Shown here piece by piece: positions 1 through 38,022 of a DNA stretch of 38,022 bases. Origin of the DNA: Pseudomonadota bacterium. GTDB lineage: Bacteria; Pseudomonadota; Gammaproteobacteria; Steroidobacterales; Woeseiaceae. Where the stretch lies: assembly GCA_022563505.1 (NCBI GenBank), contig JADFNG010000015.1, positions 1 to 38,022 of the forward strand, given 5' to 3'. The stretch's first letter is position 1; the number at the start of each line of letters is the position of its first letter. The notes under the pieces were generated by a model. That model saw only the letters and a list, made by a program, of their open reading frames with translations, made no database searches and was not told where the DNA came from. Position numbers and translations under genes: made by a program.

Positions 1-105
1 GCCCCGACGCCGACCACACCACCCGCTGTCATCGAACAACTACGATTCCTCGGCTCACCGAACGAACGCGGTCAGCGAGAATTCCGTTTCGAAGGGCAAC
101 TTTAG
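1..105 (+). CDS. Possible C-terminal end of an unidentified protein (partial)
   Basis: Reading frame 1 is open from the first base of the window and ends at a TAG at 103-105, giving 34 codons. The peptide begins with a Pro/Thr-rich linker (APTPTTPP) and continues with a segment that alternates hydrophobic and charged residues, as a beta-strand tail would. It points toward the helicase gene on the opposite strand. I do not recognise the family, and an open frame this short can occur by chance, so this is only a candidate tail of an upstream gene. The 103 bases between this stop and the next gene show no clear hairpin. Confidence 0.3.
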   Translation, partial: APTPTTPPAVIEQLRFLGSPNERGQREFRFEGQL

Positions 106-208
106 TAAGCCTTGGAGCGAGAGCATGGATGTAGCAGCAGCACAGCGGACGGAAGGACAGCGATATTGGCCAAAAAGTTTTGCGGCGATGGCTTCCAGCG
201 CGAACTGT

Positions 209-3200
209 TCATGAATGCTCCGGGCCAGGCGCGCAGGCGGTCAAAGGGACTTCCCGGAATTGCTGCAATAACGGAAAGTACAAGGCGGCCTTGACCGGCA
301 CGTTTGCGTAGTGCCGATACAGGCTGCTGTATTTTTGCAGTTGCGGCTGGTATCGATCTGCCTCGTGCTGCAGAAACGCCTCAAGATCACCGCCTTCGTG
401 GGTGGAGGTTTTGTAATCAATTATCCAGTGGACGCCATGCTCATCGATGCGTACCCGGTCGATAACAATCGATGCAATACGATCCTGCCAGAGGCCCGTT
501 AATGCCAGTTCTGCGCAGCCCTCGCCGCCCAGAATCCAGCGCCCCTGCGCATCCTGTAAAATCCCCGACAAGGCCAGTTGCACGCGCTGACACACAAAAT
601 CAAGCTCTTCGCTCGCCACGCGCAGATCTTGCGCCCAACGACGCGTCATTGACTCAGTGATACCGAGGTGCTCGGCATCCGGGATGTGGCCATCTTGCAC
701 AAACGCATGCAGCCACCGATGCACGATGGTTCCCGCATGTCGTGCAGCAGTCCCTACCCAATAAAACTCAACGGCCCTGTCTGCCACAGCGGCTGTCTCG
801 GCAGAGGCAGCAACGGATAACGGCAATTCGGGCGGCCGCGGCAATAGCGGGCTCTTGCCGCTACGTCGCAGTCGCGGGGCAACGTACATCTCCCCGGCAT
901 CATTTTCCGTAACGCCGTCGTCCACTTCATATTGCGCAAATTCCTGTGTAAAAACCGCTTCGAGTGCGGGCCAGAGTCGACTTAGCAGACTGCCTGAGTG
1001 CGGTTGTCGCATCTCAGCACCGTCACGCGTTGTATTCACATGGCCAATCAAATGCAGCGATTTCTTTGCACGTGTGCAAGCCACGTACAGCAGCCGATCG
1101 AGCTCCAGGCGGTCACTGTCTTGCAAGCGCGCTTCAATGTATTGATGCAATGGATCATTCTCGAGTTCGGCGGCTGGGCCGACCGGGCTGATAATCATGT
1201 CGCTGCCGCTGCGATCGCCACTGTGGCCCGGAACATTCAGCCAGCTCAAGACCGCCTTCTTGCTCGTACTCGTCGATCGCCCCAGCGACGGCAAAACCAC
1301 GTGATCAAATTCCAGTCCTTTCGCCTTGTGAATGGTCATGACTTGCAGGCGACACTGCTCGTTCGCCTGGCTGGATACGCGTTCATCATCCAGGCGTTGC
1401 TCAAGCTCCGCCGGGTCCGCCAGCGTGCCGGCTGTTTCTATTTTTTCGAGCACGTCAAAGAATCGATAGGCATTGTCCAGCTGTTCGCATTCCTGGATGT
1501 GGCCCGGCCCACCCAGTTCATACCAACTGGCTTCAATGCGAAGTCGCAGCGACTGCACACGATTTGTGACGAAACAGCGCTGTAAAACCGGCAGGAAGTT
1601 CGCCAGTATTTCCTGCGCATCCAGCGACAATGTCGCCAGGCGCGACTCGTCCTGAAGCAAACTCCACACGGGGTCACCGGCCGCATCGAATACCAGCCGA
1701 TGCAAGTCCGCCCAGGTCAGTCCCACCAGTGGGCTGCGCAGCAAACCAAGCCAGGCCGTCCTGTCACCCAAATGACAAAACGCACGTGTCAGCGCCAGCA
1801 AATCAATGATTTCCGGCAAGTCCGTCAACCGATCGATCTCAACCGCGTGATAAGCGATCGCTTTGCGGCGCAGTTCCGCAAGCAGCAGGTTTAACTGGGT
1901 GCGACTGCGTACCAGCACAACAACATCCTGCTGCGCAGACTCCGCCAGGCATCCTTCAAGCACCGCCACGGTCGTCAATGCTTCGTCAGCCGTGCTCGCA
2001 TTGAATAGCGGATAGACTTGATAACTAGCAGTCGCATGCAGACTCGCGACCGGTACGGATGCCGAATATTTTATTGCTCCCGACGCAATGTCGTCTTGCG
2101 CGGGGAACATCTGCTCAAATACCGTATTGAACCAGTGCACCAGGTGCTCACCCGAACGAAAATTTTGCCGCAACGTCAGCGACTCAAGCGGCAATCCACT
2201 TACGCCGAACTCCCGCGCAAGCACAAATTGGCCGACTTCGGCGTGCCGAAAACGATAAATCGACTGCATCGGATCGCCCACACAAAAAAGCGTCCGACCG
2301 TCATCTGCTTGCCAGCCTGCCGTCAGTCTCTCAAGCAATCGATACTGGCCAATCGACGTGTCCTGCATTTCATCAAGGAGCAAATGACGAATGCGGTAAT
2401 CCAGCATCAGCGCGATTTCGCCGGGCTCCTCAGGGCTGCCCAGCGCCGCCTCGGCCGCCTGCGCTACCTCGGTATGGTCAATGACTCCCTGCTCGCTGAA
2501 TATTCGTTTGAGTTCCACCACCGCCAATGGCAGCAGAGTGAGCAGTGACAGCAGGACATCCCATTGCTGATTATTGTATTTCGGCTCCGGCAAGAGGCGT
2601 ACGCGACGCAACAAACCGAGCAACCGTTGATCCGTCGACAAGTCGGCGATCAGTTGCAGCCAGGCTTTTTTCTGACCGTCATCTCCCGTCGGAAAGCCAT
2701 CGGTTTTGCTGATCGTCTTGCGCCAGCTACCCGTCTTGGTCAACAGCAATGACGCAATGCCTCGCCACAAAGGCAGATCGTCTGCGGTCTTTCCGGGAAT
2801 TGCCTGCAAGCCTGCAAGCGCCGCCGCAAGATGCGCATTATTGCCATTTTCAATCAGCATTGAAGCGGCGTGAGCGGCCAGAGCCGGCAGCTCGCCAGTG
2901 TCGCTTTGTATGAGTCTGTGCTGTGTCGCGCTTAAATGATGCTCAATCACAGCCGCGATATTCTGCTCCAGCAACTTGCGTACAGCGACGGCATCTTCGA
3001 CCTGGCCGCTGCCGGTAATGTGCAGCCATTGGTCGCGCGTCTCAAGCATGCGTGCGATGCAGGTGATATAGACACCGGTATTGTTGTCCTGATGGCTCAG
3101 TACATTTTCAACGGCGGCATTCCGCTCGTCGTCGCCGAGCAACCAGTCCAGCGTCGCCACAGCCGCGGAACGATAAAGGGACTTCGCCTCCGCATTGACC

Positions 3201-3643
3201 ACGGTGTTGGTCATGCCGCCGATGCCCGAACTCAGCGGCAGCAAGCGTGCAATGCCTGCACACAATGAATCCAGCGTCTGAATACGCATGCGGCTCGGAG
3301 ATTCGATCAGGTGCCAGTCAAGCTCCGCATCTCTTGCCATGACAGCCAGCGCTGCATCCAGCGTCACTTGTTCATGAGGGCGTTCGGCAACGGCTCCTGC
3401 CCTCGCCTGTTGCAGCGATTTTGCGACCCGCTGCTGCATCTCGCGCGCCGCCTTGCGCGTGAACGTAATGGCGAGCACTTCTTCCGGGTTGTCGACGGTT
3501 GCAAGGAGACGTAAGTAACGCTGTATCAACAATTCGGTCTTGCCCGAACCCGCCGGAGCCTGAACGATAAAGGAACGTGTTACATCGAGCGCCTCGGCAC
3601 GGGCCCTGGAATCCGCTTCAATCAGCGCCTTCTCAGTTGGCAC
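209..3643 (-). CDS. AddA-like UvrD-family helicase with C-terminal PD-(D/E)XK nuclease domain
   Basis: This is a superfamily 1 DNA helicase-nuclease of 1144 residues, the usual AddA length, expected to process double-strand DNA ends for recombination. Walker A is APAGSGKT (residues 29-36). Further SF1A motifs follow in order: ITFTRKAA, DEMQDTS (Walker B, with Met where DEFQD is usual), GDPMQSIYRFR, LRQNFRS, TIHKAKGLEFD and LLYVACTRAKK. The C-terminal part carries a nuclease core with GTIVHRWLH, IIDYKT and QLQKY. The start is GTG at 3643, preceded by a strong GGAGGAA Shine-Dalgarno. It overlaps the end of the AddB-like gene by 11 nt, so the two are translationally coupled and presumably form one complex. 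UvrD itself is shorter and has no nuclease domain, so plain UvrD is unlikely. Confidence 0.9.
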   Translation of the reverse strand: MPTEKALIEADSRARAEALDVTRSFIVQAPAGSGKTELLIQRYLRLLATVDNPEEVLAITFTRKAAREMQQRVAKSLQQARAGAVAERPHEQVTLDAALAVMARDAELDWHLIESPSRMRIQTLDSLCAGIARLLPLSSGIGGMTNTVVNAEAKSLYRSAAVATLDWLLGDDERNAAVENVLSHQDNNTGVYITCIARMLETRDQWLHITGSGQVEDAVAVRKLLEQNIAAVIEHHLSATQHRLIQSDTGELPALAAHAASMLIENGNNAHLAAALAGLQAIPGKTADDLPLWRGIASLLLTKTGSWRKTISKTDGFPTGDDGQKKAWLQLIADLSTDQRLLGLLRRVRLLPEPKYNNQQWDVLLSLLTLLPLAVVELKRIFSEQGVIDHTEVAQAAEAALGSPEEPGEIALMLDYRIRHLLLDEMQDTSIGQYRLLERLTAGWQADDGRTLFCVGDPMQSIYRFRHAEVGQFVLAREFGVSGLPLESLTLRQNFRSGEHLVHWFNTVFEQMFPAQDDIASGAIKYSASVPVASLHATASYQVYPLFNASTADEALTTVAVLEGCLAESAQQDVVVLVRSRTQLNLLLAELRRKAIAYHAVEIDRLTDLPEIIDLLALTRAFCHLGDRTAWLGLLRSPLVGLTWADLHRLVFDAAGDPVWSLLQDESRLATLSLDAQEILANFLPVLQRCFVTNRVQSLRLRIEASWYELGGPGHIQECEQLDNAYRFFDVLEKIETAGTLADPAELEQRLDDERVSSQANEQCRLQVMTIHKAKGLEFDHVVLPSLGRSTSTSKKAVLSWLNVPGHSGDRSGSDMIISPVGPAAELENDPLHQYIEARLQDSDRLELDRLLYVACTRAKKSLHLIGHVNTTRDGAEMRQPHSGSLLSRLWPALEAVFTQEFAQYEVDDGVTENDAGEMYVAPRLRRSGKSPLLPRPPELPLSVAASAETAAVADRAVEFYWVGTAARHAGTIVHRWLHAFVQDGHIPDAEHLGITESMTRRWAQDLRVASEELDFVCQRVQLALSGILQDAQGRWILGGEGCAELALTGLWQDRIASIVIDRVRIDEHGVHWIIDYKTSTHEGGDLEAFLQHEADRYQPQLQKYSSLYRHYANVPVKAALYFPLLQQFREVPLTACAPGPEHS

Positions 3644-6260
3644 GTTTGTGTTCCTCCGCCCGACTCAACACGTTTAGCGGCCTGCTTTGCTCTGTATTCA
3701 ATCGCAGGTTAAGGCGCACGTCACCCGCGCTGATTTGCTCCATGGCAAAGCGCACCAACTGCTTCCAGTCCCGCAGCATGTCACGCCAGTCACTCGCGGC
3801 AAGGTTGCTCCATTCCACGCTGCCGCCGACTCCCTTGCACAGGGTTGCGCGGCTGGCGATATTGAACAAAGCCAGTCCGCCGACCTCTTCCGCCAACGCC
3901 GTGGCATAGACCACGACCTGCAAATCAACGGGATTCCCGTCACGGCCCAGCAGGTTTTTCACCTGGCCGGTCTTGTAGTCGATGATCAGCAAAGTACCAT
4001 CCGACAAGCGGTCAATGCGATCCACCCTGAGGGTCAGTTGAACCCCGGCCCACTCAAATTCGATGCGCTCCTCAACCTGCTCGACGCTGAATTCCGCACG
4101 CGTTTTCTCCATCGCCAGAAATTGCCTGATCACCGTGCGCAGGCGCGTTCGCTCCAGTGCGAACAGGCGCCTCAAAATCGCATCGGCATGGCGCAATGAA
4201 TCCGCAAATCCGGCGGTGATGGCGGCCTCGATCCGCTTGGCGATGTCCTGATCCGACCAGGCAACAATGTCGCTCGATGACGGCTTTTGACGCATTAATT
4301 GATACAGCGTCTCGTGCAACAGGCTGCCACGCAAACTGGGAGAGAGCCCCACTTCAAAGCGCCGCAACTCCCTGATGCCGAGGCGACCGTATGCGAATGC
4401 GGCGAATGGCTCGACCGTTTGACGATGGACAGTGTACGCACCGCCGGCAACTCGTTCGACGCCGTTTACGGGAGGGACAGGATCATCGCTGATGACGTGA
4501 ACATCCGCATGCCCGATCAGCGTCTCGGCGTACCAACCGGGATCATGGTGTTCGTTAAAGGCAAGCGCCGATAACTCTTCGAGCAGCGGACTTCGCAGTT
4601 GCACAGTATCTTGCTCGGCGCACGCCCAGCTCAGGTGAACCGCCGATGCCGACGCGACCAGGCGTTTGAGAACCCTGCGCGAATACTGCAACGAGTCTTG
4701 CGGGCTCGCGTCTGGCATGGCATGCGTGCGTTGCAGTTTTCGCGACACGAGGGCCATCGGCTGAGCCGACGATGGCCAGCGACCCGCATCCAGACCTGTC
4801 ACCCAAAGGTGGTCAAATTCCATGCCGGCAGCCTCCAGGCTGCCCAGGAGACTGACCAGCCCGGCTCCCGTGTCGGGCTGGTAAACGATATCGCGTGCGA
4901 GGCTTTCAATGTGGTGAATCGCAGCGGAGCATGTCATTTCAGGCAGGACTCTGTCGAGTGCCGCAAACTCGTTCAACAGATTACGCCAGCGATTGAGCAG
5001 CTGAAACTCACTGCTGTTCGGGCTGCTCTCACCCGGCCAGCCAATGTTCGTCAGGAGCTCGTCGAAACGCGCTGCCCAGCGAACCGGCGTGTTTTTTACA
5101 CGGGCGAGGGTCTGCCATGAGGCGATGCGCCGCACGCCATCGAGCCACGCCTGCGCATCCGGACTTTTTGCGTGCTCTGCAAGCGCGGCGCCTAATGCGG
5201 CTGCGGTCCATTTGCGATCCGGCAGTTTTCTCAATCGCAGTTCCAGCTTCGATCGCCCTGCCGTACCACCCGTGCCGACAAAAGGGCTGCGTAGCACGAT
5301 GCTCACATCTCGCGATACCAGGCCCCGGTGTGCCCAACGCAGGCAAAGCAATGCAACATGAATGGCGGGATAGTCGGACAGCCTGCGGCCATAAGACACG
5401 TTGACGGACTGATCGAAATGACTGCCCCCACTTTGCCAGCCGGGCGCCAGTCCCTCGCGGATCAGGCGTGCAAACCGCGCCGACTCGGTCTCCAGGTCCG
5501 TGGCCACGATCGCCACGCGTGCCGCCGGGTTCGCAAGCAAACGGGCTCTTGCCCAGGCGCCGGCTGCCCGCAATTCAGCTTCGACGTTGGCATAAGATGA
5601 GGTCGTCAAGGCTATAGCGGGTCCCCGTTGTGCTGCGGCCGCCACGTGGCAATCATTGCCTCTTAATGCTGAAAAAAGTGCCTCAACGACGGGCGACAGA
5701 CGATCAAAACCAACATGGACAATGTGTCGGGCAATTGGCAGTTCACCGGAGGGAAGTGCTTTGATCACAGCAGCGGCAACTTGCTCTGCATCTATCCAGT
5801 GACGCTCGGCCAGCGTGTCACTGTAACTCCGCGCCGCCTCCGCAAAGGCGTGTTCATCACTACTGCGCGCTTCACGGGAAAGTTCGGCTATGGATACCTG
5901 CCACTCAAGAAGGCGTTGCCAGGCCACACGAGCCTGGCGCAGCAAGTTGTGTGATTGGCTCAGTGCACTGCCCAAATGACGATTGATGCTGCTATCCCAT
6001 AAGACCTTGCTGGTGTGGGCGTCAATTAATTGGGGCGAGTCACTGCAGGCGGATGCTTGCAGTAACGTGGGCAACCAGTCTTGCCAAAAATGAATGCGGG
6101 GCGATGGCCAAGCCTGTCGCCCCGCCGCCAGCTGCTGCCGGTCATGCGCGGAACGTAACTCACGGGCAAGACGCCGGCTCGAAGTGATGATAATTGCGTC
6201 GGCGTCGGCCGCGCCTGCCAGCCACGCATAAAGAGGGCTACCGCCGCCCGTTTCACTCAT
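3633..6260 (-). CDS. AddB-like PD-(D/E)XK nuclease, probable DNA repair protein
   Basis: This is the partner subunit of the downstream AddA-like helicase, about 875 residues from ATG 6260. The N-terminus (ITSSRRLARELR, then a Trp-containing HFWQDW) matches the inactivated-helicase part of the 'probable DNA repair protein' family (TIGR03623-like). The C-terminal third has a nuclease core: GSLLHETLYQLM, LLIIDYKTGQ and DLQVVVYATAL. No Walker A is visible. The C-x2-C-x5-C cluster that holds the Fe-S centre in Bacillus-type AddB is absent; the six cysteines are isolated. The frame extends upstream to a TTG at 6293, but ATG 6260 is preferred because the TTG has no Shine-Dalgarno. The gene starts 36 bp after the broken CoA-transferase gene. 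Confidence 0.85.
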   Translation of the reverse strand: MSETGGGSPLYAWLAGAADADAIIITSSRRLARELRSAHDRQQLAAGRQAWPSPRIHFWQDWLPTLLQASACSDSPQLIDAHTSKVLWDSSINRHLGSALSQSHNLLRQARVAWQRLLEWQVSIAELSREARSSDEHAFAEAARSYSDTLAERHWIDAEQVAAAVIKALPSGELPIARHIVHVGFDRLSPVVEALFSALRGNDCHVAAAAQRGPAIALTTSSYANVEAELRAAGAWARARLLANPAARVAIVATDLETESARFARLIREGLAPGWQSGGSHFDQSVNVSYGRRLSDYPAIHVALLCLRWAHRGLVSRDVSIVLRSPFVGTGGTAGRSKLELRLRKLPDRKWTAAALGAALAEHAKSPDAQAWLDGVRRIASWQTLARVKNTPVRWAARFDELLTNIGWPGESSPNSSEFQLLNRWRNLLNEFAALDRVLPEMTCSAAIHHIESLARDIVYQPDTGAGLVSLLGSLEAAGMEFDHLWVTGLDAGRWPSSAQPMALVSRKLQRTHAMPDASPQDSLQYSRRVLKRLVASASAVHLSWACAEQDTVQLRSPLLEELSALAFNEHHDPGWYAETLIGHADVHVISDDPVPPVNGVERVAGGAYTVHRQTVEPFAAFAYGRLGIRELRRFEVGLSPSLRGSLLHETLYQLMRQKPSSSDIVAWSDQDIAKRIEAAITAGFADSLRHADAILRRLFALERTRLRTVIRQFLAMEKTRAEFSVEQVEERIEFEWAGVQLTLRVDRIDRLSDGTLLIIDYKTGQVKNLLGRDGNPVDLQVVVYATALAEEVGGLALFNIASRATLCKGVGGSVEWSNLAASDWRDMLRDWKQLVRFAMEQISAGDVRLNLRLNTEQSRPLNVLSRAEEHKRAN

Positions 6261-6296
6261 GCTGTCCCGTGAAGTGATTGTGATGAGGTGCAATAA

Positions 6297-6879
6297 TCAT
6301 ATATCACCGGCCGCCCGAAGTGCCGCGATTTTTTTCGTCGAGTAACCCAGTTCTTCGCGCAGCACTTCGCTGGTGTGCTCACCGAGCAGCGGTGGCGCAC
6401 ACCGGTATTCAACTCGGCTTTCCGAAAAGTTGACCGGGTTGGCAATCGTCGGCACCCGCCCGCGATCCGCTTTGCCTGTAGGCCGAAATTGAACAGTAAA
6501 TTAATGCAGGATTCAGCTCTCGAAGGCTTGCCGCGTCCAGCCCGTAACGCTGCAACGTACCCACTCGATAGTTCTCCAGCAGCACATCGCTACCGCGGAC
6601 AAGATCCCGCACGAGTTGCTGACCATCGGCATGGGCCAGATTGCAGGTGACCGAACGCTTGTTACGATTAGCCGCCAGGAAATAGGCCGCGTCTGGCGTA
6701 TCGAGACCCTTGCCGTCCTGCAGCCAGGGCGGACCCCAATGGCGGCTGTCGTCACCGCTTCCGGGTCTCTCTATCTTGATCACATCCGCGCCGTAGTCCG
6801 CGAGTAGCTGGCCTGCCCAAGGGCCGGCGAGCACGCGACTCATGTCGATCACTCTCGTTCCCTGCAGTGCTCCAGCCAT
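6297..6879 (-). pseudogene. CaiB/BaiF-family CoA-transferase, internally deleted and frameshifted
   Basis: The first ~135 residues from ATG 6879 are a clear CaiB/BaiF (formyl-CoA transferase-like) N-terminus: GTRVIDMSRVLAGPWAGQ, DVIKIERPGSGDD, NRNKRSV, ENYRVGTL and ALIYCSISAY. Directly after SISAY the sequence jumps, in a different frame, to the typical family C-terminus (RVPTIANPVNFSE, then PLLGEHTSEVLREELGY), ending at TGA 6297-6299. The join lies near 6450-6485. Together the two parts make only ~188 residues of a family that is normally ~390, so about 200 codons are missing, including the segment that carries the catalytic aspartate. The original frame continues to a stop at 6409 with unrelated residues. 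A deletion with frameshift is the simplest reading; a local assembly error is the alternative. Confidence 0.85.
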
Positions 6880-6913
6880 GCGGAATTGCCCGACGTCCTT
6901 TTGATAATAAAAA

Positions 6914-6940
6914 CCCGGCCAACCGTGACGGTTGGCCGGG
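6914..6940 (-). terminator. Rho-independent terminator
   Basis: A perfect 12-bp GC-rich stem (CCCGGCCAACCG paired with its complement) with a 3-nt loop spans 6914-6940. On the minus strand it is followed by TTTTTATTAT. It lies about 75 bp downstream of the lipoprotein stop and just upstream of the broken CoA-transferase start, so it should end the lipoprotein transcript. Confidence 0.85.
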
Positions 6941-7014
6941 CGGGTCCGCACGGAGATTGCGGATTGCGCGACTGAAACGCCGCAGCCGATCGTTTGACCG
7001 TACTGCTATCCGAT

Positions 7015-7491
7015 TCAGTCTAGCTCTTCGACCTCGGCACCTTTGACGCTAGCGGGTTCCGGGGGCTTTTGTTCGGCCCTTTCTATGCTTCCATAGCGAA
7101 CCAGTAACTCTTGTTTTTCTTCAGCCGATACCCGGCTGATGGCCCTGATACTTACCGATTCTGCAGAAAAAGTACCAAAAATAATGGCGTCACCCCCGTA
7201 AGGGCAAAGCTGGCCGTCCCTCGACTTAAACTTGAGACTCGTTGAGTGGCGCAGCTCATAGGCCGGCCAGAACAGGGTCACAAAGTACGTTCTCTTGCCA
7301 GACCCGGTAATCAGCAAATGACTTTTGTCCAGCGGACTATAGTCTCGGATAGTCCGGATCAGGATGCAATCCGTGCCTTGAAAATCAGCATCCTTACTGA
7401 CGTTGGATTTGCCATCCGCGTCTTCGGATATTGTTGAGCATCCACTTAAAGTAAATACTATTATCAATTGAATTATAAAGAATTGTTTCAT
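7015..7491 (-). CDS. Small lipoprotein, DUF6491-like
   Basis: The protein has ~158 residues from ATG 7491. The N-terminus (MKQFFIIQLIIVFTLSGCS) is a lipoprotein signal peptide with lipobox LSGC at about residues 15-18, which decides the start over the upstream in-frame start at 7542 that would bury the signal. The mature part contains DCILIRTIRDY, a hydrophobic strand ending GSGKRTYFVTL, and a LCPYGGDAI motif. These resemble the uncharacterised DUF6491 family of small proteobacterial lipoproteins; this match is from memory. The C-terminus is charged and Pro/Glu-rich. The first 100 bases are visibly more AT-rich than the neighbours. It is a monocistronic unit with its own terminator at 6914-6940. 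Function unknown; likely anchored in an envelope membrane. Confidence 0.75.
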   Translation of the reverse strand: MKQFFIIQLIIVFTLSGCSTISEDADGKSNVSKDADFQGTDCILIRTIRDYSPLDKSHLLITGSGKRTYFVTLFWPAYELRHSTSLKFKSRDGQLCPYGGDAIIFGTFSAESVSIRAISRVSAEEKQELLVRYGSIERAEQKPPEPASVKGAEVEELD

Positions 7492-7612
7492 ATTTTTATT
7501 CAACGCCTCGACGCTTTTCCTGACTTGCACAAGCGGCCCCAATTAATCCTTTGGACACTCCATTTCGGTATTAAGTTCAGCAGAAATCCGCACTTCGCAA
7601 TGGTCCAGGCGA

Positions 7613-8485
7613 TCAACTTTCGGTGTGATGCGCATTTTCGACGACAATCGACCGGGCCGAATCCTGTAGCCACTCACTCCAGGAGCCCACATAGAGACAC
7701 GGATCGGAAAAGCCGGCGATGCTGGCGGACAACGCGAGGTGACACGCCGTCACCCCGGAGCCGCACATGACCCCCCACGGTGTCTCCGCGGGAATTTCTC
7801 CGATGCCAGCCCAGCAAGCCTTGATTTCATCCGCACTGCGCCACGTTCCGTCCTCATGCAATGCATCCGTAAACGGCAAATTCACCGCGCCTGGCACATG
7901 CCCTGCCACCGGATCGATCGGCTCATGCTCCCCCATGAATCTCGTTGGGGCACGCGCATCGACCAGCGTGAACGCGCTGTCTGCCGCGAGCCAGGCCTCG
8001 ATCTGTGCGACGGTCCAGACCATTTCAGACGCGCCACTGCCGCTGAAAGAGCCAACCGGCAAGGATGTATGTTGCCGACTGACCACGCCATCTGCTTGCA
8101 TCCAGGCAGCGAAGCCGCCATCAAGCAGCGCGACATCGCGGTGACCAAGCCAGCGCAGCATCCACCAGAGTCGAGAGGCGACACCACCCCCTGCATCGTC
8201 GTATACGACAACCTGAGTGTCATTCGATAGGCCCCAACGCTGCAGTGTCGCAACAAATGTCGCTACGTCAGGCAACGGATGCCTGCCGGAGCCAGCCGAA
8301 ATCGGTGCTGCAAGATCGGTATTCAGATTCGCATAGCTGGCACCCGGTATATGCCCGGACGCATAATCTTTCTGCCCCTGATCCGGATTCATCAGAGAGA
8401 AGCGGCAATCGACGATACGAAAAGCTGGATTATCCAGGTTCTCAGCAAGCGTCTTCACGGAGATAAGTGACTGATAACGTCTCAT
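7613..8485 (-). CDS. sseA: 3-mercaptopyruvate sulfurtransferase (two rhodanese domains)
   Basis: A tandem-rhodanese sulfurtransferase of ~290 residues that moves sulfane sulfur from 3-mercaptopyruvate or thiosulfate to thiols or cyanide. The N-terminal, inactive rhodanese domain has FRIVDCRF, GHIPGA and VVVYDDAGGG. The C-terminal domain has FTLVDARAPTRF, GHVPGAVNLPF and the active-site loop CGSGVTAC. The CG[S/T]GVT loop is the mercaptopyruvate type; thiosulfate rhodaneses usually have CRxGx[R/T], so mercaptopyruvate is the likelier donor. A GTG at 8497 could also serve as start, but ATG 8485 places the N-terminus where E. coli SseA begins. No clear Shine-Dalgarno precedes either. It is divergent from etfB across 139-151 bp that must hold both promoters. 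Confidence 0.88.
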   Translation of the reverse strand: MRRYQSLISVKTLAENLDNPAFRIVDCRFSLMNPDQGQKDYASGHIPGASYANLNTDLAAPISAGSGRHPLPDVATFVATLQRWGLSNDTQVVVYDDAGGGVASRLWWMLRWLGHRDVALLDGGFAAWMQADGVVSRQHTSLPVGSFSGSGASEMVWTVAQIEAWLAADSAFTLVDARAPTRFMGEHEPIDPVAGHVPGAVNLPFTDALHEDGTWRSADEIKACWAGIGEIPAETPWGVMCGSGVTACHLALSASIAGFSDPCLYVGSWSEWLQDSARSIVVENAHHTES

Positions 8486-8636
8486 TGGCAGGGGCACACG
8501 TCGCTAATTCTTTGAAGGGATATAACAATGGCCGCATTTCACTTGTACAGGGCGCTTTCGTCGTAGACAATACGCGTTTTTTGCAGCGCAGCAAAGCTGT
8601 GCATTAATCGCTTGACCGGGTACGGGAGACCATTCG

Positions 8637-9386
8637 GTGGAAAAGATTCTGGTAGGGCTGAAACGTGTTGTCGACTACAACGTCCGTGTGCGCGTGCGCT
8701 CAGACGGCAGCGGCGTCGAGACGGATGGCGTCAAGATGAGCATCAATCCATTTGATGAGATTGCTCTCGAGGAAGCGCTGCGGATCAAGGAGCGTGGCGA
8801 GGCAAGCGAAGTCATTGTTGTATCCATTGGACCCTCCGAGGCACAGCAGCAGCTGCGTACGGGACTGGCGATGGGTGCAGACCGTGCCATTCTGATCGAG
8901 AGTGCGGATCCCGTTGATCCACTGACGGCTGCGCGCGTGTTTCTGGAACTGGTCAATCGTGAACAGCCCGGAATGGTCTTGCTGGGCAAACAAGCCATTG
9001 ATAATGACAACAACCAGGCGGGTCAGATGCTGGCCGCAATCTGGGGGCGCCCTCAGGCGACTTTCGCGTCCAAAGTCGAAATCCAGGGATCGACGGCGAC
9101 AGTCACACGCGAGGTGGACATTGGACTCGAAACCATCGAGATCGATTTGCCAGCCGTTGTCACTACCGACTTAAGACTCAATGAACCGCGCTATGTGAAG
9201 CTGCCCGACATCATGAAGGCGAAAAGGAAGCCCCTCGATATCACACCGCTGGCCGAGCTTGGTGTCGGTACGGCTACCGCCCATGCCGAGGTTGCATTTG
9301 AACCGCCTGAAGAGCGCCAGAAAGGCATTATGGTCCAGGATGTCGCTGGTCTCGTCGAAGCACTGAAAGACAAGGGGCTGGTCTGA
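8637..9386 (+). CDS. etfB: Electron transfer flavoprotein subunit beta
   Basis: The small ETF subunit (249 residues, the standard size) binds AMP and, with the alpha subunit, carries electrons from acyl-CoA dehydrogenases to ETF-ubiquinone oxidoreductase. Family features are the N-terminal ILVGLKRVVDYNVRVRV, the segment NPFDEIALEEALRIKE, LLGKQAIDNDNNQ in the AMP-binding region, and the recognition-loop stretch LPAVVTTDLRLNEPRY. The start is GTG at 8637 behind GGGAGAC. The stop overlaps the etfA start (TGATG), so the two subunits are made in equal amounts. Two acyl-CoA dehydrogenases in this window are plausible electron donors. Confidence 0.95.
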   Translation: MEKILVGLKRVVDYNVRVRVRSDGSGVETDGVKMSINPFDEIALEEALRIKERGEASEVIVVSIGPSEAQQQLRTGLAMGADRAILIESADPVDPLTAARVFLELVNREQPGMVLLGKQAIDNDNNQAGQMLAAIWGRPQATFASKVEIQGSTATVTREVDIGLETIEIDLPAVVTTDLRLNEPRYVKLPDIMKAKRKPLDITPLAELGVGTATAHAEVAFEPPEERQKGIMVQDVAGLVEALKDKGLV

Positions 9387-10324
9387 TGTCAAAAGTATTG
9401 ATTATCGCCGAACACGACGGTGCAACCCTCAACGAGAGCACCGCCAAGTGCGTTGCCTGCGCCAACGATTTGCCGGACACAGAAATCGACCTGCTGGTGC
9501 TGGCGAAGGATGGCAGCGGCGTCGCTGAGCAAGCGGCCAGGCTGGACTCGGTCGCCAAAGTACGGCTTATCGAAAACGATGCCAACGAACACGCACTCGC
9601 CGCAGTCCTGGCACCACAAATTGTGGCACTTGCAGGCGGCTATTCCCACCTGTTCGGTCCCTCCACGACCTTTGGCAAGGATCTGATGCCCCGTGTCGCG
9701 GCATTGTTGGGCGTCAACCAGGTCAGCGATATTATGAGCGTACAAGGCAGCCACACGTTCAAGCGGCCAATTTACGCTGGCAACGTCATCCTGACGGTTG
9801 AAGCGCCTGCCGACCTTCCCGTCGTGGCCACAATACGCACGGCGTCCTACAAGAGTGTCTCTGCGACCAATAACGCGCCGGTCGAATCGCTGACCGACCA
9901 CACCGAATTGCCACAACACACGCGCTTCGTCGGTCTCAGCAGCGGCAGTTCCGATCGCCCCGATCTGCAATCGGCGTCCCTCGTGGTGTCCGGCGGACGC
10001 GCCTTGGGCAGCGCCGAAAACTTTGCTCTCATTTATGCTCTTGCGGACAAAATGGGCGCGGCCGTTGGTGCGTCGCGTGCCGCCGTGGATGCAGGCTATG
10101 TACCCAATGAACTGCAGGTCGGACAGACCGGCAAGATCATCGCTCCGGATCTCTATATCGCCATCGGTATTTCCGGCGCCATCCAGCACCTGACCGGCAT
10201 CAAAGACGTGGGCACCATTGTCGCCATTAACAAGGACGAAGACGCGCCCATCTTCGAAGTCGCCGACATCGGCCTCGTCGGCGACCTGTTCAAGATTATT
10301 CCAGAGTTAAAAGACGCGCTCTGA
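9386..10324 (+). CDS. etfA: Electron transfer flavoprotein subunit alpha
   Basis: The FAD-carrying large ETF subunit, 312 residues. The N-terminal half is the Rossmann-like domain ([35 protein letters not shown]). The C-terminal FAD domain shows [55 protein letters not shown] and [16 protein letters not shown], all classic FAD-binding stretches. The start ATG at 9386 shares one base with the etfB stop. No ubiquinone oxidoreductase gene is adjacent. The gene ends 73 bp before a REP-like palindrome and converges on the peroxiredoxin gene. Confidence 0.96.
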
Positions 10325-10397
10325 CGGCGATGTTGGCGGAGCCACCTCTGGCCGATGCATCAACAATCTAATTCTCGTATGAGGGTCTGGTAATTGC

Positions 10398-10435
10398 GGG
10401 GACAGTTTACTGAATTAGATAAGTAAACTGTCCCC
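10398..10435. repeat. REP-like palindrome, 14-bp perfect arms
   Basis: GGGGACAGTTTACT at 10398-10411 is repeated as its exact inverse complement at 10422-10435, with a 10-nt AT-rich loop. The GGGGACAGTTTAC arm is typical of short palindromes mobilised by REP-associated tyrosine transposases (RAYTs), which I recall as widespread in Gammaproteobacteria. It sits between the convergent ends of etfA and the peroxiredoxin gene, the usual place for such elements. It has no poly-T tail on either strand, so it is not a standard terminator. I see no second copy and no transposase in the window. Confidence 0.65.
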
Positions 10436-10458
10436 TTAACTCTTAACCCAAACGAAAT

Positions 10459-10941
10459 CTACAAATTCTCCAGAATCGCCTCCGCCTTGCTGACGTCGAG
10501 TTCGCCGGGGGCTTCGACTGCAACGTAGGTCGCTGTTCCATCGTCAACAATGATGGCGAAACGCTTGCCGCGTGAACCCATACCGGCGCCGCTCGCATCA
10601 AGTTCAAGATCGAGCGCGCGGGCGTATTCGCCATTGCCGTCTGCCAGCATGATGACCTTGTCGCCAACTTCACGATCTTTGCCCCAGGCATCCATGACGA
10701 AGACATCATTGACAGCCATGCAGGCAATTGTGTCGACTCCCTTGGTAAAAAGGGTGTCTGCCTGGTTAATGTATCCGGGCAGATGGCCCTTCGAGCAGGT
10801 CGGCGTAAATGCGCCGGGAACGGATACCAGCACCACCTTCTTGCCAGCGAATAAATCGTCGGTCGACATACCGCCGGGCCCGGATTCGGTCATCACTCCA
10901 AACACGCCGGATGGCATTTTTTCGCCTGCTTGTATTGGCAT
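10459..10941 (-). CDS. Peroxiredoxin, Prx5 type
   Basis: A thiol peroxidase of 160 residues that reduces hydrogen peroxide and organic hydroperoxides, probably with glutathione/glutaredoxin or thioredoxin. The peroxidatic cysteine is C49 in VPGAFTPTCSKGHLPGY, the Prx5 signature. A second cysteine, C74 (TIACMAVNDVFVM), is at the position common in this subfamily. The DAWGKD and PGELDVSKAE segments also fit. The start ATG is preceded by a strong AAGGAGA. The gene converges on etfA across the REP-like palindrome and is divergent from the acyl-CoA dehydrogenase at 11023. Confidence 0.93.
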   Translation of the reverse strand: MPIQAGEKMPSGVFGVMTESGPGGMSTDDLFAGKKVVLVSVPGAFTPTCSKGHLPGYINQADTLFTKGVDTIACMAVNDVFVMDAWGKDREVGDKVIMLADGNGEYARALDLELDASGAGMGSRGKRFAIIVDDGTATYVAVEAPGELDVSKAEAILENL

Positions 10942-11022
10942 CTTAATTCTCCTTAAGTTTCTTGCTGTGTACTTTCATCGTAGCACCGCGTAAGTATAAT
11001 CATCTGAACCACGGGAGCGAGC

Positions 11023-12189
11023 ATGATTTTTGATTTAAATGAAGAGCAGCAGATGATTCAGGCAGCTGCCCGGGACTTTGCACAAAATGAAATCGTCCCG
11101 ATTGCGGCCGAGTTTGATGCGAGTGGAAAATTTCCGCTGGACACGATACGCAAAGCCGGCGAACTCGGCTTCATGGGCGTCGAGATTCCGGAAGAATACG
11201 GTGGTGCAGCGTTCGATACCATTGGCTACGCGCTGGTGGTTGCGGAGATATCCGCTGCCGACGGCGCGCACGGCACGATTGTGTCAGTGAATAATTCTCT
11301 GTACGGCAATTCTCTTTTGGACTTCGCAACCCATGAGCAGAAAAAACGCTTTCTGGAACCGGTGGCATCCGGCCAGGTCATCGGTGCCTACGCGCTGACT
11401 GAGCCACAGTCCGGTTCAGACGTATCCATGATGCGCGGACGAGCGCAGCTTTCCACGGACGGCTCTTACTACACGATCAATGCCAGAAAGGCCTGGATTA
11501 CCTCCGGACCGGTTGCAAAGTACATTATTCTATTTGCCAAGACCGACCCGGATGCTGGCGCTTCTTCGAGTATCAGCGTTTTCGTCATCGATACCGATGA
11601 AGCCGGTTTCCAGTGCGGCAAGACGGAACCCAAGATGGGTATTCGAGCGTCAGCAACCTGCGAGATCGAGCTAAATGACTATCGGTGTCCGCTTGAGAAC
11701 CGGATCGGCAAAGAAGGACAGGGTTTTCGTATTGCGATGACGGTGCTGGATGCGGGCCGGATCGGTATTGCCGCACAAGCGCTTGGGATCGCCCAGGCTG
11801 CCTATCAGGCCGCCATCGAGTATTCACGTGAGCGACAGGCATTTGGCGCCAAAATTGGCAGCTTTCAGGCGATTCAGTTCAAGATTGCCGATATGAAGGT
11901 TCGCATCGAGGCCTCGCGCTTGCTGGTGATGCAAGCCGCGTGGCAAAAGATGGAATGCAAAAAGAAAGGAACCCGCAACACACTCAATAGCAGCATCGCG
12001 AAGCTTTTCGCTTCTGAAACTGCCATGTTTGTGACCCACCAGGCCATGCAGATTCACGGTGGCATGGGCTACAGCAAAGAATTGCCGCTTGAGCGCTATT
12101 TTCGCGATGCAAGAATCACTGAGATTTACGAAGGCACCAGCGAGATTCAGCGAATGGTCATTGGTCGGCTGGAAACGGGCCTGCGTTAG
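11023..12189 (+). CDS. Acyl-CoA dehydrogenase, short-chain type
   Basis: An FAD flavoenzyme of 388 residues that oxidises acyl-CoA to 2-enoyl-CoA and passes electrons to ETF. The N-terminal helical domain (LNEEQQMIQAAARDFA) is followed by the flavin/substrate strands YALTEPQSGSD and KAWITSGPVAKY, then DAGRIGIAAQALGIAQAA, RQAFGAKIGSFQAIQFKIADM and MQIHGGMGYSKELPLERYFRDARI. The catalytic base is the first Glu of IYEGTSEIQR. Overall it resembles butyryl/short-chain dehydrogenases; a branched-chain acyl substrate is also possible. The start ATG lies behind GGGAGCGAG. The nearby etfBA genes and ferredoxin fit an acyl-CoA or amino acid catabolism neighbourhood. Confidence 0.92.
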   Translation: MIFDLNEEQQMIQAAARDFAQNEIVPIAAEFDASGKFPLDTIRKAGELGFMGVEIPEEYGGAAFDTIGYALVVAEISAADGAHGTIVSVNNSLYGNSLLDFATHEQKKRFLEPVASGQVIGAYALTEPQSGSDVSMMRGRAQLSTDGSYYTINARKAWITSGPVAKYIILFAKTDPDAGASSSISVFVIDTDEAGFQCGKTEPKMGIRASATCEIELNDYRCPLENRIGKEGQGFRIAMTVLDAGRIGIAAQALGIAQAAYQAAIEYSRERQAFGAKIGSFQAIQFKIADMKVRIEASRLLVMQAAWQKMECKKKGTRNTLNSSIAKLFASETAMFVTHQAMQIHGGMGYSKELPLERYFRDARITEIYEGTSEIQRMVIGRLETGLR

Positions 12190-12232
12190 CAAGCCCGTTA
12201 TTTACCGCTTGCCACGCCTGACGCGAGGTTCC

Positions 12233-12553
12233 TTAATACCCGTTTTCGGCAACGTGTACGATCAGGCCGTCGAGTTCATCCGTCACTTCGATCTGGCAGG
12301 TTAGCCGGCTCGTGTCTTTGCGTTCATACGCCGCATCGAGCATGCTGTCCTCCATGTCATCCATTTCGGCAAGCTTGGCAAGCCAGGCTTCGTCGATGTA
12401 GCCATGACAAGTTGCACAGGCGCACGCGCCGCCACACTCTGCAACAATGCCCTCGATATTATTATTGATTGCTCCCTCCATGACGGAGTAGCCAACTTCC
12501 ACCTCAACGTCGTGGCGTTCACCGTCGGTAGTGATGTAACAGATCTTCGGCAT
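12233..12553 (-). CDS. Adrenodoxin-type [2Fe-2S] ferredoxin
   Basis: A small electron carrier of 106 residues. The cluster ligands are the three cysteines of ECGGACACATCH (C-x5-C-x2-C) plus a fourth in LTCQIEV near residue 86, the arrangement of adrenodoxin/putidaredoxin/Isc-type ferredoxins. The acidic stretch between them (AEMDDMEDSMLD) is typical of partner-docking surfaces. There is no hsc/isc gene nearby, so it more likely serves a cytochrome P450 or another oxygenase than cluster assembly; that is inference. The start ATG has AGAGGAAA upstream. It converges on the acyl-CoA dehydrogenase across 43 bp. Confidence 0.93.
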   Translation of the reverse strand: MPKICYITTDGERHDVEVEVGYSVMEGAINNNIEGIVAECGGACACATCHGYIDEAWLAKLAEMDDMEDSMLDAAYERKDTSRLTCQIEVTDELDGLIVHVAENGY

Positions 12554-12644
12554 TCTGGGAATTTCCTCTTGCGGGTAAAGCAGGCCATTGTGGCAACGGC
12601 GGACTGCTTCAAGTCACTATTTCAAGTCCTCTGACGCAACAAAA

Positions 12645-12668
12645 ACAGCCCGGCGTCAGCCGGGCTGT
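12645..12668 (-). terminator. Rho-independent terminator of the TonB/ExbBD operon
   Basis: A 10-bp perfect stem (ACAGCCCGGC with its complement) and a 4-nt loop, followed on the minus strand by a run of five Ts. It lies 27 bp past the stop of the TPR gene, the last gene of the six-gene operon, and upstream of the ferredoxin gene. Confidence 0.85.
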
Positions 12669-12694
12669 CTTAATACGACTGATTATATATTGGG

Positions 12695-14056
12695 TCAGAT
12701 ACGATCGATTTGCTTGCGCCTCTTGGCGAGTTTCTGTGCCTGCTTCCGTGCTGCACTCTCCGCCAGTCGAATCTGCCGGTCTCGTGCGATATCGCTATTA
12801 ATGACGTTAATCCATTGCCTGGCGATACGCGCCGACCGTTTTGTCTTGCCTGCTTCGCTGAAAGCCTTGATGGAGTCCTGATACTTCTGCAGGTTATAAA
12901 GACACATTCCCAAGGAAATTTGCGCATTGTCCAGGCTTTTAATGCCGCCCTTGCGCAGACCGGCACGAACAGATGAGACGCACTCATCGTATTGGCCAAG
13001 ATTCAAATAGGCATTCCCCAGACGCAAATCCAGTTCGCCTTCATCAGTCATCCTGGCGGCTTCCTGCAACGCCGGTATGGCTGCCTTGTCCTCCTGAGCC
13101 AGGGTTAATGCCTGCGACAGCAAGCGATAGTTTCTCGCCGACTTGCGGACACGACCGCTGTTCATTTCGGTATCGAGCAACTGGGCTGCTTTGTAGGGCA
13201 CTTCGGCCTGCATATAGAGTTGCGCCATGGTGACCAGCTCAGACTCTTTCACCAGCAGTTTTTGAGTGTGCGCGGCATCGTACGCATAAATCAGATTCTC
13301 ATCTTCGCCTAACTCAGTGTAGGCACCGGCCAGCGAGAACCAGTATCGCTTCTTCGGCCAGGTCATCAGGAGAATCTTCTGAATATCGCGAACCATGGCG
13401 TAGTCTTCTTGCTGAAAGTAAGCGAAATTCAGCAGCGTGTACCAATCCTCCTTAACTTGTTTATTGCGTTTTCTCGCTATATCCATTGCTGTTTCAATGG
13501 GCTTAACCATCGCAACAAAATCATCCACCTGGTACAGGTTCTGCGCGTAAAGGATGTATGGATCGGGCGCCGGATTCAACTCCAGCACGAAGTATTGGTC
13601 GAGTAGCTTGATCGCCTTGTGGTATTCCTCTTCCATCGTATTGAGTTGCGCCATCGTATAGATGGTGCCCTTCAATATCTGTGGCTCGATGCTCGGAATA
13701 CGTATCATCTTGCCATAGGCGTCCAGCGCCGCCGTAATATCGTCAATGTTGTAATAAACGAAGCCGAGATAATTGAGGACATTTTGCGACTCATACTCAG
13801 TCAGCTTGCCGCCTCTCATCATATTGTTCAGAATTTTCAAAGCACCCTGGTAGTTTTTTGAATCCACGTGCTCTTGCGCTTTCGTGATTCTGTCGTAGAC
13901 CTCCTTGCTGACCGCTTGAGCCTGTTTCGTCTGCTGTTTATCGCGCTGTGCACGCTCCTCTTTCCTGGACGTCTGCGCGCTGGCCGAGCTCACAACGAGG
14001 AAAATCGCCAATACAAGCAGGGCAATTCGGGTGGATATTCTATTTGAAATATTCAT
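12695..14056 (-). CDS. Periplasmic TPR-repeat protein of the TtpC-type TonB system
   Basis: A protein of 453 residues. It has an N-terminal signal peptide (IALLVLAIFLVVSSASAQ, cut near residue 27), a charged coiled-coil-like stretch, then repeated helix pairs typical of tetratricopeptide repeats, e.g. ALKILNNMM...NYLGFVYYNIDDITAALDAYGKM and LDLRLGNAYLNLGQYDECV. The C-terminus is strongly basic (AARKQAQKLAKRRKQ). It is the last gene of the operon, 57 bp after tonB, with TGAGGAA before the ATG. TPR proteins in this position accompany TonB2/TtpC systems; its exact role is not known to me, but a periplasmic scaffold for the TonB complex is likely. Confidence 0.85.
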   Translation of the reverse strand: MNISNRISTRIALLVLAIFLVVSSASAQTSRKEERAQRDKQQTKQAQAVSKEVYDRITKAQEHVDSKNYQGALKILNNMMRGGKLTEYESQNVLNYLGFVYYNIDDITAALDAYGKMIRIPSIEPQILKGTIYTMAQLNTMEEEYHKAIKLLDQYFVLELNPAPDPYILYAQNLYQVDDFVAMVKPIETAMDIARKRNKQVKEDWYTLLNFAYFQQEDYAMVRDIQKILLMTWPKKRYWFSLAGAYTELGEDENLIYAYDAAHTQKLLVKESELVTMAQLYMQAEVPYKAAQLLDTEMNSGRVRKSARNYRLLSQALTLAQEDKAAIPALQEAARMTDEGELDLRLGNAYLNLGQYDECVSSVRAGLRKGGIKSLDNAQISLGMCLYNLQKYQDSIKAFSEAGKTKRSARIARQWINVINSDIARDRQIRLAESAARKQAQKLAKRRKQIDRI

Positions 14057-14113
14057 TCTGATTTATTCCTCAGCGTATTCCCGCACTTGGAACTACTCTC
14101 CATAATTCGTCGC

Positions 14114-14719
14114 TTAATCTTCCATCCTGAAAGTGATTCGAGTCTTGACGCCTACCACGTCAACGGGTATGCCATCGACAACACGCGGTTTGTACTTGAA
14201 TTTCAGTACTGCCCGTGTTGCTGCTCTCTCAAACAGACTGCTGGTTGAATACATGACGATGGGATTAGTAACGCTGCCAGACGCTGTCACCGTGAAACTC
14301 ATGTCCACATAACCTTCCAGGCCACGTGCCTGAGCACGAGCCGGATATATCGGCGCCACGCGAACGATGGGCAGATAGTCACCTTCGGCAATGTTCATTC
14401 CTCCGGGACCACCAATGTCGATGTTTTGTGCCACTGGAGGTGGTGGGATATTGATCGTCGGTGCGTTCGGATCAATGCTGTCCGTATCCTGTGGCGGAAC
14501 CACGGGCGGGACTTTAGGCGGCTTCGGCGGTTTCTCCGGCGTTAAATCCTGTGTATTGACGTTTTCGTTGCGTCGCACGCGCACAAACTCAAGCACATGG
14601 CGCTCCCGCGGCTTGACCAGCGCGTCCACTCCCGACTCGATGAGGATTTGCATGATAAACAACAGGCTTAACGTAACGATGCTCCCCGCTACAATAGAAA
14701 ATGCGTATCGGCCTAGCAT
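14114..14719 (-). CDS. tonB: Energy transducer TonB (TonB2-like)
   Basis: A protein of 201 residues that couples the inner-membrane proton motive force to outer-membrane TonB-dependent receptors. One N-terminal membrane anchor (YAFSIVAGSIVTLSLLFIMQIL) is followed by a short Pro-rich spacer (PEKPPKPPKVPPVVPP and NIPPPPVAQ) and a C-terminal TonB domain from about residue 110. That domain includes IYPARAQARGLEGYVDMSF and RAVLKFKYKPRVVDG. The short spacer is typical of TonB2 proteins rather than E. coli TonB. AGGAGA precedes the ATG. It follows exbD in the operon after 96 bp. No TonB-dependent receptor is encoded nearby, so it presumably serves receptors elsewhere. Confidence 0.92.
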   Translation of the reverse strand: MLGRYAFSIVAGSIVTLSLLFIMQILIESGVDALVKPRERHVLEFVRVRRNENVNTQDLTPEKPPKPPKVPPVVPPQDTDSIDPNAPTINIPPPPVAQNIDIGGPGGMNIAEGDYLPIVRVAPIYPARAQARGLEGYVDMSFTVTASGSVTNPIVMYSTSSLFERAATRAVLKFKYKPRVVDGIPVDVVGVKTRITFRMED

Positions 14720-14815
14720 AAATTCATTCTCCTGCTTCGCTGTTTCCGCTCTTGATCAGGCTCGGAAATCCGGCGCCTTTAAGTCTGTCAAGACCCCGAA
14801 TATCCACAGCAGTTT

Positions 14816-15223
14816 CTAGTCCATGTTCGCCGCAATCGAGATGTTATACACCCCCGCCGCCCGGGCAGCGTCCATCACAATCACCAGCATCTCATTGGTT
14901 GACTTCTTGTCCGCCTGGATGACCACCGAACCTTTCGGATTTTCCGCATGCAGCCGCTCGATATTCGGCCGCACCGCACGCGGATCGATCAGTCGCTTGT
15001 CGATCCAGATTTCATCGTTGGGACTGATGGCGATCAGGATATTCGCATCCTCGATTTTTTCTGCCGTGGGTGCATCGGGCCGATTCACGTCAATGCCCGC
15101 CTCTTTGATAAAAGACGCCGTAACGATGAAAAAGATAAGCATGATGAATACAACGTCGAGCATCGGCGTGAGATCGATTTCCGCCTCTTCTTCGGGTTCT
15201 ATTCCTTGATTGCCTCTGCGCAT
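14816..15223 (-). CDS. exbD: Biopolymer transport protein ExbD
   Basis: A protein of 135 residues that forms, with ExbB, the proton-driven motor energising TonB. A short cytoplasmic acidic N-terminus leads into one transmembrane segment, DLTPMLDVVFIMLIFFIVTA. The conserved proton-path aspartate is D23, equivalent to D25 of E. coli ExbD. The periplasmic domain follows (DKRLIDPRAVRPNIERL, VVIQADKKSTNEMLV). It starts 12 bp after the exbB stop, with AAAGG upstream. Confidence 0.95.
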   Translation of the reverse strand: MRRGNQGIEPEEEAEIDLTPMLDVVFIMLIFFIVTASFIKEAGIDVNRPDAPTAEKIEDANILIAISPNDEIWIDKRLIDPRAVRPNIERLHAENPKGSVVIQADKKSTNEMLVIVMDAARAAGVYNISIAANMD

Positions 15224-15235
15224 AATAATTACCTT

Positions 15236-15763
15236 TTAATGATCCATGGTGAGCGAGTCGCCAAGAAACTCGATTTCACGTGCTGCCCGCCTGGTTAACA
15301 AAGTGACCAGGAGCACTCCGGAAAGCGCCCCCACCATACCCGCCATGGTCGGCACAGTAGCCTGCGATACGCCCGCTGCCATGGCCCTGACGTTGCCGGA
15401 CCCGGACGTGGCCATGGCCCCGAAGACCTTGATCATGCCGGTTACCGTGCCCATCAGCCCCAGCAACGGACACAACGCGACCAGGGTTTTGATCATCATG
15501 ATCTGCCCATTGGTTTCCATCGAGAATCGCGAAATCATTCCTTCCCTGATTCGATGTGCGTTCCACGAGCGGCGTTCAGCCCGGCCTTCCCAATCGGCCC
15601 GAATATTCTTCGCGATGGCCTGCAGATTCGTTCTGAAAAACAACAGGCGTTCAATAATCAACGCCCACATCACGAATATCACCAGCGCGATCCACCTCAA
15701 TACCGGACCACCCAGTTCCATAAAGTCCCGGATGGCCTCAAAAGCATCAGCTAACCAAAGCAT
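15236..15763 (-). CDS. exbB: MotA/TolQ/ExbB proton channel protein ExbB
   Basis: An inner-membrane channel subunit of 175 residues, the short ExbB2 type. An N-terminal membrane segment (VLRWIALVIFVMWALIIERLLFF) is followed by the two-helix MotA/TolQ/ExbB module: VALCPLLGLMGTVTGMI and VSQATVPTMAGMVGALSGVLLVTLL. It has AAAGGAG before the ATG and lies 11 bp after the TtpC-like gene. Together with ExbD it should form the motor used by the adjacent TonB. Confidence 0.94.
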   Translation of the reverse strand: MLWLADAFEAIRDFMELGGPVLRWIALVIFVMWALIIERLLFFRTNLQAIAKNIRADWEGRAERRSWNAHRIREGMISRFSMETNGQIMMIKTLVALCPLLGLMGTVTGMIKVFGAMATSGSGNVRAMAAGVSQATVPTMAGMVGALSGVLLVTLLTRRAAREIEFLGDSLTMDH

Positions 15764-15774
15764 ATTCGCTCCTT

Positions 15775-17139
15775 TTAAGTCTCGCCGTGCTTCTCAGAGT
15801 GGACTGCAACGATGCCAGCGCTCTGCGATTGAATGATATTAATGATCTTGCGACTCTGGCCGCTGACCAGCGTGTGAATCAGGATCATCGGGATGGCGAC
15901 TACGAGTCCCAGCACCGTGGTCATCAGTGCCTGGGAAATACCGCCTGCCATCATTTTCGGATCCCCGGCGCCGTAGAGCGTGATCACCTGGAAGGTCTTG
16001 ATCATGCCGGTTACGGTACCGAGCAGGCCCATCAGTGGCGCAACCGCCGATATCACCTTGATCAACAACAGGCCCTTGGTCAACTCCGGCATCTCCTTCA
16101 ACGCGGCCTCGCTCAGTTTGAGCTCTACAGTTTCGGTATCCGCGTTGCGGTTCGACTCGTAAGCCGCGAGCACGCGTCCCAGCGGATTGTCGGTGCTCGC
16201 CGTGTCACTCTTGAGCTGTGCCCTGACCCTGCGACCGTCTCCCGACAGTCCGACCCAGCGCCATCCCGCGATGAGGAGCCCGATGAATCCCAGCGCGATA
16301 ATGCAATAACCGACGATGCCGCCCTGATGAATCCGTTCCATCACGGTGGGTGATTCGACCAGCAACGCCAGAATGCCGCCACGAGTCACATCAAGACCGA
16401 AACGGACCAGGCCGTCGGTCGCATCCATCATGTCGCCCGTTGAATTCGTATAGCGAGCCTGTTCCGGCTGACGTTGCAATTCTGTGATGTTCTTGGTCTG
16501 CGGGTCGTATCGCAGATAGCCGTCTTCAAAGACCAGATTAAACACGCCGACACGAACGACTTCGCTGGTGACGCGTTGGCCGTCAGCGGTCGCATATTCT
16601 ATCTCGAAGCGCACAATCTTGCCCTGCTCGGTGACTTCGCGCTGCAACTCGAACCACAGTTTTTCGATGTCCTCAATCGAGGCCAGACTGCTGGCGCTTG
16701 CCATCTTGTTGCCCAGTTCAACCAGGAACTCGGTACGATCCGGAAATTGAATATTCGTCAAAGACGAATCGAATCGCCCCTGAGCATCTCCGGAAACCGT
16801 TTGCAATACGCCAAACAATTCCTTCAACGCGCCAAGGCGCTTGTCGAGTGCCGCTCTCGCGTCAACAATTTTCTGTTGATTCGCCGTAAACAGGTTTTCC
16901 AGCCGCTGGCTGTTATTTTCCTGCCGGTTCCGTTCCGCACGCGCCTGATTCAGCAAACTTTGCTGTTCGCCGCGCGCAGCAGAAAAACGTGCCTCACGCT
17001 GCTTCGCTTCCGCCGAGTCACGGGCCTGGCCTTGCTCAATCTGGCGCAGCAGTTGATCCATTGAGCTGGCATCTTCCTGCGCCTGAACTGCACCAAAAGC
17101 AAGCAGGCAGGCAGAAATTATTATCGCTATACGTTTCAT
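15775..17139 (-). CDS. ttpC: TtpC-like MotA/TolQ/ExbB family protein
   Basis: A protein of 454 residues, much longer than ExbB. It has a signal peptide (IIISACLLAFGAVQAQ), a long Gln/Arg/Ala-rich coiled coil (about residues 30-125), and a periplasmic globular part. The C-terminal ExbB-like module includes GGIVGYCIIALGFIGLLIAGW, ISAVAPLMGLLGTVTGMIKTF and GGISQALMTTVLGLVVAIPMIL. This is the layout of TtpC, the fourth component of Vibrio-type TonB2 systems. Its start codon abuts the stop of the DUF3450 gene with no spacing, so translation is coupled. Confidence 0.9.
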   Translation of the reverse strand: MKRIAIIISACLLAFGAVQAQEDASSMDQLLRQIEQGQARDSAEAKQREARFSAARGEQQSLLNQARAERNRQENNSQRLENLFTANQQKIVDARAALDKRLGALKELFGVLQTVSGDAQGRFDSSLTNIQFPDRTEFLVELGNKMASASSLASIEDIEKLWFELQREVTEQGKIVRFEIEYATADGQRVTSEVVRVGVFNLVFEDGYLRYDPQTKNITELQRQPEQARYTNSTGDMMDATDGLVRFGLDVTRGGILALLVESPTVMERIHQGGIVGYCIIALGFIGLLIAGWRWVGLSGDGRRVRAQLKSDTASTDNPLGRVLAAYESNRNADTETVELKLSEAALKEMPELTKGLLLIKVISAVAPLMGLLGTVTGMIKTFQVITLYGAGDPKMMAGGISQALMTTVLGLVVAIPMILIHTLVSGQSRKIINIIQSQSAGIVAVHSEKHGET

Positions 17140-17940
17140 TTAGGAAGTCTTCCCGGCGTTGGTTGCAGCAGGCAATGGCAGTAACAGGAGTTCAGGTGCG
17201 ATCAACTGTCTCGCCATGCGCACGCCTTTTCTGATTTCGCCTCGGTAGGAGTTGTCGAGGACTTTGAAAGCGTCAGCCTCCACGTCCCACATACCGGTGA
17301 TCTGCGCGTCATCCGACTGGAAATACAGACCGATCCGGCCGATTCGCAACATGTTGTAGTCACGTACTCCGCCGGCGATTTCCAGCGTCTGCCTGTACCA
17401 CTCTGCCGAAGATCCATAATCGAGTTCAATCTGGTACGCCTCCATGACCTTGCGGAATTTCTCCGCAACGCTGACGTCGGAACGCGCCAGGGTGTCTTGC
17501 AGCGTGTCGATGCGCTTTTCACGTTCCCCCAGCAAGAAAGGGATGTCGAGTGCAATGGACTGCTCGATACCATCGATCATGCGCTCCATCAACGGATAGA
17601 TCTGCCGGTTAATGACATCGACCTGATCCATGGACAGGTCGATATCGTCCAGGGTCGCCTGCTGCCCCTGTACCTGGGCCGTCATCAGACGGTTGTAAAC
17701 TCGAAGGCCGTCAATCTCTTTGTTAATCGCACGGTACTGATCGGTCAAAGATCGCGATGCCTCGTTCGTATTATTAATGCGTTCCTGTGACGCCTGAGCG
17801 AGACTCAGCCGTTTCTGATCTGCCCGCAGCACATCATCGACTGACGCATGCTGGGCGAGGACGCTGCCGGTTAGCACTAACACAACTGCTGCAATGCCTG
17901 CAGTTGTCAGATGCCGACTGCTACTTTTGTACCGTTTCAT
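17140..17940 (-). CDS. DUF3450 family protein, first gene of the TonB/ExbBD operon
   Basis: A protein of 266 residues with a signal peptide (TTAGIAAVVLVLTGSVLAQ, cut near residue 30). A long helical, coiled-coil region follows (about 35-150, e.g. RINNTNEASRSLTDQYRAINKE). The C-terminal part includes YGSSAEWYRQTLEIAG, RIGRIGLYFQSDD and EIRKGVRMARQLIAPELL. This matches DUF3450, which regularly heads TtpC-type TonB operons. A strong AAGGAG stands before the ATG. It is presumed periplasmic; its biochemical role is unknown. Confidence 0.87.
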   Translation of the reverse strand: MKRYKSSSRHLTTAGIAAVVLVLTGSVLAQHASVDDVLRADQKRLSLAQASQERINNTNEASRSLTDQYRAINKEIDGLRVYNRLMTAQVQGQQATLDDIDLSMDQVDVINRQIYPLMERMIDGIEQSIALDIPFLLGEREKRIDTLQDTLARSDVSVAEKFRKVMEAYQIELDYGSSAEWYRQTLEIAGGVRDYNMLRIGRIGLYFQSDDAQITGMWDVEADAFKVLDNSYRGEIRKGVRMARQLIAPELLLLPLPAATNAGKTS

Positions 17941-18274
17941 GGATACTCCTTCAAATACATCGATTTCAAGTTATTTGGATATATGGAAGAGGGATGCGCC
18001 GTATCCAAGCGAATACTTGCACAATAATTTCCGAAGACACGCACCTTGCCGCATCCTCTGTTGCACTCGCGACCCTCTCCCCTGACGCCGCGGCAGTTAA
18101 AACAGTTGTTACCTTCTCTGTGGTTCTAGTTATGGACCAAATCATCGTTGCGGCACTCCGTTTCCCGCGAATGATCGGTCGGACCCTTCATCCCTGTGGG
18201 CAAGAATAACATATGGCTCATATATCGCCAGCCCAACCGCGACATAACGTAAAGGCATTTGCTCAGCCATATGG
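17941..18274. other. Intergenic region holding the TonB-operon promoter
   Basis: This 334-bp stretch lies between the start of the DUF3450 gene and the stop of the minus-strand acyl-CoA dehydrogenase. It must contain the promoter of the six-gene TonB operon. I see the Shine-Dalgarno just before 17940 and AT-rich DNA at 17955-17995, but no convincing -35/-10 pair, Fur-box-like palindrome, terminator or small gene. Confidence 0.5.
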
Positions 18275-19492
18275 TTACGTTCGTAACCCACGCTGCCTGC
18301 CAAGTTCCAGTTTCGCGATCGCAGCCCGATGCACCTCGTCCGGACCGTCAGCAAGCCGCAAGGTTCGCGCACCGGCCCAGGCGGCCGCCAGGCCGAAATC
18401 CCCGCACACACCCGCACCTCCATGCACTTGCACGGCTCGATCGAGCACGCGCAGCGCCATTGAGGGGGCGACCACTTTGATCATCGCAATCTCGGCGCGG
18501 GCCATTTTGTTGCCGACTTTATCCATCATGTCCGCTGCCTTCAGGGTCAGAAGCCTGGCTTGCTCAATATCGATTCTGGAATCTGCAATCAATTCCCTGA
18601 CCACGCCCTGCTCGGCCAGCGGCTTGCCGAACGCCACCCGCTCAGTCGCGCGAGCGCACATATCGGACAATGCCCGTTCCGCCATGCCGATAAGTCGCAT
18701 GCAATGATGAATGCGGCCCGGGCCGAGCCGGCCCTGCGCAATCTCAAAACCACGTCCCTCACCGAGCAAAAGATTGCTCGCCGGTACACGCACATTCTCG
18801 AATGACATTTCCGCATGGCCGTGTGGCGCATCATCGTAACCGTACACGGTCAGTGACCGGACAATTTTGACGCCGGGGGTATTCATGGGTATCAGGATCA
18901 TGGACTGCTGGCTGTGTCGTTCCGCATCCGGATTCGTCTTGCCCATGAAGATCAGTATCCGGCAGCGCGGATCCATGGCGCCCGAGGTCCACCACTTGCG
19001 ACCATTGATGATGTAATCGTCTCCGTCGCGGAGAATCGTCGCCTGAATGTTGGTCGCATCCGAGGATGCTACCTCGGGCTCAGTCATCGCGAATGCGGAG
19101 CGGATTTCGCCCTCCAGAAGCGGCTGCAGCCACTCTTCTTTCTGCGCCTCACTGCCATAACGAAACAGGACCTCCATGTTTCCCGTGTCGGGTGCCGAGC
19201 AATTGAATACCTCCGAGGCCATCAATGAGCGACCCATAATCTCGGCAAGCGGCGCATATTCGAGATTGCTGAGTCCGGCACCGTACTGGTCATCCGGCAG
19301 AAACAGATTCCATAAACCCGCTTCGCGTGCCCTGCTCTTAAGCTCGGCCATAATTGGCGGAATGGTCCAGCGTGAGTCGCCGTCATTTACCGCGTCGAAA
19401 TACACCGATTCATTGGGATAAACATGCGCAGCCATGAAATCGCTCAGCCTGGAACAAAGTTCCTGCATTTTTGGCGTGTAGTCAAAATCCAT
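18275..19492 (-). CDS. Acyl-CoA dehydrogenase, ACAD10/11-like
   Basis: An FAD acyl-CoA dehydrogenase of 405 residues. Features are [16 protein letters not shown] (flavin/substrate loop), [58 protein letters not shown] and [16 protein letters not shown]. Where short- and medium-chain enzymes have catalytic Glu in YEGTSEIQ, this one has LADGPDEVH, placing Asp at that position. That motif is characteristic of the ACAD10/11 group, whose members I recall being linked to long-chain or hydroxylated acyl-CoA substrates. It is distinct from the enzyme at 11023. It is transcribed divergently from the quinone oxidoreductase at 19636. Confidence 0.9.
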
Positions 19493-19635
19493 ACAGAGTC
19501 AATTCATTGTAACGTCGTCATTCGCGGGTCGGCGGAGCATACCGCTATATAAGGGCTCGAACCAGTCCGGCTTAAGCTCGCTTGCTGCTAGACTCCGCGC
19601 AACCATTAGCCGCTAACCGTGAGGAGAGTCACCCA

Positions 19636-20610
19636 GTGAAAGCCATACTGTGTCAGGAACACGGCACCCCGGATACGCTTACATTTGAAGACATCGCAGA
19701 ACCCCGACTGGAGTCAGGCCAGGTGCGCATCGCCGTGAAAGCCTGCGGTGTTAACTTTCCGGATGTACTGATGGTTGCCGGCAAGTACCAGCTGCAACCT
19801 CCTCTGCCATTTTCCCCGGGCGCCGAACTGGCGGGCGAAATTCTGCAGGTCGCAAGCGACGTTACAATGTTTCAGCCCGGGCAACGCGTACTGGCCTTGT
19901 CTGCATGCGGCGGCATGGCGGAGCAAGTCTGCGTACCGGCGCAGACGGTCATGCCGATTGCCGATGAAATGCCCTATGAAACCGCGGCAGCCTTCCTCTT
20001 GACCTACGGCACTTCTTATTACGCTCTGCAACAACGCGCTCAATTGCAGGCGGATGAAACGCTGCTGGTGCTCGGTGCCGCAGGCGGTGTCGGCCTGGCT
20101 GCAGTGGATCTCGGGCATCGGCTGGGTGCAAACGTCATTGCCGCTGCAAGCAGCACTGAAAAACTGGATATTGCACGCGAATACGGCGCCTCCATGAGTA
20201 TTAACTACAGCACCGACAGCCTGAAAGACCGGCTGCGTGAATTGACTGATGGCAAAGGCGCCGACGTCATTTACGACCCGGTTGGCGGCGATCTCTTCGA
20301 CCAGTGTCTGCGCGCCGTCGCCTGGAATGGGCGCATACTTATTATAGGCTTCGCGAGCGGTACGATACCGAAGATCCCTGCCAACCTGCCGTTGCTCAAG
20401 GGCGCGTCGATTGTTGGCGTGTTCTGGGGTCGGTTCGTAGAGAAAGAAGCGGCCCTTCATCAGCAAAACACGCGGCAACTGTTCGCCTGGTACGCAGCGG
20501 GCGACATTCGTCCAAAAATTTCCCGCACATTCCCGCTCAAAGACGCTGCCGACGCCATCGCAATGCTCGCAGAACGCCGGGCAATCGGAAAAGTTGTGGT
20601 CACTATTTAG
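19636..20610 (+). CDS. NADPH:quinone oxidoreductase-family protein (zinc-independent MDR)
   Basis: A medium-chain dehydrogenase/reductase of ~324 residues. The N-terminal GroES-like domain has VKACGVNFPDVLMVAGKYQ and FSPGAELAGEI. The nucleotide-binding domain has VLGAAGGVGLAAVDLGHRLGA, followed by YGASMSINYS and VIYDPVGGDLFDQCLRAV. The Cys/His zinc ligands of alcohol dehydrogenases are missing, as in quinone oxidoreductases (QOR); an enoyl reductase activity is also possible. The start is GTG 19636, because GAGGAGAG stands 7 bp upstream and the next residues (KAILCQEHG) are the usual family N-terminus. The frame extends further upstream without a Shine-Dalgarno. Confidence 0.88.
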   Translation: MKAILCQEHGTPDTLTFEDIAEPRLESGQVRIAVKACGVNFPDVLMVAGKYQLQPPLPFSPGAELAGEILQVASDVTMFQPGQRVLALSACGGMAEQVCVPAQTVMPIADEMPYETAAAFLLTYGTSYYALQQRAQLQADETLLVLGAAGGVGLAAVDLGHRLGANVIAAASSTEKLDIAREYGASMSINYSTDSLKDRLRELTDGKGADVIYDPVGGDLFDQCLRAVAWNGRILIIGFASGTIPKIPANLPLLKGASIVGVFWGRFVEKEAALHQQNTRQLFAWYAAGDIRPKISRTFPLKDAADAIAMLAERRAIGKVVVTI

Positions 20611-20751
20611 TGTATTATCATTTGTTTATCAAATTATCTTAATGTTTATTCTGATCTTCGCTCGGGCCTTTCGGGTCGTCGCCTGCAGATGCTCGCCAGC
20701 AACTTACTCATGAGCGTGTTTTAGTATCCCAAGCAACTGATTTTTCAATGG

Positions 20752-20780
20752 TTGACATCGATTCAAGCTTCAAACATGAT
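20752..20780 (+). promoter_or_regulatory. Sigma70-type promoter of the ilv/leu operon
   Basis: A perfect -35 box TTGACA at 20752-20757 and CATGAT (4 of 6 matches) at 20775-20780 are separated by exactly 17 bp. Transcription would start near 20787, about 42 nt before the leader peptide and 236 nt before ilvC. Confidence 0.65.
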
Positions 20781-20828
20781 CGGCCCATGCAGCAAGCAAC
20801 ACAAAATGCGGTGTTTTTCTCCCCGAAG

Positions 20829-20879
20829 ATGACGGTGAAGCTTCTTACGGTGCTTCTTGGCGTGGTCCTTGTGAGGTGA
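20829..20879 (+). CDS. Branched-chain amino acid operon leader peptide
   Basis: This 16-codon ORF encodes MTVKLLTVLLGVVLVR. Five residues are Leu and five are Val, so 10 of 16 are products of the downstream pathway, and there is no Ile. All five Leu codons are CTT, while the neighbouring genes favour CTG, which would make ribosome stalling sensitive to tRNA-Leu charging. The ORF lies between the promoter (20752-20780) and an intrinsic terminator (20919-20952), before ilvC. That is the classic ribosome-mediated attenuation layout. The same frame is open back to an ATG at 20787, which would give 30 residues, but that codon coincides with the predicted transcription start. Only a weak GAAG ribosome site is visible. 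Confidence 0.85.
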   Translation: MTVKLLTVLLGVVLVR

Positions 20880-20918
20880 CATAGCGGGTAGTGCAGCATT
20901 AGCAACAAACCACACAAG

Positions 20919-20952
20919 CCCCGCATTCCAACTGGATCGTGGGGTTTTTTTT
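20919..20952 (+). terminator. Attenuator terminator of the ilv/leu operon
   Basis: CCCCGC (20919-20924) pairs with GTGGGG (20939-20944) using one G-U pair. After a 2-nt internal mismatch, TCC pairs with GGA around a 4-nt loop, and eight Ts follow (20945-20952). GCGGG at 20884-20888, just past the leader stop, is complementary to CCCGC at 20920-20924 and could form a competing antiterminator. CTTGTG inside the leader ORF can pair with CACAAG at 20913-20918. The terminator is seen directly; the switching model is inference. Confidence 0.8.
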
Positions 20953-21022
20953 GGCACTTTGGATATTCTCAATCAGCGCGTGAAGCAAACGGCCAGGCGC
21001 CGTTCAAGAGGACACATCAAGC

Positions 21023-22009
21023 ATGCAAATGTATACAGAAAAAGACGTCGACACTGCCATCCTGGCGGGCAAGCGCATCGCTATCCTTGGCTACGGAAGC
21101 CAGGGCCGCGCACATGCGCTGAATCTCAAGGACAGTGGTCTTGACGTCGTCGTGGGACTGCGCCCGGATGGCGCCAGCTGGCCGAAGGCCAAGGCAGACG
21201 GATTGGATGTCAAAGAACCCGCGGAGGCCGTCAAAGAGGCCGCGATAACGGCCTTTCTCACGCCGGACATGGTGCAAGCGTCGCTGTACGAGACTGTGCA
21301 GCCAAATCTGGCGGAAGGATCGGCCATTCTCTTCGCCCACGGCTTCAACATCCATTACAAACGCATCACGCCACGGGCGGACCTGGATGTCGTACTCATC
21401 GCACCCAAAGGCCCCGGCGGTCTCGTGCGTCGCCAGTATGAAGAAGGACATGGCGTTCCCTGCCTGATTGCAGTTGAGAAAGATGCCTCCGGCAAGGCGC
21501 TGGCCCTGGCGCTGGCCTATGCACACGGAATCGGTGGCGCGCGTGCCGGCGTGATCGCCACCACCTTTGCCGAAGAGACTGAAACCGACCTGTTCGGTGA
21601 ACAGGCCGTTCTTTGCGGCGGAGCCACCGAACTGGTCGTGGCGGGTTTCGAGACACTGGTGGAAGCAGGCTATCAGCCGGAAGTTGCCTATTACGAATGC
21701 ATGCATGAATTGAAGTTAATCGTTGACCTGCTGCACGAAGGCGGGTTGAAAAAAATGCATCAATTCATCAGTGATACTGCAGCTTACGGCGACCTGGTCA
21801 GCGGACCGCGCATCATCGATGCGCACGTGCGTCAGAATATGAAAGACGTTCTCAGTGACATTCAGGACGGTACGTTTGCCAATAACTGGATCAAGGAAAC
21901 GGAGAACGGCCAGAAGGAATATCGCCGCATGATGAACGAGGACCTTGCACACCCGATCGAGAAAGTCGGCGCCGCATTGCGCTCCCAGATGGACTGGCTC
22001 GATAATTAA
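21023..22009 (+). CDS. ilvC: Ketol-acid reductoisomerase (class I)
   Basis: Catalyses the NADPH-dependent isomeroreduction of acetolactate/acetohydroxybutyrate, the second common step to Val, Leu and Ile. 328 residues, the short class I form. The Rossmann motif is [17 protein letters not shown], and LRPDGASW is the cofactor-specificity loop. Metal and catalytic residues lie in [26 protein letters not shown] and [19 protein letters not shown]. The start ATG lies behind AAGAGGA; a second ATG two codons later is possible. It is the first structural gene after the attenuator. Confidence 0.96.
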
Positions 22010-22031
22010 CAACCAAAGGTAGCTGCAACTC

Positions 22032-23117
22032 ATGCCCGCACATATCGACGATCTGGATGAAACCGACTGGGGATCCGATGCCGGCTCCCCGCCGTCGCCA
22101 ATCACGCTGGCCGATGTCAAGCGTGCGCACAAAGTGATCTTACCCATCCTGCCGCCGACGCCATTGACCAGCCACCCGCTGCTGTCGGAGCGTTTGGGTA
22201 CCGAGACCTTCGTCAAACTGGAAAACGTGCAGAAGAGCGGCGCCTTCAAAATCCGTGGCGCGATCAACCTGCTCGCCGGCATGGACAAGAAAACGCGGCA
22301 ACAGGGAATTGTGACCGCCACTCGGGGTAACTACGGCATGGCGCTGGCGGAAGCCTGCGCCATGTACGACGCCAGTTGCACGGTATTCGTCCCGGAAGGC
22401 AACAGTCCGGACAAGAATGCCGCCGTGATCGCATTGGGCGGCAACATCGTGATCAAAGGGCACGATTTTGATGCGGCCTGGGATGCGTCCGTGCGGCACG
22501 CACGGCGCATTGGCGCGATTTCAATTCATCCGGCTAAACGGCCTGAACTGGTTGCGGGCCAGGGTACCGTCGCGCTTGAAATGCTGCAGCAGTGCGAGGG
22601 TAAACTGGACGTGTTATTCGTTCCGGTCGGCGGTGGCAGTCTCGCCGCGGGCGTGACCACGGTGATAAAAGCGTTATCGCCGCATACCCGGGTCATTGCG
22701 GTGCAGGCAGAGAATGCACCGGCATTTCATCATGCCTGGCACAGCAAAGAATATTCACCCATGATCGCCAATGAGACCATCGCCGACGGGCTTGCGACGC
22801 GCGTGCCGGTTCGCTACACGCTCAACATGATGCGCGATCTCGATGGTTTCGTCCTGGTCAGTGAGGAAGATATCTGCGCGGCTATCCGTTGTTACGCGCA
22901 AACACTCCACCAGATGTCCGAGGGAGGCGGTTCCGCACCGCTGGCCGCCGCCCTGAACATGAAGGATGAACTGGCCGGGCAACGCGTCGGTCTCATCCTG
23001 ACCGGCGGGAACATTGACCGGGCATCGCTGCAACGAGCGCTGCAGATCGACGCACCGGTACACACGCCACACGCGGTACCCAATTTTCCGCTGGCCAGCC
23101 TCGATTACGGCGACTGA
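22032..23117 (+). CDS. ilvA: Threonine dehydratase-like PLP enzyme lacking the ACT domain
   Basis: A fold-type II PLP enzyme of 361 residues. In this operon it probably deaminates threonine to 2-oxobutanoate, the first step to isoleucine. The PLP lysine is K73 in SGAFKIRGA, and the phosphate loop is VPVGGGSLAAG. The loop that is usually SxGNH reads TRGNY. The protein ends after the catalytic domain: the C-terminal ACT-like domains through which isoleucine inhibits classic IlvA (~510 residues) are absent, so it is the short TdcB-like form. It starts 22 bp after ilvC. A related lyase, e.g. one acting on hydroxyaspartate, is an alternative; the operon context favours threonine. Confidence 0.75.
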   Translation: MPAHIDDLDETDWGSDAGSPPSPITLADVKRAHKVILPILPPTPLTSHPLLSERLGTETFVKLENVQKSGAFKIRGAINLLAGMDKKTRQQGIVTATRGNYGMALAEACAMYDASCTVFVPEGNSPDKNAAVIALGGNIVIKGHDFDAAWDASVRHARRIGAISIHPAKRPELVAGQGTVALEMLQQCEGKLDVLFVPVGGGSLAAGVTTVIKALSPHTRVIAVQAENAPAFHHAWHSKEYSPMIANETIADGLATRVPVRYTLNMMRDLDGFVLVSEEDICAAIRCYAQTLHQMSEGGGSAPLAAALNMKDELAGQRVGLILTGGNIDRASLQRALQIDAPVHTPHAVPNFPLASLDYGD

Positions 23118-23128
23118 AAGAGAACAAC

Positions 23129-24697
23129 ATGGGCAACACTCACATAAAAATATTCGATACCACATTGCGAGATGGCGAACAGGCGCCCGGATGCAGCATG
23201 ACACTGCGCGAAAAAGTGCGCATTGCCAAAGCGCTGTGCGATCTCAATGTCGACATCATCGAGGCCGGATTTCCTGCGGCATCGCAGGGCGACTTCGATG
23301 CGGTGAAAGCCATTGCCGATGAGAATCGTGGCCCGATAATTTGCGGCTTGGCGCGATGCAATCCCGATGACATTCAAAAAGTCCATGCCGCAGTCAAAGG
23401 TGCCGACAAACATCGGATTCACGTATTCGTCGCCACCAGCGCCATTCATCGGGAATACAAGCTCAAGATGGCGAAAGAGGAAATCATCAAAAGTGCAGTC
23501 GCTGCCATCACGCTCGCACGCGAGCTTTGTGATGACGTCGAGTTTTCCCCTGAAGATGCATCCCGCACCGAACTCGCCTACCTGGCGGAGGTTGTTACGG
23601 CTGCGATTGAAGCCGGTGCAACGACGGTGAATGTCCCGGATACCGTCGGCTACACCGTGCCGTCGGAATTTGACAACCTGTTCCGTTATTTGAAGAAAAA
23701 TGTGCCGGGCATCGACGACATTACCTTGAGCGTGCATTGCCACAACGACCTGGGCATGGCGGTGGCCAACAGCCTGGCGGCAATAGTCGCCGGAGCGCGA
23801 CAAATCGAATGTACGATCAACGGCATCGGTGAGCGTGCCGGCAATTGCTCGCTCGAAGAAGTCATCATGGCAATCAGGACACGTGCCGAATATTTTGAGC
23901 TGGAGACGGGCATCGACTCCACTCGACTGTATCCGACTGCCCGCCTGGTCGCCGGTGTTATCGGCATGCAGATTCCCCGCAACAAGGCAATCGTGGGTGA
24001 AAATGCCTTTGCCCATGAGGCTGGAATCCATCAGCACGGCATGCTGCAGCACCATTCGACCTACGAAATCATGCGGCCGCAAGACGTCGGGCTGAGCGAG
24101 ACCCACCTGGTTCTTGGCAAGCACAGCGGCCGCCATGCTTTTCGCGAGCGCGTCAAAGAGCTGGGGTTCGACCTCGATGAATTCGAGACCAACCGCGCCT
24201 TCCTGGAGTTCAAGAGCCTCGCCGACAAGAAAAAGAACATGTACGACGGGGATATCGAAGCGATTATCATGAACGCGGGCAGCGCCTCCTCCGGACCGTG
24301 GCTTCTTAAATCCATGCAGGTTTCCTCCGGCACCGATCAACCCGCAACGGCAAGCATCACGCTGGTCGATGAACAAAATAATGAAATCTCGGAGACTGCC
24401 GAGGCCTCAGGACCGGTCGAGGCGGCGTTTCAGGCACTCGAAAGTGCCACCGGTGTGAATCTGACCCTGAAGAAGTTCGAGTTGCACAGTGCAACGATTG
24501 GCGACGATGCTCAGGGTGAAGTTACCGTGACGGTTGAATACAACAATCAGCCACATCGCGGTCATGCGGCATGCGTCGATATTGTGGAAGCCGGCAGCCG
24601 GGCTTACCTGGAGGTTATCAACCGCATCCTGAGACGCCGGCAACGCGGGATGGACAAAGTCGCCGTCGAGCCCGACGTGAATCGAGTACCCATTTAA
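23129..24697 (+). CDS. leuA: 2-isopropylmalate synthase
   Basis: Condenses acetyl-CoA with 2-oxoisovalerate, the committed step to leucine. 522 residues, the LeuA type 1 length. The HMGL-like TIM barrel starts with FDTTLRDGEQAPGCSM. Metal-binding HCHNDLGMAVANS and the GIGERAGNCSLEEV motif follow, then NAFAHEAGIHQHGML. The C-terminal allosteric leucine-binding domain begins near residue 390 (SSGPWLLKSMQVSSG) and is intact, so feedback inhibition by leucine is expected. It lies 11 bp after the ilvA-like gene, with AAGAGAA before the ATG. Confidence 0.96.
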   Translation: MGNTHIKIFDTTLRDGEQAPGCSMTLREKVRIAKALCDLNVDIIEAGFPAASQGDFDAVKAIADENRGPIICGLARCNPDDIQKVHAAVKGADKHRIHVFVATSAIHREYKLKMAKEEIIKSAVAAITLARELCDDVEFSPEDASRTELAYLAEVVTAAIEAGATTVNVPDTVGYTVPSEFDNLFRYLKKNVPGIDDITLSVHCHNDLGMAVANSLAAIVAGARQIECTINGIGERAGNCSLEEVIMAIRTRAEYFELETGIDSTRLYPTARLVAGVIGMQIPRNKAIVGENAFAHEAGIHQHGMLQHHSTYEIMRPQDVGLSETHLVLGKHSGRHAFRERVKELGFDLDEFETNRAFLEFKSLADKKKNMYDGDIEAIIMNAGSASSGPWLLKSMQVSSGTDQPATASITLVDEQNNEISETAEASGPVEAAFQALESATGVNLTLKKFELHSATIGDDAQGEVTVTVEYNNQPHRGHAACVDIVEAGSRAYLEVINRILRRRQRGMDKVAVEPDVNRVPI

Positions 24698-24781
24698 ATC
24701 ACAAAACGCGGGTGCGAAGCCAGAGAACCCTTGATAGAGTATGCGTCCCAATATTTGCGCGGCCGAGCGCGGAGACAGAGC

Positions 24782-25726
24782 ATGAGTTTTGACGGTGGAA
24801 AATTAATCTGGTTAAACGGCCGGATGGTGCCATGGAACGAAGCAACAATTCACATAATGGCGCACGCCCTGCACTACGGATCCTCGGTATTTGAGGGCAT
24901 TCGCATGTACAAGACTCCGCTCGGCCCGAGGATTTTCCGCCTGACGGATCACATGAAGAGACTTTATGATTCCGCGAAGATTTACCGCATGCCCATTCCC
25001 TACGAATTGCATGAGCTCATCAATGTTTGCAAGGAAGTGATTGTCGCCAATGACCTGACGGATGGTGCCTACCTCCGACCCATCGCTTTGCGCGGCTACG
25101 GCGAGATCGGACTTGCACCAAAACCGGATCACCCGGTGGACGTCGCGATCGCCGCCTGGCATTGGGGCGCCTACCTCGGCAACGAAGCACTGGAACAAGG
25201 AGTCGATGTCTGCATATCCAGCTGGCAGCGCGCCGCACCGAACACCCTGCCCGCGCTCGCGAAAGCGGGTGGCAATTATCTTTCCAGCCAATTGATCAGC
25301 ACTGAAGCGAAACGGCTTGGATTTGCGGAGGGCATTGCTTTGTCCACCGACGGCACGGTCAGTGAGGGCGCCGGCGAAAATCTTTTCGTCATTCGTGACG
25401 GTGAACTCATGACGCCGTCCGCAAACTCATCGATCCTGCCCGGCCTCACCCGCGATTCGATCATCAAACTGGCAAAACGGCTTGGCATGCCCGTAAAGGA
25501 ATGTACAATTCCGCGCGAAGCACTTTACCTGGCCGATGAATTATTTTTTACTGGCACCGCCGCGGAAATCACACCGATTCGATCAGTCGACCGAATACAG
25601 ATCGGCAGTGGCAAACGCGGCCCCATTACGGAGAGACTGCAGCGCGCGTTTTTTGGCCTGTTCAATGGCGAGACTGACGACAACGATGGCTGGCTGGAAG
25701 ATCTGCAGCCAGTGGCCAAATCCTGA
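24782..25726 (+). CDS. ilvE: Branched-chain amino acid aminotransferase
   Basis: Catalyses the final transamination giving Leu, Ile and Val, with glutamate as donor. A fold-type IV PLP enzyme of 314 residues. Features are IHIMAHALHYGSSVFEGIRMY, the PLP lysine in ALAKAGGNYLSSQL, ISTEAKRLGFAEGIALSTDG, SEGAGENLFV and SILPGLTRDSIIKLA. ATG 24782, with GGAGACAG upstream, is chosen over the in-frame TTG at 24731 because it matches the family N-terminus (GKLIWLNGRMVPW). The 84-bp gap after leuA shows no terminator, so it is probably co-transcribed. Confidence 0.95.
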   Translation: MSFDGGKLIWLNGRMVPWNEATIHIMAHALHYGSSVFEGIRMYKTPLGPRIFRLTDHMKRLYDSAKIYRMPIPYELHELINVCKEVIVANDLTDGAYLRPIALRGYGEIGLAPKPDHPVDVAIAAWHWGAYLGNEALEQGVDVCISSWQRAAPNTLPALAKAGGNYLSSQLISTEAKRLGFAEGIALSTDGTVSEGAGENLFVIRDGELMTPSANSSILPGLTRDSIIKLAKRLGMPVKECTIPREALYLADELFFTGTAAEITPIRSVDRIQIGSGKRGPITERLQRAFFGLFNGETDDNDGWLEDLQPVAKS

Positions 25727-25750
25727 AACGAGCATGCACTCATAACGCGA

Positions 25751-27157
25751 ATGAGCACAACACAGCCAAAGACCTTGTATGAAAAAGTCTGGTCAGAGCA
25801 TCTGGTCGTCAACGAGACGGACGATGCGCCCGCCATTCTGTACATCGACCTGCACCTGATTCACGAAGTGACGACGCCGCAGGCGTTCTCATTACTCAGT
25901 GAACGCGGGCTGCCGGTGCGACGCCCGGATCTCACATTGGCGACGATGGATCATTCCACGCCGACGACCCCGGTACGAACATTGAAAGACCTGCAAATCG
26001 CCGGTAAGGGCGCAGCCGCACAAGTTCTGAAGATGCAGGAAAACTGTCGACAGTTCGGCATCGATTTGCTGGACTTCGACAACGAACAACGTGGCATCGT
26101 GCACATCATCGGTCCGGAACTCGGCGCGACCCAACCGGGCAAGACCATTGTTTGCGGCGACAGCCACACCAGCACGCACGGTGCTTTTGGCGCGCTCGCC
26201 TTTGGCATCGGGACGACCGAGGTTGCCCATGTCCTCGCGACGCAGTGCCTGTTGCAACGCAGCGCCAGGACGCTGCTCATCGAATTTTCGGGTGAACTGC
26301 AGACAGGCGTTACGGCGAAAGACGTCATCCTTGCCACCATTGGTCAGATCGGCGTTGACGGCGGCATCGGGCACGTCATCGAATATTGCGGCACAGTCAT
26401 TTCGGCAATGGACATGGAAGCACGCATGACGATCTGCAATATGTCCATTGAAGCCGGTGCGCGGGCCGGCCTGATCGCGCCAGACGACACGACGTTCGAT
26501 TACCTGCTCGGTCGACCCTGGTCACCGCAAGACACGGCATGGGATGAAGCCGTGACACGATGGCGTCAACTGCCCACCGATGAGGGTGCGCATTTCGACA
26601 AGAGCGTCTCAGTGGATGGAAAAGCACTCGAACCCATGGTGACCTTCGGCACCAACCCTGGCATGGTCGTGGCGATCAACGACCCGGTGCCAGAAGACGG
26701 CGATGCCGCATTCAGGAAAGCGATCGAATACATGCAAATTACGCCCGGCAAGCCGCTTTCCGAGTCACGCGTTGATGTCGTATTTATTGGCAGTTGTACC
26801 AATTCGAGAATCTCCGATTTGCAGCAAGCCGCCCGCATTTTTGCAGGACGAAAAGTCGCCCCGGGCGTCAGGGCACTGGTCGTGCCAGGGTCGCAGCAAA
26901 TCAAACGTGAAGCGGAAGCGTTGGGTCTCGACAAGATCTTCGCAGAAGCCGGAGTCGAGTGGCGTGAGTCGGGGTGTTCCATGTGTATTGGCATGAACGG
27001 CGACACAGTCCCCTCCGGAAAACTCAGCGTCAGCACCAGCAACCGCAATTTCGAAGGCCGGCAAGGCAAGGGGGCGCGGACCATACTCGCCAGCCCGCTA
27101 ACCGCTGCGGCTTCCGCAATAGAAGGCCGGGTCGCTGATCCGCGCCGCTACCTGTGA
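25751..27157 (+). CDS. leuC: 3-isopropylmalate dehydratase, large subunit
   Basis: With LeuD it isomerises 2- to 3-isopropylmalate. An aconitase-family [4Fe-4S] enzyme of 468 residues. Features are [34 protein letters not shown], and the cluster ligands in FIGSCTNSR and [10 protein letters not shown] (C-x2-C). [10 protein letters not shown] lies near the C-terminus. It starts 24 bp after ilvE with only a weak ribosome site, which suggests dependence on upstream translation. Confidence 0.97.
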
Positions 27158-27164
27158 ATTGTCA

Positions 27165-27749
27165 ATGAAGCCGATTAGCAAAATCCAGTCGCGTACCGTG
27201 AACTTCGCGAACACCGATATCGATACTGACCAGATCATCCCTGCCCGCTTCCTGACGACGACGACACGCGAGGGTCTTGGCCAGCATCTGTTTCACGACT
27301 GGCGCTACCTTCCGGACGGCTCGTCCAACAAGGACTTCATTCTCAACAAGCCCGACTCGGCCGGTTGCAAAATACTGGTCGCAGGACGTAACTTCGGCTG
27401 CGGTTCTTCACGTGAACACGCTCCCTGGGCTCTCCAGGAATTTGGCATCGATGCCGTGATCAGCTCGGAAATTGCTGATATTTTTCGCTCGAACTCGCTG
27501 AAAAACGGTTTATTGCCGATCGTTGTGGATGAGGGCACGCTCGACTGGTTGCTCGAGCATCCGTATACCGAAGTAACCATTGATGTGGTTCGGTCAACAC
27601 TGACGCTCGCTGATGGCACCACGGTCAATTATCCCATCGACAACTTTGCACGCTACTGTCTCGTGGAAGGTATTGACCAGCTTGGTTTTCTGCAAAAACG
27701 GGCAAGCGAAATTGAACAATTCGAGGAGAGCAGACCCTGGACGCCCTGA
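27165..27749 (+). CDS. leuD: 3-isopropylmalate dehydratase, small subunit
   Basis: The swivelling-domain partner of LeuC, about 194 residues. Features are [36 protein letters not shown], the segment [19 protein letters not shown], and a C-terminal [17 protein letters not shown] 27165 gives the usual N-terminus; a TTG at 27159 is an in-frame alternative. It begins 7 bp after leuC without a good Shine-Dalgarno, consistent with coupling. Its last codons contain the ribosome site and probable start codon of leuB. Confidence 0.96.
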
Positions 27750-28801
27750 TTACTGTGTTGCCCGGTGACGGCATTGGTCCCGAAGTCACTGCCGCTGGCA
27801 CCAAAATGCTGGCAGCCGTTGCTGCACGATCCGGTCACAACTTCACTTTCTCAGCACAGCTGATCGGTGGTGCGGCCATCGACGCCACCGGTGAGCCATT
27901 GCCACAGGACACCATCGACAGCTGCCGCGAGAGTGATGCCGTGATTCTGGGTGCTGTCGGCGGACCCCGATGGTCGGACCCGAATGCTGCGACGCGCCCC
28001 GAACAAGGCATACTCGCGCTCCGTGCAGCGCTACAAGTGTTCGCAAATATCCGGCCAGTGCAGATATTTCCCGAACTGGCCGACGCCTCTCCACTGAAGA
28101 ACGAATTGCTGGAGGGTGTCGATCTTGTGGTCATCCGCGAACTGACCGGCGGTATTTATTTCGGCGAGAAAAATCGCGACGCGCATTCGGCCAGCGACTT
28201 ATGCATTTATCACGACTACGAGGTCGAACGAATCGTGCGTTTCGCAGCACGGCTTGCCGCCGAGCGCAGCGGCAAACTTTGCTCCGTTGACAAAGCGAAC
28301 GTTTTGGAGTCATCGCGGTTGTGGCGGGATGTGACCGTCAAACTCATGGCTGACGAATTCCCGGATATTGAACTTGAGCACATGCTTGTCGACGCGGCAG
28401 CGATGCACCTGATTCGCCGTCCGGCCGATTTCGACGTCATCGTGACTGAAAATATGTTCGGCGACATTCTGACGGATGAGGCATCGATGCTCGCAGGATC
28501 CATGGGCATGCTGCCATCGGCATCGCTTGGCGATTCCGGTCCCGGGCTGTATGAACCCATCCACGGATCGGCACCGGATATCGCAGGACAAGGCATTGCT
28601 AACCCCTGCGGCATGCTTGCAAGCATCGCCATGCTGTTGCGACACAGCCTGAAACTTGAGGAAGAGGCGCACGCGGTCGAGCAGGCAATTCAAACCGTTA
28701 TCTGTGACGGGGCACGGACTGCAGACATTGCCACCGGCGGCGTGACGCCGCTCAATACAGAGCAGATGACCGACAGAATCGTGGCGGCGTTACCCGCCTG
28801 A
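27737..28801 (+). CDS. leuB: 3-isopropylmalate dehydrogenase, probable CTG start
   Basis: Oxidatively decarboxylates 3-isopropylmalate with NAD+ to the leucine keto acid. Features are [69 protein letters not shown] and [18 protein letters not shown]. The first conventional start is GTG 27755, but it would cut off most of the first beta strand (LITVLPGDG). The frame closes at a TGA at 27713, and no ATG, TTG or other GTG lies between. CTG 27737 stands 6 bp after GAGGAGAG (27723-27730) and restores the normal N-terminus ([12 protein letters not shown]). It would overlap leuD by 13 bp. The family call is certain; the start is inference. Confidence 0.93.
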
Positions 28802-28807
28802 CCTGCA

Positions 28808-29971
28808 TCAGATGACGATTTCCGGTGGTGTTTCCCGCAAATTGTACTGGGACGACATGACGCGGCCATAGGCCCCGGTATTTGCAATCACAATGACGTC
28901 ATTTTCGCGGCTCGGCGGCATTTTCCGATCCACGCCAAAGGTATCGCCGGTTTCGCAGATAAGCCCGACAATATTGACCGTCTCGGTTGCCGGCTCATCG
29001 TAGCGAGTCAGGTTTACGATCTCATGAAATGCGTCATACAGCGCCGGGCGGATCAACGCATTCATGCCGGTGCCAACACCGATGTAACGCCTGTCGCCTT
29101 TGCCTTTCAACTGCGTCACATGCGTTAGAAGAACACCGGCTTCTGCAACCAGGTAACGTCCGGGTTCCAACCAGAATTGGTATGCCGGGAATTGTGCCTT
29201 GACCTCCCCAAGTGCCTGGTCCATCGCCTGCAGATCGAACGGCGTTCCACCGAGACGATCCGGCACACCCAGCCCGCCACCAAGATCCAGTACGGCCACA
29301 TTCGGGAATCGGGCGGCAATGCGGGCCAGTTCGGTGGCGACATTGCCCCAACTGCCTGATTCCGGAATACCGCTGCCGCTATGTGCATGAATGCCGACCA
29401 CGTCCGCACCGGCCTTGTCAACCAGGGAAACAAGCTCATCGATTTCAAAACGCGGGATACCGAATTTGGAATGATTCCCCGCCGTCTTCACGTGTTTATG
29501 ATGGCCGTATCCTGCGCCCGGATCCACGCGCAAAAATATCTTTTGCCCGGAAAAATACTCCGGCCAGGCCTGCAATGGGTACAGGTTGTCGAGCGTGACC
29601 TGGATACCAAAGTCCTTGCTCCATTGGTAGTCTTCACGCGGTGCAAAATTTGGCGTAAACAGAATCCGGGTTTTCTCCAAATCGGGGACAACGCGGAGCA
29701 AGTGTTCAACTTCCCCCGGTGACACGCATTCAAAGTCAACATCCAGGGAAGCCAGCAAGCGGAGAACGTCAGGATTGAAATTCGCCTTCATCGCATACAG
29801 AACCCGATCAATCGACCGCAAACCGCGCAGGCGCTGCACGGATTGCCGGATCGTTTGCAGATCGTAGACATAGGCATTCAGCTGACGAGCTGCGATTTCG
29901 AGAAGCTCTGTTCGCCGGCTGAGCCACCACACGGACTCTGCGCTACTCGACTGCGGTTCTTGCTGCGTCAT
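28808..29971 (-). CDS. lysA: Diaminopimelate decarboxylase, stand-alone form of the LysAC decarboxylase domain
   Basis: A fold-type III PLP decarboxylase of 387 residues that likely converts meso-diaminopimelate to lysine. The PLP lysine is K62 (YAMKANFNPDVL). Further features are FECVSPGEVEHLL, ILFTPNFAPREDY, IHAHSGSGI, DLGGGLGVPDRL, WLEPGRYLV and GLICETGDTFGVDRK (the CESGD-type motif from the other subunit). The sequence, including the N-terminal WWLSRRTELLEIA before AYVYD, matches the C-terminal half of the bifunctional aspartate kinase/diaminopimelate decarboxylase of Xanthomonadales much better than ordinary LysA. The kinase half is absent and nothing like it lies upstream. GGGAAA precedes the ATG. 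The stop is 6 bp from the leuB stop (convergent). Confidence 0.85.
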   Translation of the reverse strand: MTQQEPQSSSAESVWWLSRRTELLEIAARQLNAYVYDLQTIRQSVQRLRGLRSIDRVLYAMKANFNPDVLRLLASLDVDFECVSPGEVEHLLRVVPDLEKTRILFTPNFAPREDYQWSKDFGIQVTLDNLYPLQAWPEYFSGQKIFLRVDPGAGYGHHKHVKTAGNHSKFGIPRFEIDELVSLVDKAGADVVGIHAHSGSGIPESGSWGNVATELARIAARFPNVAVLDLGGGLGVPDRLGGTPFDLQAMDQALGEVKAQFPAYQFWLEPGRYLVAEAGVLLTHVTQLKGKGDRRYIGVGTGMNALIRPALYDAFHEIVNLTRYDEPATETVNIVGLICETGDTFGVDRKMPPSRENDVIVIANTGAYGRVMSSQYNLRETPPEIVI

Positions 29972-30010
29972 TCGTGTTTCCCGATCAATCCAGAAGATGC
30001 GCCCAAAAAA

Positions 30011-30037
30011 AACCCGCAGGAAAATTTCTTGCGGGTT
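30011..30037 (-). terminator. Rho-independent terminator between ilvD/small ORF and lysA
   Basis: AACCCGCAGGAA pairs with TTCTTGCGGGTT (12 bp, one G-U) around a 3-nt loop, followed on the minus strand by eight Ts. It lies 27 bp after the 39-codon ORF and ends only about 35 bp before the lysA-like start codon. The lysA promoter must therefore overlap it, or the gene depends on read-through. Confidence 0.85.
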
Positions 30038-30064
30038 CGATGACAGTAGCCGGTTTCTTTTTAT

Positions 30065-30184
30065 TTAGCCGTTTTCACCGCCAGTCTCACCCACGTTCCT
30101 CTGGCGCACCATTTGTTGTCTGTATTGTGCGGCATCGACTTCCTCGACGACCGGGCACACTGCGCAGGTGGATTTCAAATGCAT
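30065..30184 (-). CDS. Small ORF of 39 codons with a CxxC motif, unrecognised
   Basis: ATG at 30184, stop TAA at 30065-30067. The peptide is hydrophilic: a CAVC motif at residues 7-10, then VVEEVDAAQYRQQMVRQR and a Gly/Glu/Asn tail; no membrane segment or signal peptide. It starts 39 bp after the ilvD stop. A promoter-like pair (30191-30219) would start the message at or next to its ATG, and a strong terminator follows 27 bp after its stop. Having both signals argues for a real transcription unit, either a small protein or a leader for lysA. I do not recognise the family. GGGTGG directly before the ATG is too close to be a normal ribosome site. Confidence 0.4.
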   Translation of the reverse strand: MHLKSTCAVCPVVEEVDAAQYRQQMVRQRNVGETGGENG

Positions 30185-30190
30185 CCACCC

Positions 30191-30219
30191 AGTAAAGCGA
30201 ACCCGGCGGGCCAGGTCAA
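30191..30219 (-). promoter_or_regulatory. Candidate sigma70 promoter before the 39-codon ORF
   Basis: On the minus strand TTGACC (30214-30219) and TTTACT (30191-30196) are separated by exactly 17 bp, with 5 of 6 and 4 of 6 consensus matches. Transcription would begin near 30184, the first base of the small ORF, giving a leaderless or nearly leaderless message. The whole element lies in the gap right after ilvD. Confidence 0.35.
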
Positions 30220-30223
30220 GTAT

Positions 30224-31939
30224 TTAGTCCCAGGGAGGCGCTATCGTAATCGCTCCCTGGGCGGCTGATGTCACCGTAGCGCGATATTTCGCGAGGACTC
30301 CACGCTGGACACTGGATTTTGGGCGAATCCAGGCCTTGCGCCGTGCCTCCATCGTCGCTGCATCGACGCCCAGGTCGATGCGCTTCGTTTCCGCATCGAT
30401 CGTGATGCTGTCGCCGTCCTCGATCAGCGCGATCGGGCCACCAACGGCTGCTTCCGGGGAGATGTGACCCACAACAAAGCCATGGCTGCCTCCCGAAAAA
30501 CGACCGTCTGTGATCAGCGCAACGTCGGCTCCCAGCCCTTTGCCAATAATCGCTCCCGTCGGACTCAGCATCTCGCGCATCCCGGGCCCACCCTTTGGCC
30601 CTTCGTAACAAATGACCACCACGTCACCTTTTTTCACTTCATCATTCAAAATCGCCTTAAGCGCCAGTTCCTCGGCATGAAATACGCGCGCCGTGCCCTC
30701 GAATTTAAGGCCCTCCTTGCCGGTTATCTTCGCAACGGCGCCGTCCGGCGCCACATTGCCATAGAGAATGACAAGGTGGCTGTCCCGCTTGATGGGATCA
30801 TCGAACGGGCGAATGATGTCCTGGCCTGCAGGATAGTCTTCGACGTCAGCCAGATTTTCGGCGAGTGTCTTGCCGGTCACCGTCAGACAATCTCCATGCA
30901 GCAAACCCCGCTCCAGGAGTCGTTTCATCAACGGGCGGATGCCGCCAATTGCGATCAGTTCTGACATGAGATAACGACCACTTGGCCTGACATCCGCCAA
31001 CAGCGGCACGCGTGCACCGATGCGGGTGAAATCGTCCAGCGAAAGCGGCACATCGGCCTCGTTGGCCATCGCAATCAGATGCAATACCGCATTTGTCGAG
31101 CCCCCAAGCGCGATCACGATGGTGATCGCATTCTCGAACGCCTCAAGCGTCATGATGTCACGGGGTTTGATATCTTTCCGGATCAGTTCGACGACTGCCG
31201 CACCCGCCCGCCTGCAGTCATCGATCTTGTGTTGCGAAACGGCTTCCTGCGCCGAGCTGTTCGCAAGACTCAGTCCCAGCGCCTCAATCGCCGCAGCCAT
31301 GGTGTTGGCGGTGTACATGCCGCCACAAGCACCGGGTCCTGGGATCGCAGTTCGTTCGATGTCCGCCAGTTCTGCCGCACTGATTTTACCACTCGAAATT
31401 GCGCCGACAGCCTCGAATACGGAGACAATGTCACGACGTTTGGCGCCGGGCCGGATCGTGCCGCCGTATACAAACACAGACGGTCGATTCAGTCTCGCCA
31501 TCGCCATGACGCATGCCGGCATGTTCTTGTCACAACCACCAATGGTCACGAGGCCATCAAACCCCTGCGCTCCCGTTACCGCTTCTATGGAGTCCGCAAT
31601 GATTTCGCGGGACACGAGCGAATAACGCATTCCTGGTGTGCCCATGGAGATACCATCGGACACCGTAATCGTGTTGAAAATTACCGCCTTTCCGCCCGCT
31701 TCATCCGTTCCGGCCGCCGCATGTCTCGCCAATTGGTCCAGGTGCATGTTGCACGGAGTGATCATGCTCCAGGTTGATGCGATGCCGACCTGGGGGCGCT
31801 CGAAGTCCGCATCTTCGAAGCCGGTCGCGCGCAGCATGGCGCGGCTTGGCGCGTGCTCAACGCCGTCTGTCACGATACGCGAATATCGTCGCAGTTCCCT
31901 GTCTGTCATGGTGTTCGTTCTCGATTGGCCCATCGCCAT
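30224..31939 (-). CDS. ilvD: Dihydroxy-acid dehydratase
   Basis: Dehydrates 2,3-dihydroxy-isovalerate and -methylvalerate to the keto acids of Val/Leu and Ile. An IlvD/Edd-family Fe-S enzyme of 571 residues. Cluster cysteines are in [22 protein letters not shown] and [28 protein letters not shown] and [20 protein letters not shown] also fit. Translation could instead begin at ATG 31909 ([10 protein letters not shown]), where family similarity starts. The gene lies only 24 bp downstream of the kinase gene and is probably co-transcribed with it. No leader peptide or attenuator is seen before it, unlike the ilvC operon. Confidence 0.95.
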
Positions 31940-31963
31940 GCAGCAGGCCCCGGCATGAGGATC

Positions 31964-34405
31964 CTATTGGGCGGCGATATCGTCGTCCCGAATGATAACC
32001 GTAATGCGCCGGTTTATGTTTGCTTCGTTCTCCGCGGACGCTGCAATAATCTCCAGCACGAAGGTCTCGTCCATTTCAACCTTCGAGTCCTGCACCAGAG
32101 GGATGAGCAAACGCGCGCTGCGTTGATTGGGGCCAAAAGAGATGGTGGTGACACTGGGGGCAAAATAGTCCTCACCCTCGGTAGCGGTGATATCCCGGAC
32201 AACATAATCAACTTCCAATTCCTGAGAATCCGGGTTCAATCGCAATACATCAATCTGCACCGCAGGGTCACTCTCGCGGACCGATATCTGGTCCAGCCAG
32301 AACGCCACGGTATTCGCTGCAAGATTCGCCTCGATATCCCGGCGATCATCGTCTTCAAGCGTCAAATTGATAAAGCCAAGTTCCGAGCGGGGGTTATCGG
32401 CAACACGGACCCGCAAGGCGACCTGTCGGTCCGGCTCGCTGACGGCATCGGATGCGAGACTAATGATCGTCTGCGCCGTTGCCTGGTCGACGGCGAACTC
32501 CACGATCCCGTCATTGCTAAGCTTGTATTTACCCGTGCTCCCCGGTGACCGATTGCCGGAAAAACCCACTTCCTCGATACGCAATGTGAGTGGTACACCG
32601 ATGCCTTCTGTGCGGTGAAGATCGACGATTGCCGGCCCTGCCCCTTCCCGCAAGGTGATGCCAAGCTTTTGTGTTGACACACCGGACCGGCTCAGCGTCA
32701 ACGCATGCGTCGCAGGCTGCATGGTTTCGGTGACCACCACTGGGTCCGAGTCTAGTGTGTCAACAGCCGTGATCGTCTGCGCCAGTTCATGCGGATAGTT
32801 ATCGCCGAATACGTCATAAACCGAAACCGCGTCTTCGCTGCTTGCTGACAGAGCCATTGCGGCTTCGCCAGTGACGTCGGTAACCGTGTCGATCGCCGCG
32901 CGGTCATCGCTGCTCTCATTCTCCGGCGCCACCGCTTCTGCCGCCAAATCGAGCGCCGTTATTTCAGGGCGTTGGCTGACGACCTCAGCCGGAGTGGCTA
33001 CGATGGCAACCTCGTCCTGCAACCACGGGAAATATGCATCCAGAAGAGTCGTCTCAGTAACGACGTAAGCAGCCGTGACCAATAATGCGCTGACAAGAAA
33101 GGCATAGGGCCACCGGCGCGGTGACCCCATGTCCACACTTTCGCGCAACGGTTCACCGACACTGACCTGCGCTGGCGGCTCGACCTCGGCCGACTGCAGA
33201 TCATCGATAAACTCTTTCGGCGACGAGTAGCGCGCAACGCGCGAATATGCCAGCGCCTTTTTCAATGCTCTCCATTGTGAATCGCTCAAGCCATTCGGAC
33301 GCTGCGGTTCCATTCCTGACTCCGCCGCTTCGGCCGCATTGCGCGGCCCGAACACACGGTAGCCGGCAATCAGTCGATACATCAGACACGCCAGGGAAAA
33401 CACATCGTCTGCGGGGACCGGCTCATCACCTGTCAGCACCTGCATGCTCGAATAGGCTGGCGTCACCGCGCCGAGTACAGCCGGATCAAATTTGGACAGC
33501 GTATCGCTTTGCTTTTGCCGAATTCTGGCCACGCCAAAATCAAATAGTTTCACCTGACCGGATGGCACAATCATCACGTTGGCCGGTTTTACATCTGCAT
33601 GCACGACACCGCAGCGGTGCGCATAGTCGAGAGCCCGACCCAACTGGTTCACAATGTCCAGGGCCGTCGCTACATCCATCTTGTTACTTTTCGCATCATC
33701 GAGGATATTCGCGAGTGAACGACCTTCGAGCCATTCCATGACAATGAAATACAGCTCATCATCGCGATCGAGATCCAGGAAACGAACGATATTCGGATGT
33801 GACAGGCATCGACCTTTTGCCGCTTCCTGTTGCAATGCCCGCAGTGCATTGCCATTGCGGGACAATTTTGGCGAAAGCACTTTTATGGCCACCCATGGCT
33901 CGGCTGCATCCGCCTCAGCCAGGCGGCGGTCCAGCGCCTTGTAGACGACGCCCATGCTTCCGCCTGCCACCCGTTCTTTGAGGAGAAATCGATCCCGCAG
34001 CACGGAGCCGACTTGCAGGCGCTCTTCGGGATTATCTGCATCGAGCGATTGCGTCGCGATAACGTCTGTCTCACCAAAATCGCTGGTGCCGATGTCATCG
34101 CGCTCGTCAAGACCCGGCAGCGTATCCACGTCATCGGATACGATTCGATCAAGCATCGTTCGGACCAGTTGATAAGACTCTTGTCGTAACGCACCACTCT
34201 CGAGCCGGGTCAGAAGAATATTACGAATATCCGCTTCGCTGTCGCGATGCTCCTTGAGAAGTTCCCGGATGGTGCGGTGAACATCCTGCAGCAAGGACGC
34301 GTCGTCCATGGTCTGCTTCAGCTGCCCTTCGAAATCGGAAAGTTGCTCCGAATACGATTGCTCTGAGTTGTCCGGCCGGGAAGTCATCAGTTCAATATTG
34401 CCCAT
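31964..34405 (-). CDS. Transmembrane Ser/Thr protein kinase with external Calx-beta region
   Basis: A Hanks-type kinase of ~813 residues (numbers below count from a TTG three codons upstream). An acidic helical N-terminus (1-135) precedes the kinase domain (about 140-410): Gly loop AGGSMGVVYKA, VAIK lysine 178, alpha-C Glu 197, catalytic loop HADVKPAN (272-279), DFG 292-294. The catalytic loop has Ala instead of Arg before Asp, so it is a non-RD kinase; all key residues are present. One membrane span follows (about 436-453). The remaining ~350 residues, predicted periplasmic, include two Calx-beta-like segments, the clearest being ITATEGEDYFAPSVTTISF...DETFVLEI...VIIRDDD. Calx-beta folds bind Ca2+ in other proteins. 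ATG 34405 has GGA upstream and is preferred over the TTG. Confidence 0.88.
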   Translation of the reverse strand: MGNIELMTSRPDNSEQSYSEQLSDFEGQLKQTMDDASLLQDVHRTIRELLKEHRDSEADIRNILLTRLESGALRQESYQLVRTMLDRIVSDDVDTLPGLDERDDIGTSDFGETDVIATQSLDADNPEERLQVGSVLRDRFLLKERVAGGSMGVVYKALDRRLAEADAAEPWVAIKVLSPKLSRNGNALRALQQEAAKGRCLSHPNIVRFLDLDRDDELYFIVMEWLEGRSLANILDDAKSNKMDVATALDIVNQLGRALDYAHRCGVVHADVKPANVMIVPSGQVKLFDFGVARIRQKQSDTLSKFDPAVLGAVTPAYSSMQVLTGDEPVPADDVFSLACLMYRLIAGYRVFGPRNAAEAAESGMEPQRPNGLSDSQWRALKKALAYSRVARYSSPKEFIDDLQSAEVEPPAQVSVGEPLRESVDMGSPRRWPYAFLVSALLVTAAYVVTETTLLDAYFPWLQDEVAIVATPAEVVSQRPEITALDLAAEAVAPENESSDDRAAIDTVTDVTGEAAMALSASSEDAVSVYDVFGDNYPHELAQTITAVDTLDSDPVVVTETMQPATHALTLSRSGVSTQKLGITLREGAGPAIVDLHRTEGIGVPLTLRIEEVGFSGNRSPGSTGKYKLSNDGIVEFAVDQATAQTIISLASDAVSEPDRQVALRVRVADNPRSELGFINLTLEDDDRRDIEANLAANTVAFWLDQISVRESDPAVQIDVLRLNPDSQELEVDYVVRDITATEGEDYFAPSVTTISFGPNQRSARLLIPLVQDSKVEMDETFVLEIIAASAENEANINRRITVIIRDDDIAAQ

Positions 34406-34568
34406 AATTTCCAAATAGCTCGGACGCTCACGTCGAGACAGAGTTCTGAGCAGCCTATTTTAACGCCAAATGCCACTCTCTCTGTCGGAACTGGTCACCA
34501 TAAAATGGCGAAACATTGCCAGAATTGTACCTGTTTTCAGCGCTGACGCCCGGCACCGTATCGCCCGT

Positions 34569-35957
34569 CTACAGAACTTTCCCGGGGTTCATGAGGTTGT
34601 CCGGATCCAGCGCCGCCTTGATGGCGCGCATTACCGCAACCTCGACCTGACTGCGATATTGTATTAATGCACCTCGTTTCAAAACGCCAATGCCATGTTC
34701 AGCGCTGATACTGCCGCCGAATCTCTCGACGACGTCATAGACGATCGACGCCATGGCATCCCGTCGTTCCAGAAACGCGCCTGCCGAATCGTCCTTCGGT
34801 TGACTCACATTGAAATGGACGTTGCCATCACCAACGTGCCCAAATGCAACCACGCGCGCTCCCGGAAAAGATCGCAGCACGGCTGATTCAGCCGCGGCGA
34901 TGAAGTGCCCCACCTCGCCGACCGGCACCGAAACGTCATGTTTCAGGCTCGCGCCCTCTCGTTTCTGGGCCTCGGAGATTGAATGGCGGAGACGCCACAT
35001 CTGCTGTTGTTCGCTGCTGTTTTTCGCCAGCACGATGTCGTGCGCAAGGCCGCTTTCGAGGACCGGAACCAGTTCATCTGCAAGCGTTTGTTGCGCGGCT
35101 CCGGCCGAATACTCCAGCAGGACATACCATGGAGAGGCGTCCGGGAACGGGCATCGCGTATCCGCAATATACTTCAGCACATAGCGCATGGCGCGATCCG
35201 GGATGAGTTCAAAGGCCTGCATCCGATCGGACAATCGAGCGCGCAGCATCGCGAAGAGATCGACCGCTGCTTGTGCATCAGCCACGGCGATGAGCGCCGT
35301 CTGCAGGTTTTCAGGGCACGGAAAAAGACGCAGACTCGCAGCAGTGATGATGCCCAGCGTGCCCTCTGCGCCAATGAAAAGTTGCTTGATGTCGTAGCCG
35401 CAATTGTCTTTTCGCAGCATTCGCAGCCCGTCCCAGATATCGCCGTTGGCGAGGACGACCTCGAGACCCAGGACTTGTTCTCGCGCCGTTCCGTAACGAA
35501 GGACATTCGTGCCACCGGCATTGGTCGACAGGTTACCGCCTATCTGGCAACTGCCCTCTGCAGCGAGGCTCAACGGAAACAATCGATCAATGCCTGCCGC
35601 TGCTGCCTGCACATCGGCAAGTATGCAACCGGCCTCTGCCACGATGGAGTAGTCCGACGGAGACAATGCGCGAATTCGATTCATGCGTGACAGCGACAAC
35701 AACACCTGTTTGCCGGAGGCATCCGGAATGGCTCCGCCGCACAAACCCGTGTTTCCGCCCTGCGGCACGATCGCTGTCCCAACCGCCACACACGCCCTGA
35801 CGACGGCGGAGACCTCCTCGGTCGATTGCGGCATGAGCATGATGGCGGTCTGCCCGTGATAGCTATCGCGCCACTCCGACAAAAACGGCTCGAGGGAAGC
35901 AGGATCTGTGATCCAGCCCTTTTCACCGACAATGTTTTTGAGTTTCTCAAGCAGCAT
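34569..35957 (-). CDS. FAD-linked oxidase, GlcD/D-2-hydroxyglutarate dehydrogenase-like
   Basis: A VAO-type flavoprotein of 462 residues, probably oxidising a D-2-hydroxy acid. The FAD-binding part has MLMPQSTEEVSAVVRAC, VPQGGNTGLCGGAIP, EGSCQIGGNLSTNAGGTNVLRYG and GYDIKQLFIGAEGTLGIIT. The C-terminal cap has FGHVGDGNVHFNVSQP (metal-binding histidines) and a terminal SAEHGIGVLKR. NCGYDxKQLFIGxEGTLGI is characteristic of the D-2-hydroxyglutarate dehydrogenase branch; D-lactate is an alternative. The start overlaps the stop of the upstream dehydratase gene by 11 bp, so the two are coupled. A link with D-3-phosphoglycerate/serine metabolism is only inference. Confidence 0.9.
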   Translation of the reverse strand: MLLEKLKNIVGEKGWITDPASLEPFLSEWRDSYHGQTAIMLMPQSTEEVSAVVRACVAVGTAIVPQGGNTGLCGGAIPDASGKQVLLSLSRMNRIRALSPSDYSIVAEAGCILADVQAAAAGIDRLFPLSLAAEGSCQIGGNLSTNAGGTNVLRYGTAREQVLGLEVVLANGDIWDGLRMLRKDNCGYDIKQLFIGAEGTLGIITAASLRLFPCPENLQTALIAVADAQAAVDLFAMLRARLSDRMQAFELIPDRAMRYVLKYIADTRCPFPDASPWYVLLEYSAGAAQQTLADELVPVLESGLAHDIVLAKNSSEQQQMWRLRHSISEAQKREGASLKHDVSVPVGEVGHFIAAAESAVLRSFPGARVVAFGHVGDGNVHFNVSQPKDDSAGAFLERRDAMASIVYDVVERFGGSISAEHGIGVLKRGALIQYRSQVEVAVMRAIKAALDPDNLMNPGKVL

Positions 35958-36936
35958 GTTGTGTTTTCAGCTGCGCCTGTTGCGCGAAAGTTTGCCAGTC
36001 AATATTGCTGCCGCACAACACCAGAACCACTCTTTTTTTCCTGAACCGGTCACACAACGGACCCAGCAAGGCCGCTGTTGTGGCGGCGCAAGCCGGCTCG
36101 ACTGCAATTCTCATGTCACGGAAGAGAATGCCCATGGCCGCGCGCAACTGCTCGTCATCCACCATCACCAGTTCATCCACATTGTCACGGCAAAGTCCGA
36201 ATGATAATGGCAGCGCGAACGGCGCCCCCAGGCTGTCGGCAATGGTACTTACCTGATCAATCGCTTCCGGCTTCCCGGAACGGAAGCTTCGATGCATCGT
36301 ATCTGCGCCGGCTGGCTCAACGCCAAACACATCGCACAACGGATTGAGCTGCTTCACAGCGCTCGCAATCCCGGCGCATAACCCGCCACCCCCAACAGGC
36401 ACGAGAATGGCGTCAAACCCGTCCACCTGAGCGCAGATCTCTGCGCCCACGGTCGCGGTACCGAGCACGATCTCAAGACCCTCAAAGGGGTGCACAAAGA
36501 AACGTCCCTCCTTGGCCTGGATGGATTCGGCCAGCCGGAACGCGCTGTGCACATCGTCAGCAAATACCACTTCCGCACCGAAATACTGACAGCGTTCCAC
36601 GCGGAACGAATTTGCAGCACGCATCATGACCACCTTGGCGCTCGTACCCAGTGCCGCTGCGGCAAATGCCACTGCAATCGCATGATTGCCGGCACTGACC
36701 GCTGTCACGCCTGCCGCAAGTTGATCTTTGCCGAGACGACTTAGTGTGGCCAGCGCGCCGCGGGCCTTGAACGTTCCCGTGTGCTGCAGAAACTCCAGCT
36801 TCGCGTAAATCTCGGTATCGCCACCATAGTGCTCCTCCAGTCCGGGACAGCGCACAACGGGGGTATGCACCAGGCGGCTCCGCAGCGACTTCTGCAACTT
36901 GCGAATTGCGCTGAGTTGCAATGCCGCGCCCGCCAT
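35947..36936 (-). CDS. Threonine/serine dehydratase-like PLP enzyme
   Basis: A second fold-type II PLP enzyme of ~329 residues. Features are KLEFLQHTGTFKARGAL (PLP lysine), AVSAGNHAIAVAFAAAALG, VPVGGGGLCAGIASA and a C-terminal LVLCGSNID. It keeps the usual SAGNH loop, unlike the operon-linked homologue at 22032. ACT domains are absent. Catabolic threonine/serine dehydratase, serine racemase or a similar lyase are all possible. The frame runs upstream to 37119, but those 61 residues do not resemble the family. ATG 36936, where homology begins, shares a base with the stop of a 34-codon ORF (TGATG), suggesting coupled initiation. It overlaps the downstream FAD oxidase gene. Confidence 0.85.
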   Translation of the reverse strand: MAGAALQLSAIRKLQKSLRSRLVHTPVVRCPGLEEHYGGDTEIYAKLEFLQHTGTFKARGALATLSRLGKDQLAAGVTAVSAGNHAIAVAFAAAALGTSAKVVMMRAANSFRVERCQYFGAEVVFADDVHSAFRLAESIQAKEGRFFVHPFEGLEIVLGTATVGAEICAQVDGFDAILVPVGGGGLCAGIASAVKQLNPLCDVFGVEPAGADTMHRSFRSGKPEAIDQVSTIADSLGAPFALPLSFGLCRDNVDELVMVDDEQLRAAMGILFRDMRIAVEPACAATTAALLGPLCDRFRKKRVVLVLCGSNIDWQTFAQQAQLKTQHAA

Positions 36937-37040
36937 CAGACAGCGGCCTGCAGAACAATCGGTCGTTCCGCGCAGTTTGCAGCCAGCGCAATCGCCCTGC
37001 CGTAGCAGGCGCTTCCCTGAGCCAACATGATGTATATCAT
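36936..37040 (-). CDS. Small ORF of 34 codons coupled to the dehydratase start
   Basis: ATG at 37040 behind GGAAAAAAGACG; TGA at 36936-36938 overlaps the dehydratase ATG as TGATG. The peptide starts MIYIMLAQGSACYGRAIALA and has three potential starts in the first five codons. It is mildly hydrophobic with two cysteines, without a clear signal or membrane segment. I do not recognise it. The better ribosome site lies before this ORF rather than before the dehydratase, so ribosomes may load here and re-initiate. It could equally be a chance frame, or the remnant of an older N-terminus. Confidence 0.35.
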   Translation of the reverse strand: MIYIMLAQGSACYGRAIALAANCAERPIVLQAAV

Positions 37041-37244
37041 CGTCTTTTTTCCGTTTGTGTATTAATAGCGAATTGCACTGACTAGGACGCGTTCTTAACA
37101 ATACTTGCGCTGTTTCCAAGAGTTGATTACCTTCATGGCACGATACCGAATTTCAATCACTGCCAGCAAGTGCTGAGGACCTCCGTCAGCGGATTCGCAG
37201 GGGCCACTTGCCGACACACATTGTCCATCATTCAGGCTCATTCA

Positions 37245-38022
37245 ATGGAACTTGACGATCTTTCGCAGTCGAGCATTCGGCGAATTGCAAATTATTTGCC
37301 CTATCTCGATCAACTGGCCGGCATGGCCAACGAGATGGGCCTGAAACAACGCAGCAACCTGGTGTATCTCGAACAGTGCCTGAACCGCGAATGGGCACTC
37401 GGACAAAACACGATTCTAAGCTGGACGCCCCTCGACGACGGCATCTTGATTCTTGTCGTGCCACATTACGCCATTGCCGAGTACACGGCCGGATCCTCTG
37501 ATAACGGCCGTAATCCGAAGAAAGTCTCGGCGAGTTTTATCACGGACCTGATTTCCGGCGACCGCCAGTTGACCCTCACGCAGACGCAAAAAGTTGCCAA
37601 ATTGCTGGACGTGGAACCGAGTTTTATTCCATTGCGACAGGCGCTCGGCAATCACCCGGTTGAAATCCAGATCATCGAAAAAATGATCCGGCGTTATGGC
37701 ATCAATTACGTTGCCAGCCGGGCAGTCACGTTATTCGATATCACCGGCTTTGGCCTGCTGACAGCGTTTGAACAAATGACTCAGCTGAACAGCTTGTCAT
37801 ACTCCCTGAATTCATCGCACGCAAAAATGCTTGAACTCGACGTCGAGATCAATTTTGCACGATCATCCAGCGGCGATGGCTTCTACATCTGGAATCGCGA
37901 TCAGGGCCTTGAAGCCAATGTGAACCTGTATCATTTCATGCACCTGGTGCTGGCAGACAATGCCATCGCGCGCAGCAAATCAACGTCGAAAGCGGTGCCG
38001 CGATTGCGCGCCTGTTTCCACG
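37245..38022 (+). CDS. Class III nucleotide cyclase-like protein, N-terminal part (runs off the window)
   Basis: The frame is open from ATG 37245 to the end, 259 codons, C-terminus missing. Residues 160-215 resemble a class III adenylate/guanylate cyclase core: D165 in TLFDITGFG and D211 in SGDGFYIWNR sit 46 residues apart, close to the usual spacing of the two metal-binding aspartates. Residues about 95-128 (ASFITDLISGDRQLTLTQ, then KVAKLLDVEPSFI) look like the helices of an XRE/HigA-type helix-turn-helix. The N-terminal 90 residues are unassigned. No Shine-Dalgarno precedes the ATG; a TTG at 37221 is in frame. Divergent from the small ORF and dehydratase. Activity cannot be judged without the C-terminal catalytic residues. 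Confidence 0.65.
   Translation, partial: MELDDLSQSSIRRIANYLPYLDQLAGMANEMGLKQRSNLVYLEQCLNREWALGQNTILSWTPLDDGILILVVPHYAIAEYTAGSSDNGRNPKKVSASFITDLISGDRQLTLTQTQKVAKLLDVEPSFIPLRQALGNHPVEIQIIEKMIRRYGINYVASRAVTLFDITGFGLLTAFEQMTQLNSLSYSLNSSHAKMLELDVEINFARSSSGDGFYIWNRDQGLEANVNLYHFMHLVLADNAIARSKSTSKAVPRLRACFH

Follow-up and report, generated by a model that had tools for sequence, protein, structure and literature searches.

A predicted leaderless Leu/Val leader peptide and transcription attenuator upstream of the ilvC-leu operon in a family of marine Gammaproteobacteria

The ilv and leu operons of Escherichia coli are controlled by ribosome-mediated attenuators that make use of Leu, Val and Ile codons. 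Their leaders carry Shine-Dalgarno sites and multi-stem alternatives (1:2, 2:3 and 3:4). Proteobacterial attenuators have reportedly been surveyed by Vitreschak et al. in 2004. The ilvBNC attenuator of Corynebacterium glutamicum, as summarized in PMC11857589 (citing Morbach et al. 2000), has a leader start codon one nucleotide from the transcription start. In Sinorhizobium meliloti, the leader peptide ATG forms the very 5′ end of the trpL attenuator RNA (rnTrpL; PMC7298713). For ilvB1NC of Mycobacterium tuberculosis, a model has been described in which a ribosome that has reached the leader stop codon hides about 26 nt and thereby keeps the antiterminator from forming (PMC13236596).

Here we analysed a window of 38,022 nt, which is a contig of a 2.6-Mb draft genome that is 82.5% complete. 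An earlier note on this DNA had proposed attenuation by a Leu/Val leader peptide in front of an ilvC-leu operon, and comparison with relatives strongly supports this proposal. Judged from its sequence, the element is very probably a ribosome-mediated transcription attenuator for Leu (and Val) that is built on a leaderless leader peptide. It differs from the ilv and leu leaders of E. coli in its apparently leaderless initiation and in that we detected no conserved protector stem. The element resembles C. glutamicum ilvBNC in its branched-chain operon, a start codon near the RNA 5′ end (predicted here) and a terminator that is set against an antiterminator. However, as far as the account in PMC11857589 goes, the latter system belongs to another phylum and another operon and uses a 15-codon Ile/Val/Leu leader in a three-hairpin model. 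In the family of the window, by contrast, the leader is Leu-dominated, has 21-36 codons and carries the antiterminator strand at or beside the stop codon; no homology is claimed. With S. meliloti trpL it shares the proteobacterial attenuator RNA with a leader ATG at the 5′ end (predicted here), but trpL is alphaproteobacterial, senses Trp and controls trpE(G) (PMC7298713). A stop-codon ribosome that hides the antiterminator, as proposed here, is also part of the M. tuberculosis ilvB1NC model, where the regulatory codons (LVVI) and the operon differ and the sequence is unrelated (PMC13236596). The features of the locus are as follows.

20725-20740, + strand: conserved block TATCCCAAGCAACTGA, directly 5′ of the -35 element; family consensus TATCACAAGTAACTGA
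20752-20780, + strand: sigma70-type promoter, TTGACA-N17-CATGAT
20752-20757, + strand: -35 element, TTGACA
20775-20780, + strand: -10 element, CATGAT; spacer to the -35 element 17 nt
20787-20879, + strand: predicted leader peptide ORF, 30 codons plus TGA, MQQATQNAVFFSPKMTVKLLTVLLGVVLVR; ATG at, or adjacent to, the predicted transcription start
20835-20873, + strand: putative regulatory codon block VKLLTVLLGVVLV
20884-20888, + strand: GCGGG, proposed 5′ strand of the antiterminator; directly before the stop codon (GCGGG-TAG) in most relatives
20889-20891, + strand: conserved TAG, leader stop codon in relatives; here in frame, four codons past the TGA in use
20891-20893, + strand: GUG, proposed 5′ strand of antiterminator helix 2; pairs with CAC 20913-20915
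20916-20952, + strand: intrinsic terminator; stem 20916-20924/20939-20947, inner stem 20927-20929/20934-20936, U8 tract 20945-20952
21023-22009, + strand: ilvC, ketol-acid reductoisomerase
22032-23117, + strand: short Ser/Thr dehydratase-like gene of the PALP family, lacking the PF00585 regulatory domain
23129-28801, + strand: leuA, ilvE, leuC, leuD and leuB

The -35/-10 pair with 17-bp spacing that had been noticed earlier is present, and the TTGACA-17-CATNAT layout is common to nearly all relatives. The 16-bp block upstream of it was found before ilvC in 11 family genomes with 0-2 mismatches and is, apparently, largely specific to this promoter position. It is a candidate activator (transcription-factor) or UP-type site and, as such, would add a second layer of control to the ilvC promoter. 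ATG 20787 lies 6 nt after the -10 element, and its frame is open through to the ORF at 20829-20879 (MTVKLLTVLLGVVLVR*). The latter ORF, with five Leu and five Val codons, had been proposed as a 16-codon leader; the Leu/Val-rich frame stands, but its start has to be moved upstream, as the conserved ATG 20787 gives 30 codons.

Among 26 aligned loci, 24 carry an ATG or GTG start codon 6-8 nt after the -10 element. In 24 of the 26 leaders, the reading frame from this predicted 5′-end start has 21-36 codons and closes at or beside the conserved GCGGG; in most relatives it ends in GCGGGTAG. The exceptions are L008 (start at 10 nt) and L022 (ATT in place of ATG), in both of which start and stop are irregular; four of the 26 starts were assigned by hand, and L011 was omitted as unclear. 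Differences in the length of the leader ORF are always whole codons. A covariance model was built from the 3′ part of the element, and its top 30 loci, 17 of them flagged as outside the training set, were inspected. All 30, which overlap the set of 26 aligned leaders, have TTGACA-17 and an uninterrupted in-frame ORF up to a GCGGGTA(G/A) stop, with the start 7-8 nt past the -10 element (11 nt in one). Judging from the promoter spacing, the transcript is predicted to be leaderless, with its start at or within 2 nt of ATG 20787. In the window, TGA 20877-20879 ends the leader four codons before the conserved TAG 20889, unlike in the same-genus relative; this early stop may reflect genuine drift or a mistake in the draft assembly. 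The leader of L014 also stops just 5′ of GCGGG.

The Leu/Val codons of the leader are conserved in relatives. All 11 Leu/Val codons of block 20835-20873 encode an unchanged amino acid in the same-genus relative (two of them with a synonymous CTT to CTA change), whereas most other leader codons change amino acid (Fisher p 3e-4). Leu makes up 25.5% of residues in the family leaders versus 10% in the genes of the window. That all five Leu codons of ORF 20829-20879 are CTT, as noted earlier, is true; a tabulation of the window's genes gives CTT as 13% of Leu codons, so that five of five has a p of about 4e-5. Leaders of relatives overuse this codon as well (65 of 186 Leu codons).

The usual ribosome covers bases up to the first base of the P-site codon plus 15. 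Using this edge (P-site +15 nt), we binned the codons of 24 aligned leaders by its position relative to GCGGG. Where the edge clears GCGGG by 0-29 nt, 168 of 240 codons encode Leu, Val or Ile (70%). Where it covers GCGGG, only one codon in 114 does so (1%), and further upstream of the clearing zone the count is 80/315 (25%). The enrichment in the clearing zone gives Fisher p values of 3e-41 and 5e-26, which are indicative only, because the leaders are related, and are not true probabilities. In relatives, the three codons that separate the Leu block from GCGGG also show constraint on their nucleotides (GGGAG), and this could make the edge of the codon block look sharper. In the window, a ribosome stalled at the last Leu codon (20868) reaches to 20880 and leaves GCGGG free; one at TGA 20877 reaches to 20889 and hides GCGGG. 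CTCC-TT-GGGAG recurs at the end of the Leu block before the leader stop in relatives such as L036, L020 and L006. In many genomes this sequence could fold into a small hairpin; it is not kept in the window.

Of the RNA elements of the locus, the terminator is the best conserved, and 26 sequences share a consensus structure for it. The eight Ts described before follow a hairpin at 20916-20947 of -18.2 kcal/mol (z -4.7 versus shuffles); a simple terminator scan missed this hairpin, probably owing to its internal loop. As the earlier note had pointed out, GCGGG 20884-20888 can pair with the terminator's left arm, at CCCGC 20920-20924, and this pairing is present in 97% of cells in the alignment of 26 sequences. 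The core barely varies and hence shows no covariation of its own. In duplex tests on single sequences, GCGGG complementarity was not above chance, and the wrong arm was picked in L006 and L019; the weight of this pairing comes from its conserved position. One leader, L017, lacks GCGGG, and GGCCGGU/ACCGGCC is possible at the same place. Compensatory changes, which had been suggested as a check, were observed at all three pairs of helix 2 in the 26 sequences: GUG/CAC in the window is GCG/CGC in most relatives or ACG/CGU. The covariation score of the antiterminator exceeded 500/500 shuffles and every slid control.

The fold of the whole leader is not unusual versus shuffles (z -0.46), and the case thus rests on conservation. 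No conserved protector (1:2) hairpin was found, and the fold of 20787-20900 is no better than that of shuffles. Mutually exclusive structures, another suggested check, did emerge from folding of partial transcripts. With a stall at 20868 and the right arm of the terminator not yet made, the exposed RNA folds into exactly the proposed antiterminator (-8.9 kcal/mol), and with the ribosome at the TGA the antiterminator is absent from the fold. As the antiterminator (-8.9) is weaker than the terminator (-17.7), it must form first to win. With the ribosome halted earlier, at 20853, a competing stem (CUUGUG/CACAAG) is favoured in the genus of the window. This stem, 20868-20873 with 20913-20918, crosses the antiterminator; it is largely present in the same-genus relative and was not seen in other relatives.

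From the parts, their conservation, the compensation in pairing and the footprint geometry, we infer a transcription start, a translation and a starvation response that would work together as follows. The ribosome would initiate at the RNA 5′ end, at ATG 20787, and then trail RNA polymerase. If Leu-tRNA (or Val-tRNA) were scarce, it would stall in block 20835-20873 with its leading edge short of GCGGG 20884. The free GCGGG would then pair with CCCGC 20920-20924, together with GUG/CAC, and would occupy the left arm of the terminator, so that RNA polymerase would read through into ilvC-leuA-ilvE-leuCDB. If charged tRNA were plentiful, the ribosome would reach the stop codon and physically cover GCGGG; the terminator would form, and transcription would end at the U8 tract.

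Of 107 family genomes scanned with the covariance model, 90 yielded the element, mostly once per genome, and 43 of the 45 good ones are among them. Absence of the ORF or the stem from relatives had been named in advance as an outcome that would speak against the attenuator; both are conserved in relatives. Among 276 genomes spread over the class, strong scores were confined to the two family members, with only weak hits outside the family. In Steroidobacteraceae-like groups outside the family, we observed a similar layout in which a GCGGG-containing strand (often GGTGCGGGG) lies within the ORF, mostly 17-29 nt before its end, and can pair with the terminator CCCCGCACC. Several of these leaders appear to be leaderless too. 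L041, L043, L047, L050, L058 and L060 are Steroidobacteraceae-like loci of this kind, with an in-frame antiterminator strand and a geometry unlike that of the window's family.

Three other explanations of the locus have to be weighed. The same attenuator might use a 16-codon leader from ATG 20829, on a transcript with a 42-nt untranslated leader. This ATG is in frame and the Leu/Val block follows directly. However, the sequence before it (TCTCCCCGAAG-ATG) offers no suitably spaced Shine-Dalgarno site, the codon lies inside the longer ORF and is not kept in relatives (it is ACG in the one from the same genus), and the start that relatives conserve is the one 6-8 nt past the -10 element. We consider the shorter leader improbable. 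That the terminator is real and sensed in another way, by a T-box, a riboswitch or an RNA-binding protein, with the ORF being incidental, would agree with the terminator being the most conserved RNA element. However, no Rfam family, including the T-box covariance model, matched the window at its gathering score, and a relaxed threshold gave no credible match, only one chance hit far under its cut-off. Such a sensor would also leave the open frame, the length changes in multiples of three and the Leu/Val placement unexplained, and it is very unlikely.

Chance could likewise combine an unconstrained short ORF with a terminator that belongs to an upstream gene or has no function. Short hydrophobic ORFs are common, and the whole-leader fold is, as described above, no better than that of shuffles. 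Conservation in about 90 family genomes, with the same layout in 30/30 inspected loci, refutes this explanation, which we regard as scarcely credible. The attenuator with a leaderless leader peptide from ATG 20787 is the reading that we follow below.

The operon had been described as having seven genes, and these are ilvC, the dehydratase, leuA, ilvE, leuC, leuD and leuB. The order ilvC, leuA, ilvE, leuC, leuD, leuB is common to three other genera of the family. Among five operons compared, the PALP dehydratase lies between ilvC and leuA in both operons of the window's genus and in 0/3 from other genera. This gene had been taken for an Ile-specific ilvA, which is not supported: it is a short PALP dehydratase without PF00585. 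Another contig of the same genome holds an open frame with two copies of PF00585, the arrangement of biosynthetic IlvA. With the IlvA regulatory domains encoded there, the lack of an Ile signal is not paradoxical, and a Leu/Val signal is what the genes of the operon would lead one to expect. Acetolactate synthase is located elsewhere in two relatives, where no second attenuator of the same type was obvious at its locus; in the incomplete genome of the window, nothing scored over the cut-off for this enzyme. Downstream of the operon, a convergent lysA-type gene (28808-29971, - strand) matches the C-terminal half of a bifunctional aspartate kinase/diaminopimelate decarboxylase model.

No description of the element in this family was found in the literature, in a search that mostly did not reach subscription papers. 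A leaderless leader and masking by the ribosome are already known elsewhere; the attenuator of this family is well supported and appears to be new. Somewhat more tentatively, the locus may represent an undescribed family-wide architecture, in which the leading edge of a ribosome on a leaderless Leu leader gates the antiterminator strand at the stop codon without a protector hairpin, the footprint determines where the Leu block ends, and an altered form occurs in related groups; we regard this as quite possible. Our analysis corrects the start of the peptide and removes the supposed isoleucine paradox. The leader is a short RNA that annotation has missed. In this compact attenuator, codon placement, stop codon and pairing strand align with the ribosome footprint across dozens of species, and it leads us to expect leaderless translation in a bacterial family that has been little studied.
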